A DNA stretch of 43,253 nt from Victivallaceae bacterium. GTDB taxonomy: Bacteria > Verrucomicrobiota > Lentisphaeria > Victivallales > Victivallaceae. Below, in pieces: positions 1 to 43,253 of the stretch; the first letter of the stretch is position 1, and each line of letters starts with the position of its first letter. A program made the translations under genes and the position numbers. The notes under the pieces were generated by a model. That model ran no database searches. It saw only the letters and a list, made by a program, of their open reading frames with translations, and was not told the DNA's origin. The stretch lies in NCBI GenBank assembly GCA_024405735.1, contig JAKSOF010000018.1, positions 1-43,253 on the forward strand. The letters run 5' to 3'.

Positions 1-391
1 GCATAGAATTTTTCAAACTTTTGTTAATCGACCGTGTTAAAGCGGCTGATTATATCGAGGGATGACCTTTGGCATTGTGCCGGACTCGTCTAGCCCTCCT
101 TTTCTGCATTACCGGATTCCCGACTGTTAACGGGCATCCGGTTTTTTTATGCAATCCTTTCAAGAGTTGTATTATGGTAGACTTGTAACCAAGAGAACCA
201 TTACAATCGGAAAAGGTATGTCAAACATCAGCACTGCTGTCGCAAAAGGCAGAGATCCCCCGTCGTTCAAAGACTCGGCATCCGCCGATACCGATGACGG
301 TGGCGTCTAAAACAAGATGCTGATTGAAAAAAAAGTGTATTATAGTAAGTCGTAACGAAAAAATGTCCACCCTTAAAAAAAGGAGCAAGTT
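1..391. other. Space before the reverse transcriptase: terminator, no gene seen
   Basis: I see no credible coding region here. It holds a rho-independent terminator at 112-148. It also holds two similar A/T-rich motifs, TGTATTAT followed 17 or 16 bases after its start by GTAAC, at 168-189 and 336-356. The second lies 36 bases before the reverse transcriptase start and may include its -10 element; no good -35 box accompanies either. The leftward readings across 221-638 look like antisense shadows. Confidence 0.5.
112..148 (+). terminator. Rho-independent terminator
   Basis: A stem with arms CCGGAT-T-CCCG and CGGG-C-ATCCGG (one mismatch) has an 8-base loop and is followed by seven T. It would end a rightward transcript coming from outside the window. 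Confidence 0.85.
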
Positions 392-1816
392 ATGAAAAAC
401 AAACAAAAGATCTCTCGTCACGAAGAAACAACCTTCCGGAAAGCATCCGCGGGAACGCGCGATCACTGGGAGGTCCAACCGGTAACCGATGCAATAACCC
501 GGCAGCCCGAAGGAAAGGACAATGCTGCCGTAGCCCGGTTCCCACAAGTCGCGGCACCCGAATCCGGCAAAGTGTCCGGAGATCAGCACTACCGCGCAAG
601 TCAAGATAACGGCAAGAGGAAACCAGTATTTGACTCACTGGTTGGTAAATACCCCGTGCCTGTTATTCGAGTTCCTAATTTGCTGGAGGTCATCGTCAGC
701 GAAGAAAACTTCCTCCGCGCTATTAAAGAGATCAATAGCGCTCCCGACAAAGCTTGCGGTATAGATCGCAAGAGCGTCAGGGATGTATGTGAACAGCTGG
801 AAAACTCCGCTGATAGACGGGAATTGATCCGGGAGGATATCCTGAAAGGGACATATCACCCCGGGTGGGTCAAAGTCATTCAGATTCCCAAACCCTCCGG
901 CGGTAAGCGCACACTTGGGATTGCCACAGTTCGGGACCGCATCGTACAAAGGATGATTCTGAACGCCGTGGAGGACAACCTCCCCGACAATGCCTGGAGT
1001 CCGTACTCTTTCGCATTTCTGCGCAATCACAGTGTTGCCGACGCAATCGCAGAGGTCAACAAAATCCGCGAAGAAGGATATAAATATGCGATCAAACTGG
1101 ATCTCAAATCCTTCTTTGACAACGTCCCGCACGATCGACTGCTTGAAAAAGTATGGCACCACATCGTGGATCGTCGGGTGGTTTCCCTAATAAGGAAATT
1201 TCTCACCCCGATTATGTGCAGACTCGGAGAAGACCTCTGGCGAAATCGGATCGGCTCCCCGCAAGGAAGCATCATATCCCCTTGGCTAACCTCCAAGCTA
1301 TATTTGGACGAATTAGACAAGGAACTCTCGGTACGAGGACACCGCTTTGTCCGTTATGCAGACGACATCACGGTATTCTGCCGCAGTTACGGATCCGCCC
1401 GCAGAGTGAAAGCCAAACTGATAGACTTTGTGGAACAGACGCTTAAATGCCCGGTAAATCGGGGCAAATCCACAATAGTCGACATCAGCCACCTCTCGCT
1501 ACTGGGGGTCGTCTTCGTAAATGGCAAATGGCAAATCGATCGGGAAAAGAGGAGAGACTACTGCAGTATCTACCTCCACGGACTAAGACTCTTCCAACGC
1601 ACCGGAGACGAAACGTATTTCAGGATTGCCGTCGCCTCTCTGCAGAGCACGCTTGCGTACTACAGGGGTATTCCAGGCATTGCCCTTAGGCGCATCCATG
1701 CGATGGAGAGATGGGCTGTGAAACGGATGAAGGAAACCATCCTGGAAATGCCGCCGAAGAAAGCCAAATGCAAGTTAGGCAACTCTGACTCCAAGACGGG
1801 GACGCGTTCGCATTAG
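392..1816 (+). CDS. Group II intron-type reverse transcriptase
   Basis: RNA-dependent DNA polymerase of 474 residues. Visible RT motifs are GID near residue 124, a PKPSGGKR block at about 166-173, motif A KLDLKSFFDN (235-244, catalytic D237), the QGxxxSP motif (291-297) and the catalytic YADD at 322-325. QGxxxSP is the group II form; DGR enzymes usually differ here, and the NAxxH and VTG motifs of retron RTs are not seen. The C-terminal 100 residues resemble a short thumb/maturase region and no HNH endonuclease is present. The first 80 residues are polar and unrecognised. The start is supported by AGGAGC about nine bases upstream. A terminator follows 23 bases after the stop and I could not find intron boundaries, so this may be a free-standing RT. 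Its partner could be the structured segment at 1954-2160. Confidence 0.9.
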   Translation: MKNKQKISRHEETTFRKASAGTRDHWEVQPVTDAITRQPEGKDNAAVARFPQVAAPESGKVSGDQHYRASQDNGKRKPVFDSLVGKYPVPVIRVPNLLEVIVSEENFLRAIKEINSAPDKACGIDRKSVRDVCEQLENSADRRELIREDILKGTYHPGWVKVIQIPKPSGGKRTLGIATVRDRIVQRMILNAVEDNLPDNAWSPYSFAFLRNHSVADAIAEVNKIREEGYKYAIKLDLKSFFDNVPHDRLLEKVWHHIVDRRVVSLIRKFLTPIMCRLGEDLWRNRIGSPQGSIISPWLTSKLYLDELDKELSVRGHRFVRYADDITVFCRSYGSARRVKAKLIDFVEQTLKCPVNRGKSTIVDISHLSLLGVVFVNGKWQIDREKRRDYCSIYLHGLRLFQRTGDETYFRIAVASLQSTLAYYRGIPGIALRRIHAMERWAVKRMKETILEMPPKKAKCKLGNSDSKTGTRSH

Positions 1817-1839
1817 TCGAACATCCTCCCCCGTTACCG

Positions 1840-1876
1840 CAGCGCAATGAGGCCCACACCTTGTTGCGCTGTTTTT
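1840..1876 (+). terminator. Terminator of the reverse transcriptase gene
   Basis: Perfect 8-bp stem CAGCGCAA/TTGCGCTG with a 16-base loop and a tract of five T, starting 23 bases after the RT stop codon. It separates the RT transcript from the structured segment that follows. Confidence 0.8.
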
Positions 1877-1912
1877 ATGTAAGAGGAAATGTGTATCATG
1901 TAAAAAAAAGTT

Positions 1913-1950
1913 CCATCACACTTGAAAAGAGGGTGATGGCAAGGTATTGT
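1913..1950 (+). promoter_or_regulatory. Promoter of the structured segment, with an inverted repeat over the -35 box
   Basis: TTGAAA (1922-1927), a 17-base spacer and TATTGT (1945-1950) match the promoter form seen elsewhere in the window. The inverted repeat CCATCAC (1913-1919)/GTGATGG (1933-1939), with a 13-base spacer, flanks the -35 box and could be an operator. The expected start point, about 1957, falls at the foot of the first hairpin of the downstream structure. Confidence 0.55.
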
Positions 1951-1953
1951 ATA

Positions 1954-2160
1954 AGCGGCTCGCCGGAGAAAAGGTGAGCCGTTGATCGTTTTGATCAAGG
2001 TAGTTCGCAACAAAGAAACTTGCAATTTTCTCGTCCAGCGGACTCCGGGATCGGACGTGCTGTGTACGTTTTGCGTACAAGTCGGCACGCCCCTTTCTTC
2101 TTCGCTGGACAGGTTTGCAAGTACCTTTTGTTGCGGGGAAGTTCGGGGGCGTGCCTTTTT
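1954..2160 (+). ncRNA. Putative structured non-coding RNA beside the reverse transcriptase
   Basis: About 200 bases of dense inverted repeats begin where the upstream promoter should start transcription. Hairpin I is an 11-bp stem (1954-1983, loop GGAGAAAA). Hairpin II is TTGATC/GATCAA (1982-1998). Stem III is long: GCAACAAA (2007-2014) with TTTGTTGC (2127-2134), ACTTGCAA (2018-2025) with TTGCAAGT (2115-2122), GTCCAGCG (2033-2040) with CGCTGGAC (2103-2110). It is capped by CGTGC/GCACG (2056-2060, 2085-2089) and TGTACG/CGTACA (2063-2068, 2074-2079). GGCACGCCCC (2084-2093) can instead pair with GGGGCGTGCC (2146-2155), which runs into five T, a possible terminator or switch. The reading frame across 1982-2257 is probably not coding. 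The span could also be the 5' leader of the Sel1 gene. I cannot assign a known RNA family. Confidence 0.5.
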
Positions 2161-2198
2161 GTTAATCAACAAAAAACAGAAAGATGGTGACAGAAAAA

Positions 2199-2227
2199 TT
2201 GCTATTACGGTAGTAAGTATATGTAAG
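2199..2227 (+). promoter_or_regulatory. Possible promoter of the Sel1-repeat gene
   Basis: TTGCTA (2199-2204), a 17-base spacer and TGTAAG (2222-2227), about 53 bases before the start codon. The -10 box is poor. A perfect AT-rich hairpin TTTTTGTT/AACAAAAA lies just upstream, at 2156-2175. Confidence 0.35.
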
Positions 2228-2279
2228 ACGGAAAACCGATTTATAGAAGTTTTTTGAAGGTCAAATGGAGGAGGTTGCT

Positions 2280-4601
2280 ATGATTTCGAAAAAGATATGT
2301 TTGGCGTTAATGTGCGGGGGCGCGTTAGTGATTGTCGCCGGAGAATTTGAGGATACGATTGCCGCAGTTGAAAACTTTATCGCACAGAAATATCCCACTA
2401 AGCGCGCTCAAAGTTCGGCGAATGGCAAACTCGATAAAATTATTGAGAATCAGCAGTTGAGCGAGGCGGAAAAGATTACCGCGCTGAAAAAAGAATTCCC
2501 GGGAGCGTTTTCGGTTGCCCCCGCCCCGATAAAGGATAACTCGCTGATCTATGTGCCGGTCGTGTCGTATAAGATCCATTCGCTTTCCATCGGATATGAC
2601 CTTCAGGAGTCGGCGAGCAGTCAGACGAAAACCGTCGATATCGTCAAGCAAGTGAGTGAAGCATCCGCTGCTCACGAGAGATCAAAGGGGAAAAGCCTCG
2701 TATCGCAACACCAGGTAGGAGTTGGAGTTGATGCAAAACTCGAGACTACGTTGAACCCCTTGCGCTGGTTGAAGGATGCTTTCCTTAGTGATACTGGTAG
2801 TAGCCTAAAGGTTTCGGCAAAATATCAGTATGATCGTAACGCGACTTCAAACGCTTCGGAATTATGGAGTGCGAAACAGCAGGAACTTTTCCAGCGCAAT
2901 CATGAGCAGATCCGAACTCTGCTTAGCAGTACCGAGATCAGCAAACGGCACCTCACGTTTACCGTGACGCTTTACAACGGTTCCGCTAAAACATTTGAAT
3001 GTGATCTGACGAAAGCGGCGTTGCCGGTCTATATGGGAAATCAATCCTGCAACAAAATGGCGATCCCTTATGATATGTCGGGAGGGCAGATCACTTTGTT
3101 CCCCGGAATGACAAAGGATATAACGTTCCGAATGGAACTCAACACCACTACGGCATTGGAGTTGGTTCGCTTTATGAGTTCCTCCGCACCCACGATCAAG
3201 TTGGAACGGGGAACTTTGCCGATCCAAAGTACGGATGGCGCTATTCCCAATGCTATTGCCGCCGCCTCAACGAATGCGCCGGTCACGTTTCCGTTGGTCT
3301 TGAGCATTCCCGGTCATACCGCAGAGTGGCAGATCCGCCATACCAATGCCGACGGGAAAAAGACCACGTTGCGGGAGGCGTTGAATGAAATTCAGGAAAT
3401 GTTTCTCCGTAAAACCGGTCGGGAACTCTTTGCTTTTGCCGCCGACCGTTCGTTGGAAAAAGTATCCGGTTGCCAGACCACCTTTAATATCGATAGCGAT
3501 TTTGTGATTGGTATCAAAAAAGGTGCTCAGTATATCGATCAGTTGTCCGCGAAAGAATTAGATGATCCTGCCGACCTCGACGGCTATCAGATCAGAATTC
3601 TCGCAGAGCAGCAATTGCAGGAGGAATTGCTGGAGGGACAAGATGTCTCGTTCAAAAAGTTTGTTTTTGAGAAGGTGAAAACAATTGCAGAGAGAGGTAA
3701 TGCGGAGGCGCAGTCGGGACTTGCGGAGTTATATTTAGAGGGTATAGGCGTCGAAAAGGATGCTGAAAAAGCATTTGAGTGGGGGCGCAAATCCGCAGAG
3801 CAAGGCAATGCGGAGGCGCAGGTGGGACTCGCGGCGTTATATTTAGAGGGTATAGGCGTCGAAAAGGATGCTGAAAAAGCATTTGAGTGGGGGCGCAAAT
3901 CCGCAGAGCAGGGCAATGCGGAGGCGCAGTTGTTACTTGCGGGCTTATATTTAGAGGGCATAGGCGTTGAAAAAGATGCCGAAAAAGCATTTGAGTGGTA
4001 TCGCAAGTCCGCAGAACAAGGGAACGCGGAGGCGCAGTGGTCTCTTGCGGGCTTATATTTAGAGGGCATAGGCGTTGAAAAAGATGCCGAAAAAGCATTT
4101 GAGTGGTATCGCAAGTCCGCAGAACAAGGGAACGCGGAGGCGCAGTGGTCTCTTGCGAACTTGTATTTTGATGGCACAGGTGTCGAAAAGGATGTAAGAA
4201 AAGCATTTGAGTGGTGTCGTAAATCCGCAGAACAAGGAGATGCGGTCGCGCAGTTGTCTCTTGCGAACTTGTATTTCGATGGTATAGGTGTCGAAAAGGA
4301 TGTAAGAAAAGCATTTGAGTGGTATCGCAAATCCGCAGAACAAGGAGATGCGGTCGCGCAGTTGTCTCTTGCGAACCTGTATTTTGATGGTACAGGTGTC
4401 GAAAAGGATGCTGAAAAAGCATTTGAATGGTATCGCAAATCCGCAGAACAAGGGAACGCGGAGGCGCAACTTTCACTTGGTGTTTGTTACCTAAACGGAT
4501 TTGGTGTGAGGAAAAACCGCGCGGAGGGGATCAAGTGGCTGCAAAAAGCTGCGGAACAGGGAAATGAGCGTGCGGAAGAAATCTTGTCTCAACTAAATTA
4601 A
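2280..4601 (+). CDS. Secreted protein with eight C-terminal Sel1 repeats
   Basis: About 773 residues. The chosen start has GGAGGAGG six bases upstream; the ATG at 2265 lies before that ribosome site. Residues 1-22 form a signal peptide (basic residues, then a hydrophobic run), so the protein is probably exported. Residues of about 25-470 are unrecognised and contain two predicted beta-rich stretches and few cysteines. From about residue 471, eight 36-residue Sel1-like (TPR-class) repeats follow, with the core GxGVEKDxxKAFEWxRKSAEQGNAEAQ. Sel1 repeats normally mediate protein-protein contacts. The two small membrane proteins that follow are probably co-transcribed. The binding partner and the role in the element are unknown. 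Confidence 0.9.
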   Translation: MISKKICLALMCGGALVIVAGEFEDTIAAVENFIAQKYPTKRAQSSANGKLDKIIENQQLSEAEKITALKKEFPGAFSVAPAPIKDNSLIYVPVVSYKIHSLSIGYDLQESASSQTKTVDIVKQVSEASAAHERSKGKSLVSQHQVGVGVDAKLETTLNPLRWLKDAFLSDTGSSLKVSAKYQYDRNATSNASELWSAKQQELFQRNHEQIRTLLSSTEISKRHLTFTVTLYNGSAKTFECDLTKAALPVYMGNQSCNKMAIPYDMSGGQITLFPGMTKDITFRMELNTTTALELVRFMSSSAPTIKLERGTLPIQSTDGAIPNAIAAASTNAPVTFPLVLSIPGHTAEWQIRHTNADGKKTTLREALNEIQEMFLRKTGRELFAFAADRSLEKVSGCQTTFNIDSDFVIGIKKGAQYIDQLSAKELDDPADLDGYQIRILAEQQLQEELLEGQDVSFKKFVFEKVKTIAERGNAEAQSGLAELYLEGIGVEKDAEKAFEWGRKSAEQGNAEAQVGLAALYLEGIGVEKDAEKAFEWGRKSAEQGNAEAQLLLAGLYLEGIGVEKDAEKAFEWYRKSAEQGNAEAQWSLAGLYLEGIGVEKDAEKAFEWYRKSAEQGNAEAQWSLANLYFDGTGVEKDVRKAFEWCRKSAEQGDAVAQLSLANLYFDGIGVEKDVRKAFEWYRKSAEQGDAVAQLSLANLYFDGTGVEKDAEKAFEWYRKSAEQGNAEAQLSLGVCYLNGFGVRKNRAEGIKWLQKAAEQGNERAEEILSQLN
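3690..4553 (+). repeat. Tandem 108-bp repeats encoding the Sel1 units
   Basis: Eight in-frame units of 108 bp code for the Sel1 repeats. Neighbouring units are nearly identical at the DNA level, including synonymous positions, for example those starting near 3906 and 4014 or near 4230 and 4338. That points to recent duplication or gene conversion. The last unit is the most diverged, as is usual for an array cap. Confidence 0.95.
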
Positions 4602-4640
4602 GGGAATACGATAGGCGATATATCCATAAGGCTCTCAACG

Positions 4641-5138
4641 ATGAAGATCTTACGTTTAATAGGATGTAATTTTTTGGTATGCGTCCTGTGTATACTGATT
4701 TTGTATGTGTTCGGGGCTATACTGATACACATTGGGTTGCGGTGGAAGCTTGTCTTTTTAACTTTCTTCCTTGGTGGGAAGTGGAGCTTTGCTTTTTTGA
4801 AGTGGGTCTTTCGCTCTCCAGGCAACATCCTAAGAAGTTTTGATAATGAGAATTGTGACAAATTAGTAGATACAGGATTTGTACTCGGAACAGTTTGTGT
4901 GCTGACGAATTCTCTTGGGTTGCTAGCGCAGAACGAGTTATTATTCACAGAATTATTCAAAGGTTCGTTATTGATGCACCTCCTTCCTTTGTTAAGTTTT
5001 CCTATCTCTTTAACCGGAATAGAAATTATTTTCTTCTGTTTTAGACGAACTTCTTCTGCGCTCTGTGTTTGGGCGTTATTTACTAATATCGTGGGAATTA
5101 TTCTTTTCATAAGCTTTATTATAGGGTGTTTCCTGTGA
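4641..5138 (+). CDS. Unknown integral membrane protein
   Basis: 165 residues, very hydrophobic, with about four membrane segments near residues 5-30, 35-55, 75-95 and 105-165, the last region probably holding two. No family is recognised. Codon use is AT-rich, like the rest of the left part of the element. The stop overlaps the start of the next gene (TGATG), so the two are translationally coupled. It sits 40 bases after the Sel1 gene and is probably in the same transcript. Confidence 0.7.
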   Translation: MKILRLIGCNFLVCVLCILILYVFGAILIHIGLRWKLVFLTFFLGGKWSFAFLKWVFRSPGNILRSFDNENCDKLVDTGFVLGTVCVLTNSLGLLAQNELLFTELFKGSLLMHLLPLLSFPISLTGIEIIFFCFRRTSSALCVWALFTNIVGIILFISFIIGCFL

Positions 5139-5524
5139 TGAAATTCTTGGGATGGATTCTTTTGCTTCTAGTTGTAGTGAGTATAGGCGGATATTTTTTT
5201 AAAGATGATTTGTTCCCTATGTTGCCTGACCCTCCGGTCAGTATAACTTTTCGCAAGTCTCGTTGGTGGGACGGCTATGTGGCACAGATCAAGAATAACC
5301 ATTCAACCACGATTCAAGTTACGTTGTATGCAACCAACAGGCATAGTAGTAAAACGTATGAGTTCTATGTCCCTGCTGGAAAAACCAAGGAAATCGGTAT
5401 GAGGGAAGCCGGTTTGAATTTTGTTCCGGGATATCATGGATATATAAAAGTTCAAGGTTATACAAAAAAGCTTCGTTATAAGTTGAAAAGCGGGGGCACG
5501 TGGAAGAGGTGGTTTTCGCTATAA
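5138..5524 (+). CDS. Unknown membrane-anchored small protein
   Basis: 128 residues. An N-terminal hydrophobic segment (about residues 4-22) acts as an anchor or signal. The remainder is small, basic and rich in beta-forming residues, with several aromatics (RWWDGY, YEFYVP, WKRWF), and should face the outside or periplasm. The start is chosen because it overlaps the previous stop by one base; an ATG four codons earlier is less likely. No family recognised. Confidence 0.7.
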   Translation: MKFLGWILLLLVVVSIGGYFFKDDLFPMLPDPPVSITFRKSRWWDGYVAQIKNNHSTTIQVTLYATNRHSSKTYEFYVPAGKTKEIGMREAGLNFVPGYHGYIKVQGYTKKLRYKLKSGGTWKRWFSL

Positions 5525-5551
5525 CGCTTATTCTCAGTTTTCCTATTCAAC

Positions 5552-5576
5552 AAAAGCAGACTTTACCCGGTCTGCT
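5552..5576 (-). terminator. Terminator of the leftward element operon
   Basis: AGCAGAC/GTCTGCT stem (5555-5561, 5570-5576) followed, on the minus strand, by TTTTG. It lies 13 bases past the stop of the last gene of the leftward operon and between converging transcripts. Confidence 0.75.
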
Positions 5577-5588
5577 GGCGGGGTGCGG

Positions 5589-6317
5589 TTAAGTCCAGAG
5601 CGCGGCGCGATTGCCGTCTAACCCGAAACCTGTGGTCAACGCCCGGTAGGAGTTATCGACTCTGCCGGGCGTATACTTTTTAATGGTCTCGGTGAAGGCG
5701 TTAAGCAAACTCCAGCGCGTCGGTTCGGCGAACTCCTCGTGACACGGCTTCTTGTATTCTCGGAAGACCGGCACGATGTCGGAACTGTTGATCGCTCCGC
5801 GCTCTGCCGCCCTTACGATGATGGCGCGCGCTTCGTCATCGCTTGACAAATAGCGGATCTTCAGGTCTTCGCAGACGTTTTCGAGCGTCAGGAACTCGTT
5901 CTCCAACTCCGCGACCGCTGCGTCCACCAACGCGCTCAACTCAATCCGGCTGGTATGACGACGTTTCAACACCATACTCCCCCCAAAGGCGAGATTGCTG
6001 CAGACCATAACCGAAATACCGGCAGTCAGCCCGACGGCAAAACTCTGATCGTGGCTGTTACGGATTCCGATACAGCGTGACCAATCAGGAGAAGAACTCC
6101 GATTGATCCGCATCACGCCGAACATTTTCTGTCCTTTTCGCGCTAACCCGTACCGCTCGTCGAGAATTTGCCAGTCGTGCATTTTTACGACATCAGTTAC
6201 GGCATCGATCACCTCGCTGTGCGCTACGGGATGCCAACTTTCCGTACACGCCGGAGTCGGCACCTTGGCGATCTCGTCCCGGGTAACAAACTTACCTTCA
6301 CACATCATCAAGCCCAT
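5589..6317 (-). CDS. DUF932-like phage/plasmid protein
   Basis: 242 residues from the ATG with AGGAGG correctly spaced upstream; the reading frame extends 11 codons further, but without a ribosome site. The stretch FGVMRINRSSSPDW...IGIRNSHDQS and the following GLTAGISVMVCSNLAFGG look like the DUF932 family. That family is common on plasmids, phages and integrative elements and has no firm function, though it is often near recombination genes. The start overlaps the end of the nuclease gene upstream, so the two are translationally coupled. The family call rests on pattern recognition only. Confidence 0.7.
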   Translation of the reverse strand: MGLMMCEGKFVTRDEIAKVPTPACTESWHPVAHSEVIDAVTDVVKMHDWQILDERYGLARKGQKMFGVMRINRSSSPDWSRCIGIRNSHDQSFAVGLTAGISVMVCSNLAFGGSMVLKRRHTSRIELSALVDAAVAELENEFLTLENVCEDLKIRYLSSDDEARAIIVRAAERGAINSSDIVPVFREYKKPCHEEFAEPTRWSLLNAFTETIKKYTPGRVDNSYRALTTGFGLDGNRAALWT

Positions 6318-7108
6318 AAAAAGCCTCCTTTCTGGTGAATCGTCTTGCACCGCTCCTTATAGGGGCAGTCGGTACACGACAATGATGTTTCATTCGGATA
6401 AAAGTTGCCTGCCGCGATATTGCGCTCCAACGCCTGAACCGTCAACTCGAAGCGATGAAGATCGTCCTCGGTTCGCCGGGTGTAATGGGTGTAGTGAGCC
6501 GGAGTCTTTGTCTTGGTGTAGACGTCGAACCGGAAGAGCGGGCTTTTGCCGTAGGTTTGGCGGTAGGCGTAGCAGAAAGCCGAGCATTGCAACGAGCGAT
6601 CCGCTTTCCCCGCCGCCCACTTCATCGAACTGGTTTTCCAGTCAACGATAGTTTCGGCATCGCCATCGGTCACAACGAGATCGAACTCGCCGATCAACGG
6701 CTTGGAAAGTCCCGGTACAAGTACCGAAAATCCCTCCGCTACCGATTTGACCGCATAGTCGTCGCCCCATTCGTCAAGCGCCACATCGAGCATCGCTTTG
6801 CCGCTTGCGATCAGCGTGTCGTAACTCTCGCCCTCTTTATAGGCAAGGTTATCGGCAGCCGCAGTTTCCACTTGCAGAAAATCGGCAAAGCACGCTTTGA
6901 TTTCCGTATCGTTCATCGCTGCGCCCTGTCGCGCCCGTTCCGACAATGCCGCGTGAAAGGCACGACCAAAAGGGAAACATGAACCGGTTTTCTCCACGGG
7001 AGCGCAGTCGAGATATTGGAAACGGTATTTGAGCGGGCAAGCGAGGTAGGTGTTGAAAGCGGAATAGCTCCAATGCGGTGTTTCCCGCAGTTTCGAGATT
7101 TCCGTCAT
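6308..7108 (-). CDS. PD-(D/E)XK nuclease, RecB/Cas4-like, with Fe-S cysteines
   Basis: 266 residues. The fold signature is clear: FGRAFHAAL (H52), GEFDLVV (D143), VDWKTS (D156, K158) and QCSAFCYAY (Q174). One N-terminal cysteine (C24, CPLKYRF) and three C-terminal ones (C245, C248, C254, CTDCPYKERC) form the [4Fe-4S] site typical of Cas4, AddB and related single-strand DNA exonucleases. No CRISPR array or cas gene is present. The sliding-clamp-like protein in the same operon suggests a role in element recombination or replication. The neighbouring gene upstream ends one base before this start codon. Confidence 0.88.
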   Translation of the reverse strand: MTEISKLRETPHWSYSAFNTYLACPLKYRFQYLDCAPVEKTGSCFPFGRAFHAALSERARQGAAMNDTEIKACFADFLQVETAAADNLAYKEGESYDTLIASGKAMLDVALDEWGDDYAVKSVAEGFSVLVPGLSKPLIGEFDLVVTDGDAETIVDWKTSSMKWAAGKADRSLQCSAFCYAYRQTYGKSPLFRFDVYTKTKTPAHYTHYTRRTEDDLHRFELTVQALERNIAAGNFYPNETSLSCTDCPYKERCKTIHQKGGFLWA

Positions 7109-7109
7109 A

Positions 7110-7520
7110 CTACGCCTCCTTCCAACTCTCGATCATCTCGGAGCATTGCTTTTTCGTCAGCTGCTGAATGTCGGTGACGTTGAACTTGGCGGCAATCTGT
7201 TGCGGAGTGACACCTTTCTGCCCGGCGAGAAAAAGCAGATATTTCAACTGCTTGGGGCTGGCGGGCTCTGCGCTCTGCGCGTTCCCGTGCGACCGCTCTG
7301 CGACAGGCTTTTCGCGACTCTCGCTTGTCGGTTGCCCTTTCGACAACTCCGATTCCACCGACTTACGCACAAGGTCGAAAGTATCGTGGATTTTCTCGTT
7401 GAGTTGAGACGAGGTCAGACCGTCAGGCAATTCCACTTCGACACTTGCGTGGTAGCTCTGGCTGCTGTACTCGCCCTCGGCAGGCACTTTCTTGGAATAG
7501 GACGCATTGAGTTTCAACAT
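7110..7520 (-). CDS. Unknown small protein with C-terminal helical domain
   Basis: 136 residues. The N-terminal half (about 1-60) looks beta-rich and the middle is a polar linker. The last 50 residues (ASPKQLKYLLFLAGQKG to the end) form a compact predicted helical domain of a kind often seen at the C-terminus of phage recombination-associated proteins. No named family is recognised. AAGGAG sits six to seven bases before the start, directly after a terminator-like hairpin at 7540-7571. Confidence 0.7.
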   Translation of the reverse strand: MLKLNASYSKKVPAEGEYSSQSYHASVEVELPDGLTSSQLNEKIHDTFDLVRKSVESELSKGQPTSESREKPVAERSHGNAQSAEPASPKQLKYLLFLAGQKGVTPQQIAAKFNVTDIQQLTKKQCSEMIESWKEA

Positions 7521-7539
7521 AATTTTTCTCCTTGAGTTG

Positions 7540-7571
7540 AAAAAAAGCCGGAAGCATGATTGCCTCCGGCT
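7540..7571 (-). terminator. Intra-operon terminator or attenuator
   Basis: AGCCGGA/TCCGGCT stem (7546-7552, 7565-7571), extended by GCA/TGC, followed on the minus strand by six T. It lies between the clamp-like gene and the 136-residue gene and probably lowers expression of the three distal genes. Confidence 0.7.
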
Positions 7572-7592
7572 CTTTGCTGGTTGTTTTTGCGG

Positions 7593-8921
7593 TTAGATCG
7601 CCATACGGATGCGTTCGATTGCACGCTTGGCTTGAATGAAGTCACGCTCTTTCTGCTTCTGAGCAAGCGCGACCTCTTTTACCTTGCGGGAAAGCGCCGA
7701 ACTCTCCTCGAACATCGCCCTGATGCGGGATTTGAAGTCGTCGATTGCGCTGGACAACTCATCCAACGGGTTGATTGCGACTTCGGGTTCTCGATTGATA
7801 ACGACCGGCGGAACGGGAGCCGCCACAACACTGGTTTTCACTTCGCTCATTTTGGTTTCCTCCTGTTTGGGTTGAGCTTGTTTGTGAACGAAAAGCGGCA
7901 TCGCGACGTACTGCCCGATTCCGCCGGTTACGATAAAAGGTGAATTGCCGTCATTGAATGCAATACGGCGATGTCCTTGTTGCAGAGCGCGCACGAGCAT
8001 ATCCCGGTTGACCGAGAGCGATGCCTCGCCCCACGGAGCGGCAAAGGTCGCCGCAAGACGGGAGTACATCCCGGTATCGCTTTTCACCATCAGCGTTTTT
8101 CCGTCTGTCCCTTGCGTGAGATCCACCTGATTATTGGGAGGATTTGCAGGGATCGCTTTGAGAAATGTCATCAACTGCGTGGCGTGCCCGTCATCCAGTT
8201 CCACCTCGTGTGACAGCGTATTTATTACCGGAACGACCTGACGCCAGTTGGGATAATTGCCGCTGACCGCCTTTCCCGACCATTCCCAAATGCCGGTACG
8301 AATTTGGAAACAGGTTTCCGAGTCCTCTTTCCAGACGCGCATCGTTCCGGACGCTTCGGACTTGGTTGCGAGCAGAGCTACCGGCAACGGGATTGTCAGA
8401 TCATCGATTTTTAGCGGTTCGGCAATATGGATCATCTCCTTGCCATTGGTTGCCACGAAGCCGTCTTTGCAGATGTGGATACCCCGCAGGATACGCCGGT
8501 AATCGCTCCGGTCGATGATTCCGGCTGGTGCCGCCATCATCTTTACGAATCCGGCAGGAAGCATTGTCATTCTCGCGTCATCGGGAACGGTGACCACGCG
8601 CCCGGTGTCGTTAACAAGCGGGATTTGGATATGATCGACCGCCAGCTTGTCGGTTTCCAATTCGATTTGCACCTCTTTGTTATGGGAAGAGCGGATCGCA
8701 TTGCGGAAGTCATCGAAGTTGACGAACACTTGGAATGGTGCATCGTTCTCGGTACAGCCGTTATAGGTCAGCGTTTCATCCGTATTCTGAGTACGGAAAC
8801 TGACCACATCCTTACTGCCCGTAATCTGGATGCAGCGATAGACCTCCACCGGAGAAGTCCGGCAGACCAACTTGCCGAGCGCAACGAGCGCACCGGCGAT
8901 TTCACTTTTGTTGATTTTCAT
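7593..8921 (-). CDS. DNA sliding-clamp-like protein with C-terminal coiled coil
   Basis: 442 residues. Two landmarks of the DnaN beta clamp are visible: ILRGIHICKDGFVATNGKEMIHI (about 144-166), equivalent to the VATDGHRLA segment, and SGNYPNWRQVVP (220-231), equivalent to the GRFPDYRRVIP segment. About 345 residues match the three-domain clamp in size. A further tail of roughly 97 residues follows: a proline-rich linker, then a charged heptad-like helix (about 395-442). That tail is not part of ordinary DnaN. The clamp encircles DNA and tethers polymerases and nucleases; here it could serve the element's own replication or recombination, perhaps with the downstream Cas4-like nuclease. Identity with a true clamp is distant. 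Confidence 0.7.
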   Translation of the reverse strand: MKINKSEIAGALVALGKLVCRTSPVEVYRCIQITGSKDVVSFRTQNTDETLTYNGCTENDAPFQVFVNFDDFRNAIRSSHNKEVQIELETDKLAVDHIQIPLVNDTGRVVTVPDDARMTMLPAGFVKMMAAPAGIIDRSDYRRILRGIHICKDGFVATNGKEMIHIAEPLKIDDLTIPLPVALLATKSEASGTMRVWKEDSETCFQIRTGIWEWSGKAVSGNYPNWRQVVPVINTLSHEVELDDGHATQLMTFLKAIPANPPNNQVDLTQGTDGKTLMVKSDTGMYSRLAATFAAPWGEASLSVNRDMLVRALQQGHRRIAFNDGNSPFIVTGGIGQYVAMPLFVHKQAQPKQEETKMSEVKTSVVAAPVPPVVINREPEVAINPLDELSSAIDDFKSRIRAMFEESSALSRKVKEVALAQKQKERDFIQAKRAIERIRMAI

Positions 8922-9291
8922 AGTGAGACCTTTCTTTTTGACAGGGTTGGTGTTTGCGCCGGACGACGTATCCGGCGTAAGCGATAATAACGATTAGGGC
9001 GATTGGCAACAGCCAAGTAAACGGGAAGACGGCTTTGGTAAACGATCCGGGGTCCTCCCGGGCTATTGTTTTCAAGCCTTCCTCCACGCCGTCGCCCACT
9101 TTGTAGGAAAGTACGATCCCGCTGACAGCTGCCCCGCCGGCGGCAATGTTTTGCCACGGAACCTGCCGGACTATTTCCGCAACGGGCGAAGGACGTGGAC
9201 GATGGTGCTGGCGATAATGTCGATGCGGATGCGGCACGGCATAGATCTCGATTGCCGCAATGACGGCAAAGACGAGGGCAAGAGATTTCAT
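8902..9291 (-). CDS. Small secreted or membrane protein
   Basis: 129 residues from the ATG that overlaps the upstream stop (ATGA), which decides the start. Residues 1-17 are a signal peptide. A histidine/arginine-rich stretch (HPHRHYRQHHRPRP) follows, then a hydrophobic segment near residue 85-110 with a basic end. Function unknown. Its 3' end overlaps the start of the clamp-like gene by 20 bases. Confidence 0.65.
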   Translation of the reverse strand: MKSLALVFAVIAAIEIYAVPHPHRHYRQHHRPRPSPVAEIVRQVPWQNIAAGGAAVSGIVLSYKVGDGVEEGLKTIAREDPGSFTKAVFPFTWLLPIALIVIIAYAGYVVRRKHQPCQKERSHYENQQK

Positions 9292-10025
9292 CGCGCCACC
9301 GCCATTCTGCACGCCGTCTGGCAATCGTTGATGCTTGACTCCAACGCCGCCGCGAGGTCTGACGACAGTCGGTCACACGCGGAGTAAAGATCACAGGCAC
9401 ACCAAATTGTGCCGCCGACCGCCAAGGTGACGCCGACGGCATCGCCAAATGGGAATGGACCATCTGCCGCAGCACAAACCGCTCCGGTGGAGTAAGAGGA
9501 GACCAACTTGGCGACTGCACTTCCGAGGACGAGCCGCAACGATGCGATTGTCTGCCGGATGAAAACGGCTTCCAATGCAAGCCCGCAAGTCGCATAGGTC
9601 GCCGCCTCGACGTTGTCCCCGATCACCGACCGCATTGTCTCTTGAAACGGAGCCGAATGCAAATTGCACCCGTAGGCTTCCGCTCCTTGGACGCATGGGC
9701 GCATGATGGGATCGGCGAGCACCGAGTTCAAATAATCGCTCGTCTTATGCGTGTCCAAAAGCTGATCCTGCGCCATCAACGTGCAGATTTTGGCGATACT
9801 TCCCGCTGATGTGAGTTTTGCGACAACAACAGGAATGTTGCGCCTCGCCTGATCGAAATAGGGACGCGCTCTGGCGTCGAGCGTTTCCAGCGACACCCAC
9901 CGAAAGGGTGGCTTGGGGGGATTCGCGCTCAAGATGATGCTTCCGCCCGCGCCAAGGATCAGCGCGGCGGTCAGTCCCGTATAAAGAGCGCCATTACGAG
10001 ACGTTTTGTGTGGTTTTTCTGACAT
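9288..10025 (-). CDS. Unknown membrane-anchored protein
   Basis: 245 residues, starting at the ATG preceded by AAAGGAGG; the frame is open for 32 codons more but lacks a ribosome site there. One N-terminal membrane segment (about residues 14-34) is followed by a cysteine-containing alpha-helical region and a glycine-rich hydrophobic stretch near 195-215. No family recognised. It is the first gene of the leftward operon and is coupled by ATGA to the next one. Confidence 0.7.
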   Translation of the reverse strand: MSEKPHKTSRNGALYTGLTAALILGAGGSIILSANPPKPPFRWVSLETLDARARPYFDQARRNIPVVVAKLTSAGSIAKICTLMAQDQLLDTHKTSDYLNSVLADPIMRPCVQGAEAYGCNLHSAPFQETMRSVIGDNVEAATYATCGLALEAVFIRQTIASLRLVLGSAVAKLVSSYSTGAVCAAADGPFPFGDAVGVTLAVGGTIWCACDLYSACDRLSSDLAAALESSINDCQTACRMAVAR

Positions 10026-10135
10026 AACACCTCCTTTGTTGGTTATAGAGAGGCTTTTCCCTCTCCGTAATATTATGCCAGAAAAAGCGATGTTTTTAAG
10101 TGAAAAAGTAGTGCAGTCCACGTTTCTTGACAGAA

Positions 10136-10156
10136 TTTTCTCCTTAAAGGAGAAAA
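10136..10156. promoter_or_regulatory. Perfect 21-bp palindrome, candidate operator
   Basis: Arms TTTTCTCCTT and AAGGAGAAAA are perfect 10-bp inverted repeats around one central base. The site is between the xis-like gene and the start of the leftward operon, next to a TTGACA at 10128-10133. It is a natural place for a repressor of the element to bind. Confidence 0.55.
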
Positions 10157-10159
10157 AGT

Positions 10160-10187
10160 AAAGGCGACACCTTTCGATGTCGCCTTT
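10160..10187 (-). terminator. Terminator after the excisionase-like gene
   Basis: Perfect 10-bp stem AAAGGCGACA/TGTCGCCTTT with an 8-base loop; on the minus strand it is followed by TACTTTTTC. Confidence 0.75.
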
Positions 10188-10192
10188 GTAAG

Positions 10193-10221
10193 TGTCGTAA
10201 AATAATGCTATAATTACGACA
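10193..10221. promoter_or_regulatory. Inverted repeat TGTCGTAA/TTACGACA at the end of the excisionase-like gene
   Basis: Perfect 8-bp arms separated by 13 A/T-rich bases. The sequence TGTCGTA recurs on the minus strand upstream of the same gene near 10545-10555, in its likely promoter. Both could be sites for the HTH protein itself; this is inference. Confidence 0.45.
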
Positions 10222-10506
10222 TTATATAGCTACTACCCCGTTTGCCGCCAATTCCCGCACTGCCGCCTCGTTGAACCGTACCCGGCGACTCGACAGATTG
10301 ATCTGCTGTAGATTGCCGTTTTTTACCAGCTTTCGCAGGGTAGGGCGGGAAACCTGAAGGATCTCCATCGCCTCCCGGGCGTTGATCTGCCGATTAGCAA
10401 CGCGCGACGGTTTGCAGGCATCGAGGATGCGTTTCGCATCCGCTGGCGTGATGGTGTTGTCAACTTTGATGACGGCGCGGAACATAGCGAATGTCGTCGG
10501 TAACAT
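10222..10506 (-). CDS. Excisionase-like helix-turn-helix protein
   Basis: 94 residues. Residues of about 40-85 (REAMEILQVSRPTLRKLVKNGNLQQINLSSRRVRF) form the winged-helix HTH of the excisionase/MerR-like (HTH_17) class, which binds DNA and in integrative elements directs excision or controls the operon. It lies beside the integrase gene in the same direction. GGGAAG before the ATG supports the start. It could instead be a transcription regulator of the leftward operon. Confidence 0.8.
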   Translation of the reverse strand: MLPTTFAMFRAVIKVDNTITPADAKRILDACKPSRVANRQINAREAMEILQVSRPTLRKLVKNGNLQQINLSSRRVRFNEAAVRELAANGVVAI

Positions 10507-10580
10507 AACTTCCCTTTCCTGATTTATATTTGGTCCGTTATCTTACTATACGACACTTTTTTTCAAATGCGGCTTATTTT

Positions 10581-11912
10581 TTATGCCAGAAATTTCAACA
10601 GCAACTCCTGTTTCTCTTGCGGCATGTTCATAAACCGCGCCAGCAGTTGATCGTTAGTCTTCGGTGCCGCTTCGGAAAGTTTCCCGATAGCGTCGCGTTT
10701 CGCTTCGGTGGAGATGTGAGCATAATGCCGCGTCATTTCGGTACTGGTATGCCCAACGATGGCGGCGACCACCTCCAGCGGAACCCCGCGATTCGCGCAA
10801 AACGAAACAAAGGTATGGCGGAAGCTGTGCATCCCATATATATTGGAGCGATGAGCTTGGTGCGCTTGACGTTCTTCCGCCGTCGTGTTTTTTCCCAGCG
10901 CGCATTGGATGATGTGTTGAATGGTGTCGCTGATTCCCGACGGATTGCGGTTATAACGATCGGCGACGTTGGGGATGATGTAATCTTCCCCCTTTTTGTT
11001 CAGCGTCCGGAATCTTTTTGCGTCTTCCAATCCCTCTCTAAGAGCAGGGTGCATCGGCAACGATACTGCTTCGTGCCCGGTGGCTTCCGCCGTTTTATGC
11101 GGGACGTAAGTGATTTCGCCTTTTTTCAGATCGATATTTTTCCACGTCATAAGGCAGCCGTCCTGTCCGCGGCATCCCGTCCAACAGCACAAAAGCAACA
11201 GTACCCGCATTTCTTCGGCAAAGGGCGGGATATACTGGAGCCTTTTGACATATTTTTGCCGCACCCGACCGGGACCGAAGCCCTGAAACTCTCGCTCTTG
11301 AAAAAATCCCTCGTCGAACCCTTTAAATATATTGTTGACCTGTTCCTCGGTGAATGCTTGATGCCTGACGGTGCATTGCCTGCGTCCGGTCAGCTTATCA
11401 AAAGGGTTGACCGCGAGTTCACATTCCGCCAGGATGTGTTTGAAAATCAGTTTCAGTGCTTGCAGATAGGCGTTGAATGTGCGTCCACTGAGATGCTCCG
11501 TGTCCCAGATGAACGAGAAAAACGCATTGGCGTCTTTTTCGGTAACATCTTTCGCCAGAGGCGTACTGCCCTTTTTGACTTTGTGTTGTTCCCGATACCA
11601 CTTTTGGAAACGCCGCAGTGCTTGATTGTAAATCTTCAGCGTGGATTCCCCGCTATCGGGTCTCGTTGGTGACTTCAGGAATGTTTCCCAGATGTTGTCG
11701 AGCGTAACAGCCTCTTCCGCTGCGGAACCCGGTATATTCATCTCGGTATTCGCCGCAATACGTATCGCTTCTTTCCGTGTAGCTATGGGGTTCCCGTTTT
11801 CGTCCAGTAGCCGCTTGTAGTATTCCTTTCCAGTGGCTCTCACCCGAAGATAATAATTACCTTTGATTTTTTGGATGCACCCGTCTTGTTTACGCCGCCT
11901 TTTTTTTGCCAT
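10581..11912 (-). CDS. Tyrosine recombinase (integrase)
   Basis: 443 residues. The catalytic set is complete: R248 (TGCRGQDG), H362 and R365 (HSFRHTF), H388 (GHTS) and nucleophile Y397 (TRHYAHIS). The N-terminal third has a basic arm-binding region (KKRRRKQDG) and a SAM-like core-binding domain near 70-165. The enzyme cuts and joins at the att site 110 bases upstream of its start, a partial tRNA-Lys gene. The C-terminal 40 residues after the tyrosine are a helical tail. Confidence 0.93.
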   Translation of the reverse strand: MAKKRRRKQDGCIQKIKGNYYLRVRATGKEYYKRLLDENGNPIATRKEAIRIAANTEMNIPGSAAEEAVTLDNIWETFLKSPTRPDSGESTLKIYNQALRRFQKWYREQHKVKKGSTPLAKDVTEKDANAFFSFIWDTEHLSGRTFNAYLQALKLIFKHILAECELAVNPFDKLTGRRQCTVRHQAFTEEQVNNIFKGFDEGFFQEREFQGFGPGRVRQKYVKRLQYIPPFAEEMRVLLLLCCWTGCRGQDGCLMTWKNIDLKKGEITYVPHKTAEATGHEAVSLPMHPALREGLEDAKRFRTLNKKGEDYIIPNVADRYNRNPSGISDTIQHIIQCALGKNTTAEERQAHQAHRSNIYGMHSFRHTFVSFCANRGVPLEVVAAIVGHTSTEMTRHYAHISTEAKRDAIGKLSEAAPKTNDQLLARFMNMPQEKQELLLKFLA

Positions 11913-11943
11913 TTTTTCTCATTCCTCACTGTATTTGGTTGAA

Positions 11944-11977
11944 ATAGGGGGAACCGATAGGGGGAACTATCAGGTTC
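11944..11977. promoter_or_regulatory. Direct and inverted repeats between integrase gene and att site
   Basis: ATAGGGGGAAC occurs twice, at 11944-11954 and 11957-11967. The same stretch holds an inverted repeat GAACCGATAG (11951-11960) / CTATC-A-GGTTC (11967-11977). Position and symmetry suit integrase arm-type sites, Xis sites or an operator of the integrase promoter. Confidence 0.5.
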
Positions 11978-12020
11978 TCGTCGCTATTTCTACCATAATA
12001 CAGGTGGAATAAAAAATTGT

Positions 12021-12065
12021 CTCTTAATCATTGGGTCCAGGGTTCGAGTCCCTGCGAGCGCACCA
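12021..12065 (+). other. Attachment site: 3' part of tRNA-Lys(CTT)
   Basis: The 45 bases start CTCTTAATCA (anticodon loop with CTT), run through the variable loop and the T arm GGTTCGAGTCC and end in CACCA. The 5' half of a tRNA is absent: the sequence before 12021 is unrelated. This is the signature of recombinase-mediated insertion with crossover in the anticodon loop, and the native tRNA terminator follows. The element should carry the matching copy that restores the intact tRNA at its far end. Confidence 0.88.
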
Positions 12066-12083
12066 TTTTTTAACACTCCTCTT

Positions 12084-12119
12084 GAAGCGGTTTTCTTACT
12101 GAAACCGCTTCTTTTTTTT
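12084..12119 (+). terminator. Terminator of the original tRNA-Lys gene
   Basis: Perfect 10-bp stem GAAGCGGTTT/AAACCGCTTC with an 8-base loop, followed by eight T, 18 bases after the tRNA CCA. Confidence 0.85.
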
Positions 12120-12321
12120 GTCTTTTTCCCTCGCCATATAACTCAAGCAAAACTGCGTTAAAACTTTCAATGTATATAAATTTGTAGAACAATAGACGAC
12201 TGCGTTGATTGACATGGGGAAGCGTAAAGAGTGCGATCTGAATGATCGTCGCAAGCCTACGCGGCAGGCGAAAAGTCCTGTTCGGTGGGGGTGAGGAGGA
12301 CGCCCCCCTTTTGGCTTCTTG

Positions 12322-13080
12322 TCAGTGTTTTTTGTCCGCGAGGCGGGTGAAAAATTCGGTGATGCGGCTGTCGTTGGAGTGGTGTACCACTTCGTCGGGC
12401 GTGCCTTGCATACGGATCTTGCCGTTGTCCATAAAGATCATCCGGTCGGCGATGTCGCAGGCAAAGTCGATTTCGTGAGTGACCACCGCCATCGTGATAC
12501 CATCCTGGATGAGGTCGCGCATCACGCTCAGGACTTCGCCGACCATTTCGGGGTCGAGCGCGGAAGTCGGCTCGTCAAAGAGCAATGCGGCAGGTCGCAT
12601 CGCCAGCGCGCGGACGATAGCGATACGCTGTTTCTGCCCGCCGGAAAGCTGATCGGGATAGGCATCGATCTTGTCGGTCAAGCCGACTCTTGCCAGTAAT
12701 TTTTTTGCCGTTTCGTCGGCTTCGTCTTCTTTCATTTTTCCCGTCAGCACCGGCGCCAGCGTGATGTTTTTGCGGACGCTCAGGTGCGGAAACAAATTGA
12801 AATGCTGAAAGACCATGCCGACTTGTGTGCGGTACTGATCCAGAAATTTTTCCTGACGGATGACTTCGGCGCCGTTGAAGCGAATGCTCCCCGAATCCGG
12901 CGTTTCCAGGAAATTCAAACAGCGCAACAGCGTGCTTTTACCGGAACCGGAGGCGCCGACGATGAAAAGCGCTTCGCCCCGGCGGATGTCAAAGGAAACA
13001 TCGTTCACGGCGGCAACGGAGCCGAAACGCTTCACGACATTCCGGATCTCAAACAACGGTGCGGAAAAACTGCAATTCAT
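12322..13080 (-). CDS. glnQ: Polar amino-acid ABC transporter ATPase, GlnQ type
   Basis: 252 residues, the usual length. Walker A GASGSGKST (about 39-47), Q-loop VFQHFNLFP, signature LSGGQKQR, Walker B ALLFDEPTSALDP and the switch histidine (THE) are all visible. It powers uptake through the permease encoded 14 bases upstream in the same operon. The exact amino acid carried cannot be read from the sequence. Confidence 0.93.
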   Translation of the reverse strand: MNCSFSAPLFEIRNVVKRFGSVAAVNDVSFDIRRGEALFIVGASGSGKSTLLRCLNFLETPDSGSIRFNGAEVIRQEKFLDQYRTQVGMVFQHFNLFPHLSVRKNITLAPVLTGKMKEDEADETAKKLLARVGLTDKIDAYPDQLSGGQKQRIAIVRALAMRPAALLFDEPTSALDPEMVGEVLSVMRDLIQDGITMAVVTHEIDFACDIADRMIFMDNGKIRMQGTPDEVVHHSNDSRITEFFTRLADKKH

Positions 13081-13094
13081 AAGAGGAAAATCCT

Positions 13095-14597
13095 TTATCG
13101 GTTTTTTTGAAGTTTTGCTTCCATTTTTCTCAAAAGCGCGGAGAAAAACATCACGACCACCAGATAGATGACGGCGACCGCCACCAGCGGCAGAAACGCA
13201 TTGTAGGTCTGACTGCGGATGATGTCGCCGCCCTTGGTCAGATCTTCCAGCGCGATGAAGCCCGCCACACTGGTTTCTTTCAACAGCACGATGAATTCAT
13301 TGCCCAGCGCGGGCAGCACGTTTTTCAGCGCCTGCGGCAGGATGATCCGCATCATCGTCAGACGGTAGGAAAGCCCCAGACTGCGTCCCGCTTCGATCTG
13401 CCCCCGGTCGAGGGACATGATTCCGGCGCGGATGATCTCCGCCGTGTAGGCGCCCGAATTGATGCCGAATGCGGTGATGGCGACGATGATCTTGTTGACG
13501 TTGAAAGAACCGAAAATAACGAAGTAGATGATCAGCAGTTGAATGACCACCGGAGTACCGCGGATGATGGTGAGATAGATTTTGCAGACTGCGTCAGGGA
13601 AGGAATATTTCCCCGTCAGGTCGTGGGTACTGCGGGTGACGGCGACGAGAAAGCCGAGAAAGAGTCCCGTCAGAATGGAGAAAACGGTCACGAGCATCGT
13701 GATCCCGAAACCGTCCAGCAGGTAGCGGTAACGCTTCCCGTCGATGAAATTGAGCCGGAAGTCGATTTTCAGTTTTTCCCAGAATCCGGCCTCCACGGTG
13801 GCGCTTTTATCGCCGGCGTACTTGATTTTGCCGTCCGCTTTGATTTTCGCCAACGTGCCGTCCGCTTGCATCTGGCGCAACGTGACGTTGAATTTCTGCA
13901 GCAGATCGGGGCGTTCCTTGGAAATGGCGAATGCGTATTCCTCGGAAGTGAGCGGCTCCGGCAGGAGCAGCAGATCGGGGTTTTTGGCGGCTTCGACTTC
14001 CGCGGGTTCCTGATCCACGACGGCGGCGTAAACTTTTTTCGTTTTCAGCGCCTGGATCACTTCGGGGACGTTTTTGTATCTTTCCGGCTCCCGGTAGTGC
14101 TCCTTGACGAACATATCTCCTGTCGTGCCTTCCTGGACGCTGACGGGATTATGTTTGAGATTTTCCAGTTTGAAATCCGTCGTTTCCCGGCGGATGAGGA
14201 TCCGCTGGCTCGCGTTGACGTAGGGATCGGTGAAGTTGATTTTCGTTTTTCGTTCTTCCGTCACTGTGATGCCGGAAGCCGCCACGTCCGCCTTTCCGGT
14301 TTGGACGGCGGCGATGATGGCGCCGAAAGGCATATTTTCGATTTCAAGTTCATAGCCGTTGCGGTCGCAGATCTCGCGGATGATGTCGGGGTCGATCCCG
14401 GCGATTTTGCCGTCCATCACCAGTTCGTAAGGCGGGAAGTTGGCATTGCAGACCATCCGGAGTACGGGTTTTTCCGCCGTTTTTTCACACGCCGTAAACA
14501 GCAATGCCAAAAATGCGGCGCAAAAGAGGATCGTCGCGCGCCGGAGTCCCGCACGGGAAGTTGGTTTCTTTTGGGGAAAGGAATTACTTTCAGCCAT
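13095..14597 (-). CDS. Amino-acid ABC transporter: fused solute-binding protein and permease
   Basis: 500 residues. A signal with lipobox-like LLFTAC (about residues 31-36) is followed by a family 3 solute-binding domain (about 45-275: NANFPPYE, GIDPDIIREI, DVAASGITVTEERK) and a HisM/GlnP-type permease with several membrane helices (about 300-495; EAGRSLGLSYRLTMMRIILPQAL is the ATPase-contacting EAA loop). Binding protein and permease are often separate genes, so this is a domain fusion also known from other bacteria. It forms the complete importer with the ATPase downstream. Confidence 0.92.
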   Translation of the reverse strand: MAESNSFPQKKPTSRAGLRRATILFCAAFLALLFTACEKTAEKPVLRMVCNANFPPYELVMDGKIAGIDPDIIREICDRNGYELEIENMPFGAIIAAVQTGKADVAASGITVTEERKTKINFTDPYVNASQRILIRRETTDFKLENLKHNPVSVQEGTTGDMFVKEHYREPERYKNVPEVIQALKTKKVYAAVVDQEPAEVEAAKNPDLLLLPEPLTSEEYAFAISKERPDLLQKFNVTLRQMQADGTLAKIKADGKIKYAGDKSATVEAGFWEKLKIDFRLNFIDGKRYRYLLDGFGITMLVTVFSILTGLFLGFLVAVTRSTHDLTGKYSFPDAVCKIYLTIIRGTPVVIQLLIIYFVIFGSFNVNKIIVAITAFGINSGAYTAEIIRAGIMSLDRGQIEAGRSLGLSYRLTMMRIILPQALKNVLPALGNEFIVLLKETSVAGFIALEDLTKGGDIIRSQTYNAFLPLVAVAVIYLVVVMFFSALLRKMEAKLQKNR

Positions 14598-14636
14598 TTT
14601 TTTCTCTCTTCAAGTTATGAAAAAATCAATATGGAT

Positions 14637-14664
14637 AATATATCACTTTTGAGGATAAAAGCAA
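14637..14664 (-). promoter_or_regulatory. Promoter of the amino-acid transporter operon
   Basis: On the minus strand TTGCTT, a 16-base spacer and TATATT, about 40 bases before the start of the fused binding protein-permease gene. Confidence 0.6.
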
Positions 14665-14770
14665 GGAACTTCCGGTGTTTTTCTGCCACGTGCGGCGACC
14701 GGGGCGCGCAATTTGGCAACGGAAATGGCGGGAAATCGCAAGATTGACCCATAAAAAGCAAGATAGGATA

Positions 14771-14800
14771 TTGGTATTTTATTCAAAAGCGGAGTATACT
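14771..14800 (+). promoter_or_regulatory. Promoter of the ceramidase-like gene
   Basis: TTGGTA (14771-14776), an 18-base spacer and TATACT (14795-14800), 54 bases before the start codon. Confidence 0.55.
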
Positions 14801-14854
14801 AAAAAAAGATACGACAAGATGCACTTTTTCCACAATCAGGAAAGGAATTTCAAA

Positions 14855-16201
14855 ATGCAAGCAGGATTCGCCGTTTGTGACATCACTCCATCGCTCGGTA
14901 TTTATCTGACCGGTTACGGTCGCCCGGAAAGACTGGCGACCAACATCCATTCCGCCCTCAACGCCTCCGTGATGTACCTCGCCGACGACAAGACCGAAGC
15001 CGTCGTCATCGGGATTGACTGGTGTTATGTGGACGATCAGGTTTCCGAGGAGATCCGTCAGGGCATTTCCAAAGCCTCCGGAGTCCCGGCGAAGCACATC
15101 ATGCTTTGCTGTGCGCATACGCACTCCGCTCCGCACACCGCTTATGCTTCCGACACTTGGCGCGGTGCGATCGACAAGGAAAAAACGGGCGCCGCTTACG
15201 CGGTCAAGTGCATTCCCGTGATCGCCGATGCGGTCTGCCGCGCCAAAAACGATCGCCGCGAAGTCGCCGTCGCTTTCAAAGCCGGCAAGACCGAAACCGG
15301 TATTTCCCGTCGCGGGATGCACGAGACCGGCGAGGTCAATATGCTTCTCGGCGATCCCAATATGATCTACGACAGCAATATGACCGTCGCCCACTTCATC
15401 GACCGCGAGACCCGCGAATCGATCGGCATCATGGTCCACTGCAGTGCGCACAATACCGCGATGGGCATTACGACCGATATTTCCAGCGACTGGTGCGGCG
15501 TGATGAAAAAGCGCATCGCGACGCGTTATCCCGTCCCGGTCGTTTTCATCAACGGCGCCTTGGGCGACGTCGGACCGCGTACCAACCGCTGGTTCGGCGA
15601 TGAGGATTACCGCGGCTTTTCCGGCGGTTGCGGCGACGGCGTCGATTCGGTCTTGGAAGTCGGCTACCGCGCTTCGCACGACGCGCTCGCTCTGCTCGAG
15701 GATCTGCGCGATTTCCGCACCGATCTCAAACTCGACGTCCACATCGGCAACATCACGCTCCCGCAGGCGATCCATATGACGGAAAGCAAAGCGCGCGAGG
15801 AACTCGGTAAATTCGACGAAAAGACGATCGACCCCGACAAGGCGCCGGTCGAGTATCAGCTCGCCAAGGCGGCGCTTGAAGCGTGGCAGCAGCCTCCCAT
15901 GCCGACGAAAACGTTTGAACACGTCATCGTCGCCTTCGGTCCCGTTGCGCTGGCGGGGTTCCCGCTGGAGGTCTTTTCCGTTTTCTCGTTGCGGCTGCGC
16001 CATTACGGACCGTATGAATACACCTTGCTTTGCAGTCAGGTCAACGGTTATCTTTCCTACATGCCCGACCGCGGCGCGATCGCCTGCGGCGGCTACGAAG
16101 TTCTCGTGCGCCGTGTGATGCGTCCCTACGTCTTTACGCCGGACGCCGGCGACAAGATGATCGTCCAGACGCTCTCGGAATTGCGCGAAATGCATCCGTA
16201 A
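14855..16201 (+). CDS. Neutral ceramidase-like protein
   Basis: 448 residues. The start has AGGAAAGGA upstream; the longer frame from 14675 runs back through the promoter. The opening FAVCDITPSLGIYLTGYG, the CCAHTHSAPH stretch and the later VVFINGALGDVGPR resemble the N-terminal domain of neutral/alkaline non-lysosomal ceramidase, in which H residues bind zinc. No signal peptide is visible, so it is probably cytoplasmic. Bacterial members of this superfamily are often uncharacterised, so ceramide hydrolysis is not established. Single gene with its own promoter. Confidence 0.75.
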   Translation: MQAGFAVCDITPSLGIYLTGYGRPERLATNIHSALNASVMYLADDKTEAVVIGIDWCYVDDQVSEEIRQGISKASGVPAKHIMLCCAHTHSAPHTAYASDTWRGAIDKEKTGAAYAVKCIPVIADAVCRAKNDRREVAVAFKAGKTETGISRRGMHETGEVNMLLGDPNMIYDSNMTVAHFIDRETRESIGIMVHCSAHNTAMGITTDISSDWCGVMKKRIATRYPVPVVFINGALGDVGPRTNRWFGDEDYRGFSGGCGDGVDSVLEVGYRASHDALALLEDLRDFRTDLKLDVHIGNITLPQAIHMTESKAREELGKFDEKTIDPDKAPVEYQLAKAALEAWQQPPMPTKTFEHVIVAFGPVALAGFPLEVFSVFSLRLRHYGPYEYTLLCSQVNGYLSYMPDRGAIACGGYEVLVRRVMRPYVFTPDAGDKMIVQTLSELREMHP

Positions 16202-16378
16202 ATCCCCCTTAAAATCTCCTGCGATGGCGTGAGAGCCATCGCCCCGCTTCGCGGCTACGGTCGATTTTCGGGGGAGCCCCCGCGCTCCCGCGCATCCGTT
16301 CCTCGGTGCTTCGCACCTCCGGTACTCGCGACTTCGCGTATGGTAGTTTTTACTTTTTTTGCAAACAAATTTTGCGCA

Positions 16379-16407
16379 TTTCCGCATTGCCGTTGGCAAT
16401 GCGGAAA
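16379..16407. repeat. Perfect 13-bp hairpin
   Basis: Arms TTTCCGCATTGCC and GGCAATGCGGAAA are perfectly complementary around a GTT loop. The A-run before it on the other strand is not a proper terminator tract. Its role is unknown. Confidence 0.7.
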
Positions 16408-16492
16408 ATCACTCCCATCCGACTGCGCGCTCGGCGGAAACCGCCTCGCATCCGTCTGAAATCAAGGTGTATTTACTTTTTCTTTCTTCCGC

Positions 16493-16708
16493 AAATCAAG
16501 CAGTCGGAAGCCCCCGCGGGCGCGAAAAGGACGTGATGCAATGGGAGATGTGGGAGATTGGGGACAATACGCTCCTTGCTTTGGTATCTGTCGTATGAGT
16601 TACAACTTGCGTTTTGCTTTAGACCTCGCAGGTTTGCCTCATCTCACAAATCCCACAATTCTCACCATTCCCATTGCCCCGTAAATTTCGCGGCGGCGTC
16701 CGCGAGGC
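16493..16708 (+). repeat. Dispersed intergenic repeat, copy A
   Basis: Shares with 23802-24008 the ordered blocks AAATCAAGC, CCGCGGGCGCGAAA, TGGGAGATGTGGGAGAT, ATACGCTC, AATCCCACAATT and GCCCCGTAAATTTCGCGGC. The two halves are imperfect inverted copies of one another (GGGAGATGTGGGA against the complement of TCCCACAATTCCCA), so the unit is a degenerate palindrome. The middle is diverged. Confidence 0.75.
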
Positions 16709-16880
16709 AAACATCGGCGTGGGGTGTCGCCCATCGGGCAGTCGGGCAGTCGGGCGGGCGGAGCGGCAGAGCGGAGCTATTAGCCCGCGTGGGACATATC
16801 TTTTTTTACAGTAACAAACAGACGAGCCCGCGGAGATTTGCGGTGACAGTCGTTTTGAGCGCGGAAAAACGCTTAGTCCG

Positions 16881-16978
16881 CAAATATCTGCGGCAGGTAC
16901 AGATCCCGCCTTTGGCGGGCGCCATAGGGAGTTTCAGAGGGGGCGGCGTGAGCGCCCCTCTGATGCCGCAGACATTTG
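16881..16978. repeat. Branched inverted-repeat structure
   Basis: The outer stem CAAATATCTGCGGCA (16881-16895) / TGCCGCAGACATTTG (16964-16978) has one mismatch in 15 pairs. It encloses two hairpins: CCCGCC/GGCGGG (16905-16919) and CAGAGGGG/CCCCTCTG (16935-16962). It ends before the promoter of the GH20 operon, so it is not in that mRNA; it is either a DNA element or a separate RNA. Confidence 0.55.
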
Positions 16979-16987
16979 TTTTTAAAC

Positions 16988-17016
16988 TGGAAAAAATCGG
17001 CTTGCGGTGCTATACT
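16988..17016 (+). promoter_or_regulatory. Promoter of the GH20 operon
   Basis: TATACT (17011-17016), followed by a second TATAAA, with the weak -35 box TGGAAA (16988-16993) 17 bases upstream. Confidence 0.5.
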
Positions 17017-17060
17017 ATAAAATAAGGTTTTTATCTTTACTGACATACATAAGGAAACGG

Positions 17061-18941
17061 ATGATGAAAGTCGATTTCGCGTTGCGCGCGGTCCAGCTTG
17101 ATCTTGCGCGGCAGATGGAAAAAGTCGAGTATATCTGTCAATTCATTGATTTCATTGCGGAAAAAGGCTTCAACGCGCTTTTTCTCTATCTGGAGTGGCG
17201 GGTGCGGACGAAAACGTTTGACATCGGCGCGGACGCGGGATACGATGCCGGCGAAATCGGAAAAATCGTCGGATATGCCGCGAAAAAGGGCGTCGAAGTC
17301 ATCCCGGGGATCGCTTCGCTCGGGCATCACGATCTTCTCTTTGCCGATGAAAAGTACCACAAGTTTTGCGAATTGCGCAACGGCGTCACGGGGCGCAACG
17401 GCGGTTCGCCCAAAGTGGAGATCTGTCCGAGTCTTCCCGAAGCGCGGAAATTTCTGACCGATTACATCCGCGAGGTCGCGGCGATGTTTCCGTCGCATTA
17501 CTTTCACATCGGCGGCGACGAGGCTTTCAACATCGGCTACTGCGAACTTTGCGCACCCAAAGCGCGCGATTTTTCAGGAGAAACGGAGATCGTCCGCGAT
17601 TTCTTCCTCTATTTGCACGGCGTCGTCGCCAAGGAACTCGGCAAGCGGATGATGATGTGGGATGATATGTTTGAACTTTATCCCGATGCTTTCCGCGCTT
17701 TGCCGCGCGACATCGTCCTCGTCAACTGGATCTATTCGCAAAACGTCACCAAATGGTGGGGGCATTTCGACAATCTGGCATTTGTCGATCACTTTTCGCT
17801 CTATGAGGAACTCGGCTTCGACTACGTCATCGCTCCGGCGGAGTATATGTGGAGCAATACCGAGACCTTTACCAACGCCCTCCCGAAAAACGCGAAACAC
17901 GTTTTGGGCGGTTTGCTGACGATGTGGGAAAAACGGCACGTTTTGCTTTATCGCTTCTATCCCGAAATCGCGGCGGCGGGAGCGTTGTGGAGCAAATCGG
18001 GCGATCCGGCGCAAATCAAGTTCCGCGCGCTTGCGGAACTTTTTTGTACGCAGGATACGGGATTCATCCGTCTCGTCGAGCAATATATGGATATGCCCAA
18101 CCGCGATGCGCGCATCCGGCAGGGGATGCTGACGTGTCACAACTTTTTCGGTCCGGCGCACGCGCGCCGTTTCGCCTTGCCCGCGATGGCGGCGGCTCTG
18201 GAAAAATATCTGCCGCAATACAAGGGGACTTTGCCGGAAAAGATTTTGACCGACATTCTCGGCAATCTGCGGATACTGGAAGTTTACGAGCGCGCCGTGA
18301 TCGCCGCGTGGCAGAAATTGAACCGTCAGGAGGGCGACGCGATGGAAACGCTTGCCGCTGAAAACGTCGCGGCGTGGCAAAACTCCATTGATTTCGCCCG
18401 TCAAGTGCGCGGTGATTCCGGGGCTTCGCGGTTTGCCGACGAGTGCGGCAAGGAGGTGGACGCGCTGACGCAATTCGACCGGAATCTGCGTGAAAAAGGC
18501 CGTCTTACGCTGACGCTTTGTCTGCCGGACGGTTACTCCGCCGAAACGACGGCTATCCGCTTTTTTGCCGACGGCAAGTGGAGCGATGCGGTTTCGGGGG
18601 TCTACAAGTATATGGATTTCGCGCTTTACACCGCCGATATTTTCATCCCGCGCGACTTGAAGCCGGAAAAAATCGAGATTTCCTGTCACGGTTTCGGCGG
18701 GCAGGGGATCTGTTATTTGAGTGTGTCGACCGATGCGGGGGATTTCGTGCCCGATCAAATTCTGGAAACGTCGGGCGACGTCTGGGGGGCCGGAAGGATG
18801 CTGACGCCGGACGTCAATTTCGCCTTTTTTGGGCATCAGCGCAATCTCGACGGTTTTCACGACCGGGAGATCGCCCGCGCTTCCCACCGCGCGGTGCTTT
18901 CCCTGATCCCCCGTCAACAAAGTAAAAAGGTTTCTTTCTGA
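17061..18941 (+). CDS. Glycoside hydrolase family 20 (beta-N-acetylhexosaminidase-like)
   Basis: About 626 residues. The start is the first of two ATG codons with AAGGAAAC just upstream; the frame continues 18 codons further back into the promoter. The TIM-barrel catalytic domain includes FHIGGDEAF (about 147-155), whose D-E pair is the GH20 catalytic signature, and a tryptophan-containing MMWDDMF segment. The C-terminal 250 residues are helical, then beta-rich. GH20 enzymes release terminal GlcNAc or GalNAc from glycans. No signal peptide is seen, so it may act on imported oligosaccharides. First gene of an operon with a nuclease and an SGNH hydrolase. Confidence 0.82.
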   Translation: MMKVDFALRAVQLDLARQMEKVEYICQFIDFIAEKGFNALFLYLEWRVRTKTFDIGADAGYDAGEIGKIVGYAAKKGVEVIPGIASLGHHDLLFADEKYHKFCELRNGVTGRNGGSPKVEICPSLPEARKFLTDYIREVAAMFPSHYFHIGGDEAFNIGYCELCAPKARDFSGETEIVRDFFLYLHGVVAKELGKRMMMWDDMFELYPDAFRALPRDIVLVNWIYSQNVTKWWGHFDNLAFVDHFSLYEELGFDYVIAPAEYMWSNTETFTNALPKNAKHVLGGLLTMWEKRHVLLYRFYPEIAAAGALWSKSGDPAQIKFRALAELFCTQDTGFIRLVEQYMDMPNRDARIRQGMLTCHNFFGPAHARRFALPAMAAALEKYLPQYKGTLPEKILTDILGNLRILEVYERAVIAAWQKLNRQEGDAMETLAAENVAAWQNSIDFARQVRGDSGASRFADECGKEVDALTQFDRNLREKGRLTLTLCLPDGYSAETTAIRFFADGKWSDAVSGVYKYMDFALYTADIFIPRDLKPEKIEISCHGFGGQGICYLSVSTDAGDFVPDQILETSGDVWGAGRMLTPDVNFAFFGHQRNLDGFHDREIARASHRAVLSLIPRQQSKKVSF

Positions 18942-18943
18942 AA

Positions 18944-19819
18944 ATGGCAAAGCGCAAAAAAGCGTCGCTTCCCAAAAAAGGCAAAGCGGCAAAAGGCAAA
19001 ACAAATACGGGATTTTTCCGCAGTCTGCTGCGTTGGACGATATTCAGTTTCAGCGTTACGCTGCTGGTGATCGGCGGTTGCTTTTTTTACCGGCAAACTT
19101 CTCTCGGCAGCACGCGCAACCACCTCGCATGCGGAACTCCCGGACGCGCCGACCGCATCTTGTCGCGCGAGGGGTATGTCGCCGGATACAGCACACGGCA
19201 CCGCCAGCCCCGTTGGGTGATCTACGAATTGACAAGTGACGACCTCGCCGGCAAGCGCGTTGCGCGTACCAATAAATTCACGGCGGACCGCGATGTGCCG
19301 GGAGTTCCCGTGACGCCGGAAGATTACAAGTCAAGCGGTTTCGACCGCGGGCATCTCGCCCCCGCCGCCGATATGGCGTACTCGGAGCGGACGATGAAAG
19401 AAAGTTTCCTGATGTCCAATATGTCCCCGCAACGCCCCGAATTCAACCGCGGCATCTGGAAAGATCTGGAAAGCCAGATCCGCACTTTTGCCGCCGCCGA
19501 AAAGGACATTTACGTCGTCACCGGTCCCGTCCTGCCGGAAATCCCCGCGTGGACGATCGGCGCGCAACGCGACATCACGGTGCCCGGATATTTTTACAAG
19601 GTCGTCTACGACCGCACGCCGCCGGAAAAAATGATCGCATTTTTGCTTCCCAATGCCGGATCGTCGCGGCGACTTGCCGATTTCGCCGTGACCGTCGATA
19701 CCGTAGAAGCCGTGACGGGGCTTGACTTTTTCAGCGAAATTCCCAGGGAAAAGCAGGAGAAACTGGAAAGTTCCATCACCGTTTCCGCCTGGAAATGGCA
19801 GAATTTTAAAAACCGTTAA
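18944..19819 (+). CDS. DNA/RNA non-specific endonuclease, NUC1 type
   Basis: 291 residues. After a lysine-rich start (residues 1-25) a membrane or signal segment (about 30-52) exports or anchors the protein. The catalytic motif DRGHLAPAADM (about residues 128-138) contains the general base histidine of the beta-beta-alpha-metal nucleases, with the metal-binding asparagine expected in the downstream MSNMSPQRPEFNRG stretch. It degrades DNA and RNA without sequence preference, probably outside the cytoplasm. It starts two bases after the GH20 stop. Confidence 0.9.
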   Translation: MAKRKKASLPKKGKAAKGKTNTGFFRSLLRWTIFSFSVTLLVIGGCFFYRQTSLGSTRNHLACGTPGRADRILSREGYVAGYSTRHRQPRWVIYELTSDDLAGKRVARTNKFTADRDVPGVPVTPEDYKSSGFDRGHLAPAADMAYSERTMKESFLMSNMSPQRPEFNRGIWKDLESQIRTFAAAEKDIYVVTGPVLPEIPAWTIGAQRDITVPGYFYKVVYDRTPPEKMIAFLLPNAGSSRRLADFAVTVDTVEAVTGLDFFSEIPREKQEKLESSITVSAWKWQNFKNR

Positions 19820-19831
19820 AAGAAAGTTGAA

Positions 19832-20566
19832 ATGATGTCCAAAAAAACTTTGCTCGTTTCCGTTGCCGCCGCTTCGGCGGTCGCCGCCGCCGCCGTCGAT
19901 TACCGCGACTTTCAGCCGGAAAAATCCACCCGTAAAAGCGAAAGCATCGAGTGGAACACTTCCTACATCTACAACCGCCGGGATCTTACGACTCCCCGCG
20001 TTTTGCTTATCGGCGACTCCATCTGCAACGGTTATCAGAGTTTCCTGCGCGAAAAACTTGCCAAGCGCGCCGCGATCACCTTTTGGGCGAGCAGTTTCTG
20101 TGTGACCGACCCCCTTTACTTCCGTTACCTCGACATCGTTCTTGACGGTCCCAAACCGCAGGTCGTCCTTTTCAACAACGGCTTGCACAGTTTCACCAGC
20201 GACGGCGATGAATGGCTCTACGCCTATATGCAGGCGGCGAAATTCATTCGCGCCAAACTGCCCGACGCGAAACTTTTTCTCGTCACCAGTACGCCGCTCA
20301 AAAGCGATGCCGACGGCAAAGTCGCGCGCATCAACGAAATGACGCTGATGGCGGCCGAGGCGTTGAAATTGCCCGTCATCGACCTTTACGATTTTACCGA
20401 TAAACTCGACCGTAAACTCTGGAGCGACGCCTATCACGTCAACAATCAGGGCAAGAAAAAACAGGCGGCTTTTCTCGCACCTCTCATCGCCGCCGAACTT
20501 CCCGCCGTGCAGGGCGAAGTCAAGCAGGAAAGCACCGCGACAGGGCCTTCCGGAAGTCTGAAATAA
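19832..20566 (+). CDS. SGNH/GDSL-type hydrolase
   Basis: 244 residues with an N-terminal alanine-rich signal peptide (about 1-22). The nucleophile block LLIGDSICNGY (about 59-69), an FNNG block (N) and the C-terminal DAYHVNN (D and H of the triad) give the full SGNH set. Members remove acyl groups from carbohydrates or lipids. Being in an operon with a GH20 enzyme, it may deacylate glycans; that is inference. Thirteen bases separate it from the nuclease gene. Confidence 0.85.
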   Translation: MMSKKTLLVSVAAASAVAAAAVDYRDFQPEKSTRKSESIEWNTSYIYNRRDLTTPRVLLIGDSICNGYQSFLREKLAKRAAITFWASSFCVTDPLYFRYLDIVLDGPKPQVVLFNNGLHSFTSDGDEWLYAYMQAAKFIRAKLPDAKLFLVTSTPLKSDADGKVARINEMTLMAAEALKLPVIDLYDFTDKLDRKLWSDAYHVNNQGKKKQAAFLAPLIAAELPAVQGEVKQESTATGPSGSLK

Positions 20567-20570
20567 AGAT

Positions 20571-20603
20571 GAAAAAAGCGCCGCAAAAATTTGTTTTTGC
20601 GGC
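20571..20603 (-). terminator. Terminator of the tyrS operon
   Basis: Perfect 10-bp stem GCCGCAAAAA/TTTTTGCGGC; on the minus strand GC and six T follow. It lies between converging operons and may act in both directions. Confidence 0.8.
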
Positions 20604-20636
20604 ACTCCTTAAAGAGAACGGATTTCCCCGCCGGAC

Positions 20637-21911
20637 TTATCCCCGTTTGATGCGCCGGAAGTTTTTCTTGCCGGCTTTCAGCACGATGCCGTCATCGGGA
20701 ATACTTGAGATCACCGCGTTGACGTCGGTGACTTTGTTGCCGTCGAGCGAAACGGCTCCGCCCTGGATCAGCCGTCTGCCGTCGCTGTTGCTTTTGGTGA
20801 TGCCGGAAAGCATCAGGACTTTGGCGACGAGAATGCCCTGCGCCATTTCCGCCTGAGGGATGGCGACGACGGGAAGTTCCGCCTCGCCCTGAACGATTTG
20901 AGCGGCGCGGCTCGTCGTCGGGATCTTGTTTTCGGGATCGGCGAAACCGAAGCGGCTGCCCGCCGTGTTGAAAGCCGTCCGGGCGGCTTCTTCGCCGTGG
21001 GCGATCGCGGTGGCTTCGGCGGCGAGGATCTCTTTGGCGCGGTTGATGTTGCCGCAATGCGCGAGCGCTTCGGCTTCTTCGACGGAAAGATTGATCGCGA
21101 ATTTCTTGAGCAATTCCTCGACCATCGCGTCGTCGGTGTTGCGCCAGAATTGATAGTAATCAAAGACGCTGGTGCGTTCGGGGTCGAGCCAGACGCTGGC
21201 GCCGCCGATGGATTTGCCGAATTTCTGCCCGGTGGCGGGATTCATCAGGAGCGGGATCGTCATAAAGTGAGCGGTGCGCTCCTCGTCGTACATCCGGCGG
21301 ATGAGTTCGGTGCCCGCCGCCATATTGCCCCATTGATCCTGACCGCCGATCTCAAGTCGGCAGTTGTAATTTTTGTTGAGGTAGTAAAAATCGTATGCCT
21401 GCAACAGCGAATAGGAAAATTCAAGATAGGAAAGACCGTTCTCCATCCGGCTTTCGACGGACTTCTGCGCCATCATGCGGTTGACCGAGAAACGGCTGCC
21501 GATATCGCGCAAAAAATCGAGCATATTGAGTTTGCCGAGCCAGTCGAAGTTGTTGACGAAATTCGCTTCGCCGTCGGCGAGGGAAATGAAACGCGACAAC
21601 TGTTTTTTGAGGCATTCGACGTTGGCGGAAACCGTTTCCATCGTCAGCATGTTACGGGCGGTCGAACGGCCGGAGGGGTCGCCGATCGCGCCGGTGGCGC
21701 CGCCGACGAGGACGGTCGGGATATGCCCCGCTTTTTGCAGCAGTTTCATCGCCATCACGGGGAGCAGATGCCCGACGTGGAGGCTGTTTCCGGTCGGGTC
21801 GAAACCGCAGTAGAAAACGACTTTTTCCGTCGTCAGCATTTTTTCGATCGCGGCGGGATCGGTTTCCTGATAGATGAAACCGCGGGCTTTGAGTTCCTGA
21901 TAGATATTCAT
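20637..21911 (-). CDS. tyrS: Tyrosyl-tRNA synthetase
   Basis: 424 residues. The start has AGGAG spaced correctly; the frame extends 32 codons further into the end of trmB. The class I signatures are FDPTGNSLHVGHLLP (HIGH, about 38-52) and KFGKSIGG (KMSKS). The tyrosine-binding YDFYYLNKNYNCRLEIGGQDQWGN region and a C-terminal S4-like RNA-binding domain (from about 355: SGITKSNSDGRRLIQGGAVSLDG) complete it. It charges tRNA-Tyr. Last gene of the rdgC-like-trmB-tyrS operon. Confidence 0.96.
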   Translation of the reverse strand: MNIYQELKARGFIYQETDPAAIEKMLTTEKVVFYCGFDPTGNSLHVGHLLPVMAMKLLQKAGHIPTVLVGGATGAIGDPSGRSTARNMLTMETVSANVECLKKQLSRFISLADGEANFVNNFDWLGKLNMLDFLRDIGSRFSVNRMMAQKSVESRMENGLSYLEFSYSLLQAYDFYYLNKNYNCRLEIGGQDQWGNMAAGTELIRRMYDEERTAHFMTIPLLMNPATGQKFGKSIGGASVWLDPERTSVFDYYQFWRNTDDAMVEELLKKFAINLSVEEAEALAHCGNINRAKEILAAEATAIAHGEEAARTAFNTAGSRFGFADPENKIPTTSRAAQIVQGEAELPVVAIPQAEMAQGILVAKVLMLSGITKSNSDGRRLIQGGAVSLDGNKVTDVNAVISSIPDDGIVLKAGKKNFRRIKRG

Positions 21912-21928
21912 ATCGACTCCTGCAATGG

Positions 21929-22543
21929 TTAATGACCGATGGTGATGGCGGGAAGCGGCAACTTTTTCCACGCCTTGTGGCAGACGGCAAGGTTTTGGCT
22001 CTGCCACCTTTTTTCAAAATCGCTGACGATGCCGTCGAGATCGGAGATCGCTTCGTCGCACGGGACGAAAAGCTGTGAGGCTTCCAAGATGCGCCCGACC
22101 GCCGCGCAGTAGTTCCGGTCGTCGCTCGAAAAGTGGAAGATCCCGTCCGTTTTAAGGACGCGGTGCAACTGCGTCGTGAAATCACTGCAGAGCAACCGGT
22201 GACCGCGATGGCGTTCCTTGGGCCACGGGTCGGGGCAGAGCAAATGGATGCGGTCGAGCGACTTGTCCGGCAGCATCCGCGCGACGAGGTTGCGCGCTTC
22301 GACGCGGAGAACTTCGATGTTTTCGATCTTTTCGCGTTGAATGTGCCGGACGAGTTTGCGCAATCTGCCGATCATCACGTCGGCGGCGAAAATCCGGCGT
22401 TCGGGATAGCGTTTCGCGAGGGCAACGGTATAACTGCCTGAACCGCAACCGAGGTCAAGCTCCACACAAGTTGCGGGTATCTCCAGAAGGGTGTACGCCG
22501 AGGTGAGAATGGAAATTTTTCCGTCTTCGGGATGAAGCGTCAT
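21929..22543 (-). CDS. trmB: tRNA (guanine-N7-)-methyltransferase
   Basis: 204 residues. The SAM-binding motif LDLGCGSGSYTVALAK (about 29-44) and the family hallmark LLCPDPWPKERHRGHRLL (about 102-119) are clear. The enzyme makes m7G46 in tRNA variable loops. It sits between the RdgC-like gene and tyrS, with gaps of 12 and 17 bases. Confidence 0.93.
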   Translation of the reverse strand: MTLHPEDGKISILTSAYTLLEIPATCVELDLGCGSGSYTVALAKRYPERRIFAADVMIGRLRKLVRHIQREKIENIEVLRVEARNLVARMLPDKSLDRIHLLCPDPWPKERHRGHRLLCSDFTTQLHRVLKTDGIFHFSSDDRNYCAAVGRILEASQLFVPCDEAISDLDGIVSDFEKRWQSQNLAVCHKAWKKLPLPAITIGH

Positions 22544-22555
22544 CGTCGCCGGTCC

Positions 22556-23647
22556 TCAAATCGCGTCGCGGTCGTGCGCCCAGTCGCGGATCTTCTGCGC
22601 CGTTTCGGAAGATTTGCCGCCCTGGATCGATTCGACGAAAAGTTTGAAATATCCTTCGAGCGCGAGCGTGAAGTCGTCGAGAAACGCGATGCGGTCGGCG
22701 AAACGCTCAAAATCGTTGACTTCTTCGCTTTCCGGGACTTTGAACGACGAAAAAGTGAACTGGTCGGCGTCGAACGTGCCGCTCCAGATCTGGTCGAGAT
22801 GGGTGATCGTCAACGTCGCCTTGCGCAATTTCTTGCCGACGGCGATCGCCGCCTTGGCTTCGGCGCTGCGCACCGGACTGTCGCCCTTTTTGACGGTCGC
22901 CTCACCGGCGCCGCGTTCGCCGCCTTCTCCGGCAAAGACCAGAGGTCCTTCGATCATCAAATCGAATTCGCCGCGGTCGGGCACTTCGATCTTGCCCGCT
23001 TTTTCGCTGTAATACCAGAGAAACATCAGGAAATCGCGTCCCGTCTGCGGATCACCGGGAGCCGCGTCGCCGGTCGCGAGGACGGGCAAACTGGCGCAGG
23101 TGGAATGAAAGTGCTTTTCCATCCAGTATTCGGGACAGATCTGTACCGGCTCCTGTTTCATCACCTGATAGAAATTGTCGATGAAATAATCCAGTTGCGT
23201 CCGGCTGGTCGCCCCGACGTAAAGCCGTTGACGCGAAGGATCGATCACGAGTTGGATCCCGGAAAGGGATGGCGGCATTTTCTGCGTGTATTTTTCGATG
23301 ACTTCCTCGCGGATCTCCTTTTTTTCCTTGCTCTTGAGAAATTCGCGGTTTTCGGCGGCGAGTTTCGCATATTCCTCGCGTTTGCAAAGCGCATTGAGGA
23401 GCGCGGCGGGGAGTTTGCGCACCGCCTGACGCAAAGCGAGATAGTAACAGCCGCCGGGAGCGACGCCTTCGCCGCTGAAGTCGGTGTCGAGCAGATGGCG
23501 GCCCGCCACCCAGCCGATCTGCGGCTCGATGCCGACCGAATCAAGCGATCCCGCCTTGGCGGCGGCAAACAAATCCAACACGTTATCCGGAACTTCCTCC
23601 GGCAGATCAAAGATCGCCAAAGACATACTGCCGTGATCAAAAGACAT
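22556..23647 (-). CDS. RdgC-like protein (tentative)
   Basis: 363 residues, soluble, no signal. The central part (LRQAVRKLPAALLNALCKREEY, KEKKEIREEVIEKYTQKMPPSLSG, IDPSRQRLYVGATSRTQLDYFI) follows the layout of RdgC, a ring-forming DNA-binding protein that limits RecA action; the C-terminal half is less clear. The assignment rests on pattern resemblance and should be treated as tentative. AGGGG before the ATG supports the start. First gene of the operon with trmB and tyrS. Confidence 0.7.
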   Translation of the reverse strand: MSFDHGSMSLAIFDLPEEVPDNVLDLFAAAKAGSLDSVGIEPQIGWVAGRHLLDTDFSGEGVAPGGCYYLALRQAVRKLPAALLNALCKREEYAKLAAENREFLKSKEKKEIREEVIEKYTQKMPPSLSGIQLVIDPSRQRLYVGATSRTQLDYFIDNFYQVMKQEPVQICPEYWMEKHFHSTCASLPVLATGDAAPGDPQTGRDFLMFLWYYSEKAGKIEVPDRGEFDLMIEGPLVFAGEGGERGAGEATVKKGDSPVRSAEAKAAIAVGKKLRKATLTITHLDQIWSGTFDADQFTFSSFKVPESEEVNDFERFADRIAFLDDFTLALEGYFKLFVESIQGGKSSETAQKIRDWAHDRDAI

Positions 23648-23677
23648 AAGAGACCCCTTTCAAGATGATTGAAAGAT

Positions 23678-23706
23678 AATATATCATTAAAGAGGAGAAA
23701 AAGCAA
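23678..23706 (-). promoter_or_regulatory. Promoter of the RdgC-like-trmB-tyrS operon
   Basis: On the minus strand TTGCTT (23701-23706), a 17-base spacer and TATATT (23678-23683), about 30 bases before the start codon. The -35 box lies right beside the MITE-like element. Confidence 0.7.
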
Positions 23707-23710
23707 AAAT

Positions 23711-24150
23711 TAAGTTATAAGTTTTTAGTTTTAAGTTTACAGTGCTTGGTCGGGGGCTCTGCCCCCGTGCCCCTGACAGCGCAAACGCATCGCGTTTGCT
23801 TAAATCAAGCGTCGCGCCGCGGGCGCGAAAGGAGCGTGACCAAGTGGGAGATGTGGGAGATGTGGGAGATGTGAGACCATACGCTCTCCATCGCGCTCAT
23901 TACCGCAGCGTTACGCTCCTCGCAGGATTGTCTTATCTCAAAAATCCCACAATTCCCACAACTCTCAATATTCCCACCGCCCCGTAAATTTCGCGGCGAG
24001 CCGCGAGACTGGCATTTTTTAAGTCGGTACGACTTGTCCCGCCGCAGCCTTGGCGAAGGGGGATGCTTGGGTACTGTCGGAGGGTCAGGGAGCCGAAAAG
24101 CTCCCTGCCAAGCACTTAAAACTTTAAACTTACAACTTAAAACTAAAAAA
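23711..24150. mobile_element. MITE-like element with imperfect terminal inverted repeats
   Basis: The left end (23711-23749) contains TTTTTAGTTTTAAGTT and ends AGTGCTTGG. The right end (24108-24149), read on the other strand, also begins TTTTTAGTTTTAAGTT and ends AGTGCTTGG, with an insertion of about 15 bases between. Inside are hairpins GGGGGC/GCCCCC, GCAAACGC/GCGTTTGC (near 23780) and GGGAGC/GCTCCC (near 24090), and a copy of the dispersed repeat. It encodes no protein, so any movement would need a transposase elsewhere. Confidence 0.55.
23802..24008 (+). repeat. Dispersed intergenic repeat, copy B
   Basis: Partner of 16493-16708, in the same orientation. This copy has an extra GGGAGATGT unit (three in tandem near 23845-23872). 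It lies inside the MITE-like element, whereas copy A does not show those ends. Confidence 0.75.
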
Positions 24151-24169
24151 AGCGGCCGACCGCTTTTTT
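24145..24169 (-). terminator. Terminator of the Fe-S scaffold/GGGtGRT operon
   Basis: AGCGG/CCGCT stem flanked by an A-run and a T-run, so it can work in both directions; it lies 30 bases past the GGGtGRT stop. The A-run overlaps the right end of the MITE-like element. Confidence 0.75.
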
Positions 24170-24199
24170 GCAGTCGACCGCTGTTTTCCGCTTTTTTTC

Positions 24200-25198
24200 T
24201 TACTTCATCGCTTCGGCAACGGCGACCGCGACGTCGACGGAAGCACCGACCATCGGGTTGTTGCCCATACCGATCAAGCCCATCATTTCGACGTGAGCGG
24301 GGACGCTGCTCGACCCGGCGAACTGCGCGTCGGAGTGCATACGGCCCATCGTATCGGTCATCCCGTAACTCGCGGGACCCGCCGCCATGTTGTCGGGGTG
24401 AAGCGTGCGTCCGGTACCGCCGCCGGAAGCGACGGAGAAGAAAGGCATGCCTTTTTCGATACGCTCTTTCTTGTAAGTCGCCATCACGGGATGCTGGAAA
24501 CGGGTCGGGTTGGTCGAGTTGCCGGTGATGGCGATGTCGACGTTTTCAAGCCACATGATCGCAACGCCTTCGCGGACGTCGTCGGCGCCGTAGCAACGGA
24601 CCGCCGCGCGTTCGCCCTTGCTGTAAGCGCGCTCGGAAACGACCTTGACCTTGCCGGTCGCGTAGTCGAATTCCGTCTCCACTCCGGTGAAGCCGTTGAT
24701 GCGGGAAATGATCTGCGCGGCGTCTTTGCCGAGGCCGTTGAGGATGACGCGCAAGGGGTTCTTGCGGACTTTATTCGCGCTCTTGGCGAGACCGATCGCG
24801 CCCTCCGCCGCCGCGAAAGATTCGTGACCGGCGCAGAAAGCGAAGCACTGGGTCTTTTCTTCGAGGAGCATGCTCGCCAGATTGCCGTGGCCGAGACCGA
24901 CTTTGCGGTCGTCCGCGACGGAGCCGGGGATGCAGAAACTCTGCAGCCCTTCGCCGAGCGTCTTGGCGATCTCGCTGGCGACGGTCTGACCTCTCTTGAT
25001 CGCGACGGCGGCGCCGACGAGATAAGCCCAGCAGGCGTTTTCAAAGCAGATCGGCTGGATGTCGCGCACGCGCTGGACGATGTCCAAGCCTTTGGATTTG
25101 GTGATCTTTTCCGCTTCTTCGATCGAAGCGATGCCGTTGTCGTTCAAAAATTTGTTGATCTGATCGATGCGGCGTTCATAACTTTCAAAAAGAGCCAT
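24200..25198 (-). CDS. GGGtGRT protein
   Basis: 332 residues. The naming motif is present as SGGGTGRTLHPDNMAAGPASYG (about 258-279), and the protein ends in the glycine/methionine-rich MMGLIGMGNNPMVGASVDVAVAVAEAMK. The family is conserved in anaerobes and, as far as I recall, sits beside an Fe-S scaffold gene, as it does here; its biochemical role is not known to me. No signal peptide. AAGGAG supports the start. Translated 12 bases after the scaffold gene. Confidence 0.85.
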   Translation of the reverse strand: MALFESYERRIDQINKFLNDNGIASIEEAEKITKSKGLDIVQRVRDIQPICFENACWAYLVGAAVAIKRGQTVASEIAKTLGEGLQSFCIPGSVADDRKVGLGHGNLASMLLEEKTQCFAFCAGHESFAAAEGAIGLAKSANKVRKNPLRVILNGLGKDAAQIISRINGFTGVETEFDYATGKVKVVSERAYSKGERAAVRCYGADDVREGVAIMWLENVDIAITGNSTNPTRFQHPVMATYKKERIEKGMPFFSVASGGGTGRTLHPDNMAAGPASYGMTDTMGRMHSDAQFAGSSSVPAHVEMMGLIGMGNNPMVGASVDVAVAVAEAMK

Positions 25199-25210
25199 TT
25201 TGATCTCTCC

Positions 25211-25921
25211 TTATGCCTGACGCGGGTTGATGACTTTGACGGCATCGGCGAAGCGGCCGTAGCTCTTCTGGAACTTGGCGACGAAATCTTTGACGGACAT
25301 CTTTTCCAGTTCCGCCGGGGCGGTCTTGTTGACGAATTCCATCATCTTGCCGAGGTTGACGAACTGGTAGCCGATCACCTTGTCCTCGTCGTCGAGGGCG
25401 AGTCCGGTGACGTAGCCTTCCGCCATCTCAAGGTAGCGGACGCCCTTTTGCGCGGTGCTGTACATCGTGCCGGTGATCGAACGCAACTGCTTGAGGTCTT
25501 CCAGTCCGGCGCCGATCGGCAAGCCGCCTTCGCTGAAAGCGGTCTGGGTGCGGCCGTAGACGATCTGGAGGAAAAGTTCGCGCATCGCGGTGTTGATCGC
25601 ATCGCAGACCAAGTCGGTGTTGAGCGCTTCGAGGATCGTTTTGCCGGGCAGGATCTCCGCCGCCATCGCCGCGGAGTGGGTCATCCCGCTGCAGCCGATC
25701 GTTTCGACCAGCGCTTCCTGGATGATGCCGTCCTTGACGTTGAGCGTCAGTTTGCACGCGCCCTGCTGCGGAGCGCACCAGCCGACGCCGTGGGTCAATC
25801 CGGAAATGTCGGTGATTTCCTTGGCGTGGGTCCATTTACCTTCCTGCGGGATCGGCGCGGGACCGTGCTTCGGTCCTTTGGCGATGCAGGCCATCTGCTC
25901 GACTTCATGGGTGAAGGTCAT
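25211..25921 (-). CDS. NifU/IscU-like iron-sulfur cluster scaffold protein
   Basis: 236 residues, longer than classical IscU (about 130). Three conserved cysteines are visible: GWCAPQQGAC and TIGCSGMTHSAAMAAEIL, the equivalent of the FGCGSAIASS segment. The C-terminal 110 residues are an extension. GGAG lies upstream of the chosen ATG; the longer frame back to 26095 crosses the promoter. It probably assembles or holds an Fe-S cluster, perhaps for its partner, the GGGtGRT protein. Confidence 0.85.
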   Translation of the reverse strand: MTFTHEVEQMACIAKGPKHGPAPIPQEGKWTHAKEITDISGLTHGVGWCAPQQGACKLTLNVKDGIIQEALVETIGCSGMTHSAAMAAEILPGKTILEALNTDLVCDAINTAMRELFLQIVYGRTQTAFSEGGLPIGAGLEDLKQLRSITGTMYSTAQKGVRYLEMAEGYVTGLALDDEDKVIGYQFVNLGKMMEFVNKTAPAELEKMSVKDFVAKFQKSYGRFADAVKVINPRQA

Positions 25922-25974
25922 CGCAAATCTCCATTTTTTTTGTTTGTGGTTACGGGTGAAAATAACATTTCTAT

Positions 25975-26003
25975 AAAATACACCGCAAAAGGCGAGAAAA
26001 CAA
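25975..26003 (-). promoter_or_regulatory. Promoter of the Fe-S scaffold operon
   Basis: On the minus strand TTGTTT, a 17-base spacer and TATTTT, about 54 bases before the start codon. Confidence 0.55.
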
Positions 26004-26073
26004 GGAAAAACCGTTTTTAAGTCGCAACTTTTTGCGGTCCACCGCCTGTTGTCATCCCTCTTTCTCAAAAAAG

Positions 26074-26103
26074 TTCGCAAAATTTTCAATCTCACGCTAT
26101 ATT
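26074..26103 (+). promoter_or_regulatory. Promoter of the lysyl-tRNA synthetase gene
   Basis: TATATT (26098-26103), continuing as TATAAG, with the weak -35 box TTCGCA (26074-26079) 18 bases upstream. Start codon about 50 bases downstream. Confidence 0.5.
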
Positions 26104-26152
26104 ATAAGATGATCGTATTGAAAATCTTTATAAAACAGGAAAGTTTTTGGTT

Positions 26153-28192
26153 ATGCACTGGTCAGAAGAAATCGCAAGAAAAATCATTGAGCGCAATCCG
26201 AATAAAGCCGAATATGTCTGCGCGGCGGGGATCAGCCCCTCCGGCTCCATCCACATCGGCAATTTCCGCGACGTCGCGACGAGTTTTTTCGTCGTGCAGT
26301 CGCTCCGGAAACTGGGCAGGAAGGCGCGTCTGCTCTTTTCCTGGGACGAGTACGACCGTCTGCGCAAAGTGCCGAAAAACGTCGCCGATCTTTCTCCTGA
26401 AATGAATCAGAAAATGGAGCAGTTCATCGGCTGTCCCTACGTCGATGTCCCCAATCCTTTCGACGACGGCGCGGAAAACTACGCCGTCCACTTCGAGCGC
26501 GAATTCGAGGCGGCGATCGAGCGTTTCGGTCTGGAACTCGACTACCGCCATCAGGCGGAAATGTACCGCTCCGGCAAATACGCCAAACATATTTTGACCG
26601 CGTTGCAAAAGCGCGGCGAAATTTTCGACATCCTCGCGAGTTTCCGTACGCAGGAGATCGCCGAGGGCGAGCGCGAAAACTACTACCCCGTCGCCATCTA
26701 CTGCGAAGCGTGCCACCGCGACACGACAAAGATCGTCAAATTGAGCGACGACTGCCGCGAAGCCGATTACGAATGCAAATGCGGTCATCACGGGCACTTT
26801 GATTTCGAGACCGATCACGACTGCAAACTCGCGTGGAAAGTCGACTGGCCGATGCGCTGGATGTACGAGGAAGTCGATTTCGAGCCGGGCGGCAAGGATC
26901 ACGCCAGCCCCAACGGCAGTTATCAGACGAGCAAAGTGATCGCCGAAAAGATCTTCCATCATCCGGCGCCGCTCTTTCAGGGGTATGAATTCATCGGCAT
27001 CCGCGGCTGTACCGGCAAGATGTCCGGTTCGAGCGGATTGAATCTCACTCCGGGAACTTTGCTTCACATTTATCAGCCGGAGATCATTTTGTGGCTCTAC
27101 TCGCGGTGCGCGCCGCAAAAGGCTTTTGATTTCTGCTTCGACGAGGGGATTTTGCGCCAGTATCAGGAATTCGACGCGCAGTACAACGCCTTTGTCAAGG
27201 GCGAAGCCAATGAAGCGACGAAGGAGATCGTCGAACGCTGTCTTGTTTCCGACCGCGAAGTCAGCACGGTGCCGATGAATCTTCTCGTTCAGCTCGGTTC
27301 CGTGGTCAACTTCCGCAGTGATCTCGTCAGGATCCTCTTTGAGAAAATCGGTTACGATTACTCCCAAACGGCGATCGACACCCGCATCGAACTTGCGAAA
27401 TTCTGGGTCGAGGAGTGCGCTCCTGAAAAGAAAAACACCATCTGCCGTTACCGCAACTGGGAGGCTTACGGGAGTTTCAACGACGAGGAAAAAGCGGATA
27501 TCGCCTCGTTGCACCGCTTCCTCAAAGAGGAAAAATATACCCTTGAGGAATTGCAGACCAAACTTTACGACATCATCAAGGGAAACTTTCCCGCCGGAAC
27601 CGATTTCTCCGTCGATCCCGCCAAGAGCGAAGTCCGTAAGAAGCAGGCGAAATTTTTCGCCGACGCCTACCGTCTGCTGATCGACAAGGAAGCCGGACCG
27701 CGCCTCTACCTTTTCCTCTACGCCGTCGACCGCGAAAAGTATTTGCATTTGCTCGACTTCTCGACGCCCATGACGGAAGAGGAAGCCGCGCCAAAAGTGG
27801 AAGCCGTCACCGAGGCCGCCGAAGAAGAAAAGTACGGCGAGCCCGATCCCGTCAAGCCGGTCAAGGAAACGGTCACGATCGACGATTTCGCCAAACTGGA
27901 TCTGCGCGTCTGCCGCATCGTCAAATGCGCGGAGATCCGCAAATCGCATAACTGCTACCGGATCACCCTTGACGACGGTCTCGGCGAACGCACGATCGTT
28001 TCCTCGGTCAAGGCGTATTACACGCCGGAAGAGTTGATCGGCAAAAAGATCATCGTCCTCGCCAATCTGGAAAGCCGCCGCATCACCGGCGTCACCAGCG
28101 AGGGAATGTTGCTCGCCGCCACCAACAACGCCTGCGGATGCAAAGTCATTTTCGTCGACGACCGCATTCCCGAAGGAACGGCGCTGGCTTAA
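26153..28192 (+). CDS. lysK: Class I lysyl-tRNA synthetase with C-terminal tRNA-binding domain
   Basis: 679 residues from the ATG (a TTG two codons earlier is less likely; CAGGAAAG precedes). HIGH-type SPSGSIHIGN (28-37) and KMSGS (about 288-292) mark the class I, archaeal-type LysRS, unrelated to class II LysS. A zinc-ribbon-like set (CEACH near 182, CKCGHHG near 207) is present. After the usual body of about 530 residues and an acidic linker (EEEAAPKVEAVTEAAEEEKYGE), residues of about 573-679 form a Trbp111/EMAP-like OB-fold tRNA-binding domain (DFAKLDLRVCRIV to the end), better known at the C-terminus of MetRS. It charges tRNA-Lys. No class II enzyme is seen in the window. Confidence 0.95.
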   Translation: MHWSEEIARKIIERNPNKAEYVCAAGISPSGSIHIGNFRDVATSFFVVQSLRKLGRKARLLFSWDEYDRLRKVPKNVADLSPEMNQKMEQFIGCPYVDVPNPFDDGAENYAVHFEREFEAAIERFGLELDYRHQAEMYRSGKYAKHILTALQKRGEIFDILASFRTQEIAEGERENYYPVAIYCEACHRDTTKIVKLSDDCREADYECKCGHHGHFDFETDHDCKLAWKVDWPMRWMYEEVDFEPGGKDHASPNGSYQTSKVIAEKIFHHPAPLFQGYEFIGIRGCTGKMSGSSGLNLTPGTLLHIYQPEIILWLYSRCAPQKAFDFCFDEGILRQYQEFDAQYNAFVKGEANEATKEIVERCLVSDREVSTVPMNLLVQLGSVVNFRSDLVRILFEKIGYDYSQTAIDTRIELAKFWVEECAPEKKNTICRYRNWEAYGSFNDEEKADIASLHRFLKEEKYTLEELQTKLYDIIKGNFPAGTDFSVDPAKSEVRKKQAKFFADAYRLLIDKEAGPRLYLFLYAVDREKYLHLLDFSTPMTEEEAAPKVEAVTEAAEEEKYGEPDPVKPVKETVTIDDFAKLDLRVCRIVKCAEIRKSHNCYRITLDDGLGERTIVSSVKAYYTPEELIGKKIIVLANLESRRITGVTSEGMLLAATNNACGCKVIFVDDRIPEGTALA

Positions 28193-28217
28193 AACGATAC
28201 TCAAAAAGAGGATGCCG

Positions 28218-29333
28218 ATGATGAAAAAACTTTTTCTTGCGTGTGCCGTGCTTTGTGCGGCGGCGGATCTTTTTGCGCTCCGCCCCGGCGACGCCGCGAC
28301 AAAACTGGAGCGCGTGCGCTGGGTGCGCGGCGGAGGGATATTGCCGGACGGCGCATCTCAACCGCGTGTCGCCGGAGAGCCGGAATTGCGCGCATTGGTA
28401 TTTCTGCTCTGCCGCGCCGGGAATGCTCCGGCGACGCTCGCGATGCTCGACGGTCTGCGCCGTCAGTATTCCTACCGTTTGAAAATCGGCGCGCTGACTC
28501 CGGATTCATCGCTGGATGCGGAGGAACTGCTTAAAAACTTCCCAAGGGACGGAGTGAGTTTCGGGCTTGATCTCGACCGCCGGATCACTCCGGCGTATAT
28601 GGCGGGATGTCTGCTTTACCCGATGGCGTTTCTGATCGACGATTCCGGCACCGTTGTCTGGTGCGGCGAAGCGGTCGATCTTCCGGAGGCGGCGGAGCGT
28701 TATTTTGCCGGAAAACTTGATCTTGCCGTCCAGAAAAAAGTGGCGCCGCTGATCGATCAGATGCAAATGCTGATGCGCGACAACAGCGAGCGGCAGTTGA
28801 CTCAGGTCATGGAGGAGATTTTCGATCTTGAACCGGGCAACGCCAGCGCGCTCAGAATGCGGCTTTTCCTTTTGGAAAACCGCGGGAAATATGCGGAAGC
28901 GCTCGAATTGCTCCGCAGTCAGCGCGAAGCGGTTCCCGGTTTGGCGCGGCTCTACTTCACGGAATTGGATCTGCTTTGCCGTCACGCGGAATTGAGCGGC
29001 AAGTTGCCGGATCTGGTGCGCGATTTCAGAATGAATGTCACCGATGCCAGACTTCAACTGGTGATGGCGTGGAGTTTGCTCCGCAACTACGAATTCAACG
29101 CCGATGCGCTCCGTGCCGCGGCGGAATTGATCCGATCGACGGAAAAACTGCTTTCCGATGAGGTGCAATGGCAGGCGGCGGCGGCGCTTCTCGCTTACCG
29201 CACGGGGGATCTCGACCGCGCGATCGCTCTGCTCGATGGCGCCGTAAACAGAATGAAACAGCAGTCGCTTTCTTTGCCGGAAGTGGAACGCCTTGCCCGG
29301 TTTTTCCGCGAGGCACGGGAGATCCGCCGCTGA
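28218..29333 (+). CDS. Exported thioredoxin-fold/TPR-like protein of unknown function
   Basis: 371 residues from the ATG spaced six bases after AAAGAGG; an ATG six bases earlier abuts that site. Residues 1-19 are a signal peptide. Residues of about 25-160 read like a thioredoxin fold (LRALVFLLCRAGNAPATLAML, then YPMAFLIDDSGTVVWCGEA, the typical cis-proline/strand region) but without a CxxC pair, so redox catalysis is unlikely. The rest (about 165-371) is helical with TPR-like character. Role unknown. Confidence 0.8.
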   Translation: MMKKLFLACAVLCAAADLFALRPGDAATKLERVRWVRGGGILPDGASQPRVAGEPELRALVFLLCRAGNAPATLAMLDGLRRQYSYRLKIGALTPDSSLDAEELLKNFPRDGVSFGLDLDRRITPAYMAGCLLYPMAFLIDDSGTVVWCGEAVDLPEAAERYFAGKLDLAVQKKVAPLIDQMQMLMRDNSERQLTQVMEEIFDLEPGNASALRMRLFLLENRGKYAEALELLRSQREAVPGLARLYFTELDLLCRHAELSGKLPDLVRDFRMNVTDARLQLVMAWSLLRNYEFNADALRAAAELIRSTEKLLSDEVQWQAAAALLAYRTGDLDRAIALLDGAVNRMKQQSLSLPEVERLARFFREAREIRR

Positions 29334-29350
29334 TTTGTATGGCTTTGCGA

Positions 29351-29379
29351 TTGAAAAAAACTACGATCGCAGTTATATT
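29351..29379 (+). promoter_or_regulatory. Promoter of the transhydrogenase operon
   Basis: TTGAAA (29351-29356), a 17-base spacer and TATATT (29374-29379), 61 bases before the first start codon. Confidence 0.7.
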
Positions 29380-29440
29380 AAAAAGAAATATGTCTTTGAT
29401 ATGCAAAATCGTGAAACCTTGATTTGATAAGGAGTTTCAA

Positions 29441-29893
29441 ATGGACAATGCTTACAGTTATCTGGAAAGCGTCGGCAAGGAGCCAAGCAATCTGATCAAA
29501 GGATTGCAGTTGATCCAGTCGACCGAAGGGTACGTCTCCGACGACGCGATCCGGGCGGTGGCGAAATATTTTTCGTTGCCGGAGGTGGAAATCGAGGGCG
29601 TGTTGAGTTTTTACGCCCAGTTCAAACGGGTGAAACCCGGCAAGTACAAAATCGCCCTTTGCGACGGTACCGCCTGCCATATCAAAGGTTCCCCGCTCGT
29701 GCACGAATGGGTGCGTCAGGAGTTGAATCTCAGCCCCGGCGAGACCAGCGCCGACGGACTTTTTTCGCTGGAAACCGTCGCCTGTCTCGGTTGTTGCAGT
29801 CTCGCGCCGGTGATGAGCATCAACGGCCGCGCTTATGCGAAACTCACCCGTAAGGGATTGGTCAAAATCATCAAGGAGTATCAGGCAAAATGA
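29441..29893 (+). CDS. stnA: NuoE/HydC-like [2Fe-2S] subunit, Stn-type transhydrogenase
   Basis: 150 residues. The helical N-terminal half and the thioredoxin-like [2Fe-2S] domain with cysteines CDGTAC and CLGCC are as in NuoE. Subunits of this type pass electrons beside the flavin subunit. AAGGAG precedes the ATG; the stop overlaps the next start (ATGA). Gene order and the unusual third subunit match the StnABC electron-bifurcating transhydrogenase described in Sporomusa; the symbol is by analogy. Confidence 0.85.
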   Translation: MDNAYSYLESVGKEPSNLIKGLQLIQSTEGYVSDDAIRAVAKYFSLPEVEIEGVLSFYAQFKRVKPGKYKIALCDGTACHIKGSPLVHEWVRQELNLSPGETSADGLFSLETVACLGCCSLAPVMSINGRAYAKLTRKGLVKIIKEYQAK

Positions 29894-31608
29894 GTACGAT
29901 CAAGACTCTGCGGGTCGGCGTCGCCAGTTGCGGTATCGCTTCCGGTGCGGAAGACGTGATGGCGTTGCTCAAGGCGCGCGCGAATTCGATCCCCGTCGTC
30001 GGCGTCGGCTGTCTCGGTTACTGCTATGCGGAGCCGATGGTCGAGGCGGTGCTGGAGGACGGTTCCTCCGTCATTTACGGCAATGTCGAAGCGACGGAAA
30101 AAAGCGTCGATAATATCCTTGCTCTCGGCGAAGCGGGGCGTTTTGAAGTTCCTCCCGAACGCAAAAAACGCGAAAAGATCATGGTGCTCGCCCTTGCCGG
30201 ACGGGTCGACCCCGTTGATTTCGACGATTACGTCGCCCACAAGGGCTACGACGGCTTGAAGCGCGCGCTTGCGATGGCGCCGGAAGCGGTGGTCAACGAG
30301 GTGTTGACTTCCGGTCTGCGCGGACGCGGCGGCGGCGGTTTCCCGACCGGGCGCAAATGGAGTTTCCTCGCCGCCAAAAAGGCGGAGGAAAAGATTCTGA
30401 TCTGCAACGCCGACGAGGGCGACCCCGGCGCCTTTATGGACCGCTCGCTGATGGAAAGCGTGCCGCATCAAGTGCTGGAGGGAATGCTGATCGCCGCCTA
30501 TGCGACCGGCGCGACCAAACTTTTCATCTACTGCCGCGCGGAATATCCGCTGGCGATCAAGCATCTCAAGATCGCGATCCAACAGATCTGCGATCACAAA
30601 TTGAATCATCTCGGTGACCGCGACGTCGAGATCGTCATCAAAGAGGGCGCGGGCGCATTCGTCTGCGGCGAGGAAACCGCATTGATCGCTTCGCTCGAAG
30701 GTCAGCGCGGCACGCCGCGTTTCCGTCCGCCTTTCCCGACGGACAGCGGCTACAAAGGTTATCCCACGATGATCAACAACGTCGAGACCTACGGCAACGT
30801 GCCGCTGATCCTCCGCGACGGCGGCGCCGAATACGCCAAAGTCGGCACCGAGGGCAGTAAGGGCACGAAACTTTTCGCGCTTGCCGGCGACCTCAAGTAT
30901 CCCGGTCTTGTCGAAGTGCCGATGGGCATCACGCTGGGCGAAATCGTTTTCGACATCGGCGGCGCGGACCGCACCAAGGTCAAGGCGGTTCAGACCGGCG
31001 GACCTTCCGGCGGTTGCATCCCGGTCGAAAACTTCGACGTGCCGGTCGATTACGATTCGCTGAAAACGCTCGGCGCCATTATGGGCTCCGGCGGTATGAT
31101 CGTCATCAACAACGACCGCTGCATGGTCGAAACGGCGCGTTACTTCCTCGACTTCACCCACCGTGAAAGTTGCGGCAAATGCACCTTCTGCCGCGTCGGT
31201 ATGACCCGTATGTACGAAACGCTCGAGCGCATCACCAAAGGGCAGGGCACCGAGGAGGATCTTGATTTCCTCGCGGACATCGCTCCCAAGATCAAGGCGG
31301 GCGCGCTCTGCGGTCTGGGTCAGACGGCGCCGAATCCGGTGCTCGCGACATTGCGTTACTTCCGTCACGAATATGAGGAGCACATCCGCGAACACAAGTG
31401 CCGCGCGTTGCAGTGCAATGCGATGGTGAAATTGCAGATCGACCACGACAAGTGCGTCAAATGCGGACTTTGTGTGCGCAGTTGCCCGGTTCAGGCGATC
31501 AATGCCGATTTCGAGATCGATCCGGCAAAGTGCACGCGTTGCAACAGCTGTCTGGATGCCTGTCCGAAAAAGGCGATTTACCGTGTCCACAACGGAGATG
31601 AAAAATGA
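29890..31608 (+). CDS. stnB: NuoF/HydB-like flavin subunit, Stn-type transhydrogenase
   Basis: 572 residues. An N-terminal thioredoxin-like [2Fe-2S] domain (ASCG, VGCLGYC) is followed by the FMN/NADH-binding NuoF domain (LRGRGGGGFPTGRKW, about 140-154; NADEGDPGAFMDR), the [4Fe-4S] motif ESCGKCTFCR with the later ALCGLGQ, and a C-terminal ferredoxin domain with two CxxCxxCxxxCP motifs (CVKCGLCVRSCP, CTRCNSCLDACP). It oxidises or reduces NAD(H) and relays electrons to Fe-S clusters. Starts and ends overlap its neighbours by four bases. Confidence 0.9.
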   Translation: MSTIKTLRVGVASCGIASGAEDVMALLKARANSIPVVGVGCLGYCYAEPMVEAVLEDGSSVIYGNVEATEKSVDNILALGEAGRFEVPPERKKREKIMVLALAGRVDPVDFDDYVAHKGYDGLKRALAMAPEAVVNEVLTSGLRGRGGGGFPTGRKWSFLAAKKAEEKILICNADEGDPGAFMDRSLMESVPHQVLEGMLIAAYATGATKLFIYCRAEYPLAIKHLKIAIQQICDHKLNHLGDRDVEIVIKEGAGAFVCGEETALIASLEGQRGTPRFRPPFPTDSGYKGYPTMINNVETYGNVPLILRDGGAEYAKVGTEGSKGTKLFALAGDLKYPGLVEVPMGITLGEIVFDIGGADRTKVKAVQTGGPSGGCIPVENFDVPVDYDSLKTLGAIMGSGGMIVINNDRCMVETARYFLDFTHRESCGKCTFCRVGMTRMYETLERITKGQGTEEDLDFLADIAPKIKAGALCGLGQTAPNPVLATLRYFRHEYEEHIREHKCRALQCNAMVKLQIDHDKCVKCGLCVRSCPVQAINADFEIDPAKCTRCNSCLDACPKKAIYRVHNGDEK

Positions 31609-33635
31609 GTATTGAATTTATCCTTGACGGAAAGAAGGTCACGGCGGAGCCGGGCCAGACGATATTGGACGTGGCGCGCGCCAACGGGATTTCGATCCCG
31701 ACGCTCTGCCGTGATGAAAAAGTGAGCCGCACCACCAGTTGTTTTGTTTGCGTGGTGCGCGATGTGAAAAGCGGTAAATTCCTGCCTTCGTGCTCGGCTT
31801 GTCCCGCACCCAATCAGGAGATCGACGCGTCGGGCGAAACGGTTCGCGAAATGCGCCGCACCGCGCTCAATCTGCTGTTGAGCGAGCATACCGGCGACTG
31901 CGAAGCGCCCTGCACCGTGGCTTGCCCCGCGCACGCTTCGGTCGAGGAGTACGTCAAAGCCGGTCGCGACGGCGACTTCCTCAAAAGTCTGCAGATCATC
32001 AAAAAGCGGATCCCGCTTCCGATGTCGATCGGTCGCGTCTGCCCCCGCTTCTGCGAGAAAAACTGCCGCCGCAACGTCTACGGCAAACCGGTGGCGATCA
32101 ACGAATTCAAGCGTCTTGCCGCAGATCTCTACTACGACACGTATATGGAAGATCTTCCCGCGCTTACGGGCAAAAAAGTGGCGATCGTCGGCGGCGGCCC
32201 CGCCGGACTTTCCGCCTCCTATTATCTGCGTATGGCGGGGGTTGAGCCGACCGTTTTCGACGCGATGCCCAAAGCCGGCGGCATGCTCCGCTACGGCATC
32301 CCCGAATACCGTCTGCCCAAGGAGCGCATCCTCGACCGCGAGTTGAAGCACTACACGCAGATCGGCGTCAAATTTGAATTCGGCAAGAAGCTCGGCGACA
32401 ATTTGTCGCTCGACGAATTGCAGAAAAACTTCGACGCCGTCGTGATCGCCGTCGGCTGCTGGAAAGGTTCCGGCATGCACTGCCCCGGCGATGAACTTTC
32501 GACGATCGGCATCGACTTTTTGCGTCAGGCTTCCGAAAGCGGCTATCAGGCGAAAAATCCGGGCAAGGTGATCGTCGTCGGCGGCGGCAATACCGCGATG
32601 GACTGCGTCCGCACGAGCGTGCGCCTCGGCAGTTCCGACGTCAGCTGTTTCTACCGCCGTACCGAGGCGGAGATGCCGGCGGAAAAACTGGAGATCGCCG
32701 AAGCGCGCGAGGAAGGCGTCAAATTCACTTTCCTCGTCGCTCCCGTGAAACTGGAAAAACGCGGCGACAAACTCGTTTTGACCTGCCGCAAAATGGAACT
32801 GGGCGAACCCGATGCTTCCGGTCGCCGCAAGCCGGTCGAAATCCCCGGCAGCGACTACGAAGTCGAAGCCGATACCGTCATCGCGGCGATCGGGCAGAAA
32901 TCGGTGATCCCCGCCGGGATCCCCGCCAACCGTTTCGGTTATGCCGACGCCCAACCCGGCACGGCGAAACTCGCCGACAAGATCTACGCCGCAGGCGATT
33001 GCCTTTCCGGCGCGGCGACGGTCGTGGAAGCGGTCGCGGGCGGCCGTTTCGCGGCGGAGGAGATCGAGCGCGACATTTACGGTATGGATGTCGAAATCGA
33101 CAATCCGATCTACGTTTCGCGCGGCAAATGGCAGCACCTCAAAAAGAGCGATCTTGTCTTTGTGCGCGACAACGTTTCCGAAGCGGAACGCGCCGAGCTC
33201 AAAATGATTTCGCTCGACGAGCGCAAAACGACCTTCAAAGAGACCACCTTCACGATGGACAAGGAGACCGTTTCCGCCGAGGGCGAGCGTTGCATCGGTT
33301 GCAGTTGCACCGACAAAACGGAGTGCAAATTGCGTAAACACGCGGCGGAATACGGTTGCGACCCCGAAAAGATCAAGGGCGCGCGTCTTCCCGTCAGTTA
33401 CGATACGCGTCACCCGCTCATCATTCAGGATCGCGGCAAGTGCATCAAGTGCGGCGTCTGCGTCAAGACCTGCGCCGAAGTCATCAACCGTAATCTTCTC
33501 GGTATCAAAAAGCGCGGTTTCAATACCTTTATCGGTACCGCTTTTGATCAGGGCTTCGCCGGAAACTGCTCCGACTGCGGCGCCTGCATCGAGGCGTGCC
33601 CGACGGGCGCGCTCGATTGGCGCAACAAGAAATAA
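31605..33635 (+). CDS. stnC: GltD/NfnB-like FAD-NADP subunit with Fe-S domains, Stn-type transhydrogenase
   Basis: 676 residues. A plant-type [2Fe-2S] domain (about 1-75: LCRDEKVSRTTSCFVC, CSACP) is followed by the Fe-S region of GltD-like proteins (about 95-160: CEAPCTVACP, CPRFCEKNC), FAD binding (VAIVGGGPAGLSASYYL), NADP binding (VIVVGGGNTAMDC) and a C-terminal ferredoxin region (CIGCSC, CIKCGVCVKTC, CSDCGACIEACPTGAL). There is no H-cluster, so this is not a hydrogenase. With the two subunits before it, it should couple NADH, NADPH and ferredoxin pools, that is, electron-bifurcating transhydrogenation. This call is by domain content and gene order. Confidence 0.88.
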   Translation: MSIEFILDGKKVTAEPGQTILDVARANGISIPTLCRDEKVSRTTSCFVCVVRDVKSGKFLPSCSACPAPNQEIDASGETVREMRRTALNLLLSEHTGDCEAPCTVACPAHASVEEYVKAGRDGDFLKSLQIIKKRIPLPMSIGRVCPRFCEKNCRRNVYGKPVAINEFKRLAADLYYDTYMEDLPALTGKKVAIVGGGPAGLSASYYLRMAGVEPTVFDAMPKAGGMLRYGIPEYRLPKERILDRELKHYTQIGVKFEFGKKLGDNLSLDELQKNFDAVVIAVGCWKGSGMHCPGDELSTIGIDFLRQASESGYQAKNPGKVIVVGGGNTAMDCVRTSVRLGSSDVSCFYRRTEAEMPAEKLEIAEAREEGVKFTFLVAPVKLEKRGDKLVLTCRKMELGEPDASGRRKPVEIPGSDYEVEADTVIAAIGQKSVIPAGIPANRFGYADAQPGTAKLADKIYAAGDCLSGAATVVEAVAGGRFAAEEIERDIYGMDVEIDNPIYVSRGKWQHLKKSDLVFVRDNVSEAERAELKMISLDERKTTFKETTFTMDKETVSAEGERCIGCSCTDKTECKLRKHAAEYGCDPEKIKGARLPVSYDTRHPLIIQDRGKCIKCGVCVKTCAEVINRNLLGIKKRGFNTFIGTAFDQGFAGNCSDCGACIEACPTGALDWRNKK

Positions 33636-33658
33636 GGTCGTTTCGACATTATGGATCA

Positions 33659-33698
33659 AACAGGCGGCCGGTTGCTGAAATCGACCGCCTGTTTTTTT
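33659..33698 (+). terminator. Terminator of the transhydrogenase operon
   Basis: ACAGGCGG/CCGCCTGT stem with additional inner pairs, followed by seven T. It ends five bases before the next start codon. Confidence 0.85.
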
Positions 33699-33703
33699 AG
33701 AAA

Positions 33704-34960
33704 ATGGCAAAAGCTGTCATCATCACTTTGGGGTGCCGCGTCAACTGCGCCGACAGCGCATTGCTGACCGACCGCCTGACGAAAAGGGGATTTGCCGTCG
33801 CGGAAAAAATCGATGCGGCGAATCCCCCCGATCTCGTCGTCGTCAACACCTGCGCCGTGACTTCCGAAGCCGTGAGCAAATCGCGTCAGGCGGTGCGCCG
33901 CGCCCGCAAGGTCGCGCCTTTGGCACGCATCGTCGCCCTCGGTTGCGCCGCCGTGCCGGATGAAAAGAATCTGCTCGCTTCCGGAGCGGATATGGTGCGC
34001 GATAATTTCTACAAAGTTCAGGCGCCGGATTTCTCCGATACTCCGACGGCGTTTTCGGCGACATTCCGCGAAAACGCATTTTCGCAATTTCCTTTCCGGA
34101 CGCGCGCTTTCATCAAGATCCAGGAGGGGTGCAATAATTTCTGCAGTTATTGCATCGTGCCGCTCGTGCGGGGCAGGGAGAGATCGCGCGCCTTTGCCGA
34201 AGTGCTGGAGGATTGCCGACACGCCATCGATGCAGGGTTCCCCGAAATCGTTTTGAGCGGTGTCAATCTCTGCGCCTATGCCGACGACGGCAGAAAACTT
34301 GCCGATCTCGTTGCCGCAGTCGCAAATCTCCCCGGAGACTTCCGTGTGCGCATCGGCTCCGCCGAACCGCGTTTCGATCAGTTGAAACTTCTTGACGTGA
34401 TGGCAAACGAAGCGAAAATCTGCCGTTTTCTGCATCTATCTTTGCAACACGGCGCCGATGCCGTCCTCCGGTCGATGCACCGCCATTACAGTGCGGCGCA
34501 ATACCGCGAATTCTGCCTCGCGGCGCGGGAAAAAATTCCCGATTTGCACCTTGGTACCGATGTGATCGTCGGTTTTCCCGGCGAAACGGAGGAACTTTTT
34601 GAAGAATCGCTGGATTTCGTCGGAAAATTGCATTTTGCCAACATCCATCAGTTTATTTATTCGCCGCGCCCGGGGACGGCGGCGGCGAAGTTTCCGGATC
34701 AGGTTCCCGGCTGTGTCGCCAAAATGCGCGCGCAAAAATTGCGCCGCGTCGCGCTCGCGTCGGCGGAAAGTTTCCGGCAAAGCCAGCTCGGGAAACGCTT
34801 CGGCGTTATTTTTGAACAGGACGACGGCAAAATTCTGCGCGGCTGGAGCGACCATTATCTTGAAGTCGCCGTGCCTTCGCAAAGTTTTCCGCGCGGCAGG
34901 ATCGTCGAGATCGAAGCGACCGCAGAAAATCTTCGCTCCGTCGGCGATTTGCCAAAATAA
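33704..34960 (+). CDS. mtaB: tRNA methylthiotransferase, MtaB type
   Basis: 418 residues. The N-terminal domain opens TLGCRVNCADS and has the other two cluster cysteines in NTCAV and LGCAA. The radical SAM motif is CNNFCSYC (about 145-152). A C-terminal TRAM-like domain follows (FGVIFEQDDGKILRGWSDHYLEVAVP). The GCRVN form favours MtaB (ms2t6A at position 37 of t6A-containing tRNAs) over MiaB. The start codon has no recognisable ribosome site and follows a terminator T-run by five bases, but the first residues are needed for the fold, so the start is probably right. Confidence 0.9.
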   Translation: MAKAVIITLGCRVNCADSALLTDRLTKRGFAVAEKIDAANPPDLVVVNTCAVTSEAVSKSRQAVRRARKVAPLARIVALGCAAVPDEKNLLASGADMVRDNFYKVQAPDFSDTPTAFSATFRENAFSQFPFRTRAFIKIQEGCNNFCSYCIVPLVRGRERSRAFAEVLEDCRHAIDAGFPEIVLSGVNLCAYADDGRKLADLVAAVANLPGDFRVRIGSAEPRFDQLKLLDVMANEAKICRFLHLSLQHGADAVLRSMHRHYSAAQYREFCLAAREKIPDLHLGTDVIVGFPGETEELFEESLDFVGKLHFANIHQFIYSPRPGTAAAKFPDQVPGCVAKMRAQKLRRVALASAESFRQSQLGKRFGVIFEQDDGKILRGWSDHYLEVAVPSQSFPRGRIVEIEATAENLRSVGDLPK

Positions 34961-34977
34961 GAGAATGCGGTTATATT
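34949..34977 (+). promoter_or_regulatory. Promoter of the gpsA operon
   Basis: TTGCCA (34949-34954), a 17-base spacer and TATATT (34972-34977), 46 bases before the start. The -35 box lies inside the end of mtaB. Confidence 0.65.
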
Positions 34978-35023
34978 ATAGAAAATAGGATTTACCGTAT
35001 CAGGACGGCATAGGGAGTTCAAG

Positions 35024-36022
35024 ATGAAAGTTACCGTAATCGGCGACGGCGGTTGGGGAACCGCGCTCGCGCTCAATTTACTGGCGAATCACCACGATGT
35101 GACGCTGTGGGGAGCTTTTCCCGATTATATCGGCGAAATGCGTTCCTCGCATCAGAACCGCCGTTTCCTGCCCGGTGTGGAACTGCCGGAAACGCTCAAA
35201 CTGGAATCCGACCTCGCCGAAGCGGTCGATAAAAGCGCGATGTGCGTCTTTGCGACGCCGACGCAGTTTCTGCGCGGAGTGCTGAAAAAATTCCGTGAAA
35301 TTCCCGCCGATCCCCGCCGCATCATCGTCAACGTCGCAAAGGGGATCGAGATCGACACATGGCTTCGCATCAGCGAGATCATCGAGGCGGAGCTGGGCAA
35401 AGTCCGTTTCGTCGCCCTTTCCGGCCCCAGTCACGCGGAGGAAGTTTCGCGCCGGTTGCCGACTCTGGTGACGGCGGCGTCAGCGGATGCCGAAGCCGCG
35501 CAACTGGTTCAGCAGGTCTTTATGAATGACCGCTTCCGCATCTACACTTCAAGCGATGTCGTCGGTGTCGAACTCGGCGGCGCGCTCAAAAACGTGATGG
35601 CGATCGCCGCCGGCGTGATCGACGGCATGGGGCTCGGCGACAACCCCAAGGCGGCATTGATGACCCGCGGCATCAGCGAAATGGGCAAACTGGGCGAGTT
35701 GCTCGGCGGCAAGGCTTCGACCTTTTCCGGCTTGAGCGGCATCGGGGACTTGATCGTCACCTGTACGAGCGGCCACAGCCGCAACCGTCACGTCGGCGAA
35801 GAATTGGGACGCGGCAAGAAACTCGGTGACATCCTCAAGGAAATGGGAATGGTCGTCGCCGAGGGCGTCTGGACGGCGAAAGGCGCTTACGCGCTCAGCC
35901 GCAAAGTCGGAGCCGAAACTCCGATCATCGACGAGATCTACCGCGTGCTTTACGAAGACCGCGACGTCAAAGAAGCGATCCACGCGTTGATGACCCGCAC
36001 CGCCAAGAGCGAAGAGGATTGA
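35024..36022 (+). CDS. gpsA: Glycerol-3-phosphate dehydrogenase [NAD(P)+]
   Basis: 332 residues, the normal length. The dinucleotide-binding start VIGDGGWGTALALNL (6-20), the LSGPSHAEEV block and the substrate region GGALKNVMAIAAGVIDGMGLGDN...GISEMGKLG are typical. It makes sn-glycerol-3-phosphate for phospholipid synthesis. AGGGAG supports the start. The stop overlaps the next gene's ATG. Confidence 0.96.
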   Translation: MKVTVIGDGGWGTALALNLLANHHDVTLWGAFPDYIGEMRSSHQNRRFLPGVELPETLKLESDLAEAVDKSAMCVFATPTQFLRGVLKKFREIPADPRRIIVNVAKGIEIDTWLRISEIIEAELGKVRFVALSGPSHAEEVSRRLPTLVTAASADAEAAQLVQQVFMNDRFRIYTSSDVVGVELGGALKNVMAIAAGVIDGMGLGDNPKAALMTRGISEMGKLGELLGGKASTFSGLSGIGDLIVTCTSGHSRNRHVGEELGRGKKLGDILKEMGMVVAEGVWTAKGAYALSRKVGAETPIIDEIYRVLYEDRDVKEAIHALMTRTAKSEED

Positions 36023-36645
36023 TGGATCTCTTTTTGCGTTATCTCTGGGAAAACCCGCGCCTCTTTTTTTCGGCGGCGGTGATCGTGTGCTTTTCCATCT
36101 GCTGTCACGAATTCATGCACGCCTTTGCCGCGCTGAAATTCGGCGACGATACGGCGGCGAACAGGGGGCACCTTACGCTGAATCCGTTGCGGCAGATGGG
36201 AATTGTTTCGCTCATCATGTTTTGCCTTGTCGGCATCGCCTGGGGACAAGTCCCCGTCGATTTGCGGAAATTGCGCGGCCGCTTTGCCCCGGCGCTGGTC
36301 GCATTGGCGGGACCCTTGACCAATCTCGTTATCGGATTTCTTTTCCTTGCCGGAGCGTTTCTTCTCGTCAGAAATTTCGGGGAAAGTTTCGCCTTGCAGA
36401 TGCTTTGCTACGGCGGAATTTTGAATTACCTTCTTTTTATCCTCAATCTGTTGCCCATCCCGGGCTTGGACGGCGGCGCCGTCGTCCAGAATTTCCTGCC
36501 GCAGTTGAACTGGGATCGCGCGGAGTGGAGCAAAGGACTTCTCTTTTTTCTCATTCTCGCACTCTTTGCCGGATTTGACTATCTGTGGGGCGCGGCGGAA
36601 TTTCTCGCGCAACAGACGTTGAGCCTTTTGGCGCGGGTGTTCTGA
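36022..36645 (+). CDS. Site-2 protease family protein (M50)
   Basis: 207 residues with about five membrane segments. The zinc motif HEFMH (34-38) lies in the first helices, and LLPIPGLDGG (about 148-157) supplies the third zinc ligand (D). Such proteases cut within the membrane, often anti-sigma factors. This is a minimal form without a PDZ domain. It is coupled to gpsA (TGATGG) and to the NUDIX gene (TGATG). Whether it serves the ECF cassette 400 bases downstream is open. Confidence 0.9.
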   Translation: MDLFLRYLWENPRLFFSAAVIVCFSICCHEFMHAFAALKFGDDTAANRGHLTLNPLRQMGIVSLIMFCLVGIAWGQVPVDLRKLRGRFAPALVALAGPLTNLVIGFLFLAGAFLLVRNFGESFALQMLCYGGILNYLLFILNLLPIPGLDGGAVVQNFLPQLNWDRAEWSKGLLFFLILALFAGFDYLWGAAEFLAQQTLSLLARVF

Positions 36646-37025
36646 TGGGGGATATTCGCGTCGTCGCCGCCGTGATCCGGCGGGGAAATCAGGTGTTGCT
36701 CGCGTCGCGTCCCATGGATAAACCGCCTTGCGGCTGGGAATTTCCCGGCGGCAAGATCGAAAAAGATGAAACGCCGCAAAAGGCGCTTTTGCGGGAATTG
36801 CGAGAGGAATTGGCGCTCGATGCCAGAGTCGGCGATACGATCTACATTTTCCGCAAGACAGGGCTTTCGATTGAATTCATCCGCACGATGATCGCGCCCG
36901 ACGCGATCCCCGCGCCGCAGGAAAATCAAAGCTTCCAATGGTATGCGCTCGACGGTTCGACGCCGGATGGATTGCTGAAAAACGATTGGCATTTCTGGCA
37001 ATTTTTGTTGAATCACCGACAATAA
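36645..37025 (+). CDS. mutT: NUDIX hydrolase, MutT type
   Basis: 126 residues. The NUDIX box GGKIEKDETPQKALLRELREEL (about 36-57) has all the metal-binding glutamates. The opening VAAVIRRGNQVLLASRP and the length suggest (d)CTP or 8-oxo-dGTP diphosphatase of the MutT group. The start at the TGATG overlap is preferred to the longer frame. Confidence 0.9.
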   Translation: MGDIRVVAAVIRRGNQVLLASRPMDKPPCGWEFPGGKIEKDETPQKALLRELREELALDARVGDTIYIFRKTGLSIEFIRTMIAPDAIPAPQENQSFQWYALDGSTPDGLLKNDWHFWQFLLNHRQ

Positions 37026-37067
37026 AACCGCCGCTTTCATCGTTATAGCAGTAAAAGAGGAAAAGTT

Positions 37068-37634
37068 GTGACAAGTCCGCTGGAAAATATGGACGACGGT
37101 GCGCTGATCGCCAGTTTTTTGCGCGGCGGCGAAGCGGCGTTTGAAGTTCTCTACCGTCGGCACCGCGGCGCGCTTTATGCGTTTTTGACGCACCTTGCCG
37201 GAGATTCGGCGGAAGCGGACGAAGTCTTTTCGGAAACGTGGTTGCGCACTTTGGAAAAATTGCCGAAATATCGCGACGACGGGAAATTCGACGCGTGGCT
37301 TTTCAGGATCGGACGCAATTATTATCTGGACCGGTGCCGGGCGCGTCAGCGGAGAAGGAATGTTTCGCTCGACAACGAAATGCCGCCGAGCGTACCGGCA
37401 AATGCCAGCAGTGAACCGCAGATGCAGTCCGAGGCAAAGGAAACGGGCGAATTGATTTCCGCCGCATTGCGGAAACTTCCGGCGGAGCAAAGAGAGGTTT
37501 TTTTGTTGCGTCAGCAGGATGTCGCCTTTAAGGAGATCGCCGCCATTCAGCGGACATCGGTCAATACGGTGCTGAGCCGGATGCAGTACGCATTGCGCGC
37601 TTTGCGCCGGGAACTTGCGGAAATAGACCATTAA
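37068..37634 (+). CDS. ECF-type RNA polymerase sigma factor
   Basis: 188 residues, starting at GTG with AGAGGAAA upstream. Region 2 (about 15-85: AFEVLYRRHRGALYAFL, DAEADEVFSETWLRTLEKL-like, FDAWLFRIGRNYYLDRCR) and region 4 (about 125-185: LPAEQREVFLLRQQDVAFKEIAAIQRTSVNTVLSRMQYAL) are clear. It directs RNA polymerase to its own promoters. The next two genes encode a likely anti-sigma factor and a periplasmic protein, a layout typical of envelope-stress or metal-sensing cassettes. Confidence 0.92.
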   Translation: MTSPLENMDDGALIASFLRGGEAAFEVLYRRHRGALYAFLTHLAGDSAEADEVFSETWLRTLEKLPKYRDDGKFDAWLFRIGRNYYLDRCRARQRRRNVSLDNEMPPSVPANASSEPQMQSEAKETGELISAALRKLPAEQREVFLLRQQDVAFKEIAAIQRTSVNTVLSRMQYALRALRRELAEIDH

Positions 37635-37647
37635 AACGGGAGAAAAT

Positions 37648-37965
37648 ATGAAACGCTACGAAACTTTGCCGAAAGAATTGCCGGTGCCGGATTTTCTGAA
37701 TGAAAAGATCCTGCGCGCGGCGGCGGATTTTTCCGCGCGCCGTCGACAAAAAGCACTTCACCGCCGGATTGTTTTCGGCGGCGCGGCGGCGGCAGCGGCA
37801 ATGCTGATATTTTCCTTTTTCGCCTTTCCGCAGCGGCGGGAAATCAAACCGCAGGCCGTGATGCGGCAGGATGTTTCCGGGTGGAGCGCGATCGATCAGG
37901 AAAGTTTCGTACTGTGCGCGGAACTCAATAGTTGCAACTTGTGGGATGAGGAGTTTTCAATATGA
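37648..37965 (+). CDS. Putative anti-sigma factor, single membrane segment
   Basis: 105 residues. A cytoplasmic N-terminal part (about 1-45, basic at the end: RRRQKALHRR), one membrane helix (about 46-65) and a short outer tail. No anti-sigma domain or zinc motif is recognised, so the call rests on topology and on its place 13 bases after the sigma gene. The stop overlaps the next start by four bases (ATGA). Confidence 0.65.
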   Translation: MKRYETLPKELPVPDFLNEKILRAAADFSARRRQKALHRRIVFGGAAAAAAMLIFSFFAFPQRREIKPQAVMRQDVSGWSAIDQESFVLCAELNSCNLWDEEFSI

Positions 37966-38513
37966 AAAAATGGAGTTTCATTGTCATTGTTTGCAGTGTT
38001 TCCGCACTTTTGTTTGCGATGCCGGAAAAAGAACGCTTCCGGCGGGGCGCGGGAATGTGGGAAGTTTTTTCGCAACTGGATGAAACGGCAAGAAAAGATT
38101 TGCTGAAATTGCAACGCGAAGATCCCGAAGCCTTCCGTCTGGAAATGGAAAAACGCGCGGAAAAACTCTATCAGGAAAAATGGACGAAGCGAGCAGAATT
38201 GCAGCAATTGATCGACGCTTATCAGACGACAGACGATGCGGTGAAAAAAGCCGAAATCAAAGCGCAATTGACGCAAAAACTCTCGGCGGATTTCGATCAG
38301 CGTTTGACGAATCATCGCCGTCAGTTGGAAGAAATGAAACGCCGGACAGCATATTTCGAGGAGAAACTGGAAAAACGTGCGGCGGAAAAGGAAAAGATCA
38401 TTGAAAAATTGGCGCAGGATTTTCTTTCCGGGGAGAAGAAGCTGATGAAAGTGCATCGAGTCAATCTGCCGCCGCGTCCGCCGATGAAAAACAAAAAAAA
38501 GGGCGTTGAATAG
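37962..38513 (+). CDS. Periplasmic coiled-coil protein, CpxP/CnrX-like (tentative)
   Basis: 183 residues: a signal peptide (about 1-19), then an almost wholly helical, highly charged body of about 160 residues. It resembles periplasmic stress or metal sensors of the CpxP/CnrX/ZraP kind in size and helicity only; no metal-binding histidines are obvious. Coupled to the anti-sigma-like gene and probably the sensor of the cassette. The last residues (PPRPPMKNKKK) are basic. Confidence 0.75.
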   Translation: MKKWSFIVIVCSVSALLFAMPEKERFRRGAGMWEVFSQLDETARKDLLKLQREDPEAFRLEMEKRAEKLYQEKWTKRAELQQLIDAYQTTDDAVKKAEIKAQLTQKLSADFDQRLTNHRRQLEEMKRRTAYFEEKLEKRAAEKEKIIEKLAQDFLSGEKKLMKVHRVNLPPRPPMKNKKKGVE

Positions 38514-38514
38514 G

Positions 38515-38543
38515 TTGTAAAATCCGCAAATATATGCTATATT
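38515..38543 (+). promoter_or_regulatory. Promoter of tRNA-Glu
   Basis: TTGTAA (38515-38520), a 17-base spacer and TATATT (38538-38543), 11 bases before the tRNA. Confidence 0.7.
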
Positions 38544-38554
38544 AGAGATATCGC

Positions 38555-38630
38555 GTCCCTATCGTCTAGTGGCCTAGGACATCGGGTTCTCATCCCGGCA
38601 ACATGGGTTCGACTCCCATTGGGGATGCCA
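38555..38630 (+). tRNA. tRNA-Glu (CTC)
   Basis: 76 bases with encoded CCA. The acceptor GTCCCTA pairs with TGGGGAT (two G-T wobbles). The anticodon loop TTCTCAT sits between TCGGG and CCCGG and gives CTC. T arm ATGGGTTCGACTCCCAT. Followed by seven T. Confidence 0.96.
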
Positions 38631-38678
38631 TTTTTTTACCTTTTTGCCTGAAAAATACAAGAAAACCGTAAAAACGGC

Positions 38679-38709
38679 TTGACATTTCGCAAAAAGTGTG
38701 GTCTATTAT
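38679..38709 (+). promoter_or_regulatory. Promoter of tRNA-Phe
   Basis: A perfect -35 box TTGACA (38679-38684) and TATTAT (38704-38709) at 19 bases, or TCTATT at 17. The tRNA starts 35 bases further on. Confidence 0.65.
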
Positions 38710-38744
38710 GAAACGAAGCCGGAATTGATTCCGGATTCACAGGT

Positions 38745-38820
38745 GGCAGGATAGCTCAGTCGGTAGAGCAGGGGACTGAAAATCCCCGTGTCCCCAGTTC
38801 GATTCTGGGTCCGGCCACCA
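38745..38820 (+). tRNA. tRNA-Phe (GAA)
   Basis: 76 bases with CCA. The anticodon loop CTGAAAA between GGGGA and TCCCC gives GAA. The acceptor GGCAGGA/TCCGGCC has one A-G mismatch at the fourth pair. D and T arms are normal. Confidence 0.95.
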
Positions 38821-38835
38821 CTTTTTTTGTCTGTC

Positions 38836-38866
38836 GCCCAAGTGTCACGCGCTTGGGCTTTTTTTT
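38836..38866 (+). terminator. Terminator after tRNA-Phe
   Basis: GCCCAAG/CTTGGGC stem with a 9-base loop and eight T. Confidence 0.85.
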
Positions 38867-39124
38867 AACACATTTCCCCCGTAAGAAAACGGCTGTTTTA
38901 ACACATCGGCAAATTGTTAGAATCTGCGTTTTCTTAAAAATCTCGCAAAAACCGACAAAAAAGTGCGTTTTTCTATCTTGACCGCGTGTAGGTACACGCG
39001 ATTTGAGAAAAGTTGTAAGTCGTTGAAAATCAACAATCCTATTGAAAAAGGTAACGAAACCACACAAAAATTTCATTCAGGCGGTAGGCGCGTGAATAAA
39101 AGCAGGGTGAAATCTATGTTTGAC
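38867..39124. other. Intergenic space, nothing recognised
   Basis: A/T-rich sequence between the tRNA-Phe terminator and the promoter at 39125. I see no gene, stable hairpin or repeat in it. Confidence 0.5.
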
Positions 39125-39153
39125 TTGACAATATTGCAGGGATGTGATATTTT
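39125..39153 (+). promoter_or_regulatory. Strong promoter upstream of the tetR remnant and hcp
   Basis: TTGACA (39125-39130), a 17-base spacer and TATTTT (39148-39153), the best -35 match in the window. It probably drives the tetR remnant and hcp together. Confidence 0.75.
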
Positions 39154-39301
39154 GTATTAAAGCAACGTCGAATTTTTCTGCGCTCAAATTAAAGACTTTA
39201 GACACCTTTAATATAACGCAGGAGCCGACATTATCAACCAATTCCGGCAATTTTTACCGGACAGTAGTGGTGTGATGTGGTAGGAACAGATTCTCTTTGG
39301 A

Positions 39302-39526
39302 ATGATGCGACGTCATCACAAAATAATGCTTGGGTATTTCAAAGAGGCTATCGATGCGGGGGAGATACGTGGCGATATTCCGATGGATACGCTTTTTCGG
39401 CTGATTTTGGGACCGCTTCGGCTGCTCATCAAGCAGTGGGGAATGTCCCACGGGGCTTTCGATCTCAGGGAAGAACGCCAGCATCTGCTGGACAGCATGA
39501 AAATACTTTTGAGTGTGAAACCGTGA
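39302..39526 (+). pseudogene. C-terminal remnant of a TetR-family regulator
   Basis: 74 residues, ending 32 bases before hcp. The stretch [48 protein letters not shown] is the ligand-binding, dimerising C-terminal domain of a TetR regulator. The DNA-binding N-terminal helix-turn-helix is missing. The same frame upstream of a TAG at 39281-39283 reads [15 protein letters not shown], which may be more of the same domain cut by a nonsense mutation. TetR genes next to hcp occur in other anaerobes, so this was probably its regulator. It could still be translated as a short protein without DNA binding. Confidence 0.7.
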
Positions 39527-39558
39527 TCCAACCACATACAACACAGGAGGAAAACAAG

Positions 39559-41193
39559 ATGGGAAACAAGATGTTCTGCTGGCAGTGTCAGGAAACGGGG
39601 GGCGGCAAGGGCTGCACCATTTGCGGAGTCTGCGGCAAGAAACCGGAAGTTGCCGCCATGCAGGATCTGCTGGTATATGTCACCAAGGGGCTTGGAGCGG
39701 TTGCCGCCCGGCTTCGGACGGAAGGGAAGAGCGTGTCCCAAAACATCAACCACCGGATCACCCAAAATCTCTTCGTCACGATCACCAACGCCAATTTCGA
39801 CCGGGAAGCGATCATCCGTGCCGTTGAGGAGACGCTGAAGGTGAAATCGGAACTGTTGTCGCAACTCGGCAACGCATCCGATCTGCCAGAAGCCGCCCGG
39901 TGGTCGGGATGCAGAAATGAATTCGACGCCAAGGCGGCGGAGGTGGGCGTACAGGCGACGAAGGACGAGGACATCCGAAGTCTGCGTGAACTCATCATCT
40001 ATGGGCTGAAAGGACTTGCCGCCTATCTCAAGCATGCGAACGCGCTCCTTCAGGATGATGAGGCCATCGATGCCTTCATCCAGTCCGCCTTGGCAAAGAC
40101 GCTGGATAATTCGCTGGACGCGGCAGCGCTGACCGCGCTTGCGCTGGATACGGGCAAGTATGGCGTACAGGGGATGGCCCTCCTGGACAAGGCGAACACT
40201 TCCGCCTACGGCAATCCTGAAATCACCGAAGTCGAACTCGGTGTCCGCAACCGTCCGGGGATCCTCATTTCCGGACACGACCTGCGCGATCTGGAGATGC
40301 TTTTGGAGCAGTCCGCGGGGCAGGGCATCGACATCTATACCCACTCCGAGATGCTTCCTGCCCACTACTACCCGGCCTTCAAGAAATATCCGCATTTCGC
40401 GGGAAACTACGGGAACGCCTGGTGGAAGCAGAAGGATGAGTTCGAGAAATTCCACGGGCCGATCCTGATGACCACAAACTGCGTCGTACCACCTGCGGAA
40501 AGTTACAAAGGACGCCTGTGGACCACCGGCACGGTCGGCGTCCCCGACTGCCGCCACATTCCCGGAGCATACGGCGAAGTCAAGGATTTTTCCGGCATCA
40601 TCGCTCAGGCGAAGACGTGTCCTCCGCCCGAAGAATTGGAGACGGGGAAGATCGTCGGCGGTTTCGCGCACGAACAGGTATTCGCCTTTGCGGACAAGGT
40701 GGTCGCCGCTGTCAAATCGGGAGCCATCCGCAAGTTCGTGGTCATGGCGGGCTGCGACGGACGCATGAAAAGCCGCGAATACTATGCGGAATTCGCCTCG
40801 AAGCTTCCGAAGGACGTGGTCATCCTGACGGCCGGTTGCGCCAAATACAAATACAACAAATTGCCACTCGGCGACATCGGAGGCATCCCGCGCGTCCTCG
40901 ACGCGGGGCAGTGCAACGACTCCTACTCGCTGGCGCTCATCGCGCTGAAGCTCAAGGAGGTCTTCGGACTTGACGATATCAACAAGCTGCCTCTCGCGTT
41001 CAATATCGCATGGTATGAGCAGAAGGCGGTCATCGTCCTGCTGGCGCTCCTTTATCTCGGCGTGAAGAACATCCACCTCGGCCCGACGCTCCCAGCCTTC
41101 CTTTCGCCGAATGTTGCGAAGGTGCTGGTGGAAAGTTTCGGCATCGCTGGCATCGGCACGGTCGATGACGACATCAAGCTGCTGATCGGCTAA
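39559..41193 (+). CDS. hcp: Hydroxylamine reductase (hybrid-cluster protein), class I
   Basis: 544 residues, the usual length. The N-terminal cysteine set C7-x2-C10-x8-C19-x5-C25 ([23 protein letters not shown]) is that of class I enzymes with a [4Fe-4S] proximal cluster. The hybrid 4Fe-2O-2S cluster ligands should lie in the later conserved blocks (for example [24 protein letters not shown]). It acts in nitric oxide or hydroxylamine stress and S-nitrosylation chemistry. AGGAGG lies eight bases before the chosen ATG; the longer frame back to 39277 overlaps the tetR remnant. Confidence 0.95.
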
Positions 41194-41286
41194 ATACAGG
41201 GATATGCAGTGAAATATCGCTATTCATCCGTAAAACGCGCCATTGAGGCGCTGCTGTTCGTGGCGGTGTTCCGCGTACATCAAAAG

Positions 41287-41321
41287 CAACCTGACAAATG
41301 ACTTTGTCCGGTTGTTTTTTT
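41287..41321 (+). terminator. Terminator of hcp
   Basis: CAACC-T-GACAAA / TTTGTC-C-GGTTG stem with a short loop and seven T. A second hairpin, GTCCGCT/AGCGGAC, with four T follows at 41324-41354. Confidence 0.8.
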
Positions 41322-41526
41322 GTGTCCGCTCATCGCCTGCAAAAGCGGACTTTTGCGGGCGATTGCCCTGCGTTCCTCGCTTTGCTCGGTACTCGCGCTC
41401 GTCGCTTCGCTCCGTCCGGGTCCGCCCACCATTTTTTTGTACTTCTGCCGGACGGGGACACGCCGTTCGGCTTTTTTATTTCCGTTGTTCGGGGCTGAAT
41501 GCCAGGTATTTATCTATATTTCCGGG

Positions 41527-41593
41527 AAACAGAGAATTCTCTGTTTTCGTTTTCCGTCGCATAAAATCCGCCGATTCTCAGAGAAATTCTCTG
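41527..41593. repeat. Two related palindromes
   Basis: AAACAGAGAATTCTCTGTTT (41527-41546) is a perfect 20-bp palindrome. CAGAGAAATTCTCTG (41579-41593) is a second copy of its core with one extra A, 52 bases on. They lie upstream of the WYL regulator and look like a pair of operator sites. Confidence 0.6.
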
Positions 41594-41603
41594 TTTGCCA
41601 TGT

Positions 41604-41714
41604 GTCGGGGACACAGTAGTTTTATATTGATATATAACGACTTGCAATAAATCCAGTCGGTTCTGATTTGACTAAAAATGCACGTCCATTTTTCATATTT
41701 TTTGTGTCCCCGAC
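41604..41714. repeat. 12-bp inverted repeat
   Basis: GTCGGGGACACA (41604-41615) and TGTGTCCCCGAC (41703-41714) are perfect inverted copies 87 bases apart. The left copy also forms its own small hairpin GTGTC/GACAC. Confidence 0.6.
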
Positions 41715-41782
41715 CTTATGCCCATCGTAATTGGGTGTGTGCAGGTTTTCTGCCGTTTCTGCCGTTGATGAAGGATTCCTTG

Positions 41783-41811
41783 TTGAAATATGCCGATTTG
41801 CTGTGTATATT
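41783..41811 (+). promoter_or_regulatory. Promoter of the WYL regulator gene
   Basis: TTGAAA (41783-41788), a 17-base spacer and TATATT (41806-41811), 52 bases before the start codon. Confidence 0.7.
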
Positions 41812-41863
41812 AAAGTGGATGATTATGTAAAAACGAATAGGCATATGCTGGAAGGAGATTTGC

Positions 41864-42871
41864 ATGGGGGTGACTAAATACAATATTCAGCGGATCAAAC
41901 GGCTGCTCTCCATGCTCAAGGAGAACCGCTACCCGAACTACCCTCGCTTCCTTGCCGAGATGAAGCGTCAGGATATCGCAGGGGCGTATAATCTTTCCGC
42001 CCGGACCCTCCAACGCGACATCGCGTTTCTGAAATCGGAATACCGTGCGCCGATCGAATACGATTTTGAGCAACGTGGTTATTATCTCACAGACCCCGAT
42101 TGGAGCGTGGACATCCCGCTTCTTGAGAATTCCGAAATGCGGGCGGCGGTGCTCGGTGCGCGTCTTGCGGAAAACCTGATGCCCGCGCCCGTGAAACAAG
42201 AAATGCGTTCCGCCGTGGATACTCTGCTTTCTGTAAACGACAAGGGAATGGACGAGAAAGCAGTCCTGCTGTCGCTGGTCGCGCTGGGATCGCGGGCGGC
42301 AGTCAAGCCCGAAGTGTTCCGCGTCATCTTCGACGCCTGGCAGAAACATCAATGCGTCAATGTGAGATACAACCCTGTGACCGAATCCGAGTCGGAACGC
42401 CTGATCGAACCCCATGCGCTCGCTTTTTATGAAGGGAACTGGTATATCAAGGCGGTTTCACGCATGAAAGACGGCAAAGCCATTCCTTCCGGAAAGCGGC
42501 GGGCTTCGACGCTGGCGCTACACCGCATCCTGAGCGCCGAAGCGACTTCCGACATTTTCAAGCCGGATCAGAAAATCATCGATGCAGTGAATCGGCGCGA
42601 AATTTTCGACTTTCCACTGGTGGAGGACATTCGGCTACGTCTGGGGCCCGAAGCGCGCAAGTTCATCGGCGAACAGTTTGATGTGACCGAGGAATCACGT
42701 GACAAGGATCATTACATTGTCCGCATCGCCGCCGCTCCCGTCTACCGAATCGTCAATTACGTGCTTGTTGAAGGCGGGGACGCAGAGCTTTTGAATCATC
42801 CCGAACTCGCCGCAGAGGTCGTCAAGCGGGCTGAACAGAGCATAAAAGTTCACAGGAAACGAAAAAAATGA
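41864..42871 (+). CDS. WYL-domain transcriptional regulator
   Basis: 335 residues. The N-terminal winged helix-turn-helix (about 5-75: IQRIKRLLSMLK, YNLSARTLQRDIAFLKSEY) is the DeoR-like/HTH_11 type. The middle to C-terminal WYL domain contains the EPHALAFYEGNWYIKAVSR block (about 185-203), and a WCX-like extension follows (from about 250). WYL domains sense nucleic acid or nucleotide ligands in several defence and DNA-damage regulators. AAGGAG precedes the start. The palindromes upstream could be its own operators. Confidence 0.9.
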   Translation: MGVTKYNIQRIKRLLSMLKENRYPNYPRFLAEMKRQDIAGAYNLSARTLQRDIAFLKSEYRAPIEYDFEQRGYYLTDPDWSVDIPLLENSEMRAAVLGARLAENLMPAPVKQEMRSAVDTLLSVNDKGMDEKAVLLSLVALGSRAAVKPEVFRVIFDAWQKHQCVNVRYNPVTESESERLIEPHALAFYEGNWYIKAVSRMKDGKAIPSGKRRASTLALHRILSAEATSDIFKPDQKIIDAVNRREIFDFPLVEDIRLRLGPEARKFIGEQFDVTEESRDKDHYIVRIAAAPVYRIVNYVLVEGGDAELLNHPELAAEVVKRAEQSIKVHRKRKK

Positions 42872-42974
42872 AACTTTTTCGGGACATCCTCTTCACTCCG
42901 ACACTTTCTGTCGCATCGGATACTGTAAAATATCTCCAGTCATCACGTTTGGACGTGCAACAATGGAGGTTATT

Positions 42975-43244
42975 ATGGATGATGAACGGAAAAATGTGGA
43001 AGTCTCATTCAATGCAAACGGACCGCGAAAGTGTCCGTATTGCCAAAAGGAAGTCGAAAAGGAGGCGGTATCGTGTCCCTATTGCTACGGGACATTCGTG
43101 TCGACAAACCGCATTCGGAATGCGATTGGCATGGTCATCCTCTTCATCATTCTCTACTGGATCATATCGTCTTTCGTGAGTTGCGAGGCTGATCGGGAAA
43201 TGAAGAAAATCAACAGGCAGGTCGAGATGCAGATGCAACATTAA
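42975..43244 (+). CDS. Small zinc-ribbon membrane protein
   Basis: 89 residues. Two CPYC pairs (CPYCQKEVEKEAVSCPYC, about residues 17-34) form a zinc ribbon; one membrane helix follows at about 46-65 and then a charged tail. GGAGG five bases before the ATG fixes the start; an ATG four codons earlier contains that site. No specific function is recognised. The window ends nine bases after the stop. Confidence 0.75.
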   Translation: MDDERKNVEVSFNANGPRKCPYCQKEVEKEAVSCPYCYGTFVSTNRIRNAIGMVILFIILYWIISSFVSCEADREMKKINRQVEMQMQH

Positions 43245-43253
43245 CACGAGGAG

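Follow-up and report, generated by a model that had tools for sequence, protein, structure and literature searches.

A leader RNA with two competing conserved folds ahead of exchangeable operons in Lentisphaeria, a candidate new class of transcription-attenuation leader

The window, which is the whole stretch of DNA that was analysed (43,253 nucleotides of contig JAKSOF010000018.1 of a Victivallaceae bacterium), was found to contain a putative structured RNA (1955-2160) between a gene for a reverse transcriptase (RT) and a gene for a Sel1-repeat protein, and the question raised by the locus is which of the two neighbours the RNA serves. A sequence-only reading had offered both answers, the RNA being either the template or cofactor of the RT or a switchable leader serving the Sel1 gene, and had named as checks the folding of 1950-2180, a search of Rfam, compensatory changes in homologues and the presence of the structure beside close relatives of the RT. 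The parts that it had described were all found, namely the terminator with which the RT gene ends upstream, a promoter of the common form, an 11-bp hairpin at the expected 5′ end, a second hairpin, a long stem of three helices with a two-helix cap, and a segment able to pair either inside the cap or with a stretch just before a T-run. The features are given below in window coordinates.

392-1816, + strand: gene of a group II-like RT, a neighbour outside the RNA system
about 1838-1876, upstream of the RNA: the RT gene's own terminator, visible in the sequence
1922-1950, + strand: sigma70-like promoter, with -35 TTGAAA at 1922-1927, a 17-nt spacer and -10 TATTGT at 1945-1950
about 1957, + strand: expected transcription start of the leader RNA, placed from the promoter
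1954-1964 with 1973-1983, + strand: 5′ hairpin P1, 11 bp with loop GGAGAAAA, from folding
about 1984-1996, + strand: small hairpin P2 (GATC...GATC), from folding, with weak covariation
2006-2015 with 2126-2135, + strand: helix P3a, from the strand-swap test
2018-2025 (ACTTGCAA) with 2115-2122 (TTGCAAGT), + strand: helix P3b, from covariation and strand versions
2033-2040 with 2103-2110, + strand: helix P3c, from the strand-swap test
about 2053-2060 (A) with 2084-2093 (B), + strand: cap hairpin P4 (A:B), an antiterminator-type pairing, from covariation and the swap test
2064-2068 with 2074-2078, + strand: inner cap helix, sitting with the A:B pairing at about 2053-2060/2084-2091
2084-2093 (B) with 2146-2155 (A′), + strand: terminator stem T (B:A′), for which a start at 2083/2145 is possible, from covariation and the swap test
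2096-2104 with 2133-2141, + strand: T2, the inner extension of the terminator hairpin, which excludes P3c/P3a, from folding and covariation
2156-2160, + strand: T-run of the intrinsic terminator (T5), directly 3′ of A′
2280-4601, + strand: gene of the Sel1-repeat protein with a signal-like stretch at its N-terminus, lying 120 nt past the terminator and presumed to be what the leader controls

The fold of 1950-2180 was found to lie far beyond that of shuffled sequence, with a minimum free energy of -100 kcal/mol against -68.6 ± 4.6 kcal/mol in 200 dinucleotide shuffles (z = -6.85), none of which was as stable as the native sequence. Two conserved folds were found to exclude each other in this RNA, P4 sharing strand B with T and P3c/P3a overlapping T2. 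The earlier view of the fold was upheld for the P3 stem, but it had seen mainly P3, and for the window the slightly stabler of the two is the nested terminator fold (-94.1 kcal/mol against -92.1 kcal/mol for P3/P4). The P3/P4 fold was the stabler one in most homologues, by a median of 7.5 kcal/mol, and the energies of the two folds were several kcal/mol apart in many members. Since the nested terminator fold is less stable in most members, termination would need either kinetic control or a pseudoknot with P3, and P3 and B:A′ may form together as such a pseudoknot. The helix P3b, bordered by internal loops AA/RCC and YYTTT/GGG, was the most conserved element of the leader RNA and was lacking in some weaker family matches. 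P1 occurred in some members of the family and not in others, and had three pairs altered on both strands among the first three members compared.

Members of the family were collected by DNA search and then with two covariance models. In the genome of the window (G000), a second copy was found by DNA search at C2:44986-45185 (79% identical), and the third member of the first model was found in G008, another species of the genus. The model R1, built from these three members (the window, C2 and G008 copies), was found to match 17 of 137 genomes of the order, followed by the model R2, representing the RNA core in 18 sequences, which matched 49 of 198 genomes of the class and revealed a copy at C22:76164-76299, the third in the genome of the window. 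Outside the class, R2 gave weaker matches in other classes of the phylum, ten genomes reaching E <= 1e-5, and the 77 members examined comprise 61 class loci and 16 further matches, 14 of them outside the class. At gathering level, the whole window matched only two tRNAs in Rfam, and the region 1850-2260 matched no family of Rfam 15 at E up to 10, in line with the earlier statement that the RNA resembles no retron, DGR or tRNA layout, no such likeness being found. The 6S RNA was considered and rejected, as RF00013 was matched neither in the genome nor by the leader RNA. No description matching the leader RNA was found in the open-access papers searched. A viral collection scanned with a conserved 17-mer yielded six contigs, none matching the covariance model, and these are probably chance matches of a palindromic motif. 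The predicted leader RNA was thereby confirmed, by comparison of genomes, as a real member of a large family that is absent from Rfam.

In a sequence-only MAFFT alignment of 18 members, a scan of all column pairs without any prior structure was found to return B:A′, P3b, A:B and T2 as the leading distinct stems. The terminator fold was paired in 88% of the cells of this alignment, with double-sided changes at 16 of its 22 pairs and a covariation score of 0.558 against 0.320 in shuffles and at most 0.21 when slid, followed by P3b with the cap, which was 91% paired and scored 0.346 against 0.208 in shuffles. The scores of the terminator stem, T2, P3b and P4 were attained in none of 500 shuffles of the MAFFT alignment. 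Pairs altered on both strands amounted to 8 of 11 in T (11 of 11 in a larger alignment), 7 of 8 in T2 and 7 of 9 in P4. The larger alignment gave double changes at 20 of the 22 pairs of the terminator fold, to which it had been fitted, and at 10 of the 11 pairs of P4, whose pairing had no part in building it (covariation 0.369 against 0.249). In P3b, the pairs 22-160 and 23-159 of alignment A6 were found to covary through UA, CG, AU and GC, and 13 complementary strand combinations were present among 58 members. When strands were swapped between the 58 members, the mean longest paired run was reduced from 8.17 to 4.30 in P3a and from 9.57 to 6.74 in P3c, and the corresponding test gave 7.89 (own) against 6.58 (swapped) for A:B and 10.32 against 6.74 for B:A′; none of these four observed values was attained in 100-300 swaps, shared descent of the members being a caveat on all covariation and swap counts.

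The compensatory changes that the sequence-only reading had looked to homologues for were thus present for both alternative pairings of B, which places the leader RNA beyond chance, and the retention of two partners, A and A′, by the same strand is the pattern that marks an antiterminator competing with a terminator. A T-run was found immediately past A′ in all 77 members examined. The predicted RNA is shown by these alignments to be real, both of its folds to be selected and its putative terminator to be universal.

Promoter-like TTGAAA/TTGACA-N16/17-TAnnnT sites, taking the best-scoring ones, were found about 40-115 nt 5′ of the core in nearly all members. The nearest downstream gene of at least 120 aa was co-directional at 47 of 54 loci (47+/7-), and the nearest upstream gene of that size was evenly distributed (29+/29-). 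A co-directional ORF was found to start within 330 nt downstream at 47 of the 61 loci, and in roughly half of these the start lies 25-61 nt past the terminator; several of the other 14 loci were contig ends or weak matches. The strand bias downstream together with the short spacing suggests that the RNA leads the operon behind it. Two other readings of the region were tried and rejected, namely a leader-peptide attenuator, for which candidate short ORFs were found in only 30 of 58 members at scattered positions and with none conserved, and a protein-coding region, which ORFs do run across but whose frames, judged by eye, are not maintained between members. The earlier suggestion of a switchable leader ahead of the Sel1 gene was supported and extended, the same leader preceding many unrelated operons, and the arrangement of the loci shows the predicted RNA to go with the downstream gene rather than with the RT.

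The 47 downstream proteins were found by BLAST to fall into about 36 unrelated groups. Within the class, the named domains of the cargo included Sel1 repeats, zinc ribbons, double-GTPases, PrsW, SPFH, Lon_C and GmrSD. Behind the third copy in the genome of the window lay a pair of LeoABC-type dynamins, and at one locus an RT of the retron III-A type was found about 3 kb downstream of the RNA. Outside the class, the cargo included an Eco57I methylase with a ResIII/T5orf172 protein, an EcoRI methylase with GmrSD-HNH, GtrA with a glycosyltransferase, and an MBOAT acyltransferase. Going by the named domains, many of these genes are defence-like or surface-modifying. The promoter and RNA of related loci were 83-100% identical in most compared pairs, and the similarity was found to stop within about 60 nt 3′ of the RNA, followed by unrelated cargo; G098 and G126, of different genera, shared 99% identity over 6 kb up to this break and were unrelated after it. 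Near-identical leaders with unrelated cargo beyond them indicate that the cargo is swapped behind the leader.

Several further observations were made around individual loci. Related leader-controlled proteins were found at L049:5170-6522, L096:2479-3957 and L098:3829-4971, at least one of them with repeated DWEKLDGEDWSxLLSxQPQFA units; no Pfam match was obtained for the two tested, PD-(D/E)XK_4 or retron-type RT genes were nearby in two of the loci, and the proteins possibly represent an undescribed accessory system. Upstream of the RNA, serine/threonine kinase-like and ECF sigma factor-like proteins were recognised by eye at about ten loci (the upstream genes of L037, L042, L092 and L115, and L089, L099 and L047), and they were common to several species although the downstream cargo differed. 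Around the C2 copy, long inverted repeats were seen by eye at L003:5760-6000 and 7350-7510 (matching stretches GCAAATATCTGCGGCAGGTA / TACCTGCCGCAGATATTTGC), flanking the copy and its gene for a 174-aa membrane protein as if a unit had been inserted. A copy of the 3′ half of the RNA (B, TTGCAAGTACC and A′), with its B:A′ stem altered on both strands (GGCATACTCCCC/GGGGAGTATGCC), was found at L006:1279-1350 upstream of a full copy. Two equal-scoring copies on the same strand, 1.1 kb apart, were found at L145:4302-4437 and 5434-5569 (G008:C104), the upstream 57-aa ORF being duplicated as well, which is a tandem duplication of the unit. Short remnants (GAAACTTGCAAGTACC; GATAAAACTTGCAAACC) were present about 130-150 nt past the RNA at L042 and L020; they look like a fusion of the two P3b strands or like the 5′ strand by itself, which suggests decayed duplicates.

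The rival proposal of the sequence-only reading, that the RNA is the template or cofactor of the group II-like RT, draws on their adjacency on the same strand in the window. The RT was found to lie in an integrative element, to fall under the maturase cut-off and to give no maturase domain match. The genome of the window contained one RT of this kind against three copies of the RNA, leaving two extra copies with no such partner. The RNA was found without such an RT in G008 and, in a sister element with no RT match, in G007; conversely, a sister integrative element of G015 (with integrase-like, recognised by eye, PD-(D/E)XK and DUF932 genes) carried an RT of 48% identity and no RNA alongside it, so that the structure was absent where a close relative of the RT was present. 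A degenerate pattern for relatives of the RT gave one uninformative 26% match in a spirochaete and none in viral contigs. Partnership with the RT was rejected as a general rule because adjacency to the RT gene is not consistent; it is scarcely credible as an explanation of the RNA, and that the two lie side by side in the window is best taken for a coincidence of cargo. Elsewhere in the window, tRNA-Glu and tRNA-Phe genes were found at 38555-38630 and 38745-38820, which are possible attachment-site candidates for the integrase-bearing element.

A stand-alone, trans-acting small RNA, with the downstream genes incidental or weakly read through, would account for nearly all loci having their own promoter and a strong terminator, for the loci without a near downstream ORF and for the several copies per genome; it would account neither for a strand bias confined to the downstream side (47 to 7 against 29 to 29) and the short spacing to the start codon, nor for the retention of A:B, as such an RNA has no need for A and A′ to compete over B, and it is considered unlikely. 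The breaks 0-60 nt past the RNA, between near-identical promoter and RNA and unrelated cargo, and the partial duplicates nearby could be taken for a recombination platform comparable to an integron attI that has a promoter, with cargo exchanged at the element itself, folded as DNA or as RNA, or at the sequence immediately 3′ of it, attenuation being secondary. This is less probable still, since recombination does not need base-pair selection on a terminator, a T-run or an antiterminator, the gene listings gave no recombinase consistently beside the copies, and the breaks have no single crossover site in common. A type III toxin-antitoxin locus, in which a tandem RNA repeat array precedes an endoribonuclease (PMC8860590), is matched in the order of promoter, structured RNA, terminator and gene, as in ToxI, and in the mobile-element setting; the RNA antitoxin of such a locus is a very improbable identity for the present RNA, which is a single unit without tandem repeats and is followed by proteins of about 36 unrelated groups, among them methylases, GTPases and glycosyltransferases, with no common toxin fold.

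The RNA is most probably a 5′ transcription-attenuation leader of an accessory operon and would represent a new class, judging from pairing and gene order. In such a leader, RNA polymerase would start just 5′ of the first hairpin and produce a leader of about 205 nt, the nascent RNA folding into the long P3 stem and the cap hairpin A:B. The emerging A′ could take B to form the terminator hairpin T+T2 right before the U-run, by which transcription would be halted short of the operon; read-through would follow where P3/A:B wins and a stop where B:A′ wins, and this outcome would set the expression. We infer that the choice between the two folds is regulated, with the P3b helix and its two internal loops as the presumed sensor and a candidate aptamer, and the trigger is likely a small molecule or a protein that binds the RNA. 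The cargo may also have some purpose in common. Counting against attenuation, the about 36 unrelated downstream groups fit no single metabolite. More tentatively, and with less confidence than is placed in attenuation, one class of RNA switch could serve across the phylum as a plug-in controller of exchangeable phage-defence and cell-surface operons (GmrSD, EcoRI-type and Eco57I/ResIII restriction-modification, LeoABC dynamins, double-GTPases, gtr glycosylation, MBOAT acyltransferase and zinc-ribbon/Sel1 proteins), the cargo being swapped behind a conserved promoter and leader and its expression released only when a shared cue arrives, for example infection or envelope stress. How bacterial immune and surface-variation operons are controlled is little understood relative to their mechanisms, and a widespread leader that is kept while the operon is exchanged would offer a common handle on when such operons switch on, as well as a guide to new accessory or defence genes in whatever sits behind it, besides adding a sizeable class of RNA that Rfam lacks.

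Among known systems, Acido-Lenti-1 RNA (RF01687) is a structured RNA from Acidobacteria and Lentisphaerae that is listed as not cis-regulatory (PMC2864571), and it differs from the present RNA, the region 1850-2260 being unmatched at E up to 10. Antitermination by the NusG paralogues RfaH and LoaP resembles the present case in that a single regulator acts on horizontally acquired, surface or secreted operons. A NusG-family search, which very divergent paralogues could escape, gave one match in the genome of the window and only one in 8 of 12 RNA-bearing genomes, the single NusG of the former pointing to no recognisable RfaH/LoaP paralogue for antitermination. The EAR motif has an Rfam model. 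Like the present RNA, it is a structured leader that lies ahead of an accessory operon and alters termination, whereas the window RNA matches no Rfam model, its terminator is built into the leader and its cargo is highly varied. The EAR (epsC) motif acts as the antitermination leader of eps operons (PMC2864571). A likeness in layout is also seen to riboswitch and attenuator leaders with exclusive terminator and antiterminator hairpins, of which orphan riboswitch candidates have been reviewed (PMC7266159): a 5′ leader with its own promoter and covarying competing helices is followed by an intrinsic terminator directly before the target operon, and the present leader differs from them in having no Rfam match and in the great diversity and exchangeability of its target genes.
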